A stretch of 48,335 nucleotides of DNA from an uncultured Alphaproteobacteria bacterium (GTDB taxonomy: Bacteria; Pseudomonadota; Alphaproteobacteria; RF32; CAG-239): contig CANPYS010000013.1 of assembly GCA_947588655.1 (NCBI GenBank), positions 1-48,335 of the forward strand, in the 5' to 3' direction. Below the pieces are notes generated by a model. That model did no database searches, was not told where the DNA came from, and was given only the letters and a program-made list of their open reading frames with translations. Each line of letters begins with the position of its first letter. The first letter of the stretch is position 1. Below are positions 1 through 48,335 of the stretch, piece by piece. The translations under genes and the position numbers were made by a program.

Positions 1-104
1 GGCACAGTAGTTTGGATATTTTTTATGCAGATATTCACTTTTAAAGCCTGTACCCCGTAATTTGAAAAAGAGCCAAAAAAAAGTAAAACAGCCTGCTGAC
101 GTCA

Positions 105-300
105 TTTTGACGACCGTAGGGAGGAAGAATCCAGGTGGAAAGACCATCCGAATCGTCATCCCGAACTCGTTTCGGGATCTTATAAAAAGAGATGCTGAAA
201 CAAGTTCAGCATGACGTTTAGGGCGTTCAGCAAGACAATCTGATTCGTTTGTCCTGGATTCTTCAACCCCTAAAGGGGTTTCAGAATGACGCAAACATTG
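105..300. repeat. REP-type palindrome cluster upstream of paralogue 1
   Basis: No gene is visible in the first 609 bases. This stretch holds short imperfect palindromes of several recurring types. One is a GACGACCGTAGGGAGGAAGA unit (about 111-130) that recurs near 48210-48235. Another is a compound unit in which a CCCGAA/TTCGGG hairpin is followed by an ATGCTGAA/TTCAGCAT hairpin (about 161-214). The same compound unit appears at 472-525, 16690-16743 and in inverse orientation near 8268-8330. These look like dispersed extragenic palindromes, not coding DNA. Confidence 0.75.
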
Positions 301-340
301 CCATTAAAATCAATAACTTATCATAAAAACGTGTGCAAAG

Positions 341-440
341 AAAGGTACCTTAAAATGTGCAATTTGTCAAGCAAATAATGCATTGTTTTTTCAAATATAA
401 ATTTCTTTGACGATTTGCACATTTAAACGTACCTTTTTTT
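341..440 (+). repeat. Inverted-repeat element F, copy 1
   Basis: A roughly 100-bp imperfect inverted repeat. The left arm starts GGTACCTTAAAATGTGCA and the right arm reads TGCACATTTAAACGTACC followed by a T run. The right arm contains TTGACG, 17 bases, then TACCTT, a weak promoter-like pair pointing at paralogue 1 (start 610). The same element lies upstream of the other four paralogues in the same orientation relative to the gene (8358-8460, 10838-10941, 16421-16522, 41475-41578). Confidence 0.75.
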
Positions 441-471
441 GAGAAAGGGAAAAACTCTCTGAAACGTTATC

Positions 472-560
472 CCAAACTCGTTTCGGGATCTTATAAAAAG
501 AGATGCTGAAACAAGTTCAGCATGACATTTGGGGCGTTCAGCATGACGTTTGGGGTCGTT
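472..560. repeat. REP-type compound palindromes
   Basis: A second copy of the compound CCCGAA/TTCGGG plus ATGCTGAA/TTCAGCAT unit, followed by shorter half units ending in GGATGACGATTCGG. It fills the space between element F copy 1 and the start of paralogue 1, so it would lie in the 5' leader if transcription began in the element. Confidence 0.7.
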
Positions 561-609
561 TCAGGATGACGATTCGGATGAGAGGACTTTTTAATTTAAG
601 GAGTAAAAA

Positions 610-1617
610 ATGAAGTATGTTTTATTTTTGATAGCAATTTTGTTTTCAAGTCAGGCGGCGGCGCTGAATTGTGAAAAGCAGCCGACTTGTGAAGAATTGG
701 GTTATTCCACAGAAAATAATCCAAACTGTTTAGATGATGGCTATTTAATCTGCCCGTTTGATTCGCAATATAAAAAGTGCGTTAATTTTAATTGCGAATC
801 GCTCGGGTTTACAAACAACGACAAAACTTCTTGGTGCAAAAATATTGCCGTTTGCCCAGGAAATAAAGATTATACGGCTTGCATTAAAGCAACTTGTGAG
901 ATCGGTGATGTTTATTACTCAGACGGTTCTTGCGGTTTGGTTGAAGATTATAATCCGAACAATCAAAGCAAAACCCCTGTCGGCATTGTTTATTATGTGG
1001 AAGAGGGCGGACGTCACGGGCGTGTTATGGCGTTAAACGGTTTAACTGGCGATGAAAATCATAATTTTGACCCCAAAAATCCGTTTCATAATACAAATAA
1101 TCCTTTAGTACAAGGCTTTGAACTCTATGATGTTCCGGCTATTCAGAATGTTACAACTCTATTATCCTCTCGTTTAAATGGTCAAGAAGAAACCCGAATT
1201 TTAGCGCAAACGGTTATGCCAGATTGTCCATATCATGAAGGAACATCTGATTATCATTGGTATTGTGTCGGCACACAGGCGCGGGCGACTTTGGCATTTT
1301 ATCCGCCTGATACTGATGCGGATAATCCTTATGTCGGCGCTGGACATTGGTATCAACCAGCCATTGGCGAATTATTACTTTTAAAGGAGAATGACGCGTG
1401 GAACAAAGTTTTAGAAACGGTTGATAAGCTTAAAGCGGCGGGTGTTGATGTTTCTTACCCATGTTATAAAGATAATATAAATATTTATTGGAAACATTGT
1501 ACTTCTACTACCGAAGCTTCTTCATATTTCGCTTGGGAATTTGTATCCGCAGATTTATCTTTGGCAGCTGGTGGACGTGACAATGGTGGTGAAATCAGGC
1601 CTATTTTAGCCTTTTAG
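610..1617 (+). CDS. Secreted Cys-rich paralogue 1 with DUF1566-like C-terminal domain
   Basis: 335-residue exported protein of unknown function. A signal peptide (about residues 1-18, ending in AAAL) is followed by a Cys-rich module to about residue 97 with spaced Cys pairs (PTCEELGYS, ICPFDSQYKKC, CESLGF, WC, CPGNKDYTAC). The rest resembles the DUF1566/Lcl-type fold: it has GRHGRVMAL near residue 135, a GHWYQPAIGELLLL segment near 245, and ends in RPILAF. The start is the ATG preceded by AAGGAG. Four relatives lie in this window (7036-8190, 11198-12235, 16888-17952, 40117-41307). The family resemblance is by eye; a surface or adhesion role would be inference. Confidence 0.8.
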   Translation: MKYVLFLIAILFSSQAAALNCEKQPTCEELGYSTENNPNCLDDGYLICPFDSQYKKCVNFNCESLGFTNNDKTSWCKNIAVCPGNKDYTACIKATCEIGDVYYSDGSCGLVEDYNPNNQSKTPVGIVYYVEEGGRHGRVMALNGLTGDENHNFDPKNPFHNTNNPLVQGFELYDVPAIQNVTTLLSSRLNGQEETRILAQTVMPDCPYHEGTSDYHWYCVGTQARATLAFYPPDTDADNPYVGAGHWYQPAIGELLLLKENDAWNKVLETVDKLKAAGVDVSYPCYKDNINIYWKHCTSTTEASSYFAWEFVSADLSLAAGGRDNGGEIRPILAF

Positions 1618-1636
1618 AGAAAAAGCCCCTCATTTA

Positions 1637-2116
1637 TTAAACTTTGTATTTTTTTATAATCGGGGCGAATTCTTTAGCCATTTTTTGATAGACTTCCTTT
1701 TTAAAAGGAACAATCACATCCACGGCTTCCTCAAGGCTAACCCATTTCCAAGCTTTGAATTCCGGCTCTTTTGTTTGAAGATTAATTTCTTCATCCGTAC
1801 CCTTAAAATAGGCTAAGCTCCAATATACTTGCTGTCCAAGAACTTTGATTTTATGCTTTGAAAGATAGATTCTAACAGGCAATGGAAATTCGTAGGAAAA
1901 ACTATTTTGAAGTGTTTTAACCACTTTAACTGAACACAAAGAAGTTTCTTCTTCCAACTCACGCAAAGCCGCATCTTTGGGATCTTCGTCCGCATTAATG
2001 CCACCTTGTGGAAATTGCCACTGCACGTCTTCACAGTCTATCCGCGCGCACACAAGCACTTTTTTTTCACGGTTAAAAACCACCATGCCGGCACACGGAC
2101 GATATAAATCTTGCAT
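1637..2116 (-). CDS. rppH: RNA pyrophosphohydrolase (Nudix)
   Basis: 159-residue Nudix hydrolase expected to remove pyrophosphate from the 5' triphosphate of mRNA, which opens RNase-dependent decay. The Nudix box spans about residues 38-60 (GGINADEDPKDAALRE then LEEETSL), with the catalytic Glu cluster intact. The N-terminal RPCAGMVVFN and the WQFPQGG segment are typical of RppH/IalA. Length matches the family. Its ATG overlaps the ctpA stop by one base (TAATG), so it is the last gene of gpmI-envC-ctpA-rppH and probably translationally coupled. Confidence 0.93.
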   Translation of the reverse strand: MQDLYRPCAGMVVFNREKKVLVCARIDCEDVQWQFPQGGINADEDPKDAALRELEEETSLCSVKVVKTLQNSFSYEFPLPVRIYLSKHKIKVLGQQVYWSLAYFKGTDEEINLQTKEPEFKAWKWVSLEEAVDVIVPFKKEVYQKMAKEFAPIIKKYKV

Positions 2117-3423
2117 TATTTATCACTCTTTTCATTTAATTCAATCAGCCCTTGCCCTTGACCATAAAGCCCTAAAGCCCGCACTAAATCAAGCGCGCGA
2201 ATCAGCTGATAATCGGAGATTGTTTCGGCATTGTCGGTTTTTTCTTTATTAGATTTTTTATCTTCTTCCTCATTTTTTAAAGCGCCGCTTAATTCTGCCT
2301 CGGTAATATTCAACCCATAATCTTCCAAAACTTCCACTTTAGAGGGCTTGACAACAATATCCGGCTCAATGCCCTTTGCCTGAATGGAATGCCCTGAAGG
2401 CGTATAATAACGCGCTGTTGTTAAGCGCATCGCGCCATATTCGCCCAAAGGCAAAACTGTTTGCACCGAACCTTTACCAAAAGATTTTTCGCCCAAAACC
2501 ACCGCACGGCGATGATCTTGCAAAGCACCCGCTAAAATTTCAGACGCAGACGCTGAGCCCTCATTGATAATAACCACAATGGGCAAGCCTTGAGCAATAT
2601 CGCCTGGTTGCGCCGAATATTTGACTGTATCTTCTTCATTGCGCGAACGCGTGGAAACAATCTCGCCTTTGTCCAAGAACAAATCAGATACCGCCACCGC
2701 CTGATCCAACAAACCACCTGGATTGTTGCGAACGTCTATGACAATACCCGCCAGCTTGCCTTTAAGCTTTTTGTTGGCATCTTTAACTGCTTTTTCAATG
2801 TCTTTGTCGTTTTCTTCCGCAAAAGAGGATATACGCACATACAAGATGTCATCATTCTTGATTTCGGTCTTAACGGATTGGATTTTAATTTCCTGACGTT
2901 TAAGCGTCACATCAAAAGGTTTCGCATTTACACGGCGAACCGAAATTTTGACTTTTGTGCCAATTTTGCCACGCAATTTACTCACGGCTTCGTTCAAATT
3001 CAGCCCAATCACCGTTTCACCGTCAATGTGCGTGATATAATCACCTGCCTTAATGCCTGCTTTTGCCGCCGGTGTGTCATCAATAGGCGAAACAACCTTG
3101 ACAAGCCCGTTATCCATTGTGACCTCAATACCTAAGCCGCCAAACTTGCCCTTGGTTTGTTCATTCATATACGTAAAACTATCCGCATCTAAATAACTGC
3201 TGTGCGGATCTAAAGATGTCAACATACCATTAATCGCCGCTTCTATCAGCTGTTTATCGGTCACTTCTTCAACATACGCCGCCTTGGCGCGTTCCATAAC
3301 CTCGCCAAACAAATTAAGCATTTCATAGGTATCGGGCGCTTGTTTTTCCTTAGGTGTTGCGCTCATTGATTCTGTTGAAAATACAACGACTAAAAGCGAA
3401 AATATCATTAATTTCTTTAACAT
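2116..3423 (-). CDS. ctpA: S41 family C-terminal processing peptidase
   Basis: 435-residue periplasmic serine protease. The N-terminal hydrophobic segment (residues 1-22) is a signal peptide or anchor. A PDZ domain covers about residues 92-175 (GGLGIEV, AGIKAGDYI) and the S41 core follows. The catalytic Ser lies in GSASASE (residues 289-295) and the Lys in GEKSFGKGSVQ (K317). DVRNNPGG is the usual substrate-loop motif. Family members cleave C termini of exported proteins and often control murein hydrolases, which fits the envC-type gene 22 bases upstream in the same operon. Confidence 0.93.
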   Translation of the reverse strand: MLKKLMIFSLLVVVFSTESMSATPKEKQAPDTYEMLNLFGEVMERAKAAYVEEVTDKQLIEAAINGMLTSLDPHSSYLDADSFTYMNEQTKGKFGGLGIEVTMDNGLVKVVSPIDDTPAAKAGIKAGDYITHIDGETVIGLNLNEAVSKLRGKIGTKVKISVRRVNAKPFDVTLKRQEIKIQSVKTEIKNDDILYVRISSFAEENDKDIEKAVKDANKKLKGKLAGIVIDVRNNPGGLLDQAVAVSDLFLDKGEIVSTRSRNEEDTVKYSAQPGDIAQGLPIVVIINEGSASASEILAGALQDHRRAVVLGEKSFGKGSVQTVLPLGEYGAMRLTTARYYTPSGHSIQAKGIEPDIVVKPSKVEVLEDYGLNITEAELSGALKNEEEDKKSNKEKTDNAETISDYQLIRALDLVRALGLYGQGQGLIELNEKSDK

Positions 3424-3445
3424 TTTAACATCCTTTTAAAAAAAT

Positions 3446-4720
3446 CTAACTGCCAAACCATGGTTCAGGATTAATCGGTCTTTTATCTTTGCGGATTTCC
3501 AGATACAACTTGGCTTTATCGCCGTCTGGCATAATACCAACTGGCTCTCCGGCTAAAACAAGTTGCCCTGGTTCCGCATCAACGGAAGCCATACCTGCTA
3601 ACAATAACATATAACTTTGACCGTGGTCAATAATAATTAAATTTCCATACCCCTTAAATGGACCAGCAAAAACAACCGAACCATCATAAGGGGCTATAAC
3701 CTGCGCCGAAGGGCGCGTTTTAATGAGCATTCCTTTAGATGTGACACCTTTGGAAAGCTCCTCGCCATAAGACGTGATTACTGTTCCACGCGCCGGTTTT
3801 GCTAATTTGCCGCGCGCACTGCTAAAGCCTGTTAAGCCAGCTGACGAAGAGGCTTTTGCAAAGTTTGAGCCTTTTTTGGCATTATCTTCAACCGTTTCCA
3901 CGCGAATTTTACGGCGTTGCTCATCTAAATAAGCCTGACGCGCTTTTTCTTCACGTTCACGAGCGGCGCGACGAATCTCTTCATCGCGGCGGCGTTTAAT
4001 CTCGCGTTCATGCTCAATTTTTTCCCAAAGATCGCGCAAATCAGACGCTTGAGATGATAAACGCTCAGCTTGTTCTCTGGTGCGTTGACTTTCGCCCTCA
4101 ATCTGTTGGCGCATCTTGTTTTTCTGCGTACTCATTTTTTGCATAGCCGCCTGTTGTTTGGCAAGCGAATCTTTTTGAATTTTAACTTTTTCAAGCTGAT
4201 TTTTCACTTTTTGCTGACGCGCGTTCAAATCTTCTAAATCAGCCTTAATTTTTTGCGCATTAGCGCTTAAATAAGGCACGGCTTTTTGAAGCAACAAGGC
4301 GCTTCGCAGCATTTCAAGCGGCGAAAGCGGTTGAACAAGCAATGCCTGATTGGGATGCAACGCCAAGTTTTGCAATGAAGACAAGGTTTTAATCAGGTTT
4401 TTATTTTCCCGATTAAACGCCGTTTGCGCCTCATTGAGTTGTTGCTCCAAAACCGCCAATTCGTTTTCCATTTTGGTGGTTTTTTCTTCATCATTTTGGA
4501 GTTTTTGCGCCGCTTTAATCATCTCATCTTTGATTTTTGTTAGTTCCAAACTGATTTGCAAAGCCTGCGCTTGTAGTTTTTTATGTTCCATACGCTGTGC
4601 CAAAGCCTGCTCTTCCATAGCTTTAACTTCAGCCTCTGAAACATCGGTCGCATAAAGCGGTTTTTGGAGCAACAGGAGCGTTGCCGCCAAAAGTCCGCTA
4701 TAAAACAACCGTCTTTTCAT
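3446..4720 (-). CDS. envC: EnvC-type murein hydrolase activator, degenerate M23 domain
   Basis: 424-residue exported protein. A signal peptide (about 1-24) is followed by a long Gln/Lys/Glu-rich coiled coil (about 30-270) and a C-terminal LytM/M23 domain (about 310-424). Active M23 enzymes bind zinc through an H-x-x-x-D and an HxH motif. Here the first region reads GMLIKTRPSAQ and the last YLEIRKD where HFEIR is expected, so the zinc ligands are missing. That is the known state of EnvC, which activates amidases at the septum rather than cutting murein. It starts two bases after gpmI ends and precedes ctpA, a common alphaproteobacterial order. Confidence 0.88.
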   Translation of the reverse strand: MKRRLFYSGLLAATLLLLQKPLYATDVSEAEVKAMEEQALAQRMEHKKLQAQALQISLELTKIKDEMIKAAQKLQNDEEKTTKMENELAVLEQQLNEAQTAFNRENKNLIKTLSSLQNLALHPNQALLVQPLSPLEMLRSALLLQKAVPYLSANAQKIKADLEDLNARQQKVKNQLEKVKIQKDSLAKQQAAMQKMSTQKNKMRQQIEGESQRTREQAERLSSQASDLRDLWEKIEHEREIKRRRDEEIRRAAREREEKARQAYLDEQRRKIRVETVEDNAKKGSNFAKASSSAGLTGFSSARGKLAKPARGTVITSYGEELSKGVTSKGMLIKTRPSAQVIAPYDGSVVFAGPFKGYGNLIIIDHGQSYMLLLAGMASVDAEPGQLVLAGEPVGIMPDGDKAKLYLEIRKDKRPINPEPWFGS

Positions 4721-4722
4721 CT

Positions 4723-6252
4723 TTATTTTTCCAACAATGATGTCCCTGTCATTTCGGCGGGTTTTGGAATGCCCAACAAATCAAGCAAGGTTGGCGAAAT
4801 GTCGGCCAAGCGCCCGTTTTTCAAACCTTTGACATCAGCCGGCGCATTGTATAAAACCGCTTGCACCTTGCCGACAGTATGCGCCGTGTAAGGTTCGCCC
4901 GTCTTTTCATCAACCATTTTTTCAGCATTGCCGTGATCAGCCGTGACCAGCAACACGCCGCCCGCGTCTTTAATGGCTTTCATCACGCGGCCAAGATTTT
5001 CATCTACCGCCGCGCAAGCCTTGAGCGCCGCGTCCATGATGCCTGTATGCCCGACCATATCGCCGTTTGCAAAGTTGCAAATAATCACATCAAAGCGTTT
5101 GTTCTCAATGGCATCAACCAAAGCATCGGTCACTTCATAAACGCTCATTTCCGGCTTGAGATCATAAGTCGCGACTTTCGGGCTTGGGATTAAAATGCGG
5201 CTTTCGCCCTCAAACTCGCGCTCCTCACCACCGTTAAAGAAAAACGTGACATGCGCGTATTTTTCCGTTTCCGCAATGCGCAGTTGCGTTAAGCCTTTTT
5301 CCGAGATAACCTCGCCAAAAATATGCGTTAAAGCTTCAGGCGCGAACAAGGTTTTCATAAACCGGTTATGATCCACGGAATATTCGCTCATGCCGACAGA
5401 TCGCACAAAATCAACAACCTTTTGGCGCTTGAAGCCTTCAAAGGTTTTATCCGACAAGGCATATAAAATTTCACGCGCGCGGTCAGCACGGAAATTTACC
5501 ATTAAAACCGCATCGCCGTCTTTTGCACCCGCGTAAGCCCCAACCACGCAAGGCACAACAAATTCGTCTGTTACGCCGTCTTGATAGGAGGCTTTGATTG
5601 CCTCTTGCGTGGTGGCAAAGTGTTTGCCCGTTGCCGAAACAATGTTGTTATAGGCGTTTTCAACTCTATCCCAGCGCTTGTCACGATCCATGGCATAAAA
5701 ACGTCCTGAAAGCGTGGCGATATGCACATTTGGCAGATTTTTTGTTTCATTTTCAAAGTCTGCCAAAAAGCCCGCGGCAGAAGAAGGCGGCGTGTCGCGC
5801 CCATCCAAAAAGGCGTGCACCGCTACATGAATGCCGTTTTTATTTAAAATCTGTGCCAAAGCGACAATGTGGCGCTGATGCGAATGAACACCGCCGGGAG
5901 AAAGCAAACCCATTAAATGGCAGGTGCCTTTGGTTTGCTTTAAAGCGCTGATTAAATCTGTCAAAACGGGATTATGCTCCAAAGTTTTGTTTTCAATCGC
6001 CTGATCAATACGCGGTAAATCTTGCATGACAACGCGTCCGGCGCCCAAATTCATGTGGCCGACTTCGGAGTTGCCCATTTGCCCGTCGGGCAAGCCAACG
6101 TTTAAGCCTGATGTTTCCACAAACCCATGCGGGCATGTTTTCAAAAGATTGTGCCAATTCGGCGTATGGCCTTGTTCAATGGCGTTATCGGGCGTTATTT
6201 TCTCGCGGTAGCCCCAACCGTCTAATATGAGAAGCATAACCGGTTTTTGCAT
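4723..6252 (-). CDS. gpmI: 2,3-bisphosphoglycerate-independent phosphoglycerate mutase
   Basis: 509-residue Mn-dependent enzyme interconverting 3- and 2-phosphoglycerate in glycolysis. LILDGWGYRE near the N terminus supplies metal ligands, and GQMGNSEVGHMNLGAGR carries the phosphorylated Ser62. Later motifs DGRDTPP, GRFYAMDRDKRW and LVTADHGNAEKM are all present, and length is normal. It is the first gene of a four-gene minus-strand operon; a TATAAT-like -10 lies about 35 bases upstream, but no convincing -35 was found. The N-terminal ATG follows a GAAAGGA ribosome binding site. Confidence 0.97.
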   Translation of the reverse strand: MQKPVMLLILDGWGYREKITPDNAIEQGHTPNWHNLLKTCPHGFVETSGLNVGLPDGQMGNSEVGHMNLGAGRVVMQDLPRIDQAIENKTLEHNPVLTDLISALKQTKGTCHLMGLLSPGGVHSHQRHIVALAQILNKNGIHVAVHAFLDGRDTPPSSAAGFLADFENETKNLPNVHIATLSGRFYAMDRDKRWDRVENAYNNIVSATGKHFATTQEAIKASYQDGVTDEFVVPCVVGAYAGAKDGDAVLMVNFRADRAREILYALSDKTFEGFKRQKVVDFVRSVGMSEYSVDHNRFMKTLFAPEALTHIFGEVISEKGLTQLRIAETEKYAHVTFFFNGGEEREFEGESRILIPSPKVATYDLKPEMSVYEVTDALVDAIENKRFDVIICNFANGDMVGHTGIMDAALKACAAVDENLGRVMKAIKDAGGVLLVTADHGNAEKMVDEKTGEPYTAHTVGKVQAVLYNAPADVKGLKNGRLADISPTLLDLLGIPKPAEMTGTSLLEK

Positions 6253-6408
6253 TTTTTATATCTTCCTTTCGTAAACTTTCCTTATTATATATAATAAAAC
6301 GAAACTTAAAAGCACTATTTTTTTTAATAAAACACTTTTTTTGTTTTGACTTCCTCGCAATTTAATTTTAACTTGGATTTTAAGAAAAGCTTTATATGGA
6401 AAATGTTT

Positions 6409-7023
6409 ATGCCAAATTTGCTCATTATTTCAGATAACAAACTTTTGAAAGCAGATTTAGAGACGCAAATTGCTCTTTATGCCCCCGAGTTTATTCTTCA
6501 ACCCGACACAGAGCCTGATTTGATTATTTTAGATGAACAAGACTCGCTTTTAAAAACTTTGGCTGAAAAATATCCGCAGACGCCTGTTTTGCACCTTTGC
6601 CACCCTCATAACGAAAAAGAAGCCCGTCCCTTGGTTTATGCTTTGGCAAAGCCTTTGGCTCTTTCGGCACTTTTAGACGCTATTCGCACCGCAACTGTTT
6701 TGGCGGCAAATTCTGATGCCGGCGTGCTTAAATTTAACCGTTACGAGCTTTATCCGCTCCAAAAAGAAATTAAAAATTGCCGCAATCAAAAAGTTATCAA
6801 ACTTACGGAAAAGGAAACCGCTATTTTGCAATATTTGTATAAAATCAAAGGGCGGATTGTTTCCAAGTCAGAACTTTTGGAATTTGTGTGGGGTTATCAT
6901 CCTGATGCCGCAACGCATACCATTGAAACACATATTTATCGTATGCGCCAAAAAGTGGAAGGGCATGATAAAAATGCCCAGCTGATTTTAACCGAAGACG
7001 GCGGTTATATGCTCAAGCGTTAA
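6409..7023 (+). CDS. OmpR-type winged-helix regulator with divergent receiver-like domain
   Basis: 204 residues from the ATG at 6409, chosen because GGA lies 8 bases upstream; the reading frame is open further up only through a TTG. The N-terminal half (about 1-105) has receiver-like spacing (LLIISDNKLLK, then LIILDEQD, then a late KPLALSALLDAI) but lacks the usual acidic pair after strand 1, so phosphorylation is doubtful. The C-terminal half (about 118-204) is a Trans_reg_C winged helix (LTEKETAILQYL, VSKSELLEFVWGY, TIETHIYRMRQK). No sensor kinase is adjacent. Targets are unknown. Confidence 0.85.
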   Translation: MPNLLIISDNKLLKADLETQIALYAPEFILQPDTEPDLIILDEQDSLLKTLAEKYPQTPVLHLCHPHNEKEARPLVYALAKPLALSALLDAIRTATVLAANSDAGVLKFNRYELYPLQKEIKNCRNQKVIKLTEKETAILQYLYKIKGRIVSKSELLEFVWGYHPDAATHTIETHIYRMRQKVEGHDKNAQLILTEDGGYMLKR

Positions 7024-7035
7024 ATCTTACTTGAC

Positions 7036-8190
7036 TTACTTCCAATTGGGCGAAGTCGGCACCTCTGACAAAGTCGTTTGACCGATTTGTGTCGGCGTAT
7101 AAGTTTTTCCGTTATAAATGAGCTTGGCGGCTGTGTTTTGGACATCAAGCGTCGCGCTTCCGTTTCCAATAATCGCTGTTGCGGGGTTATCCGCTGTGCC
7201 GCTAAAAATAATTGACATTGCTGAAAATGGGCTTGATTTTGTATCTAAGGTGCTCCCTTCGCCTAATTTAATGTTACATTTTTTACCATCATTCGCCGCA
7301 CAAACATTATTTGCTTCAAAAGTTATCCGTGAGTTTATAAGCTCAGGAGAAGTCGTATTAAGCGCATTTGATGAAGTCTTGATGTAAATTTCAGAATCCT
7401 TGGCAATGATTTTCTGTTGTACTAAAACATCTGATGAATTTGAAGGGCTAATCAGCTCCACTTTTGCATTTTCAAAAGTCAACGAACCGGCGTTAAAAAT
7501 AGGATGTCTGACATCATTTTTGACTTCAATTTTAAGCTTGCCTTTAACAGTTAAGGCCTTATTTATTTGACATAAATAACGCCAATGCTCAACCGTATCT
7601 GTATTATTGTTTTCATCTAAAATGGAAACATCTTCAAAGGTACTTGCACCATTTATAATAATAAAGTTGACAGTTTCAGAAGTAGCAATCTGCCGATGAA
7701 TATTCAGATTTTGCAACTTTGAACCCTCAGTAAGGGTTAATGTGGTTTCTTTGGTGTTAAGCGTATGTCCGTTGCCGTCAAGCGTGGTATTCGTATGCAA
7801 AGTGATACCTTGGCTTTGGGGAATTGTGATGTCGTTTCGCATCGTCACAACTTTGCACTTGCCTGAACCGGCGAGGCTTGAAAGTGTTTCATAATCCCAA
7901 GCTAAACATGGTGTTTGACAAAGGGTATAACTTTTATCGCCTTTGCAGGTGGCAATATCTGCACACCATTCTGATTTGTCTGATTGTGTAAAGCCTAACG
8001 ACTCGCAATTAAAGTTGACACACTTTTTATAATTGGAATCAAACGGACAAATTAAATAACCGTCTGAAAAACAATTCGGATTATCTTGCGTGGAATATCC
8101 CAATTCTTCACAAGTCGGTTGCTTTTCACAATTCAGCGCCACCGCTTGTCCTGAAAACAAAATCATCATTAAAAATAAAACGTACTTCAT
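7036..8190 (-). CDS. Secreted Cys-rich paralogue 2 with beta-helix-like C-terminal part
   Basis: 384 residues from the ATG at 8190, which has GGAGGAAAGA directly upstream. The frame is open to 8295, but that extension (MLKQVQHD...) is translated REP palindrome and is not used. A signal peptide (about 1-18) is followed by the shared Cys-rich module (PTCEELGYSTQ, LICPFDSNYKKC, CESLGFTQ, WCADIATC). The rest carries short beta-strand turns typical of right-handed beta-helix proteins (NTTLDGNGHTLNT, TLTEGSKLQNLNI). It is closest to paralogue 5 at 40117-41307, including 202 identical upstream bases. Confidence 0.8.
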   Translation of the reverse strand: MKYVLFLMMILFSGQAVALNCEKQPTCEELGYSTQDNPNCFSDGYLICPFDSNYKKCVNFNCESLGFTQSDKSEWCADIATCKGDKSYTLCQTPCLAWDYETLSSLAGSGKCKVVTMRNDITIPQSQGITLHTNTTLDGNGHTLNTKETTLTLTEGSKLQNLNIHRQIATSETVNFIIINGASTFEDVSILDENNNTDTVEHWRYLCQINKALTVKGKLKIEVKNDVRHPIFNAGSLTFENAKVELISPSNSSDVLVQQKIIAKDSEIYIKTSSNALNTTSPELINSRITFEANNVCAANDGKKCNIKLGEGSTLDTKSSPFSAMSIIFSGTADNPATAIIGNGSATLDVQNTAAKLIYNGKTYTPTQIGQTTLSEVPTSPNWK

Positions 8191-8357
8191 TCTTTCCTCC
8201 TTAATTACAAAGTCCCCCATCCGAATCGTCATTCCCAAAACACCCCAAACGTCATGCTGAACGCCCAAAATGTCATGCTGAACTTGTTTCAGCATCTCTT
8301 TTTATAAGATCCTGAAACGAGTTCAGGATGACGATTCAGAAGGATTTTCCCTTTCTC
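8191..8357. repeat. REP palindromes in the 5' leader of paralogue 2
   Basis: This interval includes an ATGCTGAA/TTCAGCAT unit and a CCTGAA/TTCAGG unit. With the next 35 bases (to 8392) it is, by my base-by-base reading, identical to 41308-41509 upstream of paralogue 5. When translated in frame with paralogue 2 it gives a spurious MLKQVQHD N-terminal extension. Confidence 0.8.
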
Positions 8358-8460
8358 AAAAAAAGGTACGTTTAAATGTTCATTTCATCAAGAAAATAAC
8401 CTTTTGAAAAATCTCAAAAATTTTCCTTGACAAATTGCACATTTAAAGGTACGTTTTTTT
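8358..8460 (-). repeat. Inverted-repeat element F, copy 2
   Basis: Same element as at 341-440, here on the minus strand and pointing at paralogue 2. Arms start AAAAAGGTACGTTTAAATG and end CACATTTAAAGGTACG plus a T run. On the minus strand TTGATG, 17 bases, then TACCTT faces the gene. The opposite arm carries TTGACA, 17 bases, then TACGTT facing away. Confidence 0.75.
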
Positions 8461-8519
8461 GTGCATATTTTATTGATAAGTTATTGATTTTAATCGCAAT
8501 TTTACGTCATTCTGACAAC

Positions 8520-8645
8520 CTTAGAGCAATAAAAACATCAAAAATAATTGTTGTTTTTAGGTGAAGAGTTTCCCTCATCGTCACTCTGAGGACTTTAGTC
8601 CGAAGAATCCAGGACAACCAACCTTTCCGAATCGTCATCGCGTGA
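8520..8645. repeat. Repeat fragments between element F and the XRE gene
   Basis: Contains a partial copy of the AATTGTTGTTTTTAGG palindrome (8546-8561) seen complete at 10033-10075 and 41783-41824, then the recurring unit CACTCTGAGGACTTTAGTCC with its GGAC/GTCC hairpin (about 8582-8601). No coding potential is seen. Confidence 0.65.
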
Positions 8646-8657
8646 TATCGTCTTCCT

Positions 8658-8873
8658 TTAGTCATCCATAGAAAGCAAATCAGAAATCTTCACTTCCAAC
8701 GCATCTGCAATAGCATACAAAATATTTATAGAAAGGTTACGACGGCCGTTTTCTATTTCGGAGAGATAAGAACGGTCAATGCCAACAGCTACGGCTAAAT
8801 CAATTTGGCTGATTTGCTTTGATTTACGAAAATTTTTAATGTTTTGACCAAGGATTTGAAGACGGTTTTTCAA
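8658..8873 (-). CDS. XRE-family HTH transcriptional regulator
   Basis: 71-residue single-domain regulator, essentially one HTH_3 domain (GQNIKNFRKSKQISQIDLA, then GIDRSYLSEIENGRRNLS). The start is a TTG, not ATG; it is supported by GGAGGG seven to eight bases upstream. It is divergent from the unknown gene at 8986, and an 18-base near-palindrome at 8921-8938 lies between them over both predicted -35 boxes. Auto-repression plus control of the neighbour is the likely arrangement, by analogy with other small XRE repressors. Confidence 0.88.
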   Translation of the reverse strand: MKNRLQILGQNIKNFRKSKQISQIDLAVAVGIDRSYLSEIENGRRNLSINILYAIADALEVKISDLLSMDD

Positions 8874-8920
8874 AATTTTTTCCCTCCGAAAACAATCCTA
8901 GACAAATTTTAGAATTTTTG

Positions 8921-8938
8921 TGTTGACTATAATCAACA
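8921..8938. promoter_or_regulatory. Operator-like palindrome over divergent promoters
   Basis: TGTTGACTATAATCAACA pairs with itself at all but one position pair. It contains TTGACT, the -35 of a plus-strand promoter (17-base spacer, TATATT at 8946-8951) for the gene at 8986. It also contains TTGATT read on the minus strand, followed by 17 bases and TCTAAA, for the XRE gene. A protein bound here would block both. Confidence 0.65.
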
Positions 8939-8985
8939 AATATGGTATATTTACATTAGAAATAACATTTTTAAGGAGAAAGACA

Positions 8986-9966
8986 ATGAAACTATCAGAA
9001 CTTTTTTATACCTTGGGCGATGTTGCGGAAGGCAAAAAGACATTCGCAGAAGGTTTTAAAGATTTAAAGGAAAAAGATCGCGAGCGGCTTCATAAGCTTT
9101 ATGACGCGGCTAAAGTTTTCACACAGACATTATCCTCAAACATTAAGGATAAGATAAAGGAAAGCGAGACAAATGTGCCTCAGGTCAAACGTAGTCGCAT
9201 GAGGCAATGGCGTGATCGTTGGGCAGGTCGTTTTGAAGATATGGCAAATATGATGCGAGGTAATCTCAAAATCAAAGATGCTGTAAAAAATGAAAATAAG
9301 CGTGTACATAATGATTTCAAAGAAAATCACAAGTCTTATCGTCAGGCAGATGGTGTCAGACGTGGTATCATTGAAACATTACGTGGCTTGAAGAAGCCTA
9401 AAGCGCCGACAAATCCTTATGAAAGCCTCAACCCTGAGCAATTTCAGGCGGCTATGCGTCAGGCGTATGTCAACGCTGTGCGGCTTGATCATTTTAATCC
9501 AATTATGATAAAAGGTGAAAAAGAAAAAGTTTTAGGTGAAATCCAAAAAGTTGTGGAGGCTGCCGCTAAAAGATTTCCGGATGTGAAAAGTGCTGATAAG
9601 GGCGCTTATTTTAAGGATCCGCAAATTGCAAGCGCTGAGGGCAATTTGTTTGCTTACCTCAAAGCTGATGCCCAAAATAGCAAAGACAACGTTTTTAAGG
9701 AAGAAACAGCCAGATATGAAGCTTGGCGGCAAGGCAAAGATTTTGAAATGCTAATGGGTGGTAAAACATATTCGGAAAGGCCTTTTGAAAACATAGATGT
9801 TTATGGTCATAGCCACAAAGTCATTGAAAACGAGAAAAAAAGATACGGTGGTGACAGAGTAGATGCCGAATGCTTCACTCATCCGTTAAAGACCGCGCGT
9901 AACGTGATGACTTCGGATCAACTTGCTGCTGAAATAGCCAAAGTTCGCGCTCTGAACATACGGTAG
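8986..9966 (+). CDS. Unknown charged cytoplasmic protein next to an XRE regulator
   Basis: 326 residues from the ATG at 8986, preceded by AAGGAG. I do not recognise a family. The protein is rich in Lys, Glu, Arg and Asn, has no signal peptide or membrane segment, and its first half is probably helical (EGFKDLKEKDRERLHKLYD, RMRQWRDRWAGRFEDM). The second half includes NPEQFQAAMRQAYVNAV and a C-terminal segment with GGDRVDAECFTHPLKTARN. The tight pairing with a small divergent repressor and the shared operator suggest a regulated accessory function, for example of phage or plasmid origin, but nothing in the sequence proves that. A terminator follows at 9978-10004. Confidence 0.75.
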   Translation: MKLSELFYTLGDVAEGKKTFAEGFKDLKEKDRERLHKLYDAAKVFTQTLSSNIKDKIKESETNVPQVKRSRMRQWRDRWAGRFEDMANMMRGNLKIKDAVKNENKRVHNDFKENHKSYRQADGVRRGIIETLRGLKKPKAPTNPYESLNPEQFQAAMRQAYVNAVRLDHFNPIMIKGEKEKVLGEIQKVVEAAAKRFPDVKSADKGAYFKDPQIASAEGNLFAYLKADAQNSKDNVFKEETARYEAWRQGKDFEMLMGGKTYSERPFENIDVYGHSHKVIENEKKRYGGDRVDAECFTHPLKTARNVMTSDQLAAEIAKVRALNIR

Positions 9967-9977
9967 GCAAAAAACAT

Positions 9978-10004
9978 TAAAAGAGGGGCGGAAGCCCCTC
10001 TTTT
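9978..10004 (+). terminator. Intrinsic terminator after the unknown gene
   Basis: Stem AAAAGAGGGGC / GCCCCTCTTTT with a GGAA loop, ending in a T run. It lies 12 bases after the stop codon at 9966. Confidence 0.85.
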
Positions 10005-10032
10005 AGTAATCACTTTGAATAGGAAAGACGTG

Positions 10033-10075
10033 GAGCCTAAAAAACAACAAAAGTAATTGTTGTTTTTGAGGCTCT
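10033..10075. repeat. Palindromic repeat, GTTGTT family
   Basis: GAGCCTAAAAAACAACAA and TTGTTGTTTTTGAGGCTC form a long stem around AAGTAA. Other copies are at 41783-41824, at 48298-48335 (cut by the window end) and a partial one at 8546-8561. It belongs to the dispersed palindromes of this genome. Confidence 0.75.
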
Positions 10076-10134
10076 ACGTTTTGTTGTGCATATTTTGGAA
10101 AAAACAATTTATTGAAAAAAGGTGTGAAAAATTC

Positions 10135-10163
10135 TTGACAAGTGTTATCTTTTGACATACTTT
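10135..10163 (+). promoter_or_regulatory. Orphan sigma-70-like promoter
   Basis: TTGACA (10135-10140), 17-base spacer, TACTTT (10158-10163). No plus-strand gene follows; the next structure is the strong hairpin at 10214-10249. It could drive a short non-coding RNA of about 80 nt. Confidence 0.4.
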
Positions 10164-10213
10164 CTTTGTGTATATCAAAACATAAGTTATTGATTACGTA
10201 GGTCCTAGTAGAA

Positions 10214-10249
10214 GTACAGGCGGAGAGTGGTAACACTCTCCGCCTGTAC
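10214..10249. repeat. Perfect 16-bp inverted repeat with GTAA loop
   Basis: GTACAGGCGGAGAGTG and CACTCTCCGCCTGTAC are exact reverse complements separated by four bases (10230-10233). There is no T run on either side, so it is not a standard intrinsic terminator. It lies between convergent genes (8986-9966 and 10310-10624). Confidence 0.85.
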
Positions 10250-10309
10250 GTTTCATTACAACGAATCGCAAGCGAAAAACCCAAAACTAAAAACTTTATC
10301 CAGTCTTTA

Positions 10310-10624
10310 TCACTTTTGGAAATGATAAAGGTCTTGGAAAAAGTAATTAGGGCTTGTTTGAAACACTTTGGCAAGTTTTAAGAGCATATCAGGATAAATT
10401 TCTGTTTGACCATACTCATAATTTTTGTATTCATCAACAGGCAATTCCAATAATTCAGCGGCTGTATCTAAATCTAGATAAAGTTCTTCCCTGCGGCGCA
10501 TAATCCGCGTTCCAATTAACAAACGACGCATCAGCTCAGAAACAACATTTTCTTGTTTTTCTTTTTCCTTTTTTTCATTTTCGTTTTTCATTTCATTTTC
10601 CTTTTTCTTATTTTCATTTTTCAT
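10310..10624 (-). CDS. XRE-type HTH regulator with Lys/Glu/Asn-rich N-terminal tail
   Basis: 104 residues. The first 27 are low-complexity and imperfectly repeated (KNENKKK, KNENEKK, KEKQEN); the rest is an HTH_3 domain (LLIGTRIMRRREELYLDLD, AAELLELPVDEYKNYEYGQ, LLKLAKVFQTSPNYFF). The start at 10624 has AAGGAA seven bases upstream; a second ATG at codon 12 also follows GGAAA and would remove part of the tail. The tail may have grown by repeat slippage in A-rich DNA. The similar C-terminal layout to the XRE gene at 8658 suggests a related type of regulator; the target is not evident. Confidence 0.8.
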   Translation of the reverse strand: MKNENKKKENEMKNENEKKEKEKQENVVSELMRRLLIGTRIMRRREELYLDLDTAAELLELPVDEYKNYEYGQTEIYPDMLLKLAKVFQTSPNYFFQDLYHFQK

Positions 10625-10837
10625 ATCAAATTCCTTTTCTTTATGGATATTTATTATACAAATGTTCTTTTTTAGAAAAACACTAATTATAATTGCACAT
10701 TTTTAAACCAAATGTCAATATAAAAATATAACTAATAATATATTTTTTCTATTTTTATTAAAATTTAAAAACCAAAAAGAGAAGGCAAGAAAAAACAATT
10801 AACTGTAAAATCAACAACTTATTATCTAAATATGCAC

Positions 10838-10941
10838 AAAAAAACGTACCTTTAAATGTGCAATTTGTCAAGGAAAATTTTTTGAGATTTTTCAAAAGGT
10901 TATTTTCTTGATAAAACGCACATTTAAACGTACGTTTTTTT
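10838..10941 (+). repeat. Inverted-repeat element F, copy 3
   Basis: Arms AACGTACCTTTAAATGTG and CACATTTAAACGTACGTT with a T run. Points at paralogue 3 (start 11198), with TTGATA, 17 bases, TACGTT toward the gene. The 10625-11197 interval otherwise holds A/T-rich sequence up to about 10800 and REP palindromes after 11000. Confidence 0.75.
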
Positions 10942-10999
10942 GAGAAATGTGTATAGCGGCACATTTCTTTGGCTAGAACGAGAGAGGAAAAATCTCTCT

Positions 11000-11170
11000 C
11001 AAACGTCACTCTGAGGACTTTAGTCCGAAGAGTCTAGGAGAACAAATTAGCTAAATTTTTCCTGGATCCTTCGCGAATGCCCTTCGGGCAAAGCTCAGGA
11101 TGACGATTCGGAGGGGATGCTGAAACAAGTTCAGCATGACATTTGGGGTCGTTTCAGGATGACGATTCGG
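11000..11170. repeat. REP-type palindromes upstream of paralogue 3
   Basis: A GGAC/GTCC unit (GGACTTTAGTCC), then GAATGCCCTTCGGGCAAAGC (also at about 45914-45936 in variant form), then an ATGCTGAA/TTCAGCAT unit at 11117-11140 and a short half unit. The last one again creates a false in-frame MLKQVQHD start at 11117. Confidence 0.7.
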
Positions 11171-11197
11171 AAGAATTTGGGCGAAAGGATAAAGACA

Positions 11198-12235
11198 ATG
11201 AAGTACATTTTATTTTTGATAGCAATTTTGTTTTCGGGGCAAGCGGTAGCGCTAGATTGTAGCAAGCAACCAACCTGTGAAGAATTAAATTATTCCAAAG
11301 AAGATAATCCAAAATGTGATAAAAACGGTTATATTCTTTGCCCTTACGACCAATCATATAAAAAATGTGTTCGCTATAATTGCGAAACTTTAGGCTTTAC
11401 ACAATCAGACAAATCCTCTTGGTGTGGCAAAATTTCAAAATGCCCGAACGATGAATCTTACACGGCATGCAAAGCCCTTTGCGAAGTTGGTGATGTTTAT
11501 TACTCAGACGGCACTTGCGGTTATGCCGAAGATTATGACGCATCTTTAGGTAAAATCCCTGTCGGCGTGGTGTTTTATGTAACCGATGAAGGTCGCCACG
11601 GCAAAGTCACAGCCTTACGTTTGGCGCGAGCTTTAAATATGCACAACTACCAATCTTCTGATGACGGAAGCAGCTATACCGTTCTTCCTTATGGTCCTTA
11701 CGTCGCCGGTATTTCTTCGGATAAGCCAGAGGAGAATGACAAAATCATTGCCGGCTTTAAATCTTTGGATCCAGTGGTTTGTGACGGCAAGGCACATACT
11801 AGGATTTTAGCGCAATATAAAAGCACTTCGGAACAATGTAAGAGCCTCGTTGAAACTTCACGTGAATATGAGGTCAGTTGTCAATGCACGGCGGCAAAGC
11901 GTTCTTACCTTTATTACCCAGAGGAAAGCTTAAAAGACAATCCGAAAGTCGGGCAATATCAGTGGTATTTGCCCTCCAGTTGTGAAATGATGTTGCTTTG
12001 GGGAACAGATCCAGACAAAGTGGATGCGTTTTATGGAACAAGCGGTGCCGTGGGCGATGTTTGGAAGATTGTTGGCCAAACGCTCACGCTGCTCTCGCAA
12101 AAAGGCATAACGGTTGAAAGAGGAACCAATCACCATTGGACGACTAATGCGCGAACCTTTGCTTTAAAAAATGGCCAACGTTCAACTGATAACAATAGCT
12201 GTAGCTTTCCTGCTCGTCCGATGTTGCAATTTTAG
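11198..12235 (+). CDS. Secreted Cys-rich paralogue 3 with DUF1566-like C-terminal domain
   Basis: 345 residues from the ATG at 11198 (GAAAGGAT upstream). Signal peptide about 1-18, then the family Cys module (PTCEELNYSKE, ILCPYDQSYKKC, CETLGFTQ, WCGKISKCPNDESYTAC). The C-terminal part has the family pattern CEVGDVYYSDGTCGYAEDYD, PVGVVFYV, DEGRHGKVTAL, a QYQWYLPSSCEMMLL segment and the ending RPMLQF. Its middle region differs strongly from paralogues 1 and 4. The stop overlaps the convergent pyk stop by four bases, so no separate terminator exists between them. Confidence 0.8.
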   Translation: MKYILFLIAILFSGQAVALDCSKQPTCEELNYSKEDNPKCDKNGYILCPYDQSYKKCVRYNCETLGFTQSDKSSWCGKISKCPNDESYTACKALCEVGDVYYSDGTCGYAEDYDASLGKIPVGVVFYVTDEGRHGKVTALRLARALNMHNYQSSDDGSSYTVLPYGPYVAGISSDKPEENDKIIAGFKSLDPVVCDGKAHTRILAQYKSTSEQCKSLVETSREYEVSCQCTAAKRSYLYYPEESLKDNPKVGQYQWYLPSSCEMMLLWGTDPDKVDAFYGTSGAVGDVWKIVGQTLTLLSQKGITVERGTNHHWTTNARTFALKNGQRSTDNNSCSFPARPMLQF

Positions 12236-13656
12236 GGAATGCGAATCGTGTGCAAGAGGTTCGTCATGCCTTTGCGACCAAGCGGGAAACCTGCCGTTGA
12301 GATGATGTAGCCGCCCTTTTTGGCATAGCCACATTCTTTGACATATCGTAGCGCAATATCTTCAATGCGGTCAAAGCTTTGAAACACCTCTTTATCCACA
12401 ATGCTCTTCACGCCCCAAACAATGCCCATGCGCCGCGCCACCTCTAAGTTTGGCGTAATCGCCAAAATGGGCAGTAAGCAACGTTCTTTTGCCATGGAAA
12501 ATGTCGTAAAGCCTGATGCCGTATAAGTCACAATCGCGCAAGCATTGGGCAAAACATCGGCCAGTTCGCTCGCCGCATAAGTAATGCCTTCGGCCTCATT
12601 GATACAACAATCTTGATTGTGGCGTTGCATACAATCAAAATAATGCGAATCTGTTTCCACCTGTTCAATAATGTTATGCATCATCTTAACGGTTTGCGCC
12701 GGATATTGCCCGACAGCCGTTTCCGCCGAAAGCATAACCGTATCGGCGCCGTCATAAACCGCTGTTGCCACATCGGAAACTTCTGCACGCGTCGGCGTTG
12801 GCGCGCCAATCATAGATTCAAGCATTTGTGTTGCCACGATCACGGGTTTTGCCTGTTTGCGGCAGGCATGCAAAATGCGCTTTTGCAAAACAGGCACGTT
12901 CTGAATGGGACATTCCACGCCCAAATCGCCACGCGCCACCATCACGGCATCAGAAAGGCGGATAATTTCATCAAGTTCCTCAATCGCGCTCGGCTTTTCA
13001 AGCTTTGAAATAATCAGGGCGCGGCCGGCAATTAGTTCACGCGCCTCGCGGACATCTTTTGCCTTTTGTACAAAAGAAAGACTAATCCAATCTACCCCGA
13101 GTTTGAGCGCAAAATCTAAATCTTTTCTATCTTTTTCCGTTAAGGCGGAAATCGGCAAAGAAATGTTTGGTAAATTCACGCCCTTATGATCCGAAAGCTT
13201 ACCACCGACTTTAACTTTTGTAAGCGCATGCTTTTTATCTGCTGACTTCACTTCAAGGGCAATCATACCGTCATTTAAAAGCAAAACATCGCCCGCACGC
13301 ACCGCGGCAAAAATCTCTTTATGTGGCAGACAAACGCGTTGTTCATTGCCAAGCGATTCGTCTAAATCAAGCGTAAACTCTTGCCCAGCTTTTAAAATAA
13401 CTTCGCCCTTTTCAAACTGCCCGACACGAAGCTTGGGGCCTTGTAAATCTGCGACAATCGTGATGTGTCTTTTCTTTTTTTCAGAAATTTCACGCACAGC
13501 TTTATAATTTTGTTCATGCTCGGCATGTGTTCCGTGCGAAAAATTAAACCGAAAAGCATCTGCGCCAGCATCAACCAATTTTTCAAGCATAGCTTTTGAT
13601 TCCGAAGCCGGCCCGATTGTGGCTAAAATTTTGGTATGCGTATTGTTTGGCATCAA
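12232..13656 (-). CDS. pyk: Pyruvate kinase
   Basis: 474 residues, catalysing phosphoenolpyruvate plus ADP to pyruvate plus ATP. Recognisable motifs in order: TKILATIGPAS, FRFNFSHGTH, ISKLEKP with the catalytic Lys, VMVARGDLGVECP, VIVATQMLESMI and PTRAEVSDVATAVYDGADT. Length fits bacterial type enzymes, including the C-terminal allosteric domain. The start is either of two adjacent ATGs (13656 or 13653). It is monocistronic here, convergent with paralogue 3 and divergent from gapR. Confidence 0.97.
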   Translation of the reverse strand: MMPNNTHTKILATIGPASESKAMLEKLVDAGADAFRFNFSHGTHAEHEQNYKAVREISEKKKRHITIVADLQGPKLRVGQFEKGEVILKAGQEFTLDLDESLGNEQRVCLPHKEIFAAVRAGDVLLLNDGMIALEVKSADKKHALTKVKVGGKLSDHKGVNLPNISLPISALTEKDRKDLDFALKLGVDWISLSFVQKAKDVREARELIAGRALIISKLEKPSAIEELDEIIRLSDAVMVARGDLGVECPIQNVPVLQKRILHACRKQAKPVIVATQMLESMIGAPTPTRAEVSDVATAVYDGADTVMLSAETAVGQYPAQTVKMMHNIIEQVETDSHYFDCMQRHNQDCCINEAEGITYAASELADVLPNACAIVTYTASGFTTFSMAKERCLLPILAITPNLEVARRMGIVWGVKSIVDKEVFQSFDRIEDIALRYVKECGYAKKGGYIISTAGFPLGRKGMTNLLHTIRIP

Positions 13657-13765
13657 TTTTCCTTAAAAAAAGAGGTTATAATCAAATTATCACTTGTCAA
13701 ATATAATTGCTTTTGTTATTGTCTTAAACAAAATTTTTTAAAAACTTATTAAAGGAGTAAAAATT

Positions 13766-14008
13766 ATGCCAGATGTAGGTGGTATTGCCGGTGATCGGTT
13801 ACGTTCGCTCATTGAACGCATTGAAAAGCTTGAGGAAGATAAAAAAGAGATTTCAACGGACATTCGCGAGGTTTTTGCAGAAGCGAAAAGCGCCGGTTTT
13901 GATGTGAAAATTATGCGCGCGATTTTAAAACTGCGCAAAATGGACGCGGCTGACCGCGATGAGCAGGAGGTCTTGCTTGATACTTATCGCAAAGCTTTGG
14001 ATTTATAA
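13766..14008 (+). CDS. gapR: GapR-family nucleoid-associated protein (DUF2312)
   Basis: 80 residues matching the DUF2312 family almost along its length: DRLRSLIERIEKLEEDKKE, IREVFAEAKSAGFDVKIMR, ILKLRKMDAADRDEQE, LDTYRKAL. In Caulobacter GapR binds AT-rich overtwisted DNA and assists topoisomerases ahead of replication forks. The family is a marker of Alphaproteobacteria. The ATG follows AAAGGAG. A hairpin terminator follows at 14013-14038. Confidence 0.93.
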   Translation: MPDVGGIAGDRLRSLIERIEKLEEDKKEISTDIREVFAEAKSAGFDVKIMRAILKLRKMDAADRDEQEVLLDTYRKALDL

Positions 14009-14012
14009 ATCA

Positions 14013-14038
14013 AAGGCTTCCTTTCGGAAGCCTTTTTT
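14013..14038. terminator. Intrinsic terminator between gapR and the antiporter gene
   Basis: AAGGCTTCC / GGAAGCCTT stem with a TTTC loop and a T run on the plus strand. It lies between two convergent genes and may serve both. Confidence 0.85.
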
Positions 14039-14041
14039 GTT

Positions 14042-15529
14042 TCAGATTTTAATAATTCCCGTGGCCATGGCGTAAATAGCAATGAGCGCCAAAATAACCA
14101 AAATGCCTGCCAAGCACGCTTCACGCGGCGTGAAGACACGATCAACCGAATCGTTTTGACGGCGCGCCCAAATATAAACCGGAATACCAATCGCCATAAA
14201 GATGACCGCCATGAGCAAATATTCCAGACCGGCGGCGTAAATCAGCCACAAGGCGTAAAGGGCGCCGATGGTGCCTGAAAGAACCGCGGCTGAACGGCGG
14301 ATATAGGCATTGCCCGTGAACTCGTGGTCTTCGCAGATTTTCCACAAATATGCGCAACTTGAAAGATAAGCCGGCAAAACCATCACGCTTGTAATGCTTA
14401 ACATCGTGTTCCACGCGTTGTTGGAAAAATATACCAAAAGCATAAACACTTGCATTAAGGCGCTTGTTATCCAAAGCGAAACAGACGGCGCGTCATTTTC
14501 GTTTTCTTTGGCAAATTCTTTCGGGAAAGTGCCGTTTTGCGCCGCCGCTTGCGGAATTTGCGCGGTAACCATTGTCCAGGCGAGCCAGCTGGAAAGCACT
14601 GAAATTAAAAGCCCGATGTTCATCAGCCAAGATCCCCAACGCCCGACAATCTTTTCCAAAACGCCCGCGGTTGAGGGGTTCGGCACGGACGCTAACTCGG
14701 CTTGCGACATATAGCCAAACGGCAAAAGCGAAAGCAACACATAAATAATCAGGCAACCTAAAAAGCCCAAAACCGTCGCCCGACCAACAGCGCGTGGCGA
14801 TGAGGCATGCTTTGACATCACAACCGCGCCCTCAATGCCGATAAACGCCCACAATGTGACAAGCATGGTGCTTTTGATTTGTGTGCCTAAATCGCCAAGT
14901 TTGGCGCGCGTAGCTAAGTTTTCGCCCCAGAAGTCAAACGAAAATCTATCCGCGTGAAACGCAAACGCCACAATGATGATGAATAAAACGAGTGGCACGA
15001 TTTTGCCGATTGTTCCAATAAAGTTGATGACGGTTGCTTGTTTAATGCCTCGTAAAACCAAAAAGTTAAAGAACCAGATTAAGATTGAACCGCCGATAAT
15101 AGAAATCAGGTTATTGCCGCCGGCAAAATAAGGCGGGAAAAAGTAATTTAAGGCGTCCATCGTAATCACGGCATAACCGACGTTTCCGCAAATTTGGCAC
15201 AACCAGTACGACCAGCCGATTGTAAAGCCAACGTACGGACCAAAGCCCTCGCGGCTATACATATAAATGCCGGCGGTTAAGTCGGGGCGGACGGCGGATA
15301 AAATTCGGAAAGTGTTGGCAATGAAATAAACACCGATACCGGTGATAATCCACGCCAAAAGCACCGCGCCGGCGGAAGCGCCTGCCGCCATATTTTGCGG
15401 CAAGCTATAAATGCCGCCGCCAACCATGGAGCTGACAACAATCGCCGCCAGCGCCATAACGCCCAATCCGGCGGACGATTGCGCGGCCGCCGGACGTGAC
15501 GTGTTTGAAACATTTTTCTGTTTAAACAT
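14042..15529 (-). CDS. aaxC: APC-superfamily antiporter, probably arginine/agmatine (AaxC-like)
   Basis: 495-residue inner membrane protein with about 12 hydrophobic segments. The N-terminal [18 protein letters not shown] is the unwound helix 1 signature of basic amino acid antiporters (ArcD/AdiC type). It starts 22 bases after the arginine decarboxylase gene ends, so the two form an operon. In Chlamydia the matching pair AaxB/AaxC decarboxylates arginine and exchanges agmatine for more arginine, consuming protons. Substrate assignment rests on that pairing; the sequence alone shows only the transporter family. Confidence 0.82.
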
Positions 15530-15551
15530 CGTTTTTCCTTATCAATTTAAA

Positions 15552-16133
15552 TTAAACTTTTGCCGGTTCGGCATATTCAAAGTTCAAGAAACCCAAGCAA
15601 GTGAGGCTGTAGCCAAACTGTTCGGTAATATTAAGGAAGTTATGGAACATTTGAAAATCGCTGTGTTTTTCAACGCCACGGATTTCCAACTCGTGATTTA
15701 AAGACTTGTTTAACCACATTTCAGCGTGACCTTTGGCGATTTCATCATCAATATGTGTGTCAAAAAATTCAACATATTCAGCCGCCCAACCGCCAATAAG
15801 CTCGCCTTTTTTGTCTTTGCCCCAGCAGATGCCGACGCCTGTTGCAATCGCCTTATGCTCGTCGCGGCTGGCGCCGTGTCCGGCCATAATCACTTCCAAA
15901 ACCGCGCCGTGCTTAAACTGATTGACAACCTTATCAACCGGCACAATGTTGCCAAATAATTCTTTAGGCAAAACAGAGGTGTAAGGAACAACGTTAAAGT
16001 TTTCAATTTTGGCTTGCATTAAAGCCGAATCATAACAAAATGTCTCAAACGGTTGTGGCGGAATGCCCTCGCTGGCCTGACCGACACCGCCGGTTTGAAA
16101 CGCTAAAGTCGGGTAACGAACGCCTTGTGTCAT
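15552..16133 (-). CDS. aaxB: Pyruvoyl-dependent arginine decarboxylase
   Basis: 193 residues from the ATG at 16133, preceded by GAGGAG; a longer open frame to 16202 lacks a ribosome binding site. Family features: [20 protein letters not shown] near the N terminus, VVPYTSVLP with Thr52-Ser53 as the expected self-cleavage pair that forms the pyruvoyl group, and a later [18 protein letters not shown] segment. Enzymes of this family convert arginine to agmatine and CO2. With the downstream antiporter it would form an acid-resistance or agmatine-export cycle. A TATAAT -10 lies about 55 bases upstream; no clear -35 was seen. Confidence 0.92.
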
Positions 16134-16202
16134 TAATTTTCTCCTCAAAATAAGATTAATACAAATGCATTCTGGAGATATGACTGAATTATAGAGTTTC
16201 AA

Positions 16203-16380
16203 GGTAAACCTTTAGAGGGGAATGCGTCTAATGGGCGCCTAGAGCGATTTTTTGGGCTTGTCCAATTCACGTACCACCACGCTCTTACTCGTAAGTTTTG
16301 CGCTAAACGCAAAACTTACGAGTAAGACTGTTTCAGCATCTCTTTATGAGATTCCGAAACAAGTCCGGAATGACAAAGAA
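16203..16380. repeat. Palindromic repeat element related to the one after tRNA-Ser
   Basis: 16204-16282 resembles 46100-46175: both have GCGT, TAATGG, CGCCTA and then AATTCACGTACCACCACG. A perfect 19-bp inverted repeat follows (16284-16302 with 16308-16326, loop CTAAA). The copy near 46186-46212 has a hairpin with an unrelated stem at the same place. No gene is seen between 16134 and 16887. Confidence 0.65.
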
Positions 16381-16420
16381 AAAACAAGAAAATCAATAAC
16401 TTATCAATAAAACGTGTGCA

Positions 16421-16522
16421 AAAAAAGGTACCTTTAAATGTGCATTTTGTCAAGGAAAATTTTCAAGATTTTTCAAAAGGTTATTTTCTTGATAAAACGC
16501 ACATTTAAACGTACGTTTTTTT
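16421..16522 (+). repeat. Inverted-repeat element F, copy 4
   Basis: Arms AAAAGGTACCTTTAAATGTG and GCACATTTAAACGTACGTT with a T run. Points toward paralogue 4 (start 16888). The stretch just before it (AATCAATAACTTATCAATAA) is also shared with the other copies. Confidence 0.75.
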
Positions 16523-16538
16523 AAGAAATGTGTATAGC

Positions 16539-16632
16539 GGCACATCTAAAGCCGTTTCTTCAAGTTCGGAAAATTCTCGTACGTCTATGTACGCTCAAAT
16601 TTTCCTCACTTTTGAAACGACTTTATCTGCAC
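16539..16632 (-). repeat. Palindromic element PE, copy 1
   Basis: About 94-bp hairpin element. Read on the minus strand it starts GTGCAGATAAAGT and ends CTTTAGATGTGCC, with a GTAC..GTAC centre. The second copy at 33690-33781 has the same ends but a different stem sequence. It appears inserted into a leader segment that is continuous in paralogue 3 (compare 10941-10975). Confidence 0.65.
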
Positions 16633-16679
16633 CACTCTCCACATTTCTTTGGCTAGAACAAGAGAGGGAAAATCTCTCT

Positions 16680-16860
16680 CAAACGTCATTCCAAACTCGT
16701 TTCGGAATCTCATAAAGAGATGCTGAAACAAGTTCAGCATGACATTTGAGGTCGTTTCAGGATGACGATTCGGAGGGGATGCTGAAACAAGTTCAGCATG
16801 ACATTTAGGGTCGTTTTGGGTTGACTTTTGGGGTCGTTTCAGGATGACGATTCGGATGGG
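16680..16860. repeat. REP palindromes in the leader of paralogue 4
   Basis: Compound unit CGAAAC/GTTTCGG plus ATGCTGAA/TTCAGCAT at 16690-16743, a second ATGCTGAA unit at 16778-16802 and half units ending GATGACGATTCGG. The last 30 bases before the gene nearly match the region before paralogue 1. Confidence 0.7.
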
Positions 16861-16887
16861 AGGACTTTTTAATTTAAGGAGGAAAAA

Positions 16888-17952
16888 ATGAAGTATGTTT
16901 TATTTTTGATAACAATTTTGTTTTCAAGTCAGGCGGTGGCGCTGAATTGTGAAAAGCAGCCAACCTGTGAAGAATTAAATTATTCTAAAGATGATGATCC
17001 TCAATGTGCTGAGGATGGTTATATTCTTTGTCCGTTTGACTTTTCCTATAAAAAATGTTTACAGCCTGATTGTGAAAAAATGGGTTACACAAAGTCTAAT
17101 AAATCGGGTTGGTGTGGCAAAATTTCAAAATGCCCGAATGATGAATCTTACACGGCATGTAAAGCCCTATGTGAAATTGGCGATGTTTATTATGCAGACG
17201 GTACTTGCGGTTATGCCGATGATTATGACGCATCTTCAGGTAAAATTCCTGTTGGCGTCGTGTTTTATATGACGGACGAGGGGCGTCATGGTAAAGTGAT
17301 TGCCTTTAATGATGTTCCGGCTGATCGTAAATATACGTTTTTTCCACCGAATACAGGTAAATCAGGTAAAGTAGATGGTGAAGATCCAATGCCTTTTGGT
17401 ACCCTTATTCCGGACGGACTTTCCGTTATTGAACCTGATAAACTTGTAGAATCCTTAAAAAGCGGGAAGAAAGAACTTTTTGATGGCAAAGGTAATACGG
17501 CAACCATACTCGCCTCGCCTAACCTTAAGCACTGTAATGGTAAACAAGAAAGTGATCCGAATTACCCCTATTATTGCCAGGCAACGGCGGCTATCCAAAC
17601 AAACTTATATTATCCCGATAAACGTGTGAAAAATGATCCTTTGGTCGGACAAGGGCAATGGTATATTCCGGCGCTTTATGAAGTCTTGCTCTGGAATCCC
17701 GTGGATATTAATCAAATGCAGTCATACAAGGCCTACGATGCCAGCGGCGCTTTAAATACAACCAAAACAAAAATAGAAGAAAGCTTTAAGTTATTGCAAG
17801 CTAAAGGTGTTTCTTGTGTCTATCTAAAATATTTTTATCCAACATCTACATTTATAAGTGAGGATAATCCATATTTTGCAAGCATTTTGGGTGCTAGGAC
17901 AAGGGATAATGTGTCTGATGCGCATCCTGTTCGCGCGATTTTGGCGTTTTAG
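16888..17952 (+). CDS. Secreted Cys-rich paralogue 4 with DUF1566-like C-terminal domain
   Basis: 354 residues; ATG preceded by AAGGAGG. The signal peptide (about 1-18) and first 35 codons are nearly the same as in paralogue 1. The Cys module is closer to paralogue 3 (WCGKISKCPNDESYTAC, DGTCGYADDYD), so the gene looks like a mosaic of the two. The C-terminal domain has DEGRHGKVIAF, GQGQWYIPALYEVLL and the ending HPVRAILAF. Function unknown; exported, probably disulphide-bonded. Confidence 0.8.
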   Translation: MKYVLFLITILFSSQAVALNCEKQPTCEELNYSKDDDPQCAEDGYILCPFDFSYKKCLQPDCEKMGYTKSNKSGWCGKISKCPNDESYTACKALCEIGDVYYADGTCGYADDYDASSGKIPVGVVFYMTDEGRHGKVIAFNDVPADRKYTFFPPNTGKSGKVDGEDPMPFGTLIPDGLSVIEPDKLVESLKSGKKELFDGKGNTATILASPNLKHCNGKQESDPNYPYYCQATAAIQTNLYYPDKRVKNDPLVGQGQWYIPALYEVLLWNPVDINQMQSYKAYDASGALNTTKTKIEESFKLLQAKGVSCVYLKYFYPTSTFISEDNPYFASILGARTRDNVSDAHPVRAILAF

Positions 17953-18020
17953 TTGAACACCATATCTATTCATAATCTTTTACTTTCTTTTTGAGAAAGT
18001 AAAGGATAATTGCGTAACCT

Positions 18021-19304
18021 TTACTTTTTATCTTGACTTGTTAAAAATAATTTAGAATCTGCTTTCATGGCGCAAAGCCAAAGGCGAATCGACTCATTTT
18101 GAAGCGTGGCAAAAGGCTCGTCCAAAAATGCCTTTGTTAAAAGCGCCTCGGCTTCTTTTTGCCCAATGCCGCGTGAACGTAAGTAAAAGAGCTGATTTTC
18201 ATCTAGCGCGCCACTTGTTGCACCATGACTGCATTTCACATCGTCTGCAAAAATTTCCAACGCCGGCTTCACGTCAACCGTTGCCTGATTGGAAAGCATG
18301 AGCGCTTTATGAAGTTGCGTGCCGTTTGCCCCAAAAGCCTTCGGCTCAATGCGAATTTTGCCCTGAAAAACACCATGCCCCTCGTCTTCCAAAACACCTT
18401 TAATCAGCTGTTTGGAAGTGGTTTGCGCACAAGCGTGAATCACGTTTGCCGTTGTGTCGTGCGTTGTTTTGCCTTTGGTGCGATAAGCCGCATTCAAAAC
18501 CGTTTCCGCGCCCTCTTCTTTTAAATGCACCAGCGTTTCATGGCGTGCAATCAAAGCCCCAAGCTCAGAGACATAACTTTCAAATCTGGCGTTTTGACGC
18601 ACCGAAACTGCATTAAACGCCAAATGCGCCGCTTTTTCATTTTCCTGTTGCTTTTTGTAATGTTTCAAAACGGCGGATTTGCCTAAAAAGATTTCATTTA
18701 CGACATTATGCGCATAAGTTAGCGTCTTGTTTTTGCTTTCAAAAAGTTCCACCCAATCAACCGCGGTCTCGCTTTCCAAAACAATGATATTATGAAAATC
18801 TGCCCAAAGGGGAAAATCTTCATCTGTTTCATAAATAAACGCCAGCGGTTTATCAAACGTTATACCGCGCGCCACGCGGATAAAAACGCCCTCGCCTAAA
18901 TGCGCCGTATTCAGCGCCGCAAACGGCATTTTACCCAATTCAAAACTTTTATTTAAATAAGCCGACGTTTCATGTTCTGCCGCCGCTTCTTCCAAGCTTA
19001 AAAGCGTTACGCCCTCGGGCAAATGCGGTTGATGCGCGCATAAATGCCCGTTATGAAAGCAAATTTCATAAGCCTCAAACGGCAAATGAGGTTCATGCTT
19101 ATGTTCACAAGTGCATGTCGTATGGTTTTCTGAACACGGCTTGGGGGCTTGATAAATATTTGAAAGAATCGGTTTAATGTTTGTATATTTCCATTCTTCC
19201 GTTTTTAATGTCGGCAAGCAAAATGCCGCGCGACCTTTATCGCGCCAGCCGCTTATGACCGCGTTATGTGTTTCCGAAAGCCCGATGTCTAACAAATTTT
19301 GCAT
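18021..19304 (-). CDS. sufD: Fe-S cluster assembly protein SufD
   Basis: 427 residues from the ATG at 19304, which overlaps the sufC stop (TGATG). SufD pairs with SufB in the SufBC2D scaffold for Fe-S cluster assembly. The C-terminal half shows the conserved beta-helix region: LEDEGHGVFQGKIRIEP, ANGTQLHKALMLSNQATVD, KPALEIFADDVKCSHGAT, LFYLRSRGIGQKEAEALL. The N-terminal part is more variable and includes a His/Cys-rich stretch (CSENHTTCTCEHKHEPH near residue 60), unusual for the family and possibly metal binding. It is the last gene of the suf cluster here; no sufS, sufE or sufA follows. Confidence 0.94.
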   Translation of the reverse strand: MQNLLDIGLSETHNAVISGWRDKGRAAFCLPTLKTEEWKYTNIKPILSNIYQAPKPCSENHTTCTCEHKHEPHLPFEAYEICFHNGHLCAHQPHLPEGVTLLSLEEAAAEHETSAYLNKSFELGKMPFAALNTAHLGEGVFIRVARGITFDKPLAFIYETDEDFPLWADFHNIIVLESETAVDWVELFESKNKTLTYAHNVVNEIFLGKSAVLKHYKKQQENEKAAHLAFNAVSVRQNARFESYVSELGALIARHETLVHLKEEGAETVLNAAYRTKGKTTHDTTANVIHACAQTTSKQLIKGVLEDEGHGVFQGKIRIEPKAFGANGTQLHKALMLSNQATVDVKPALEIFADDVKCSHGATSGALDENQLFYLRSRGIGQKEAEALLTKAFLDEPFATLQNESIRLWLCAMKADSKLFLTSQDKK

Positions 19305-20065
19305 CAGCAACCCTCATTTACAAACGCAGCATAGCCTTTTTCTTCAAGTGCCAAAGCAAGTGTTTTATCGCCCGAACGCACAATGTGTCCGTCCGCAAAA
19401 ATATGCACGACATCCGGCGTGATGTAATTTAACAACCGTTGATAATGCGTGATAATCAGCATAGCGCGTTTGCCGTCACGAAGTGTGTTTACGCCGTCCG
19501 CCACCACTTTTAAGGCATCAATATCTAAGCCGGAATCCGCCTCGTCCAAAAGGGCCATTGTCGGCTTTAAAACCGCCATTTGCCACGTTTCCATACGCTT
19601 TTTTTCGCCCCCTGAAAAGCCAACATTTACCGGACGTTTAAGCATTTCGGTGCTGATACCTAACTTGGCGGCTTCTTCTTTGGCAATTTTCAAAAAGCCC
19701 AAAGTATCCAGCTCCGGCTCGCCTCTGTGCTTGCGCACGGCATTTAAGGCATGCTTTAAGAAATTAACGGTCGGCACGCCGGCAATTTCCACCGGATATT
19801 GCATAATCATAAACAAACCCTCGCGCGCGCGCTCCTCAACGCTCATCTGAAGCAAATCTTTGCCATGAAAGCGCACCGTGCCACTTAATACCTCGTAGCC
19901 GGGCTTGCCGCACAAAACATTTGAAAGCGTGGATTTGCCCGCGCCGTTCGGCCCCATTAAGGCATGAACTTCACCTTCCATAATGGTTAGATTGAGGTTT
20001 TTGATAATCTGTTTATCGCCGGCTTTGGCGCATAAATCCTTAATTTCAAGCACAGGTTTCGTCAT
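19304..20065 (-). CDS. sufC: Fe-S cluster assembly ATPase SufC
   Basis: 253 residues from the ATG at 20065; a GTG four codons upstream is possible but its Shine-Dalgarno would be too close. Cytosolic ABC ATPase energising the SufBCD scaffold. Walker A GPNGAGKST, the SufC-specific signature SGGEKKRMETWQM, and Walker B with LLDEADSGLDIDAL are all present. It follows sufB with a one-base gap and overlaps sufD by one base. Confidence 0.96.
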   Translation of the reverse strand: MTKPVLEIKDLCAKAGDKQIIKNLNLTIMEGEVHALMGPNGAGKSTLSNVLCGKPGYEVLSGTVRFHGKDLLQMSVEERAREGLFMIMQYPVEIAGVPTVNFLKHALNAVRKHRGEPELDTLGFLKIAKEEAAKLGISTEMLKRPVNVGFSGGEKKRMETWQMAVLKPTMALLDEADSGLDIDALKVVADGVNTLRDGKRAMLIITHYQRLLNYITPDVVHIFADGHIVRSGDKTLALALEEKGYAAFVNEGC

Positions 20066-20066
20066 T

Positions 20067-21512
20067 TTAACCGACACTCCCTTCCAATGAAATGTTAATC
20101 AGTTTGGCAGCTTCAATGGCAAATTCCATCGGCAACTGTTGCATAACCTCACGGCAAAAACCGTTGACAATCAGCCCAACCGCATCTTCCTCACTTAAAC
20201 CGCGCTGGCGACAATAAAAAAGCTGTTCATCGCCGATTTTAGACGTTGTCGCTTCATGCTCCAAAACTGCCGTTGCATTATGATTTTCAACATAAGGCAC
20301 AGTGTGCGCGCCACATAACGCGCCAATAAGCAAATTATCGCACTGCGAATAATTCCGCGCGTGTTCTGCCGTTTGCGACACATGCACCAAGCCCCGATAT
20401 GTTTGATTTGAACGACCGGCGGAAATGCCCTTGGAAATGATTTTGGAGCGCGTGTTTTTGCCCAGATGAATCATTTTTGTGCCGGTATCGGCTTGCTGAT
20501 GATTGTTGGTAATGGCCACCGAATAAAACTCGCCAACCGAATTATCGCCCTGCAAAACACATGACGGATATTTCCAAGTGATAGAAGAACCCGTTTCCAC
20601 CTGTGTCCATGAAACTTTAGAATTTTCGCCACGGCAAGCCGCCCTTTTGGTCACAAAATTATAAACGCCGCCTTTGCCCTCCGAATCGCCGGGATACCAG
20701 TTTTGAACTGTGGAATATTTGACCTCGGCATCTTTTAAAACCACAATTTCCACAATAGCGGCATGAAGTTGATTTTCATCGCGTTGGGGGGCGGTGCACC
20801 CCTCTAAATAAGAAACATAGCTCCCCTCGTCTGCCACAATCAGCGTGCGTTCAAACTGGCCCGTGTTTTTGGCGTTAATCCTAAAATATGTGGAAAGCTC
20901 CATAGGGCAACGCACGCCTTTGGGAATGTAGACAAACGAACCGTCCGTAAACACCGCCGAATTCAAACAGGCAAAGAAATTATCGGTATAAGGCACAACC
21001 GAGCCTAAATATTTTTGCACTAAATCAGGATGTTTTTGCACTGCTTCTGAAATGGAGCAGAAAATAATGCCATGCTTTTCAAGCTCGGCGCGGTAAGTGG
21101 TTGCCACCGAAACGCTGTCAAAAACCGCGTCCACCGCCACAACGCCTGCTAAAACTTCTTGCTCTTTTAACGGAATGCCCAACTTATTATATGTTTCAAG
21201 CAATTCAGGCGCGACATCATTCAAGCTTTTGGGCGCATTTTTTGGCTTGGGCGCAGAAAAATATGACAATGCCTGATAATCAATCGGGTCATAAGTGATG
21301 TTTGCCCATTTGGGTTCGGTCATCGTTTGCCAATGCTCAAAAGCTTTCAGGCGGCGTTGTAAAAGCCAATCCGGTTCATTTTTCTTTTGTGAAATCAGGC
21401 GGATAATATCTTCATTTAAACCCACAGGCGCAGAATCGGCGTCTATGTCCGTGACAAAGCCGTATTTATATTTATCGCCGCTTTCATCGGCTATGGTTGG
21501 TTTTTGCGCCAT
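20067..21512 (-). CDS. sufB: Fe-S cluster assembly protein SufB
   Basis: 481 residues from the ATG at 21512 (AAGG seven bases upstream); the open frame extends to a TTG at 21527. Scaffold subunit on which the nascent cluster forms. Typical segments: [73 protein letters not shown] and the C-terminal [19 protein letters not shown]. First gene of sufBCD; divergent from the lipoprotein gene at 21629. Confidence 0.97.
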
Positions 21513-21628
21513 TTTCAAGCCTTTCAAACTGTGCGCACAGCATAGGCTTTTGATTTTTAAAAATCAAGTAGTTTTAACGAATATTTCACGAATTGATGGC
21601 AATATCACAACAGATTAAAGGAAGGACG

Positions 21629-22531
21629 ATGCTTAAAAAGTTTGCGGCACATATTTTGTTATGCCTGTTTTTAACAGGTTGTTACAGCTCAAACATTCAG
21701 CTCTTAAACCGCGCCACTTGGTTCGGTGCCACGCCTTCTGTGGTAACTGTCGGACGGGGCGATACACTTTACTCTATTTCCAAGCGCTATGATGTGAATC
21801 TGCAGGAATTGATACAAGCGAACGGTTTGCGCGCGCCTTATAACATTAAGGTTGGGCAAACGTTAAGGATTCCGAAATCAACTTATCATATTGTGCGCAA
21901 AGGCGATACGCTTTATTCCATTTCTAAACGCTACAACACCAGCGTGGACGCCCTTGTCCGCGCCAACAGCTTAACACAACCTTACACCATCAGCGTGGGG
22001 CAAAAAATTGCGCTTTCGGGTACCAAAGCCGCACCGTCTTCACAACGCAAAGCCCCGACAGCGACTCCGAGCAAAAAAGCAACAACCGCCAAAGCCACAA
22101 CATCTTCTTCCCAAAAGAAAACTGCACCAACGACCTATACAGCGCCTAAAAAGCGCACGGCTAAATTTATGTGGCCGGTGCAAGGCAAAGTGATTGCTAA
22201 CTTCGGCAGCCTTGGCAAAGGGCGCAAGAATGACGGCATTAATATCAGCGCCGCTAAAGGCTCTGCCGTGAAAGCCGCGGATGCCGGCACGGTCGCTTAT
22301 GCCGGCAACGAGCTTAAAGGCTTTGGGAAGCTCATCTTAATTAAGCATAACGATGGGTGGATTACCGCTTATGCGCATAACGACAAACTTTTGGTTAAAA
22401 AAGGGCAGAAAGTAAAAAAAGGCGAAAAAATCTCTACTGTCGGCAGTACAGGCGGTGTTAGCTCGCCTCAGCTCCATTTTGAAGTGCGCGCAGGCAAAAA
22501 AGCCGTCAATCCGCGTTCTTATCTGCCTTAA
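21629..22531 (+). CDS. NlpD-like LysM/M23 lipoprotein, degenerate zinc site
   Basis: 300 residues from the ATG at 21629 (AAGGAAGG upstream). Lipobox LFLTGC gives a lipidated Cys near residue 19. Two LysM domains follow (GDTLYSISKRYDVNLQELI and GDTLYSISKRYNTSVDALV), then a Ser/Thr/Lys/Ala-rich linker and an M23 domain. The usual HxGxD zinc motif reads NDGINIS, losing both ligands, while YAHND and QLHFEVR remain. That suggests an amidase activator like NlpD rather than an enzyme. Probably outer-membrane anchored and septal. The envC-type gene at 3446 is the other activator in the window. Confidence 0.88.
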   Translation: MLKKFAAHILLCLFLTGCYSSNIQLLNRATWFGATPSVVTVGRGDTLYSISKRYDVNLQELIQANGLRAPYNIKVGQTLRIPKSTYHIVRKGDTLYSISKRYNTSVDALVRANSLTQPYTISVGQKIALSGTKAAPSSQRKAPTATPSKKATTAKATTSSSQKKTAPTTYTAPKKRTAKFMWPVQGKVIANFGSLGKGRKNDGINISAAKGSAVKAADAGTVAYAGNELKGFGKLILIKHNDGWITAYAHNDKLLVKKGQKVKKGEKISTVGSTGGVSSPQLHFEVRAGKKAVNPRSYLP

Positions 22532-22566
22532 AAGCAATTAATTGTTTAATAAGCCCAAGATTTTAG

Positions 22567-22594
22567 TTGTAATTTGGAATTGTTTATGTATACT
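22567..22594 (+). promoter_or_regulatory. Promoter for yajC-secD-secF
   Basis: TTGTAA (22567-22572), 16-base spacer, TATACT (22589-22594), about 30 bases before the yajC start. Confidence 0.5.
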
Positions 22595-22624
22595 CCTACC
22601 AGTTTTAATGTAGGAGAAAAGAAA

Positions 22625-22972
22625 ATGTTTATCCGTCAAGCTTGGGCGCAAGATGCCGCAACAGTTAGCACAAGCGCCTCTTTTGCAGGGACTTTTATCC
22701 AAATTATCGGTATTTTTTTGGTGTTTTATTTGCTTTTAATCCGCCCGCAACAAAAGCGCCTTAAACAGCATGAAGCACGCTTGAAAGCTCTTAAAGTGGG
22801 CGATAAGGTTTTAAGCGGCGGTGGCCTTTATGCCGTTGTTAAAAAAATTAAGGACGATGACATTACTTTGGAACTTGCCAAAGGCTTTGAAGTGCAAACA
22901 CCACGCTATGCCATTCGGGAAGTCTTAACCGAAGACGCCACTGTTGCTTCTCCCAAAAGATCTAAAAAATAA
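22625..22972 (+). CDS. yajC: Preprotein translocase subunit YajC
   Basis: 115 residues from the ATG at 22625 (TAGGAG upstream). Single membrane helix (about 18-40) followed by LLIRPQQKRLKQHEARLKAL, the family hallmark, and KVGDKVLSGGGLYAVVKKI. Accessory subunit of SecDF-YajC in the inner membrane. It is followed after 14 bases by secD, the usual order. Confidence 0.95.
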   Translation: MFIRQAWAQDAATVSTSASFAGTFIQIIGIFLVFYLLLIRPQQKRLKQHEARLKALKVGDKVLSGGGLYAVVKKIKDDDITLELAKGFEVQTPRYAIREVLTEDATVASPKRSKK

Positions 22973-22986
22973 GCAGGAATTGAAAA

Positions 22987-24534
22987 ATGTATAAACTTTC
23001 TCGTGAACGTATTTTAATTATCTTGGCTATTTGTTTGGTCGGCTTGTTTTTCGCCGTGCCAAACTTTTTGCCGCAATCTGTTAAATTGCCGCATTGGTGG
23101 CAACCCGTTAGCCTTGGGCTTGATTTGCAAGGCGGTTCAAATCTGCTTTTACAGGTAGATATGGACGGCGTGATGAAAGAACGCATGCAAGCTTTGGAAG
23201 ATTCTGCGCGGCAGGTTTTGCGTGATCATCGCATTCGCTATGAAAATCTTTCGGCAAAACCCGATGGACTTTATGTGAAAATTAACGATTTTAACGCGCG
23301 CACTAAAGCTTTGGGCTATTTGCAAAAACTAGAAGAAGGGTTAACCGCTCAAACCGAAGATGACACGATTGTTCTTAAGATGACGGAACAATCTGAAAAT
23401 ATGCTCAAGAGTAGAGTTTTGGATCAATCTATTGAAATTGTGCGCCGCCGTATTGATGAACTTGGCACAAAAGAACCGGTTATTCAAGCACAAGGTAGCG
23501 ATCGGATTGTGGTTCAGCTCCCTGGCGTGCAGAATCCGGAAGATGTGAAAAAACTTTTGGGCAAAACGGCAAAAATGTCTTTCCATTTGGTGGACAGAAG
23601 AGCATCTCTTGCCGATGCGCGCCGTGGCAAATTAAGCGCTCAGTTGCGCGTTGTACCTGACGCCGATGGCATTAATCAGCACATTTTAACACGCAAAGCC
23701 GTGGTTGACGGGAGTAGCTTAACAGATGCCGGCGTCACTTTCCAAGAAGGTAACCGTCCGGCGGTAAGCTTTAAGTTTAATGCAACAGGCGGCCGTAAGT
23801 TTGGTGAAGTCACGCGCGACCATGTGGGTGAACAACTTGCTATTGTGCTGGATAATGAAGTTATTTCCGCACCTGTTATTCAATCTGCTATTACAGGTGG
23901 CAACGGCGTTATTACCGGCAATTTTTCTGCTGAGGAAGCTAACAATCTGGCTTTAATGCTTCGTTCAGGCGCTTTGCCGGCGCAACTTCAGGTTATTGAA
24001 GAACGCACCGTTGGCGCTGGTTTGGGCGCTGATTCTATCCGCGCGGGGCTTGTGGCATCGCTTATTGGATTTGCGGCGGTTTTAATCTTTATTATTGCGG
24101 CTTATGGTCTGTTTGGTATTTTTACGTCCATTACGCTTTTTATCAACTTGTTCTTAACGCTTGGCGTGATGAGCTTAATCGGTACAACATTGACTCTTCC
24201 TGGTATTGCTGGTTTGATTCTTTCTATCGCGATGGCGGTTGATGCCAATGTGCTTATTTTTGAGCGTATGCGCGAAGAAGCCAAAAAGGGTCGTTCCACT
24301 AAAGACGCTGCCGAAGCAGGCTTTACAGAAGCTTGGGCAACCATTGTGGATTCTAACTTGACAACCGTTGTTGCCGCGCTCGTGCTGTTTTGGCTTGGAA
24401 CTGGTCCTGTCCGCGGTTTTGCCGTTACATTAACAATTGGTATTTTAATATCCATGTTTACATCTGTCACGGTGGCTCGCTTGATTATTGCGGCGTGGAT
24501 GGTGCGTTGCAAACCAACAAAACTGCCAATTTAA
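22987..24534 (+). CDS. secD: Protein translocase subunit SecD
   Basis: 515-residue inner membrane protein that uses the proton gradient to complete Sec export. N-terminal helix (about 9-27), then LGLDLQGGSNLLLQVD, the large periplasmic P1 domain, and five C-terminal helices from about residue 340 (GLGADSIRAGLVASLIGFA, IAGLILSIAMAVDANVLIF). Length fits the alphaproteobacterial form. Second gene of yajC-secD-secF. Confidence 0.97.
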   Translation: MYKLSRERILIILAICLVGLFFAVPNFLPQSVKLPHWWQPVSLGLDLQGGSNLLLQVDMDGVMKERMQALEDSARQVLRDHRIRYENLSAKPDGLYVKINDFNARTKALGYLQKLEEGLTAQTEDDTIVLKMTEQSENMLKSRVLDQSIEIVRRRIDELGTKEPVIQAQGSDRIVVQLPGVQNPEDVKKLLGKTAKMSFHLVDRRASLADARRGKLSAQLRVVPDADGINQHILTRKAVVDGSSLTDAGVTFQEGNRPAVSFKFNATGGRKFGEVTRDHVGEQLAIVLDNEVISAPVIQSAITGGNGVITGNFSAEEANNLALMLRSGALPAQLQVIEERTVGAGLGADSIRAGLVASLIGFAAVLIFIIAAYGLFGIFTSITLFINLFLTLGVMSLIGTTLTLPGIAGLILSIAMAVDANVLIFERMREEAKKGRSTKDAAEAGFTEAWATIVDSNLTTVVAALVLFWLGTGPVRGFAVTLTIGILISMFTSVTVARLIIAAWMVRCKPTKLPI

Positions 24535-24559
24535 CTTTTTGATATAAGGATGAACGAAA

Positions 24560-25495
24560 ATGAAACTTTTTAGTTGGGTTACAAAAGATACAAATATTGA
24601 CTTCTTAAAACCGCGCAAGTGGACTGGTATCTTCTCGGTTTTGATGATTGCTCTTTCGCTTTATTCTATTGCTGTGAAAGGCTTTAATTACGGCATTGAT
24701 TTTTCCGGCGGTATCTTAATTGAACTTAAAAGCAACGAACCTATTAATCCGGAAACAATGCGCGCACAATTAAATCAGCTCGGGCTTGATGAAGTCACGC
24801 TTCAAACAATCGGCGAAAACGGCGATGAGTTGATGCTCCGTGTGCAAGGCGATGGTTCTGATGAGGAAAGCCAACGCGCGATGCTTGCGCAAATTAGACA
24901 GACGCTCGGCGATGGGTATGAATATCGCCGCGTGGAATCAGTCGGGCCGCAAGTCGGCAATGAACTTAAACGCGATGGCATGCTTGCCTCAATTGTTGCT
25001 ATTTTGGCTATTTCAGCTTATATTTGGTTCCGCTTTGAATGGCAGTTTGCTTTGGGTGCTTTAATCAGCTTGTTTAATGATTTGATTGTGACACTTGGGT
25101 TGATTTCGTTTTTAGATTTTGATTTTAGCTTAACAACCGTCGCCGCTATTTTGACCTTGGCTGGTTATTCAGTTAACGATACGGTTGTGACTTATGATCG
25201 TATTCGTGAAAACTTGCGCAAATATAAGAAAATGCCGTTATATGACTTGCTTAACAAAAGCGTGAATGATATTTTGTCTCGCACGATTTTGACAGGTTTA
25301 ACAACGCTGTTTGCCTCACTTGCTTTGCTTATTTGGGGCGGCGATACGTTGCGTAGTTTTTCATTTACAATCTTTTTTGGTGTGATTGTTGGTACTTATT
25401 CGTCCATTTATATCGCAACGGCTTTCTTGTCAATGTTTGACTTACGTCGCACGCAAGAAGCACAAAAAGATGTTAATCCGTTTGGAAATGCTTAA
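24560..25495 (+). CDS. secF: Protein translocase subunit SecF
   Basis: 311 residues, partner of SecD. FNYGIDFSGGILIELKS after the first helix, then the small periplasmic domain and five C-terminal helices with LTLAGYSVNDTVVTYDRIRE and SRTILTGLTTLFA. It follows secD by 25 bases with its own AAGGATG ribosome binding site. A long bidirectional terminator follows. Confidence 0.97.
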   Translation: MKLFSWVTKDTNIDFLKPRKWTGIFSVLMIALSLYSIAVKGFNYGIDFSGGILIELKSNEPINPETMRAQLNQLGLDEVTLQTIGENGDELMLRVQGDGSDEESQRAMLAQIRQTLGDGYEYRRVESVGPQVGNELKRDGMLASIVAILAISAYIWFRFEWQFALGALISLFNDLIVTLGLISFLDFDFSLTTVAAILTLAGYSVNDTVVTYDRIRENLRKYKKMPLYDLLNKSVNDILSRTILTGLTTLFASLALLIWGGDTLRSFSFTIFFGVIVGTYSSIYIATAFLSMFDLRRTQEAQKDVNPFGNA

Positions 25496-25509
25496 ACTTA
25501 AGATCGCTT

Positions 25510-25556
25510 AAGCTCAAAAAAAATCCCGCTTCAAAAGGCGGGATTTTTTTGAGCTT
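25510..25556. terminator. Bidirectional intrinsic terminator between secF and rbfA
   Basis: AAGCTCAAAAAAAATCCCGC pairs with a matching right arm around a short loop, with A and T runs on both sides of the CCCGC/GCGGG core. It lies between the convergent secF and rbfA genes and can end both transcripts. Confidence 0.9.
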
Positions 25557-25564
25557 AATAAAAC

Positions 25565-25945
25565 TTATGGTTTTTTCATTAAATCTTGAGCCACTTTCGG
25601 ATGACGAAGAAGTTTCTCAATCTTATCTACTTCTGAAAATGTGTCATCCGCGCGGAAAGTCAAATCCGGCGTGTAACGAAGTTTAAGCTTTGAAGCAATT
25701 TGCTTTTTAAAAAGCCATGCGTCAGCATTAAGCTCTTCCAAAACAAGCCCTAAATCTTTGCCATTAAGAGTCATGATGTAGGCGTGCGCGTACTTTAAAT
25801 CAGGCGAAACACGAACTTCCGTTACGGTAATAAAAGCCGATTTAACGGTTTCGCTCCTGATTTCGCCACGCTCCAAAACGTTTGCAATCACGCGTTTTAT
25901 TTCTTGTCCAACGCGGAGTTGCCGCTGAGATGGTTCTTTTTCCAT
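25565..25945 (-). CDS. rbfA: 30S ribosome-binding factor A
   Basis: 126 residues; start ATG preceded by AAGGAG. KH-like fold protein for late 16S/30S maturation: RVGQEIKRVIANVLERGEI, FITVTEVRVSPDLKYAHAY and LRYTPDLTFRADDTFSEVD are the family motifs. Last gene of rimP-nusA-ylxR-infB-rbfA. Confidence 0.95.
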   Translation of the reverse strand: MEKEPSQRQLRVGQEIKRVIANVLERGEIRSETVKSAFITVTEVRVSPDLKYAHAYIMTLNGKDLGLVLEELNADAWLFKKQIASKLKLRYTPDLTFRADDTFSEVDKIEKLLRHPKVAQDLMKKP

Positions 25946-25956
25946 AAGTATACTCC

Positions 25957-28401
25957 TTAAAGTGTGGCCGCAATGGTTTCAATCTCGTAGCATTCAATAA
26001 AGTCACCGACTTGAATATCATTATAGTTTTCAAAGCTCATGCCACATTCATAGCCCTCGCGGACTTCTTTGACATCTTCTTTAAAGCGTTTCAGTTGCGC
26101 TAAATTGCCGTCATGAATAACCACGTTATCACGCAACAGACGCACCTTTGCGCCACGTTTTACAAGCCCTTCGGTGACCATGCAACCGCCAACCTTGCCA
26201 ACGCCCGTGATATTAAAGACATTGCGAATTTCAGCATAGCCCAAAAGTTTTTCTCTGATTTCAGGCGAAAGCAAGCCTTCCAAGCCTTTTTTAACATCAT
26301 CGGCGACATCATAAATAATGGAATAATAACGGATATCAACCCCGTCACGACGCGCCATATCGCGCGCTTGCGGAATAGCGCGAACGTTAAACCCAATGAT
26401 AAAGGCGTTAGACGCCTTGGCAAGCGAAATATCAGATTCTGAAATCGGACCAACGGCCGAATGCAAAACATGCACTGAAACCTCGTTGTTAGAAAGCTTT
26501 TTAATGGTGCCTTCAATTGCTTCAATGGAGCCTTGAACATCGGCCTTGATAATAACAGACAGATATTTTGACTCGCCTGACTTAATTTTATCAAGCATCA
26601 ACTCCATCGCTGATTTGGCGCTCTTCACAAGCTTGGCATCGCGTTCTTTGCGAATACGATAACTTGTTACTTCTTTGGCCTGATTTTCGTCTTTGACAAC
26701 AATAAAGTTATCGCCGGCGGACGGTGTGCCTTGCAAGCCCAAAACCTCAACCGGTGTTGCAGGACCTGCTTCCTGAAGTTTTTTACCATGTTCGTTAAAC
26801 ATCGCGCGAACATGTCCCCATTCCTTGCCAGCAATAAAGATATCGCCCACTTTAAGCGTGCCGTTTTGAACCAAAACTGTTGCCACACTTCCGCGGCCTT
26901 TTTCCATTTTGGCTTCAACAACCGCGCCTTCTGCATTACGATTGGGGTTTGCCTTAAGATCCAAAATTTCAGCTTGGAGCAAAATCGCTTCCAAAAGTTT
27001 GTCAATGTTAATGCGCTTTTTGGCTGAAACTTCCGCGCACAAACTCTCGCCGCCCATTTCCTCAACGGCTATACCGTGTTGCAACAACTCGGTTTTAACT
27101 TTCATGGGATCTGCGCCCGGTAAATCTATTTTATTAATCGCCACCACAATCGGCACTTCAGCTGCTTGCGCATGGCGAATGGCCTCAATGGTTTGGGGCA
27201 TAATGCCGTCATTTGCCGCCACCACCAACACCACAATATCGGTTACTTTTGCACCGCGCGCGCGCATTTCTGAAAACGCTTCATGCCCTGGCGTATCAAT
27301 AAATGTAATTTTTTGACCGCCCCCAACTTCAACCTGATATGCACCAATATGTTGCGTAATACCACCGGCTTCTTTGTCGGCAACGTTTGTTTCACGCAAA
27401 GCGTCCAAAAGCGATGTTTTACCGTGGTCAACGTGACCCATAACCGTCACAACCGGCGCACGTGGCAATAAATCAGCCGCCGTATCTGCCGGACCGGAAA
27501 GACCTTCTTCAACATCGCTATCCGCCACACGCTTAAATTTATGCCCCATTTCTTCAACAACAATCTGCGCTGTATCGGCATCAATGGGCTGATTAATGGT
27601 TGCCATCACGCCTAAAGACATTAGTTTTTTGATGACTTCCGCGCTTTTCTCAGCCATACGGTTGGCAAGCTCCTGAACGGTAATTACCTCCGGAATAACC
27701 ACTTCTTTAATAATTTTTTCCTGTGGCGCAACTGGCGCGGTAGGCTGTTTGGGCTGTTTGCGCTTAAAGCGACGACGCGGCGCGCCATAGCCATAATAAT
27801 CATCATCGTCATCATCGCTGTTCATATAGCTGTTGACGTTGATTTTATTATTGCGGCGCGGCGATTCAAAACTCCGCTTTTGGATTTTTTTACGCTCTTG
27901 TTCAAAGGTTTCTTCCTTGCTTAAAGGCTTGGAAGAAGGCTTTTTATAATCATCATCGTCATCATCAAAATCTTTTTGTTTTTTCTTGTTAAAGTGACGA
28001 TCTTCCTCCTCAACAGGCACTTGAGCAAGCATTTCCTTGCGGCGCTCTTCTTCTGCTTTCTTTTGTGCCTCTTCTTGTTGCAAGCGCGCTTCTTCTTCAC
28101 GACGCAAATTTTCCTCTTCGCGCTGTTTTTGACGCAAAAGTTCTCTTTCTTCCAGCTCTTGGCGACGTCTTGCTTCATGCTCTTTGGCTTCAGCAATCAG
28201 CTTTAATTTTTGAGCCGTTGCCTCATCAATTGGCGGAGCTTTAGGAGGTTCTGCCGTATTTGTACCGACAAAGCGCTTTTTGCGCACTTCAACCTGCACC
28301 ATTTTTTTGCCGTCCGAGGTGTTACTCCGCCCCAGATTTTTTAATGTGAGGGTAGATTTTCCGGATAATGTTAATTTTGTCTTTGCATTATCTTCTGCCA
28401 T
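25957..28401 (-). CDS. infB: Translation initiation factor IF-2
   Basis: 814 residues from the ATG at 28401 (GGAGAAAG upstream); the frame extends to a TTG at 28419. The N-terminal 250 residues are charged, with Glu/Arg/Lys coiled coil and Asp runs (DDDDDDYKK). Then the IF2_N motif ([18 protein letters not shown]) and the G domain: G1 [10 protein letters not shown]3 DTPGHEAF, G4 NKID. Domains II, III and IV follow to the C terminus. It brings fMet-tRNA to the 30S subunit. Confidence 0.97.
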
Positions 28402-28424
28402 GTTTTTCTTTCTCCACAATCCCT

Positions 28425-28994
28425 TTAATCAAGAAAATCCTGATATTTTTTAACACTTTCATAAACCATTTTTTCCATTGGGCCTTTTAAAACTGCCAAA
28501 TGCATTGTGTTGACACGATCCAAAGACGCGTCAAAATCTGCCGAAGCATACACTTTCAACACCGGCAGGCCTGCCGCCGACTGCTCAATTTTGCGGCAAC
28601 CGTCTGGTGCGGCATCGCTTGCTTGAATGATAAAAGCCACATGCCCTCGGGCAAGTTTATCTTTAACTTTTTCAAACCCGCTCACAACCGCGCCGGCCTT
28701 AATGCCTAAATTGATGCTGTCTAAGCCTTTTTTATAAAGCAACTTTTCAACCGTTTGCAACATATCGGGTTGGATTTTCAAATTCCGATGAACGGCTTTA
28801 ACGAACAAATTTCCGGACAAAGCTTTTGCCAAAGCTTGACGCGAATTGGAAACATAAAGCCCTCGTCCGGCAAATTTTTTGTTCAAATCCGGAAGCAGTT
28901 GCCCGTCTTGCGTCACCACAAAGCGAAGAAGAGCCTCTTTGGGCTTGACTTCGCCTGTGACAATGCATTTTCTTTCCGTTTCTTGTTGCTTCAT
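28425..28994 (-). CDS. YlxR-type RNA-binding protein with L7Ae-like C-terminal domain
   Basis: 189 residues. The N-terminal YlxR/DUF448 domain (about 5-85) has [19 protein letters not shown] and [19 protein letters not shown]. The C-terminal part (about 90-185) resembles an L7Ae/L30e-like fold ([38 protein letters not shown]). This two-domain layout is usual for alphaproteobacterial ylxR between nusA and infB. Likely RNA binding in transcription or ribosome biogenesis. Confidence 0.9.
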
Positions 28995-29011
28995 TAAAGT
29001 TCCGTTTTGGT

Positions 29012-30535
29012 TTATTGTTGTTCCTCGGTGAACCAGTGTTCACGCGCCGCCATGATAATGCGGTTGGCTTCAACTTGTGTTAAAGCATCAGCACCCAAAA
29101 TTTCAATGAGTTCATCAGCCGCCAAATCCGCCAAATCATCAAGCGTTTTCACACCATTTTCAGCGAGCTTAATAATCATATCTTGATCTAAGCCGTCAAC
29201 AGTTTTAAGCTGTTCGTCAATGCCTAAATCCTTGCTCTTTTTATCAAACGAAGCGTTGCGCTTTTCAACATATTCTTTGGCGCGGTTTTGAAGCTCGGTC
29301 GCGACTTCTTCGTCAAAACCTTCAATTTCAGAAAGTTCTTTTAAGCTAACAAACGCTATTTCATCAATGGTAGAAAAGCCCTCGGCAATTAAGAGATGCG
29401 CAATCATCTCATCAACGTCTAAAGCTTCCATGAAGCGTTGTGAACGTACCTTGTTTTCATTGGCGCGGCGTTCTTGCTCTTGGGCTTCGGTTAAGACATC
29501 AATATCAGCGCCCAAAAGTTGCGAAGCCAACTTCACGTTTTGTCCGCGGCGACCAATCGCAATAGAAAATTGCTCTTCCGGCACAACGGCTTCCATGCGG
29601 TTGTTTTCTTCATCAATCACCACCTTGGTGACTTCCGCCGGCGACAATGCCGCCACCAAATATTGGGCGCGATCTTCAGAATAAGGCACGATATCAATCT
29701 TTTCGCCCTGCAACTCGGTCACAACCGCCTGCACGCGAATACCTCTTAAACCAACGCAAGCGCCGACAGGATCAACAGTCATATCATTGGCGCGAACGGC
29801 AATTTTTGCCTTAGATCCAGGGTCACGCGCCACGCCCATAATTTCAACAATGCCGTCATAAATTTCCGGCACTTCAGAGGTGAAGAGCTTTGCCATAAAT
29901 TCGGGGCAAGTGCGTGATAAGAAAATTTGTGGCCCGCGGTTTTCACGTCGGACATCTAAAACATAAGCACGCACGCGGTCACCGTTTTTGAACTTTTCTC
30001 TCGGGATCATTTCATCGTGACGCAACACAGCCTCGGTTTTACCGATGTCTAACACCACATTACCGAACTCGGCGCGTTTTACCGTTCCATTGATAATGGT
30101 TCCGACTTTTTCTTTATATTCTTCATATTGGCGGTTACGCTCGGCATCGCGCACTTTTTGCACAATCACCTGTTTCGCAGTTTGCGCAGCAATACGTCCA
30201 AAATCAACTGGAGGCAAAGGATCAATTAAAAAATCGCCAATTTTGAGGTTTTTATCATAAGCTTTGGCATCGCTCAAGCGCAATTGTGCCGCCTCATTTT
30301 CAACCTCAGCATCATCTGCTACCACTTCGCGGTAACGTGAAAGTGAAATAGCGCCCGTTTTGCGGTCAATCACAGCGCGGATATCGTGTTCCATACCGTA
30401 ACGCGAACGACCGGCCTTTTGAATGGCAATTTCCATAGCAACAAAAACGTCTTCTTTATCAATATTTTTTTCACGCGCAACTGTATCCGCCACAAGGACA
30501 ATTTCAGGACGCGGCATATTTTCAATATTTTCCAT
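29012..30535 (-). CDS. nusA: Transcription termination/antitermination protein NusA
   Basis: 507 residues. NusA N-terminal domain (about 1-130), S1 domain (about 135-200; GTIINGTVKRAEFGNVVLD), two KH domains (about 230-345; DPVGACVGLRGIRVQAVV, QFSIAIGRRGQNVKLASQL) and C-terminal helix-hairpin-helix acidic repeats. It binds RNA polymerase and modulates pausing and termination. Second gene of the rimP operon. Confidence 0.97.
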   Translation of the reverse strand: MENIENMPRPEIVLVADTVAREKNIDKEDVFVAMEIAIQKAGRSRYGMEHDIRAVIDRKTGAISLSRYREVVADDAEVENEAAQLRLSDAKAYDKNLKIGDFLIDPLPPVDFGRIAAQTAKQVIVQKVRDAERNRQYEEYKEKVGTIINGTVKRAEFGNVVLDIGKTEAVLRHDEMIPREKFKNGDRVRAYVLDVRRENRGPQIFLSRTCPEFMAKLFTSEVPEIYDGIVEIMGVARDPGSKAKIAVRANDMTVDPVGACVGLRGIRVQAVVTELQGEKIDIVPYSEDRAQYLVAALSPAEVTKVVIDEENNRMEAVVPEEQFSIAIGRRGQNVKLASQLLGADIDVLTEAQEQERRANENKVRSQRFMEALDVDEMIAHLLIAEGFSTIDEIAFVSLKELSEIEGFDEEVATELQNRAKEYVEKRNASFDKKSKDLGIDEQLKTVDGLDQDMIIKLAENGVKTLDDLADLAADELIEILGADALTQVEANRIIMAAREHWFTEEQQ

Positions 30536-30550
30536 TATTTACCCCTTAAA

Positions 30551-31051
30551 TTAAAGTTCTTTATTTTGTTTTGCTTCAAATTCCGCCAAAAGTTCGTCCG
30601 TTAAGACAACTTTTGCTTTGGCGATGTTTTGAAAAGGCAAAACATATTCTGTGCCTTCCATCATGAGATGGACGTTGTTTTGTTTATCAAATAAAACTAT
30701 TTCACCTTTAAATCTTTTACGATCTTCAACCGGTTCATACGTTTCAAGTTTAATGAGCTTGCCTTCAAAGCGTTTAAAATGCTCAGGTTTTGTGAGTGGA
30801 CGGTCAATGCCAGGCGAGCTTACTTCAAGCTGATAGCGCCCTTCAATCGGGTCTTTTTCATCCAAAAGGGCGGAAAGCGCGCGACTGACTTTGGCGCAAT
30901 CATCAACCGTGATGTCACGGCTAGCGTCTAAAACATCAATCATCACCTGCAAAACAGGGTTGCTTGACCCGATTGTCAGAATCCGGACTGTTTCATAGCC
31001 TAAGCTTTCAATGACCGGTTCAAGCATATCTTGTAAAATGTGTTTTTCCAT
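30551..31051 (-). CDS. rimP: Ribosome maturation factor RimP
   Basis: 166 residues. Family motifs: LEPVIESLGYETVRILTIG, VDDCAKVSRALSALLDEKD, YQLEVSSPGIDRPLTKPEH, and the C-terminal Sm-like domain. Needed for 30S assembly. First gene of the nusA/infB operon. Its leader contains a predicted promoter (31138-31165) and a terminator hairpin (about 31069-31098) ending shortly before the ribosome binding site. Confidence 0.95.
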   Translation of the reverse strand: MEKHILQDMLEPVIESLGYETVRILTIGSSNPVLQVMIDVLDASRDITVDDCAKVSRALSALLDEKDPIEGRYQLEVSSPGIDRPLTKPEHFKRFEGKLIKLETYEPVEDRKRFKGEIVLFDKQNNVHLMMEGTEYVLPFQNIAKAKVVLTDELLAEFEAKQNKEL

Positions 31052-31067
31052 AACTTTCCTTTTTCTC

Positions 31068-31098
31068 TAAAAAAAGGAGCGGGGCAAACGCCCCACTC
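31068..31098 (-). terminator. Terminator hairpin in the rimP leader
   Basis: On the minus strand GAGTGGGGC and GCCCCGCTC pair around GTTT and are followed by CTTTTTTT. It could end the upstream SLOG transcript, or act as an attenuator, since a separate promoter is predicted between the SLOG gene and the hairpin. Confidence 0.75.
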
Positions 31099-31137
31099 TC
31101 TTCAAGTAACTATTTTCAAATGAAAGGATTGTCAATA

Positions 31138-31165
31138 TGTATAATACAAAAAAATATTTTGTAAA
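31138..31165 (-). promoter_or_regulatory. Predicted rimP operon promoter
   Basis: Minus strand TTTACA (31165-31160), 16-base spacer, TATACA (31143-31138). A transcript would start near 31131, giving a leader of about 80 nt that includes the terminator hairpin. Confidence 0.5.
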
Positions 31166-31203
31166 GTATTTTTTTTAAAAAAGTGCAAAAATTTGAAAAA
31201 TTT

Positions 31204-31653
31204 TTAAAGCATATCTGCTAAGTTTATGATTTTCTTTTTATTTTTTTGCGCAATTTTTACAGCTTCGTAAGCGCCACCGTCATGATATTTTATATAACAA
31301 ATCAGAACGTCTGCATTTTCAGCGATATATTTGTTGCGGCGCGAGATTGCAAACTTTTTGGGGCCATTTTGAGCCTCATAGGGATAAATGACCTCATATT
31401 TTTTGCTTAGCTCTTTCATGTGATAATCAGAATAGCGATAAGGTGTGATGTAACATAAATATATCCATCTATATTCTTCTTTTAATTTCAACATCACAAG
31501 GCGCGAAATCCAATCAAAATTGCCTTGACCGCAAAGCCAAAATTCATCAATGCCGCTTTCTATGAGATTGCGCGCAACTTTTTCTAACAATTTTTCCAAC
31601 TCTTCTGTAACTTTAACGTCACGATGCCCGAAGAAAGCGCAAATGCCGTACAT
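31204..31653 (-). CDS. SLOG-family nucleotide-binding-like protein (YpsA/DprA-related fold)
   Basis: 149 residues. FFGHRDV near the N terminus, FWLCGQGNFDW at about 42-52, and a C-terminal ENADVLICYIKYHDGGAYEAV match the SLOG superfamily (DUF1273/YpsA-like), thought to bind nucleotide-derived ligands and often found in mobile or defence contexts. The ATG follows AGGATGAAG. Upstream lie a 21-codon leader ORF and structured RNA copy 1. The real function is unknown. Confidence 0.78.
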   Translation of the reverse strand: MYGICAFFGHRDVKVTEELEKLLEKVARNLIESGIDEFWLCGQGNFDWISRLVMLKLKEEYRWIYLCYITPYRYSDYHMKELSKKYEVIYPYEAQNGPKKFAISRRNKYIAENADVLICYIKYHDGGAYEAVKIAQKNKKKIINLADML

Positions 31654-31669
31654 TCTTCATCCTATCAGC

Positions 31670-31735
31670 CTAAACGTTTGAAACGGCAAAAGTTACTGAC
31701 ATCAAAACTGCTGTTCTTAAAAGATAATTCTTCAT
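31670..31735 (-). CDS. Possible 21-residue leader peptide upstream of the SLOG gene
   Basis: ATG at 31735 with GAAAGG upstream; encodes a hydrophobic, signal-peptide-like sequence (MKNYLLRTAVLMSVTFAVSN plus Val) and stops at 31670, 16 bases before the SLOG start. It sits just after the terminator of structured RNA copy 1. It could be a true leader peptide or the remnant of a lost exported protein gene; evidence is weak. Confidence 0.35.
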   Translation of the reverse strand: MKNYLLRTAVLMSVTFAVSNV

Positions 31736-31764
31736 ATGATTGAACCTTTCTTTATTTTAATACT

Positions 31765-32027
31765 AAAAAGAAAACCACCTTGCGAGGTGGTCGGAGAGTT
31801 CAACAATCATGTTCACTGGATGATTCTTTTAGCCTTTCAGCCGAAGCTTTGGACATTCGCTAAAAGCTCCCCGACCATAGGTAACTATAATCGGGGATAT
31901 ATCTACTGCCGGCTAAGCTTGTAGCTGACAATATGACGACGTTATACCCTAACGCCGAGTGAACAAGAGCTGTTGAATGCTCCGTACCACATTGGGTACT
32001 CAACATGAAAAAATTTCATGCCTGTGT
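31765..32027 (-). ncRNA. Candidate structured RNA, copy 1
   Basis: About 260 nt, minus strand. Promoter: TTGCTT (32058-32053), 15 bases, TATAGC (32037-32032). Hairpins in 5'-3' order: CATGAAA/TTTCATG; GTACC/GGTAC; CGGCGTTA/TAACGTCG with loop GGGTA (31957-31937); TCCCCGA/TCGGGGA (31897-31868); CTTTTAGC/GCTAAAAG enclosing a TTCG tetraloop; AATCAT/ATGATT; and the terminator ACCACCT/AGGTGGT plus T run (31791-31765). GTTCACT (31964-31958) can pair with AGTGAAC (31817-31811) in the loop of the AATCAT hairpin. The second copy at 44764-45031 keeps these pairings with changed bases. I do not recognise it as a named RNA family. Confidence 0.72.
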
Positions 32028-32103
32028 TTAAGCTATAATATACTGTTTGAAAAAGCAAGGGAAATTTTAGGAAATATATGAATTGTAAAAATAGCATAAA
32101 AAT

Positions 32104-32524
32104 TTATGTATTCCGATTTAAAATGCTGATAATAACTTTTTTAATGGTTTCCATTTCATCAGCCTTACTTTCTGCTATTAAAAGTGTTAATGCAAAAAGT
32201 GTCGCATTGTCTATAATAACGCGCCCAAATTTATCATATAACAACCCATTTTTTAATCCTGTATCCTACAGCCAAGATTATATCTAAATTAAAAAAATCT
32301 ACTGGTTTATCTGAATTAGGAATGTGCATTTTTTGCACATTGCCTATTTCTTGCAATTCTTGAGTTTTAAAAATATTATTGATATGCCGAGAAACGCCAG
32401 ATCTGTCTATGTCAAACAGTTTCGCTATTTCATTTTTATTTAGCCAAACAGTTTCATTTATATCATCAATCCGAACCTCTACATCATTATAAGATTTGTA
32501 AATTATTTTCAAGCTGTCAGCCAT
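32104..32524 (-). pseudogene. RhuM-family protein remnant (internal deletion and frame change)
   Basis: The N-terminal part (ATG at 32524) reads VEVRIDDINETVWLNKNEIA, LFDIDRSGVSRHINNIFK, then PVDFFNLDIILAVGYRIKK and stops at 32234. In another frame the next stretch encodes DNATLFALTLLIAESKADEM and ends ILNRNT at 32104, which resembles the C terminus of the same family. RhuM proteins are usually above 300 residues, so the middle is missing. RhuM genes are commonly mobile or accessory. Confidence 0.75.
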
Positions 32525-32583
32525 ATCATCTTTCCTAAAAAATTGATATTTTCAAAATAGAGTGAAACATTCCAAAAATCAAT

Positions 32584-32611
32584 AAAAAAAAGCGCCTCCC
32601 AAAGCGCTTTT
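32584..32611 (-). terminator. Intrinsic terminator of the PHP gene
   Basis: AAAAGCGC / GCGCTTTT stem; on the minus strand a run of eight T follows. It lies about 55 bases beyond the stop at 32663. Confidence 0.8.
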
Positions 32612-32662
32612 GAGATAAGCTTGAAAAACAATTTTAAAGAAGAGATAAAATACGGCTTAATT

Positions 32663-33460
32663 TCATAACCAATTCATCATATTTTTATCACTTAGCGGAT
32701 TCTTGCCCTTGCCGACACCCAAATGAACATCTGGTTTATAAGCGCCGTGAAAATCTGAACCCGCGGATAAAAGCATCCCCGCCTTATTTGCCAGGTCCAA
32801 ATAAAATGCCGTTTGTTCGGCAGAATGGTTGCTATGCGCATATTCTAAACCGTCAAAGCCAATTTCTTTCAGCCTAGAAAGTATGGAATCATCTTTTAAC
32901 ACATAAGGATGCGCCAAAAAAGCAAGTCCGCCGGCTTGATGTATGCCCTCAACGGCTTGCTTAACAAAAACTCCATAAGGTTTTCCTTTGAAATTTTTGA
33001 TAAAGGTATCCGCCTCTTTAAAGTTCTTAAAAAATTTCTGAAAGACCAAATATTGCGCTAAATTGCCACTTCCGATTGTGCCATGACAAAATTCGGCTAA
33101 AGCATCATACGAAACAGAAATTTCGCTTTCGTCTTTCATTTTTGAAAGCATAGCGCGCATACGCTCCTCGCGAGATTGCTTTATTTCCTCAAGGATAGGC
33201 GATAAAGCGTCCAAATTTTGCATTTTATAACCTAAAATGTGGAAAGATGCTTGTTTTTCATCAAATACGGAAAGTTCTATACCGCGTATAAAAGAAATGC
33301 CTTGCTTTTGTGCTTCTAATTCCGCCTCGTTCAAACCTGAAAGCGTATCATGATCCGTTAAAGCCAAGGTCGTTATGCCCTCTTTTTGAGCAAGCCGAAC
33401 AACTTCTTGGGGCGAAAATGTGCCGTCCGAATAAAAACTATGTGTATGCAAATCTATCAT
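32663..33460 (-). CDS. PHP-domain phosphoesterase (YciV/RNase AM type)
   Basis: 265 residues. N-terminal metal motif IDLHTHSFYSDGTFSP, then TLALTDHDTLSGL, RGIELSV and HILGY, later GLAFLAHPYVL and LLSAGSDFHG. This order matches the PHP family including E. coli RNase AM (YciV), which trims RNA 5' ends, and related 3',5'-nucleoside bisphosphatases. Cytoplasmic. It is monocistronic, with its own terminator. The exact substrate cannot be decided from sequence. Confidence 0.87.
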   Translation of the reverse strand: MIDLHTHSFYSDGTFSPQEVVRLAQKEGITTLALTDHDTLSGLNEAELEAQKQGISFIRGIELSVFDEKQASFHILGYKMQNLDALSPILEEIKQSREERMRAMLSKMKDESEISVSYDALAEFCHGTIGSGNLAQYLVFQKFFKNFKEADTFIKNFKGKPYGVFVKQAVEGIHQAGGLAFLAHPYVLKDDSILSRLKEIGFDGLEYAHSNHSAEQTAFYLDLANKAGMLLSAGSDFHGAYKPDVHLGVGKGKNPLSDKNMMNWL

Positions 33461-33534
33461 TTTTCTTTAAATCTTTTAAAAATGAGATGTTTTATTTTGA
33501 GATAATTTTGTAAAAAAATTATGAATTATTTTTT

Positions 33535-33665
33535 GTCCTGGACTCTTCGGACTTACGTCCTCAGAGTGACGGTGGAGGTGGTTGTCCTGGACTCTTCGGA
33601 CTTACGTCCTCAGAGTGACGCTGGAGGGGGACGTCCTGGACTCTTCGGACTTTCTTGCTCATAAG
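33535..33665. repeat. Tandem 49-bp repeat, three units
   Basis: Units beginning GTCCTGGACTCTTCGGACTT start at 33535, 33584 and 33633. Each carries GGACTTACGTCC (hairpin) and CTCAGAGTGACG; the third is cut off after the GGACTT. The same unit occurs singly at about 41858-41885 and in inverse orientation at 11004-11038. No gene is seen between 33461 and 33783. Confidence 0.8.
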
Positions 33666-33689
33666 CTCTGCTCTACGAGCATGAAGCGT

Positions 33690-33781
33690 GTGCAGATAGA
33701 GTGATTTTAAGCCCGAAAGTACCGCAGTGTACGTAAAAGGTACATGAGGAAACTTTCGGGCTTAAAATTGCTCTAGGTGCC
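33690..33781 (+). repeat. Palindromic element PE, copy 2
   Basis: Starts GTGCAGATAGAGT and ends GCTCTAGGTGCC, with a perfect 17-bp stem ATTTTAAGCCCGAAAGT (33704-33720) and its complement (33752-33768). The centre contains GTACGT and GGTACA. It ends three bases before the ettA stop codon. Confidence 0.7.
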
Positions 33782-33783
33782 AG

Positions 33784-35469
33784 CTATACGCCTTTCAACA
33801 GTTTTTTATAACGTAGCCGGTGCGGCTTGCAGGCTTCTTCCCCTAAACGCTTTCGCTTATCTTTTTCATATTCTTCAAAATTGCCTTCAAACCACTCTAC
33901 ATGGCCTTCATCTTCATAGGCTAAAATGTGCGTGGCAAGACGGTCTAGAAACCAGCGATCGTGCGAGGTCACAAGAACACATCCAGGGTAGTTCATAATG
34001 CCTTCTTCTAGGGAACGAAGCGTATCAACGTCTAAATCGTTGGTCGGCTCGTCAAGCAAAATCACATTCGCGCCCTTGCGCAACATTTTGGCAAGATGCA
34101 CGCGGTTGCGCTCGCCACCTGAAAGTTGCCCGACTTTTTTCTGCTGATCAGCACCTTTAAAGTTAAACTGCCCGACATAAGCGCGCGAGGGCATTTGCTT
34201 TTTGCCAAGCTCAATAATGTCTAAGCCGTCTGAAATTTCTTCCCAAACATTTTTATTGGGATCAAGCTCGTCACGGGTTTGGTCAACATAGCCCAAGTCC
34301 ACCGTTTCGCCAATTTTAATCTGCCCCGAATCGGGTTTTTCTTGTCCGGTAATCATCCTAAAAAGCGTGGTTTTGCCCGCGCCGTTCGGGCCGATAATGC
34401 CGACAATCGCCCCTTTGGGGATTTTGAAAGATAAATGATCAATCAAAACTCTGTCGCCGTACGCTTTTGTAAGGTTTTCCGCCTCAATAACCAAATCGCC
34501 CAAACGCTCAGTCATCGGGATATTGATGTAGGCATGCGTGATTTTATCCTTAACAGCTTGGCTCAAAAGTTCGTCATAAGCATTAATACGCGCCTTAGAT
34601 TTGGCTTGCCGCGCCTTAGGATTTTTCTTAATCCACGCCAACTCATCGGCTAAAGTCTTTTGCCGCGCGGATTCTTCACGCGCCTCTTGCTCTAAGCGCT
34701 TTTGCTTTTGCTCAAGCCATGAAGAGTAATTGCCCTCATACGGAATGCCCTGCCCGCGGTCAAGTTCCAAAATCCAACCCGTGACATTATCCAAGAAATA
34801 GCGGTCGTGCGTGACCATAACAACCGTGCCTTTGTACTCTTTCAAATGCTGTTCTAACCATGCCACCGACTCGGCGTCTAAATGGTTGGTCGGCTCGTCT
34901 AAAAGCAATAAATCGGGCTTTTGGAGCAAAAGCCGGCAAAGCGCCACACGACGACGCTCGCCACCTGAAAGCTTTGTGACATCGGCATCCGCAGGCGGAC
35001 ACCTTAAAGCATCCATCGCAATTTGAATGGTCCGTTCTAAATCCCAACCGTTGCAAGCGACAATTTTTTCTTGAAGCTCGGCTTGTTTTTCAATAAGCGC
35101 GTTCATCTCATCATCAGACATCGGCTCTGCAAAACGCGCGGAAACCTTTTCAAAATCTTGAAGTAAATCGCGCACTTCGCCAAGGCCGTCCATCACATTT
35201 TCCATAACCGTTTTATGCGGATCAAGTTTCGGCTCTTGCTCTAAATAGCCGACTTTCACGCCGTCTGCCGCCCATGCCTCGCCGTTAAACTCTTTATCCA
35301 CACCCGCCATAATCTTTAAGAGCGTTGATTTGCCCGCGCCGTTCACGCCCAAAACACCGATTTTCGCGCCCGGCAAAAAGGAAAGCGTGATGCCCTTAAA
35401 AAGCTCTTTACCGCCAGGGAAAACTTTGGTTAAATTCTGCATTACAAAAACATATTGGTAGGAAGGCAT
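33784..35469 (-). CDS. ettA: Energy-dependent translational throttle protein EttA
   Basis: 561-residue ABC-F ATPase acting on the ribosome E site to gate translation according to ATP/ADP level. Two nucleotide-binding domains: Walker [10 protein letters not shown], signature [16 protein letters not shown] in the first; [25 protein letters not shown] in the second. The linker between them is charged ([19 protein letters not shown]), as in EttA. No transmembrane part. The ATG follows AAGGAG. A palindromic element directly abuts the 3' end. Confidence 0.96.
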
Positions 35470-35508
35470 TAAACTTTCTCCTTATGAACAAATGATGTCA
35501 AATAATCC

Positions 35509-36039
35509 TTAAAAACCGTTATCTTGCGCCATACGCTCACGCAAAGCCTTTTGATAAGCCGGATCAGCGTGCATTTTATCCATTTTTTTCTGGTAATAGT
35601 CAATATATTTTTGGCGCATTTCGGGATCTTTTTGATAAATCAGCGTCGCGTCATAAGGCTTGCGCGGCGTGATGATTTTGCCGTCGGGCATTTTGATTGT
35701 GCCGTCGCCGTAAAGCGTCGCACGAAAGATGGACTGTTTATCAAACGCCTGATTGATGGCTTTGCAATCCGCTAATCCGTCACGCATTTTAGAGATAAAA
35801 GCTGTTGCCTTATATTCGTTATAAGCTTTCATACCTTCGGCCTGCGCCGCATCAGAAGGCGCTTTAGAAACCATAATCGCGCGCGCTAAAAGCTCAAAAG
35901 AATCGTACTTTGAGGCATTGCAAGCCAAACCTTGCCCCGCCACCGCGCCTAAGGATTGAACTTCTTCTACATAACTCACATCTTTCGCTGTCGCATTAAA
36001 AGCAAACAACAAGAACGCAAATAAAACCGATTTTTTCAT
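35509..36039 (-). CDS. Exported protein of unknown function
   Basis: 176 residues from the ATG at 36039 (GAGGAG upstream; a GTG one codon earlier is less likely). Signal peptide about 1-18 ending NATA. The mature part is mostly helical with one Cys at GLACNASKYDS and another at LADCKAIN, which could form a disulphide, and ends in a charged tail (DPEMRQKYIDYYQKKMDK). I recognise no family. It has its own promoter and ends about 40 bases before ettA, so they may be cotranscribed. Confidence 0.8.
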   Translation of the reverse strand: MKKSVLFAFLLFAFNATAKDVSYVEEVQSLGAVAGQGLACNASKYDSFELLARAIMVSKAPSDAAQAEGMKAYNEYKATAFISKMRDGLADCKAINQAFDKQSIFRATLYGDGTIKMPDGKIITPRKPYDATLIYQKDPEMRQKYIDYYQKKMDKMHADPAYQKALRERMAQDNGF

Positions 36040-36066
36040 CACTTCTCCTCTTTTGAATGAAGTGTT

Positions 36067-36094
36067 ATTATACTTTAAAGTTTAGAAATTGCAA
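36067..36094 (-). promoter_or_regulatory. Promoter of the exported-protein gene
   Basis: Minus strand TTGCAA (36094-36089), 16 bases, TATAAT (36072-36067), 28 bases before the start at 36039. Confidence 0.6.
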
Positions 36095-36132
36095 GCGTTG
36101 TTAAAAAAATTAAAAAAAATTTAAAATAATTG

Positions 36133-36161
36133 TTGACATTAGAATAATTTTAACGTAAGTT
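36133..36161 (+). promoter_or_regulatory. Likely rpmJ promoter
   Basis: TTGACA (36133-36138), 17-base spacer, TAAGTT (36156-36161), about 31 bases before rpmJ. Confidence 0.45.
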
Positions 36162-36192
36162 GCACTTAAATGAAATTTAAAGGTAATGAAAA

Positions 36193-36318
36193 ATGAAGTG
36201 TTTTAGCTCCTTAAAATCAAAGAAATCGCGCGATAAAGACTGCAAAGTCGTTCGCCGTAAAGGTCGGGTTTATGTTATTAATAAGAAAAACCCGAAAATG
36301 AAAGCTCGTCAGGGCTAA
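36193..36318 (+). CDS. rpmJ: 50S ribosomal protein L36
   Basis: 41 residues: [20 protein letters not shown], then [18 protein letters not shown]. The C-terminal KNP..KARQG is the form found in Alphaproteobacteria and Gammaproteobacteria, lacking the full CxxC zinc set. The start ATG has AGGTAA upstream. Alone in its transcription unit, followed by a terminator at 36346-36381. Confidence 0.95.
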
Positions 36319-36345
36319 TTATTTTTATGTCATCCCCAACCTACT

Positions 36346-36381
36346 AGCAAAAGCTCACTTTCGTGGGCTTTTGCTTTTTTT
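36346..36381. terminator. Terminator between rpmJ and ftsY
   Basis: AGCAAAAGC...GCTTTTGCT stem with a T run on the plus strand. Lies between the convergent rpmJ and ftsY and overlaps the last two bases of ftsY. Confidence 0.85.
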
Positions 36382-37288
36382 ATCCAATTAGCCCTTGGGC
36401 ATATTCCGATGCCTTAAATGTGTCTAAATCTTCCGTTTGCTCGCCAACACCCACATAATAAACCGGTGTTGGACACTCTGCCGCAAGGGCTGCCAAAATG
36501 CCCCCTTTCGCCGAGCCATCCAATTTGGTAACAATCAGCCCATCCACAGAAATGATTTTTTTGAAAACTTCAACCTGCGAAACAGCATTTTGCCCCGTGG
36601 TCGCGTCTAAGGTGAGCCATGTATAATGTGGCGCGTCAGGCAAAACCTTTTGAATAACGCGCACAATTTTTTGAAGCTCGTCCATCAGGTTGCTTTTGTT
36701 TTGCAACCGACCGGCCGTGTCAATAAAGACAACATCATCTTTTTTTTCTAGGGCTAGCTTTAAACCGTCAAAGCAAAGTCCGGCGCTATCGCACGCCATC
36801 GCGCCCGTAAAAATGCGCGCACCGCTTTTTGCCGCCCATATTTCAAGTTGCTCCTTTGCCGCGGCACGAAACGTATCTGCCGCAATAAACGATACTTGCT
36901 TGCCTTGCGCGCTTAATTTTGCCGAAAGTTTGCCTATTGTTGTCGTTTTGCCCGCACCATTCACGCCAACCATTAACACCACGCAAGGTTTTTGCGCGGG
37001 TAGATGAAAAGTGGCTTCCAAAGGCTTTAAAATGTTTGTTAAATCTTCACAAAGCGCCTTTTTAACCTCAGGCATTGTGACTTCTTTATCAAAGCGTCTG
37101 TTCTTAAAAGAATCTATTAGACGCGCCGAGGCTTTGACACCCATATCGGCGCTAATAAGCGCTTCTTCTAGTTCTTCAAGCATATTTGTATCAAGCTTTT
37201 TACGCATCAGAACATCGGCAACATTCTGCCCGATTTTGCTTGAAGACTTTTTAAGCCCTTGGCTTAGCTTTTGAAAAAAATGAACCAT
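36380..37288 (-). CDS. ftsY: Signal recognition particle receptor FtsY
   Basis: 302-residue SRP GTPase that docks ribosome-SRP complexes to the inner membrane. NG domain: GVNGAGKTTTIGKLS (G1), DTFRAAAKEQLE, DTAGR, TKLDGSAKGG. It lacks the long acidic A domain of E. coli FtsY, as is common in Alphaproteobacteria, and begins with an amphipathic segment (VHFFQKLSQGLKK). Four bases downstream of mtaB, so probably cotranscribed. Confidence 0.96.
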   Translation of the reverse strand: MVHFFQKLSQGLKKSSSKIGQNVADVLMRKKLDTNMLEELEEALISADMGVKASARLIDSFKNRRFDKEVTMPEVKKALCEDLTNILKPLEATFHLPAQKPCVVLMVGVNGAGKTTTIGKLSAKLSAQGKQVSFIAADTFRAAAKEQLEIWAAKSGARIFTGAMACDSAGLCFDGLKLALEKKDDVVFIDTAGRLQNKSNLMDELQKIVRVIQKVLPDAPHYTWLTLDATTGQNAVSQVEVFKKIISVDGLIVTKLDGSAKGGILAALAAECPTPVYYVGVGEQTEDLDTFKASEYAQGLIG

Positions 37289-37292
37289 GATT

Positions 37293-38327
37293 TTATTCCT
37301 TTCTCATCTGGCGCAAAATTTTGGCACGACGGCGACGTTCTTCCATTTGAATCTGAGGCAAAGCCGCCGCAGGTGTTCCGGGGCGTTCTGAATAAGGGAA
37401 CACATGCAACTTATCAATACCCGCCTCGTCAACCAAGCGGCAAGTGTTTTGAAACGCCTCTTGTGTTTCAGTCGGGAAGCCGCAAATGAAATCTGCGCCA
37501 AAGGTTGCCTCTGGCCTTACGCTTCTAATTTTGTTGCAAAGATTAATCACATCCGCGCGGTTGTGCCTGCGGCGCATTAACCTTAAAACATCGTCATCGC
37601 CCGACTGCACCGATAAATGAAAATGCGGATAAATGTTTGGATAACGCCCGATAAGCGCCACAAATTCATCATCTACCGCCGCCGGATCTAATGAACCAAA
37701 CTGCAACGAAGGCAAGTCTGGAATTTGCGCCAAAATGCGCGCCACCAAGCCACTCAAAGACGGCTTGTATGAACACGCGTCAACGCCTGTTAAGCAAATT
37801 TGTTCAAAGCCTTGCTCTAAAAGCGTGCGAATCTGCTTTATAATATCTTCTTCAGGGACACAACGATTTTTTCCACGCGCAAACGGCACAATACAGTATG
37901 CGCACCGATGATTGCACCCTTGCTGTATCTGAACATAAGCGCGCTCGCGCCCCTCAAAACCCGTGATGATATAAGGATCAAAGCCGTCATAATCAAAAAT
38001 GTTGCCAACAATATCCTTTTGTTGGGGCGGATTTTTAATGTATTTTTCAATCAAAGACTTTTCTTTGTTGCCTAAAATGAGGTCAACTTCTTCCATTTGC
38101 GCAAATTTGGCGGCATTAACCTGCGCCGCGCAACCCGTAACTACAATTTTGGCATCGGGGTTTTCTTTACGCAATTTACGAATTGTCTGCCGGCATTGAC
38201 GTTCTGCTTCTGCCGTCACAGCGCAGGTATTGACAACAATCAAACCATCAACATCTTTCAATTTTTCTTTCAAAATTTCAGATTCAAAGCTATTGATGCG
38301 GCATCCGAACGTTACAACTTCTACCAT
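37293..38327 (-). CDS. mtaB: tRNA t6A37 methylthiotransferase MtaB
   Basis: 344 residues from the ATG at 38327 (GGAGG upstream); the frame is open further upstream without a binding site. Radical-SAM enzyme converting t6A to ms2t6A at tRNA position 37. N-terminal cluster region TFGCRINSFESEI and VNTCAVTAEAERQ, then the radical-SAM motif GCNHRCAYCIVPFARG. A TRAM domain after residue 330 is not obvious, so the C terminus is short. First gene of mtaB-ftsY. Confidence 0.93.
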   Translation of the reverse strand: MVEVVTFGCRINSFESEILKEKLKDVDGLIVVNTCAVTAEAERQCRQTIRKLRKENPDAKIVVTGCAAQVNAAKFAQMEEVDLILGNKEKSLIEKYIKNPPQQKDIVGNIFDYDGFDPYIITGFEGRERAYVQIQQGCNHRCAYCIVPFARGKNRCVPEEDIIKQIRTLLEQGFEQICLTGVDACSYKPSLSGLVARILAQIPDLPSLQFGSLDPAAVDDEFVALIGRYPNIYPHFHLSVQSGDDDVLRLMRRRHNRADVINLCNKIRSVRPEATFGADFICGFPTETQEAFQNTCRLVDEAGIDKLHVFPYSERPGTPAAALPQIQMEERRRRAKILRQMRKE

Positions 38328-38428
38328 TTTTCCTCCAAGGGCACTATAAAGCATTTTTTTTTGTTTGCAAATCAAATTTATTGATTTATGATTTATCTGT
38401 TTTTCTTAAAAAAATAAGCAGGCTTGCG

Positions 38429-38917
38429 ATGTATCAAAAATTTTTGTATTTTATTGTCACTTTTATGTTAAGCGGCAAAGCACCCAAAGCGCCCGGGACG
38501 ATGGGTTCTCTTGCCACTTTGCCACTTTCTTTTATTTTGGCATATTTTTTCGGGCGAAGCGGCATTTTATATGGCACGGCAATTGTTTTTGTGTTGGGCG
38601 TTTTAACGGTTGCCGCTTTCACGAAAAATAGGGCCGAAAAAGATCCCGGCTATATTGTGATTGATGAAACAGCTGGTCAGCTGATGACTTTTGTGTTGGT
38701 CGCACCCAAGCTTGAAGGGCAAATTTCTTTTGGCGCTTTAGCGGTTTATTTGTTCGGCTTTATTTTGTTCCGCCTGTTTGATATTTTGAAATTTGGCCCT
38801 GTCCAATGGGCTGATACCAAGCTCAAAAACGCTTTCGGCGTTATGCTTGATGATGTTTTTGCCGGCATTTTTGCCGCAATTGTTTTGATGCTTGTGGCGT
38901 CTTACCTCGGTTATTAA
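38429..38917 (+). CDS. pgpA: Phosphatidylglycerophosphatase A
   Basis: 162 residues from the ATG at 38429. Inner membrane enzyme dephosphorylating phosphatidylglycerol phosphate. Motifs: KAPKAPGTMGSLATLPL, KDPGYIVIDETAGQL and the C-terminal DDVFAGIFAAIVLM. Several hydrophobic segments. Upstream codons back to 38381 lack a ribosome binding site. Divergent from mtaB. Confidence 0.94.
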   Translation: MYQKFLYFIVTFMLSGKAPKAPGTMGSLATLPLSFILAYFFGRSGILYGTAIVFVLGVLTVAAFTKNRAEKDPGYIVIDETAGQLMTFVLVAPKLEGQISFGALAVYLFGFILFRLFDILKFGPVQWADTKLKNAFGVMLDDVFAGIFAAIVLMLVASYLGY

Positions 38918-38942
38918 AAAAACCTCCCTGTTACGAGAGGCT
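38918..38942 (-). terminator. Terminator after tRNA-Lys
   Basis: On the minus strand CCTCTC / GGGAGG pair around a short loop and are followed by a run of T, just after the tRNA-Lys gene. Confidence 0.65.
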
Positions 38943-38948
38943 TTGAAG

Positions 38949-39025
38949 TGGTAGGCGCGCAGGGATTTGAACCCTGGACCCACTGATTAAGAGTCAGTTG
39001 CTCTAGCCAACTGAGCTACGCACCC
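38949..39025 (-). tRNA. tRNA-Lys (anticodon CTT)
   Basis: Minus strand, 77 nt including encoded CCA. Acceptor GGGTGCG pairs with CGCGCCT (two G-U pairs). D arm GTAGCTCAGTTGGCTAGAGC, anticodon stem-loop ACTGACTCTTAATCAGT with CTT, and T arm GGGTTCAAATCCC are all intact. Confidence 0.96.
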
Positions 39026-39173
39026 ATAAATCTGAACGGACTATAACACGCAATTTTTATTTTGCAACAGTTTTTTTAAAAATTTTAAACTTATTCCCCC
39101 GCCTGTATGTTTTTGTTGCATCTTCTGAAAAATAATATAATATTTTATAAAACTTTATTTTACGGAGGTTACT

Positions 39174-40064
39174 ATGAAATCAAAAATCACTCAAAATCAA
39201 AAGCCCTTGAAGCAAGAAAAGCCTAAAGCGCCTAAACAGAAAAAATCGTTTTTTTCTAATTTTAAAATGAAATTGCGTTACAAAATTTTATCAGTGATTG
39301 TGATTTTGTTGGCTGTGGCATATTACTGCACACCGTCTTTGGAATGTATTGTTAAAAACCTTGTACATCAATATGGTTCTCAATTTTTGGGGACAGAAGT
39401 TAGCCTTGAAGGGTTTGAATTTTCGCCTTTCTCAGGTAAAGCCGCCCTCAAAGGTTTGCGTATTGCCAACCCGAAAGGCTACAAAGCGCCTGATTTGTTC
39501 TATTTGGGCGAAATTCGCGTGGGTGTTGATGTTAAAAGTTTGCTTTCAGACACCATTGTCATTAAGTCTATAAACATTTCTAAGCCAGAATTTACTTATG
39601 AAATGCTCTCGTTTACCAAGAACAATGTTTCAGATTTGCTAAATCATCTTCAAGCACAATCGGGTTCTTCAGAATCAACACCTGCTCCAACCAAAGCGCC
39701 TGAAAAAGAATCAGCTGAATCTTCTTCTGGCAAAAAAGTGATTATTAAAAGCTTGGTTATAGACGATGGTTCGCTTTCCGCTATGGCTGGTTTTGCCAAT
39801 ATGAAAAAGGCTTTGACGCTCCCATTGCCTTCAATTCAGCTCAGTAACATTGGCGAAGAAAACAACGGCGCCTCGGTTATGGAAACAATTTCAACTGTTC
39901 TTCACGAGGTGTTGAATACTGTTTCTCAAACGGCTCTCAATGCTTTGGGCGGCGTGAAAGATTTTGGCAAGGATGCGCTTGAAAATGTTAAGGGCGCGGC
40001 TGACGGCTTAAAAGATTCGGCTCAAGAATCTGCCAAAGGCTTTTTCAAAGGCTTGTTTAACTAG
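39174..40064 (+). CDS. AsmA-like membrane-anchored protein
   Basis: 296 residues. Cytoplasmic Lys/Gln/Pro tail (1-30), one transmembrane helix (about 37-55; ILSVIVILLAVAYYCTP), then a periplasmic part with AsmA/DUF748-like pattern: LGTEVSLEGFEFSPFSGKAA, LKGLRIANPKGYKAPDLFYL, IKSINISKPEFTYEM. A Ser/Pro/Glu linker (about 162-186) and a C-terminal Gly/Ala/Lys amphipathic helix end the protein. AsmA-like proteins are linked to envelope lipid transport. RBS CGGAGGT; a terminator follows at 40086-40117. Confidence 0.82.
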   Translation: MKSKITQNQKPLKQEKPKAPKQKKSFFSNFKMKLRYKILSVIVILLAVAYYCTPSLECIVKNLVHQYGSQFLGTEVSLEGFEFSPFSGKAALKGLRIANPKGYKAPDLFYLGEIRVGVDVKSLLSDTIVIKSINISKPEFTYEMLSFTKNNVSDLLNHLQAQSGSSESTPAPTKAPEKESAESSSGKKVIIKSLVIDDGSLSAMAGFANMKKALTLPLPSIQLSNIGEENNGASVMETISTVLHEVLNTVSQTALNALGGVKDFGKDALENVKGAADGLKDSAQESAKGFFKGLFN

Positions 40065-40085
40065 ATGAGTTTTAATCTAAAATTC

Positions 40086-40117
40086 GGGTTGAAAGCTAAA
40101 CTTTCAACCCGTTTTTT
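40086..40117. terminator. Intrinsic terminator after the AsmA-like gene
   Basis: GGGTTGAAAG / CTTTCAACCC stem with loop CTAAA and a T run, between two convergent genes. Confidence 0.9.
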
Positions 40118-41307
40118 TATTCCGCGCGCCAAATCGGCGAAGTCGGTACATCTGACAAAGTCGTTTGACCGATTTGTGTCGGGTGGTAAGTGTTGCCCAT
40201 ATACTCAAGCTCAGCGGATGTGTTTTGGACATCAAGATTAGCACCAGCGCTTTCTTTTTGAATAATCGCCGTTGCGGGCTTATCCGTTGTACCGTTCAAA
40301 ATAATCTCAACCATTGGCGTTGCTGTAAGCGTGCTTGTTTTTGTATCTAAGGTGCTCCCTTCGCCTAATTTAATGCCACACTTGTCATTTTCATTTTTAT
40401 AGAAAACAGTTCCATTAGAATCTACTTCTATAATCATTTGAGAATTTATAAGCTCAGGAAAACTTGTATTAATCGCCTGTGATAAAGTCTTAATGTGAAT
40501 TTCAGAATTCTTGGCAATAATACTTTCCTGCTGTGTTAAAACATCTGATGAATTTGAAGGACTGATTAGCTCCACTTTTGCATTTTCAAATACTAATTGA
40601 CCTCCATTAAAAATAGGATGTCTGACATCATTTTTGACTTCAATTTTAAGGTTACCTCTAACAGTTAATGTATTACCACTTATTTGACACAAATAACGCC
40701 AATGCTCAACCGTATCTGTATTACTGTTTTCATCTAAAATGGAAACATCTTCAAAGGTACTTGCACCATTTATAAAAATAAAGTTTACAGCTTCAGAAGT
40801 AGCAATCTGCCGATGAATGTTCAGATTTTGCAACTTTGAACCCTCAGCAAGGGTTAAATTGGTTTCTGCGGTATTAAGCGTATGTCCATTGCCGTCAAGG
40901 GTGGTATTTGCGGCAAGGGTTATGCCTTGGTTTGGTGATAATGTGATGTCGTTTTTCATGCTCACAACTTTGCATTTGCCGGAGCTTGCAAGGCTTGAAA
41001 GAGTATCATAATCCCAAGCCAAACAAGGTGTTTGGCAAAGGGTGTAACTTTTATCGCCTTTGCAGGTGGCAATATCAGCGCACCAATCTGATTTGTCTGA
41101 TTGCGTAAACCCAAGCGATTCGCAACTGTATTGAACACATTTTTTATATGATTGGTCATAAGGGCAAAGAATATAACCATTTTTATCACATTTTGGATTA
41201 TCTTCTTTAGAATAATTTAATTCTTCACATGTCGGTTGCCTTTCACAATTCAGCGCCACCGCCTGACTTGAAAATAAAATTGCTATCAAAAATAAAATGT
41301 ACTTCAT
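40117..41307 (-). CDS. Secreted Cys-rich paralogue 5 with beta-helix-like C-terminal part
   Basis: 396 residues from the ATG at 41307 (GGAGGAAAGA upstream); the in-frame extension to 41412 is translated REP DNA. Signal peptide about 1-18, Cys module (PTCEELNYSKE, ILCPYDQSYKKC, CESLGFTQ, WCADIATC), then the beta-helix-like region shared with paralogue 2 (NTTLDGNGHTLNT, SKLQNLNIHRQIATSE, NDVRHPIFNGGQLVFENAK). Its Cys module resembles paralogue 3 more than 2 in places, again a mosaic. It ends with SDVPTSPIWRAE. Confidence 0.8.
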   Translation of the reverse strand: MKYILFLIAILFSSQAVALNCERQPTCEELNYSKEDNPKCDKNGYILCPYDQSYKKCVQYSCESLGFTQSDKSDWCADIATCKGDKSYTLCQTPCLAWDYDTLSSLASSGKCKVVSMKNDITLSPNQGITLAANTTLDGNGHTLNTAETNLTLAEGSKLQNLNIHRQIATSEAVNFIFINGASTFEDVSILDENSNTDTVEHWRYLCQISGNTLTVRGNLKIEVKNDVRHPIFNGGQLVFENAKVELISPSNSSDVLTQQESIIAKNSEIHIKTLSQAINTSFPELINSQMIIEVDSNGTVFYKNENDKCGIKLGEGSTLDTKTSTLTATPMVEIILNGTTDKPATAIIQKESAGANLDVQNTSAELEYMGNTYHPTQIGQTTLSDVPTSPIWRAE

Positions 41308-41474
41308 TCTTTCCTCCTTAATTACAAAGTCCCCCATCCGAATCGTCATTCCCAAAACACCCCAAACGTCATGCTGAACGCCCAAAATGTCATGCTGAAC
41401 TTGTTTCAGCATCTCTTTTTATAAGATCCTGAAACGAGTTCAGGATGACGATTCAGAAGGATTTTCCCTTTCTC
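41308..41474. repeat. REP palindromes in the leader of paralogue 5
   Basis: Identical over its length to 8191-8357; the identity continues to 41509. Contains the ATGCTGAA and CCTGAA palindromes. Confidence 0.8.
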
Positions 41475-41578
41475 AAAAAAAGGTACGTTTAAATGTTCAT
41501 TTCATCAAGCGAGAAAATATTTGTAAAAACAATGCATTATTTGCTTGACAAAATGCGCATTTAAAGGTACGTTTTTTT
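41475..41578 (-). repeat. Inverted-repeat element F, copy 5
   Basis: Left arm AAAGGTACGTTTAAATG (identical to copy 2), right arm GCGCATTTAAAGGTACG. The central part (AATGCATTATTTGCTTGACA) resembles copy 1 instead of copy 2, so the two halves of this copy have different affinities. Confidence 0.75.
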
Positions 41579-41930
41579 GCACACGTTTTGCTGATAAGTT
41601 ATTGATTTTCTTGTTTTTTTATCATTCCGGACTTGTTTCGGAATCTCATCAAAGAGATGCTGAAACAGTCTTGCTCGTAAGCTTTGCGTTTAGCGCAAAA
41701 CTAACTCGCTTCGGTCACCGCTCAGTAACGCTTGCATTGGCGCCTGCCGGCGCCTCGCAAGCTAACAATCGCGTGATGTCGCCTAAAAAACAACAATTAC
41801 TTTTGTTGTTTTTATAGGCTCTACAGCATGACAATTCGGAAAGGTTGGTTATTCTGGACTCTTCGGACTTTCGTCCTCAGAGTGACATTATGAGAGGGTC
41901 ACCGCTCAGTAACGCTTGCGAGGTGCTTAA
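41579..41930. repeat. Nested palindromes between paralogue 5 and glmS
   Basis: No gene. Holds a CGGAAT/ATTCCG-type unit (41625-41665), a GTAAGCTTTGCG..CGCAAAAC hairpin, two copies of TCACCGCTCAGTAACGCTTG (41714-41733 and 41897-41918), the GTTGTT palindrome (41783-41824) and one unit of the 49-bp repeat. They look like repeats inserted into each other. Confidence 0.65.
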
Positions 41931-41964
41931 AAAGCTATTGAAATATAATGAAATATTATTTGTC

Positions 41965-41993
41965 TTGCATGAGGCCCTTTGGTTTTTTAACAT
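41965..41993 (+). promoter_or_regulatory. Possible glmS promoter
   Basis: TTGCAT (41965-41970), 17-base spacer, TAACAT (41988-41993), 33 bases before the glmS start. Confidence 0.4.
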
Positions 41994-42026
41994 ATCCTTA
42001 TCAACGAAAGCAAAAGGAGAAATGTT

Positions 42027-43856
42027 ATGTGCGGAATTGTCGGATATGTTGGAAATAATGCCGTCAAAGACGTGTTGCTTGAGGGGCTTCAACGCTTAGA
42101 ATATCGCGGTTACGATTCATCTGGTATGGCTTTTGTTGGCGCACATCAAACGCAAGTTTATCGCGCATGCGGCAAGCTTGATAATCTGCGCAAGATTTTA
42201 GAAAATGCCCATACTGAAAGCTCTTTTCAAGGCATTGGACATATTCGCTGGGCCACACATGGCGCCGCCACCGAATCTAATGCGCATCCGCACCGCTCCA
42301 CAGACGGTAAAATATCTTTGGTTCATAACGGTATTATTGAAAATTATCAGGCCCTTAAAGAAGAGCTTCAAGCTCAAGGGTTTTGTTTTCAATCACAAAC
42401 TGATACTGAAACCGCCGTTTATTTGATTGAGCGCGAATATCAAAAATATCAATCTCTTGAAAAGGCTGTTATTGCCGCAGTTCAATACTTAAAAGGGGCT
42501 TTTGCTTTTTGTATTATGCATCAGGACGAGCCGGATAAAATTATTGCTGTGCGCAAAAACGCGCCTTTGGTGATTGGGTTGGGGAAAAATGGCAATATGG
42601 TCGCAAGCGATATTCCGGCTTTAATTGGCTTTGTTGATCGGATTGTTTATCTTCAGGATAATGAATTTGCCGTTTTGCACCAAAAAGATGTTTCGTTTTA
42701 TGATTTTGATGGTCACTCTCTTTTGAAAAGCCCCGAACCCTTGGCTTTAGAGGCCGAGCAAATCAGCAAGGGACATTATGCGCATTATATGCTCAAAGAA
42801 ATACACGAACAACCAGATATTTTGCGCCGCCTTTTGTCTTTTTATATGCCTGATGGGCAAAATATATGCCTCAACGGCATTGACGCCAAAAAGATGCTGC
42901 GCAATATTGAGCAAATTGAAATTGTGGCTTGCGGAACATCTTATAACGCCGGCTTAGCCGCTAAAAATGTGATTGAAAAATTAACCGATATTCCTGTACG
43001 CGTTGAAGCCGCTAGCGAATATATTTATCAAAAACAATTAACCAATGCTCAAACTTTGGTGTTGGGCATTTCGCAATCAGGAGAAACGGCAGATACCATT
43101 ACAGCCTTAAAGCAGGCACGTCTTAAAAATGCTCAAATTTTGGTGCTGACAAATCGGGAAGATTCTTCCATTGTACAATGCGCCGATGCTATTCTTCCCT
43201 TAAAAGCTGGCATAGAAGTGAGCGTGGCGGCCACAAAATCATATACAGCGCAATTGGTGGTTTTGTATTTGTTTGCTTTTAAATTGGCGGAAGTTTTGGG
43301 TGTTGCCAACGCCGAAACAAACTATCTTAAACATGCGCTTTTTGAATTGCCTGTGCAAATGGAACAAGTTTTATCTGCCGAAAAAGCGCTTGAAGAAGTT
43401 TCAGCGTTATACGCTTCTTATTCTGATTTTGTTTTTATCGGGCGAGGCATTTCGTATGCGGGCGTCTTGGAAGGCGCGCTTAAGCTTAAAGAAATTAGCT
43501 ACATCAACGCTAACGCTTACATGGCCGGCGAATTAAAGCATGGCCCCATTGCCCTGATTGATGAAAATATGCCTTGTGTCGCTATTTTAATTAAAAATTC
43601 GTCCACTTTTGATAAAATCATCTCAAATTGTGAAGAAATTAAGGCACGCCACGGCAAGCTTATCGGACTGGTGAGCGATGAAACATATCAAAATAAGCTG
43701 TTTGACAACCTCATCCGAATACCAAATGTGTGCGAAGAACTCTCGCCTTTGCTAACCGCGCCCGTTTTGCAACTTTTGGCTTATCATATAGCCTTAAAAC
43801 TCGGTCGCGAAGTAGATAAGCCGCGTAATTTGGCTAAATCCGTCACTGTGGAATAA
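42027..43856 (+). CDS. glmS: Glutamine--fructose-6-phosphate aminotransferase
   Basis: 609 residues. Makes glucosamine-6-phosphate, the first step toward UDP-GlcNAc for peptidoglycan and LPS. N-terminal glutaminase domain with catalytic Cys2 (MCGIVGYVG) and GLQRLEYRGYDSSG; two SIS sugar-isomerase domains (about 290-420, CGTSYNAGLAAKNV and SQSGETADT; about 460-600, ELKHGPIALID). Ends KPRNLAKSVTVE as in the family. AAAGGAG upstream of the start. Convergent with the glycosyltransferase two bases away. Confidence 0.97.
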   Translation: MCGIVGYVGNNAVKDVLLEGLQRLEYRGYDSSGMAFVGAHQTQVYRACGKLDNLRKILENAHTESSFQGIGHIRWATHGAATESNAHPHRSTDGKISLVHNGIIENYQALKEELQAQGFCFQSQTDTETAVYLIEREYQKYQSLEKAVIAAVQYLKGAFAFCIMHQDEPDKIIAVRKNAPLVIGLGKNGNMVASDIPALIGFVDRIVYLQDNEFAVLHQKDVSFYDFDGHSLLKSPEPLALEAEQISKGHYAHYMLKEIHEQPDILRRLLSFYMPDGQNICLNGIDAKKMLRNIEQIEIVACGTSYNAGLAAKNVIEKLTDIPVRVEAASEYIYQKQLTNAQTLVLGISQSGETADTITALKQARLKNAQILVLTNREDSSIVQCADAILPLKAGIEVSVAATKSYTAQLVVLYLFAFKLAEVLGVANAETNYLKHALFELPVQMEQVLSAEKALEEVSALYASYSDFVFIGRGISYAGVLEGALKLKEISYINANAYMAGELKHGPIALIDENMPCVAILIKNSSTFDKIISNCEEIKARHGKLIGLVSDETYQNKLFDNLIRIPNVCEELSPLLTAPVLQLLAYHIALKLGREVDKPRNLAKSVTVE

Positions 43857-43857
43857 A

Positions 43858-44748
43858 TTAATGTAATTTTTTTTCAAGAATCCATACCGGTAAGCCAAAC
43901 AAATATATAATTGTTCTTTCTTTGCCAACCAAAACAGTTATGCATTTGATACCTAATATTCTGTATTTGCGTTTTTCATGCCAAGCAAATTTTTCTTGTT
44001 GAATATCTTCATAAGGCGTTTTAATTTTACGGGAATATAAAAAATAACTTTCATAAGTTCTTGCCGCTAAAACTTCATTCTTTTTCTTAATATCTATATC
44101 ACCTTTTGTTATCGCTGTTAAATTATATCTATAATGGTAATAAACACCCGTTACCCAAACGCCTTTACCTAAACTTTCCATAGTTTTCATTGTAAAATAG
44201 GTATCTTCAAACCTTACACCTTCTCGGAAAAATAAATTATTTTTAATAAGTTTTTCACGATTATAAATTTTGTTCCACACTGGAATACGAAATTTATCTA
44301 ATTTTTCTTTAAGCGTTAGGGCAATACTTGTTTCTGGATATTCATAAATCCATGTTACTTTTCCTTCAGGACCGTACCAATAGATACCGCAACACGCAAT
44401 ATCCGCCTTTTGCGCTGTGGCGGCCTGATATAATTTTTCTAAAAACGCCGGATCAATCCAATCATCCGAATCTACAAAAGATATAAATTCGCCTTGAGCC
44501 TCATTAATCCCTACATTACGCGCCGCAGAAAGCCCTTTGTTTTCTTGCGTTATAACTTTAATGCGTTTATCTTTTTGAGCGTATTGCTCTAAAATTTCAG
44601 CTGATTTATCTGTGGAACCATCATTTATGGCAATAATTTCAATATTTTGAAGTGTTTGATTGACGATACTGTCTAAACAATCCGCCAAAAAAAGCGCCAC
44701 ATTATATACCGGAACAATAACAGAAACCGAAATATTGTTTTTATTCAT
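43858..44748 (-). CDS. Family 2 glycosyltransferase
   Basis: 296 residues. GT-A fold: VSVIVPVYNVALFLADCLDS, IIAINDGSTDKSAEIL, GLSAARNVGINEAQGEFISF, DSDDWIDP with the DxD metal site. The C-terminal part is variable and ends in a hydrophobic stretch (IYLFGLPVWILEKKLH). Likely adds a sugar to a surface polysaccharide; substrate unknown, with no polysaccharide cluster around it. Structured RNA copy 2 ends about 16 bases before its start, with AAGGAG between. Confidence 0.92.
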   Translation of the reverse strand: MNKNNISVSVIVPVYNVALFLADCLDSIVNQTLQNIEIIAINDGSTDKSAEILEQYAQKDKRIKVITQENKGLSAARNVGINEAQGEFISFVDSDDWIDPAFLEKLYQAATAQKADIACCGIYWYGPEGKVTWIYEYPETSIALTLKEKLDKFRIPVWNKIYNREKLIKNNLFFREGVRFEDTYFTMKTMESLGKGVWVTGVYYHYRYNLTAITKGDIDIKKKNEVLAARTYESYFLYSRKIKTPYEDIQQEKFAWHEKRKYRILGIKCITVLVGKERTIIYLFGLPVWILEKKLH

Positions 44749-44763
44749 AAAACTCTCCTTACT

Positions 44764-45031
44764 AAAAAACCACCTTCCCTAAGGTGGTCGGAGAGTTCAT
44801 CAATCATATTGCACAAAATGATTCTTATGGCCTTTAAAGCCGTAAAGCTTCTGTTGTATGCGCCAAAAGCTCCCCGACCAAAAAAGCAAAAACAATTTTA
44901 ATCGGGGATATATTTATTGCATGGTCTAAACAACCTGCAACTTAACGATGTTATACCCTAACACCGTGTGCAATAAGGCCGATGAAAGCCCCGTACCTCC
45001 TTGAGGTACTAAATATGGCAAAACCATATCT
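44764..45031 (-). ncRNA. Candidate structured RNA, copy 2
   Basis: About 268 nt, minus strand. Promoter: TTGCTT (45065-45060), 16 bases, TATAAT (45043-45038). Same order of hairpins as copy 1: ATATGG/CCATAT; GTACCTC/GAGGTAC; CGGTGTTA/TAACATCG with loop GGGTA (44966-44946); TCCCCGA/TCGGGGA (44908-44871); CTTTTGGC/GCCATAAG; AATCAT/ATGATT; terminator ACCACCTT/AAGGTGGT plus T run (44788-44764). ATTGCACA (44974-44967) can pair with TGTGCAAT (44815-44808) in the AATCAT loop. It lies directly upstream of the glycosyltransferase, so it is either a separate small RNA or a leader with a terminator. Confidence 0.72.
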
Positions 45032-45108
45032 GGACAAATTATAAATTAAGATTTTTAAAAAGCAAATAAAATTTTAAGCTTGTAATGATATTCGGATTTA
45101 AATTTTTC

Positions 45109-45136
45109 TTGACTATTTATTAAATTAAAATATAAT
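45109..45136 (+). promoter_or_regulatory. Promoter of the TM2 gene
   Basis: TTGACT (45109-45114), 16-base spacer, TATAAT (45131-45136), 37 bases before the start. It is divergent from the promoter of structured RNA copy 2, with about 45 bases between the two -35 boxes. Confidence 0.7.
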
Positions 45137-45173
45137 TTCTTTGTTTTAAAGTAACTTTCAAAGGACAACTTTT

Positions 45174-45662
45174 ATGACTACAAAATCTCCAAAAAAAGCT
45201 AAACAGGCCGTTTCTTCTAAGGCCACGAAAATTGTTTCGGCAAAGGCTAAAACGCCTGCTAAAAAAGTTAAGAAGCCGATTGCTAAAGCTCCGGTCGCCC
45301 CTCAGAAAAAAGTGGCGGCTCCTCAAAAAAAGAAAATAAATAAAAAAGCCCCTGTTGCTCAAGTGCAAGTTTCTGCCGCGCATAAAACTGTTTCTGTTGC
45401 AAGTAAGCCAAAATCGCAAAATAAGGCGCCTGCTTGCAAGAAATGTTTTGTCGCGACTTTGTTGCTTTGCTTTTTCTTAGGCACGCTCGGCGCACATCGT
45501 TTCTATACAGGGCATACGTTGACGGCGGTCTTAATGCTGTTGTTGACGTTATCATGCTACGGCGTTATTATCAGTGCTGTTTGGACGCTGGTTGATTTTG
45601 TTACAATCGCTTGTGGTCAATTTAAAACAGCTCAAGGCGAGCAGATTACTTATGATAAGTAA
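45174..45662 (+). CDS. TM2-domain membrane protein with histone-like Lys/Ala N-terminal tail
   Basis: 162 residues. Residues 1-85 are Lys/Ala/Pro-rich with repeated AKA, KKV, APQKK patterns like histone H1-type tails. Residues 88-150 form a TM2 domain: ACKKCFVATLLLCFFLGTLG, AHRFYTGHTLTAVLMLLL, VWTLVDFVTIACG. TM2 proteins have two membrane helices; function is poorly known. The basic tail would face the cytoplasm if the first helix follows the positive-inside rule, and might bind nucleic acid or acidic lipid. A terminator follows at 45681-45709. Confidence 0.85.
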   Translation: MTTKSPKKAKQAVSSKATKIVSAKAKTPAKKVKKPIAKAPVAPQKKVAAPQKKKINKKAPVAQVQVSAAHKTVSVASKPKSQNKAPACKKCFVATLLLCFFLGTLGAHRFYTGHTLTAVLMLLLTLSCYGVIISAVWTLVDFVTIACGQFKTAQGEQITYDK

Positions 45663-45680
45663 TTTTATGACTTATGCTAA

Positions 45681-45709
45681 ACGCCTGTTTTGAAAACAGG
45701 CGTTTTTTT
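45681..45709 (+). terminator. Intrinsic terminator after the TM2 gene
   Basis: CGCCTGTTTT / AAAACAGGCG stem with a small loop, followed by a run of T. Confidence 0.92.
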
Positions 45710-45748
45710 TTATAAAAAAATAGAATTAAGATTTCTTGTAAAAAAATA

Positions 45749-45854
45749 TTGACAAGCATATCTAAGTAAGGTTATAAGCTTTCATAAATATCGGCTTTGT
45801 CGGTATGAACGTTAAAGCAACGTGCTTGACAGGTTTTGTTATTTTGAATAACAA
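45749..45854 (+). promoter_or_regulatory. Two promoter-like sequences without a gene
   Basis: TTGACA (45749-45754), 18 bases, TATAAG (45773-45778); and TTGACA (45826-45831), 17 bases, TAACAA (45849-45854). No open frame follows. The interval has a small TGTTATT/AATAACA hairpin. It may drive tRNA-Ser at 46012 or a short RNA. Confidence 0.4.
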
Positions 45855-45899
45855 GGATTAAAGTAAAAGTTTGAGGATTTAGATAAAGAATCTATTTTT

Positions 45900-45955
45900 A
45901 CTGGATCCTTCGCGAATGCCCCTTTGGGGCAAAGCTCAGGATGACAATTTGCATA
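45900..45955. repeat. REP unit of the GAATGCCC family
   Basis: GGATCCTTCGCGAATGCCCC followed by TTTGGGGCAAAGCTCAGGATG. Same family as 11063-11105 with a compensating stem change (GCCCTTCGGGC there, GCCCCTTTGGGGC here). Confidence 0.7.
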
Positions 45956-46011
45956 GCGCGGAGCGCTTGACGGTTTTCTCTAAATGTATTATTATGGAAC
46001 ATCTTAGATAT

Positions 46012-46101
46012 GGAGAGGTGGCAGAGCGGTTTAATGCAGCGGTCTTGAAAACCGTCGTAGGCGCGAGTCTACCGGGAGTTCGAATCTCCCCCTCTCCGCC
46101 A
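46012..46101 (+). tRNA. tRNA-Ser (anticodon TGA)
   Basis: 90 nt including encoded CCA. Acceptor GGAGAGG / CCTCTCC, D arm with GGCAGAGCGGTTTAATGC, anticodon stem GCGGT/ACCGT around CTTGAAA with TGA, a long class II variable arm (TCGTAGGCGCGAGTCTACCG) and T arm GGGAGTTCGAATCTCCC. Confidence 0.97.
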
Positions 46102-46106
46102 TTTCA

Positions 46107-46386
46107 GAGGAAAGGCGTATAATGGACGCCTAATCGTTTAAAAATAGGTTTGGAAATTCACGTACCACCACGGTCTAACTTGTTAGGGTTGCCTTTTTAG
46201 GCAACCCTAACTCGTTTCGGTCACTTGCTTTGTAAAACCTGTTGCGGTCGCTATCGCTCCCTTGCAGTTTTAACAAAGCTACGCCGCTTGTGGTAAAAAC
46301 AACCCGTTAGGGTTGTTTTTATCCTCGCGCGCTAAAATTCCCAAACCTATTTTTAAACTTCTATTCGTCTCATTATCCGCCTTTCT
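46107..46386. repeat. MITE-like element with long terminal inverted repeats
   Basis: TTTAAAAATAGGTTTGGAAA (46137-46156) and its complement near 46338-46357 match with one difference over 22 bases. The similarity extends outward to a GAAAGGCG-TATAATG-like end on each side (about 46110 and 46386). Inside are a GTTAGGGTTGCC hairpin (46186-46212) and a second GTTAGGG-type hairpin near 46290-46322. It starts within ten bases of the tRNA-Ser end and contains no gene. A partial relative is at 16204-16326. Confidence 0.6.
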
Positions 46387-46429
46387 ATGAGCTATGAGAA
46401 TACCCGAAAAGGGAGTTTGACTACAAGCG

Positions 46430-46521
46430 AAAGCGAGACGGCGTATCGCGGTCGGCGTAGCCGATGAGCGCAGTGAACGGAGCGTAGCGGAGTAATCTCC
46501 CCCCCCCCTTTTTTTCCGCCA
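46430..46521. other. Palindrome-rich tail with degenerate copy of the tRNA-Ser 3' end
   Basis: After short GCGAAAGCGAG and GTAGCCGATGAGCGC stretches, 46492-46521 reads TAATCTCCCCC, a C run, a T run, then CCGCCAT. This resembles the tRNA-Ser end GAATCTCCCCCTCTCCGCCAT (46082-46102, shown here as a short site). It could be an old attachment-site duplication. Confidence 0.4.
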
Positions 46522-46530
46522 TCTTGCAAA

Positions 46531-47133
46531 CTATGAGGGAATTGTTTGTCTTTTTAAAAATTTATAAAAAGTTGAATAATCCACGTGCAATAATTTTGCA
46601 ATTTGGGTTTTGCGGACATTTTCTTGAAGCAATTTTTTTATAAAATCTTCTTTTCCGCCAAGTTTTGTGATTTTATTTCGGCTTCCCTTTTTTCTGCCTA
46701 TATGTTTGCCCTCGGCGCGTAATTTGGCAAGTGAATTTTTTGTTCGCTCCGATATGAGCGAGCGCTCAATCTCTGCTGCCATAGAAAGCGCAAAAGCCAA
46801 CACCTTGCTTTGTATGTCCGAACCTAATCTGTAATTGTCCTTTATGGTCCAAACCTGACACCCCATATTCATGCAATGATGTAAAATGCTCATTACTTCC
46901 ATGAGATTTCTGCCTAAACGAGAAAGCTCGGTACTGATGATAACATCGCCTTTTTTCAATTTTTTAATCAGCTGACCAAACTTCCGTTCTTTTAAGTCTT
47001 TTTGAGAAGAAATTGTTTCTTCAAGCCAGCTATCCACATAAATACGATTTTTCCTAGCGAAATTTTTAATTTCAAATCTCTGATTATCGTTGTTCTGTTT
47101 TTCCGTGCTGGTTCTTATGTATGCGTAAATCAT
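46531..47133 (-). CDS. Serine recombinase of the resolvase/invertase family
   Basis: 200 residues. N-terminal catalytic domain with IYAYIRTSTEKQ (Ser9 as nucleophile), then STELSRLGRNLMEVMSIL and the long helix region SKVLAFALSMAAEIERSLIS; C-terminal helix-turn-helix (NVRKTQIAKLLHVDYSTFYK). Size and layout fit small DNA invertases (Hin/Pin/Mpi type). Promoter: minus strand TTTTCA (47194-47189), 17 bases, TATAAT (47171-47166). A 21-bp inverted repeat lies just upstream, before a surface-barrel gene, which is the arrangement of a phase switch. Confidence 0.92.
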   Translation of the reverse strand: MIYAYIRTSTEKQNNDNQRFEIKNFARKNRIYVDSWLEETISSQKDLKERKFGQLIKKLKKGDVIISTELSRLGRNLMEVMSILHHCMNMGCQVWTIKDNYRLGSDIQSKVLAFALSMAAEIERSLISERTKNSLAKLRAEGKHIGRKKGSRNKITKLGGKEDFIKKLLQENVRKTQIAKLLHVDYSTFYKFLKRQTIPS

Positions 47134-47195
47134 TCACAATCCTTTCTTTGGTTTTAAAGGACTGTATTATAACACTTTTTTATATGATTGAAAAC

Positions 47196-47281
47196 AAAGG
47201 AACGTCAAAAATCAATCTATCTGAAAGCTCTATAAATGTCAATATCCTTTATTTAAAAACATTGATTTTTAACGTTCCTTT
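47196..47281. repeat. 21-bp inverted repeats flanking 44 bp, possible invertible switch
   Basis: Left arm AAAGGAACGTCAAAAATCAA plus T (47196-47216); right arm is its reverse complement with one mismatch (47261-47281). The only difference, read outward, is TTGACG on the left and TTAACG on the right. The 44-bp core is A/T-rich. It lies between the divergent recombinase and surface-barrel genes. Confidence 0.8.
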
Positions 47282-47340
47282 TTTGACAATGTTTTTTAAA
47301 AAAGAACGCTCTAAATTCTAACTTTATAAAGGAAACTGAT

Positions 47341-48093
47341 ATGAACAAAACATTATTGTTAGCAAGCGTTGCAACGGCTTTATTTGCTATTAGCGCCAAT
47401 GCAACAGATTTTAACCCTTATGTCTCAGCGAAAGCTGCTTGGCTTAAAACGCAAGATAACGTTAAAACGCACATTCTTTACACAAAAGCAAACGGCAAAG
47501 ATAAAGCTGCCGGAAAATATGATGAAGATCATAAAGATTCGGTCTGGGGCTTGCGTTTAGCCGCTGGTGCGTCAACACCCGTGAAATATGGTAAATTAAG
47601 AACGGAATTGGAATTTGGTTGGAATGATGATGCGAAAGATTCTCATAATAGCTTTTTCCAATCAACGAGCAATCCCTATAACTACAAGCTTGAAAATAAG
47701 CTTTCAGTATATGCAACCATGATTAATGTTTATTATGACATTGATACAGGTACAAAGTTCACACCGTATGTTGGCGCTGGTTTAGGTATTGCTCATTTGA
47801 AGAACAAGCTAAACGTTACAGCAACAACACCGAAAGTTCCTTTCCCAATAAACGTAAGTGACACTGAAGAAGAAAACCACTTTGCCTGGAACATCGGTCT
47901 TGGTATGAACTATGCTTTAACCGACAATATTTCACTTGATTTAGGTTACAGATATACCAACTACGGCCGTATACAAAAGGCAAGATCTATGTCTATGGCC
48001 GCACTTGTCCCCGGAACGGGCACATTAGGCGCTATTGGTAAGGTAAAAGTGGAATCGCACGAGGCTTTGCTTGGTGTTCGTTACGCTTTCTAA
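47341..48093 (+). CDS. Outer membrane beta-barrel surface protein (Msp4/Opa-like)
   Basis: 250 residues. Signal peptide about 1-21 ending SANA. The mature protein alternates in short amphipathic strands with variable loops: FNPYVSAKAAWLKT, RTELEFGWND, YATMINVYYDIDT, TPYVGAGLGIAHL, FAWNIGLGMNYAL, ISLDLGYRYTNYG, and a terminal GVRYAF with the C-terminal Phe needed for BAM insertion. The pattern fits eight-strand surface antigens of Alphaproteobacteria. AAAGGAAACTG upstream of the start. An upstream 21-bp inverted repeat and a neighbouring recombinase suggest switchable expression. Confidence 0.87.
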   Translation: MNKTLLLASVATALFAISANATDFNPYVSAKAAWLKTQDNVKTHILYTKANGKDKAAGKYDEDHKDSVWGLRLAAGASTPVKYGKLRTELEFGWNDDAKDSHNSFFQSTSNPYNYKLENKLSVYATMINVYYDIDTGTKFTPYVGAGLGIAHLKNKLNVTATTPKVPFPINVSDTEEENHFAWNIGLGMNYALTDNISLDLGYRYTNYGRIQKARSMSMAALVPGTGTLGAIGKVKVESHEALLGVRYAF

Positions 48094-48131
48094 GCCTAAT
48101 TAATTATTAATAAAAGTTTTTTTCATGGAGA

Positions 48132-48161
48132 GGGTGCATAATTTCTTATGCACCCTTTTTT
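48132..48161 (+). terminator. Intrinsic terminator after the surface-barrel gene
   Basis: GGGTGCATAA / TTATGCACCC stem with loop TTTC and a T run. Confidence 0.92.
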
Positions 48162-48164
48162 ACT

Positions 48165-48335
48165 CCCGTTAACCGTCATTCGCGAAGCATCCAGGATAAC
48201 CCTCTCATCGTCACTCTGACGACCGTAGGGAGGAAGAGTCCAGGACAAACAACCTTTCCAAATTGTCATGCTGAACACCCCGTCCGTCATGCTGTGGAGC
48301 CTATAAAAACAACAAAAGTAATTGTTGTTTTTTAG
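48165..48335. repeat. REP palindromes at the window end
   Basis: CACTCTGACGACCGTAGGGA (as near position 105), a GAAGCATCCAGG unit, and a GTTGTT palindrome cut off by the end of the window. Confidence 0.65.

Follow-up and report, generated by a model that had tools for sequence, protein, structure and literature searches.

A multi-copy structured leader RNA of Alphaproteobacteria, related to sRNA-Xcc1, as a candidate two-state switch of gene expression

The window analyzed here, a 48,335-nt stretch of DNA from an uncultured alphaproteobacterium (contig CANPYS010000013.1), carries similar, elaborately folded RNA elements ahead of genes, which raises the question of what kind of RNA recurs in this way and what it does for the genes that follow. 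A sequence-only reading had placed two copies on the minus strand, and both are present, each with a promoter-like element upstream and a G+C-rich hairpin with a T-run at the 3′ end. Copy 1 is a whole structured leader RNA at 31765-32027 (minus strand, as are all features given below), with a predicted start near 32025 and the T-run of a terminator as its 3′ end; copy 2 occupies 44764-45031 (core 44766-44992). The promoter-like element of copy 1, TTGCTT-N15-TATAGC (32032-32058), is conserved in kind in other copies and was, like the putative intrinsic terminator ACCACCU/AGGUGGU plus U-run (31765-31792), read from the sequence.

The count of two was too low, as the host genome holds seven copies found by model and three more of a sister subtype. 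Nucleotide search of this 1.55-Mb genome yielded the seven, and the same seven are recovered by R1, a covariance model built from six of the genome's copies, copies 1 and 2 included; its scores of 224 bits for copy 1 (31771-31983) and 204.8 bits for copy 2 are therefore scores of training sequences. R2, a second covariance model from 49 non-gut sequences, recovers copy 1 at 95 bits and copy 2 at 71.9 bits; the E-values of both models are rough (short calibration). Each full copy in the host genome shows the same order: promoter-like element, RNA, terminator, about 17-50 nt, and then a Shine-Dalgarno (SD) sequence and ATG. A promoter-like match accompanies 58 of 91 gut-family copies, versus 13.7 expected from shuffles, and a U-tract at the 3′ end is found in 84 of these 91 copies and in 46 of 118 non-gut copies, rhizobial copies often being without a clear one. 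At gathering thresholds, Rfam finds only tRNAs in the window; a tmRNA or tRNA-like identity was ruled out, since ARAGORN and Rfam return tRNAs alone.

Briefly, the core of copy 1 is preceded by a hairpin, P0 (GTACC/GGTAC; 31984-31999), which is predicted by RNAalifold and also directly visible. It is followed by P1 (GAGC/GCUC; 31967-31982), whose loop L1 (UUCAAC) pairs with 31799-31804 to form PK1, a second loop-to-3′-segment pairing missing from the earlier list of helices; the 5′ strand of P1 could alternatively pair with the 3′ C strand. The 5′ strand of P2 (31958-31966) has its partner in the loop of the AATCAT hairpin (31811-31818). Next comes hairpin P3 (CGGCGUUA/UAACGUCG; 31937-31957), for which the pair counts are those of helix 4. 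Its loop, GGGUAUA, may pair with UAUAUCC in the segment before P4 (PK3), a pairing with weaker evidence (26 of 106 RNAs exceed the 95th percentile in the swap test described below). The hairpin P4 (UCCCCGA/GGUCGGGGAG; 31867-31897) has a 3′ (G) strand, 31867-31877, in common with an alternative helix, P4alt. The P5 arm (31826-31866) carries the most conserved unpaired motif, AUGUYCA ... AAAG (at least 90% conserved), and the loop of hairpin P6 (AAUCAU/AUGAUU; 31805-31825) is the 3′ strand of P2. The 3′ C strand, CUCUCCGACCA (31788-31798), can be partnered by the G strand (P4alt), by the 5′ strand of P1, or be used as the start of the terminator stem; the 3′ hairpin of the family is an intrinsic terminator in the gut group.

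The proposal of a structured RNA with covarying long-range helices was borne out far above chance in 106 aligned family members. The changes quoted between the two window copies, CGGCGTTA/TAACGTCG to CGGTGTTA/TAACATCG and GTTCACT/AGTGAAC to TTGCACA/TGTGCAA, are correct, and the pairing with the AATCAT-hairpin loop is real. Across the alignment, 93.7% of cells are paired versus 68.8% in shuffles, the covariation score is 0.585 versus 0.195 in shuffles and at most 0.104 in slid controls, and compensatory changes occur in 60 of 61 pairs; the P2 helix is 96.6% paired, with every pair compensated. The alignment was made with R1 and for that reason leans to the helices of R1; P1, P6, and P4alt are not in that model, and their pair counts are therefore more independent. 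A fold-independent swap test, in which each RNA's strand is set against its own and other RNAs' partners, puts PK1 above the 95th percentile in 77 of 106 RNAs and the P2 strand with its own hairpin loop in 95, compared with 9 and 14 for controls. Outside the gut group, where sequence anchors were used, the counts are 21 of 43 for PK1 and 36 of 43 for P2 (controls, 2 and 0 of 43). In addition, G-U cells far outnumber A-C cells (66:0 in PK1, 80:6 in P3, and 77:3 in P5), and selection therefore acts on this strand as RNA.

The strand GGTCGGGGAG had been suggested to have two mutually exclusive partners in a riboswitch-like layout. Both points hold: the two pairings are conserved with compensatory changes, and the geometry is that of a terminator/antiterminator ahead of genes. 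The GGUCGGGGAG strand has a choice between UCCYYGA just before it (P4) and CUCYCCGACC at the 3′ side (P4alt); the end of the latter is the first arm of the terminator, so that P4alt overlaps this arm. In P4alt, 95% of cells are paired and 9 of 11 pairs have changed on both sides. Its compensated variants, which cluster partly in one genome (G027), include GGGGUG/CACUCC and GGGGUAU/AUGCCCC (both outside the reach of P4) and UGGUUGGAAG/CUUCCAGCC. P4alt scores 0.180 versus 0.153 in shuffles, a small margin because the helix is mostly invariant. P4alt is the stronger isolated duplex in 95 of 106 RNAs. By nearest-neighbour energies with pseudoknots ignored, the nested fold is favoured over the fold that contains P4alt by about 14 kcal/mol (median for the full-length RNA), and by about 11 kcal/mol before the 3′ arm of the terminator is made; switching would therefore need tertiary contacts, kinetics, or a partner. 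We take the two pairings as evidence for a switch whose alternative state would need kinetic or tertiary help. A change between two shapes thus seems within reach of the RNA. Its conserved unpaired motif (AUGUYCA/AAAG) and mutually exclusive helices may, but need not, be the aptamer and expression platform of a metabolite riboswitch.

On balance, the RNA is probably a cis-acting two-state mRNA leader, either an attenuator or a translational switch, of the sRNA-Xcc1 superfamily, a reading held with some reserve. Transcription would start just upstream of the leader, which would fold with two long-range pairings, L1 with the 3′ segment and P2 with the P6 loop, while the GGUCGGGGAG strand would pair locally (P4) or with 3′ CUCYCCGACC (P4alt). 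With P4 formed, the 3′ strand would be free to enter the terminator in gut Alphaproteobacteria, and transcription would stop; with P4alt formed, the 5′ arm of the terminator would be occupied, so that transcription would continue into the accessory, surface, or regulatory gene downstream. For the gut group, the terminator seems to serve as the output. At many beta- and gammaproteobacterial loci of the sRNA-Xcc1 type, the ribosome-binding site (RBS) carries the pairing partners a second time, and the same elements therefore probably act on translation there. The structure, its covariation, the conservation of both alternatives, and the position directly before genes are the observed part of this model. 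We infer that the two folds interconvert, that interconversion sets expression, and that a cellular signal biases the folds.

With regard to its affiliation, the RNA had been thought to belong to no named family. This has to be corrected, as relatives match Rfam RF02221 (sRNA-Xcc1) in register over the 3′ half and most RF02221 loci have the same 5′ domain. Copy 1, searched against Rfam with permissive settings, gives no RF02221 match at E ≤ 10 and no other match of note, and the RF02221 gathering score (53 bits) is not reached by the window copies. The first match was at locus L190 (short stretches, permissive thresholds); 8 of 18 further loci align along the full 87 nt of the model with the correct register and strand. 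All nine relatives stay under the gathering score, at 25-37 bits, and P4alt, P5, P6, and the 3′ segment of PK1 align in them on the same strand. The three sister-subtype (RF02221-like) copies of the host genome score 31-34 bits and have the same architecture, before the same kinds of genes. The consensus fold of RF02221 is found here in the same order: P4alt as the outer helix, as in the Rfam structure line, the P5 arm with an internal loop, and P6 as a 6-bp hairpin. The idea of a completely unknown family was withdrawn after these in-register matches.

RF02221 is entered in Rfam as an sRNA, with a model limited to 87 nt of the 3′ half, whereas members from Alphaproteobacteria possess additional helices, terminators, and different flanks; sRNA-Xcc1 is reportedly an integron-encoded trans-acting sRNA of Xanthomonas. 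RF02221 exceeds its gathering score in 39 of 398 genomes of other Proteobacteria. Among 20 of its loci, chosen by score, the 5′ domain lies upstream in 18, with a P1 loop complementary to the PK1 segment (mean run of 7.9 versus 4.9 in swaps), and most have a strand (P2) complementary to the P6 loop. The window RNA thus belongs to the alphaproteobacterial branch of a superfamily that Rfam covers only in part. Databases contain about half of the RNA, filed as an sRNA, and the whole RNA is a leader that stands before very many accessory genes.

At roughly half of the RF02221 loci, the pairing strands of the 5′ domain recur around the SD, just ahead of the start codon; for example, locus L334 has TGCAAA-CCCCAA-ACACAAGC in the 5′ domain and TGCAAA-GGAG-ACACAAGC-CATG at the RBS. 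The same 3′ segments could therefore pair with either the 5′ mimic or the RBS, although the counts are modest (6 and 9 of the 20 score-chosen loci above the 95th percentile). Alphaproteobacteria show no such signal (2 of 37 gut copies and 3 of 64 other copies), and the mechanism was dropped for the window copies, since repeats of L1 and of the P2 strand give no alphaproteobacterial signal.

Among the genomes searched, R1 matched 86 of 101 in the family, 127 of 153 in the order, and 31 of 385 in a draw from the class; sampling was uneven, and the order and family searches overlap almost fully. R2 matches 53 of the 385 class genomes and also reaches some further classes within the phylum. In two genomes of about 1.5-1.6 Mb, the copies number 74 and 91, which is, to our knowledge, among the highest per-genome numbers for a structured leader. 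An exact DNA pattern recovered alphaproteobacterial members in Agrobacterium, Rhizobium, Shinella, Microvirga, Methylobacterium, Celeribacter, Acidocella, and Sphingomonas, further members in Granulicella (Acidobacteria), an Akkermansiaceae MAG, and Emticicia (Bacteroidota), and 24 viral contigs; nearly all were confirmed by R1. One rhizobial member matched 388 plasmid records by blastn. A search of open-licence papers found no description of the full RNA.

The genes that follow the RNA are diverse. An ORF of at least 100 aa on the same strand starts within 120 nt downstream of 156 of 198 copies, start codons being picked by a simple script, and divergent upstream ORFs accompany 56 of 195. Copies in the host genome precede glycosyltransferases, outer-membrane or signal-peptide proteins, and others. 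Copy 2 is followed by a family 2 glycosyltransferase gene (43858-44748) whose ATG lies about 17 nt past the terminator. Downstream of copy 1 is a 21-aa signal-peptide remnant (31670-31735; MKNYLLRTAVLMSVTFAVSNV, then a stop), a truncated relative of the MKNxLLxTALVA surface proteins that are intact after other copies; copy 1 may therefore be an orphaned leader. In G017, the gut alphaproteobacterial genome of 1.6 Mb with 91 copies, all 23 copies examined precede prepilin-like genes. Plasmid annotations place the RNA immediately ahead of, and on the same strand as, HTH regulators, AraC-type regulators, a DUF2285 gene, and traM.

By Pfam classes, the downstream genes have no common pathway or theme, which would be unusual for a metabolite riboswitch and points to a general physiological signal, a protein partner, or the absence of any ligand. 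The RNA resembles transcription-attenuating riboswitches in its leader position, its terminator, and its mutually exclusive antiterminator strand, but differs in lacking a coherent metabolic theme downstream and a known ligand. Its copies per genome are also far more than is usual for such riboswitches.

The RNA ahead of traM is found on several Agrobacterium plasmids, including pTiC58, whose traM leader is itself a member of the family (R2, 60 bits; about 55 nt separate the end of the match from the traM ATG). This RNA has a perfect tra box about 60-75 nt upstream and is thus between the tra box and the traM ATG. According to a published review, a tra-box promoter drives traM transcription (PMC3907764), and the leader is therefore probably part of the traM mRNA. 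Lower levels of TraM protein were also reported for an hfq mutant (PMC4201532), a finding that would fit post-transcriptional control and proves nothing about the leader RNA. The open-licence papers searched contain no description of the traM leader as a structured RNA. Its position before a textbook quorum-sensing gene in a genetically tractable laboratory strain, A. fabrum C58, makes the leader directly testable.

Alternatively, the element could be a multi-copy small RNA of about 260 nt that acts in trans as a free molecule, the following gene being incidental. This would fit its own promoter and terminator, a nested, terminated fold that is by far the most stable, and the sRNA label of the homologous 87-nt RF02221. 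It is nevertheless unlikely: the next SD-ATG usually lies 20-50 nt past the terminator, with no room for a promoter, the same-strand downstream bias is strong, leaders multiply together with a gene family, as with the 23 pilin copies, and the pTiC58 RNA sits inside the tra box-traM interval.

Another possibility, judged quite unlikely, is a put- or EAR-like RNA that acts on RNA polymerase, independently of a ligand, to drive processive antitermination past adjacent and later terminators. Like the HK022 put RNA and the Bacillus EAR element, the RNA is structured and stands before unrelated or surface-polysaccharide genes; it is large and pseudoknotted, the genes are often long or horizontally acquired, and a terminator follows immediately. 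However, it has no Rfam match to these elements, many members precede single short ORFs, and its terminator arm doubles as a strand of the alternative pairing, a feature that put RNAs can do without.

Up to 91 copies per genome, lineage-specific expansions, presence on plasmids and viral contigs, and the reportedly integron-encoded sRNA-Xcc1 could also suggest a mobile or recombination element that spreads with gene cassettes and whose fold serves mobility rather than expression. This is very improbable, since no flanking repeats were seen by eye, no transposase travels along, copies have one orientation relative to genes, and the G-U tolerance indicates selection at the RNA level. A c-di-GMP riboswitch is hardly credible and was rejected as largely refuted, because, despite pilins, adhesins, polysaccharide transferases, and one GGDEF gene among the downstream Pfam classes, complete RNA-bearing genomes (G003, with 15 copies, G219, and G338) are without GGDEF proteins and Rfam gives no match to either c-di-GMP family.

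For the cis-acting two-state leader, a wider claim is offered only tentatively, at somewhat less than even chances: that this superfamily RNA serves across the class as an expression switch in cis for accessory and surface genes under one global signal. If true, it would act simultaneously on dozens of pilin-like genes in certain gut bacteria and, in Agrobacterium, on traM, and hence on the quorum-sensing control of Ti-plasmid transfer.

Genome G017 contains about 126 prepilin genes of the PilS/bundlin type, an extreme pilin-like expansion, many with their own leader (loci L107-L126). Two or three tandem leaders occur in G027 (L144, 1559-2241; L127), and the same short ORF start (MISKNKN...) recurs after every one of them, which suggests local duplication of leader plus gene start. 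On pN03G-2 of Bradyrhizobium japonicum, an IS630-type element lies between leader and traM (L303, 1728-2792). Rhizobial-type members (L071, L072, L185, L205, and L298) have an outer 5′ hairpin with ACGCG in its loop and a 3′ hairpin (GCGGGGGCGYACCGC); the loops look complementary by eye (GTACGC/GCGTAC), and such putative kissing is not universal. Two copies of Agrobacterium vitis (L175 and L166) carry an extra arm of about 60 nt in the P3-P4 region (CCCTCAGCCATAGGTTTGTGGCTGAGG...) and precede ORFs for small membrane proteins.
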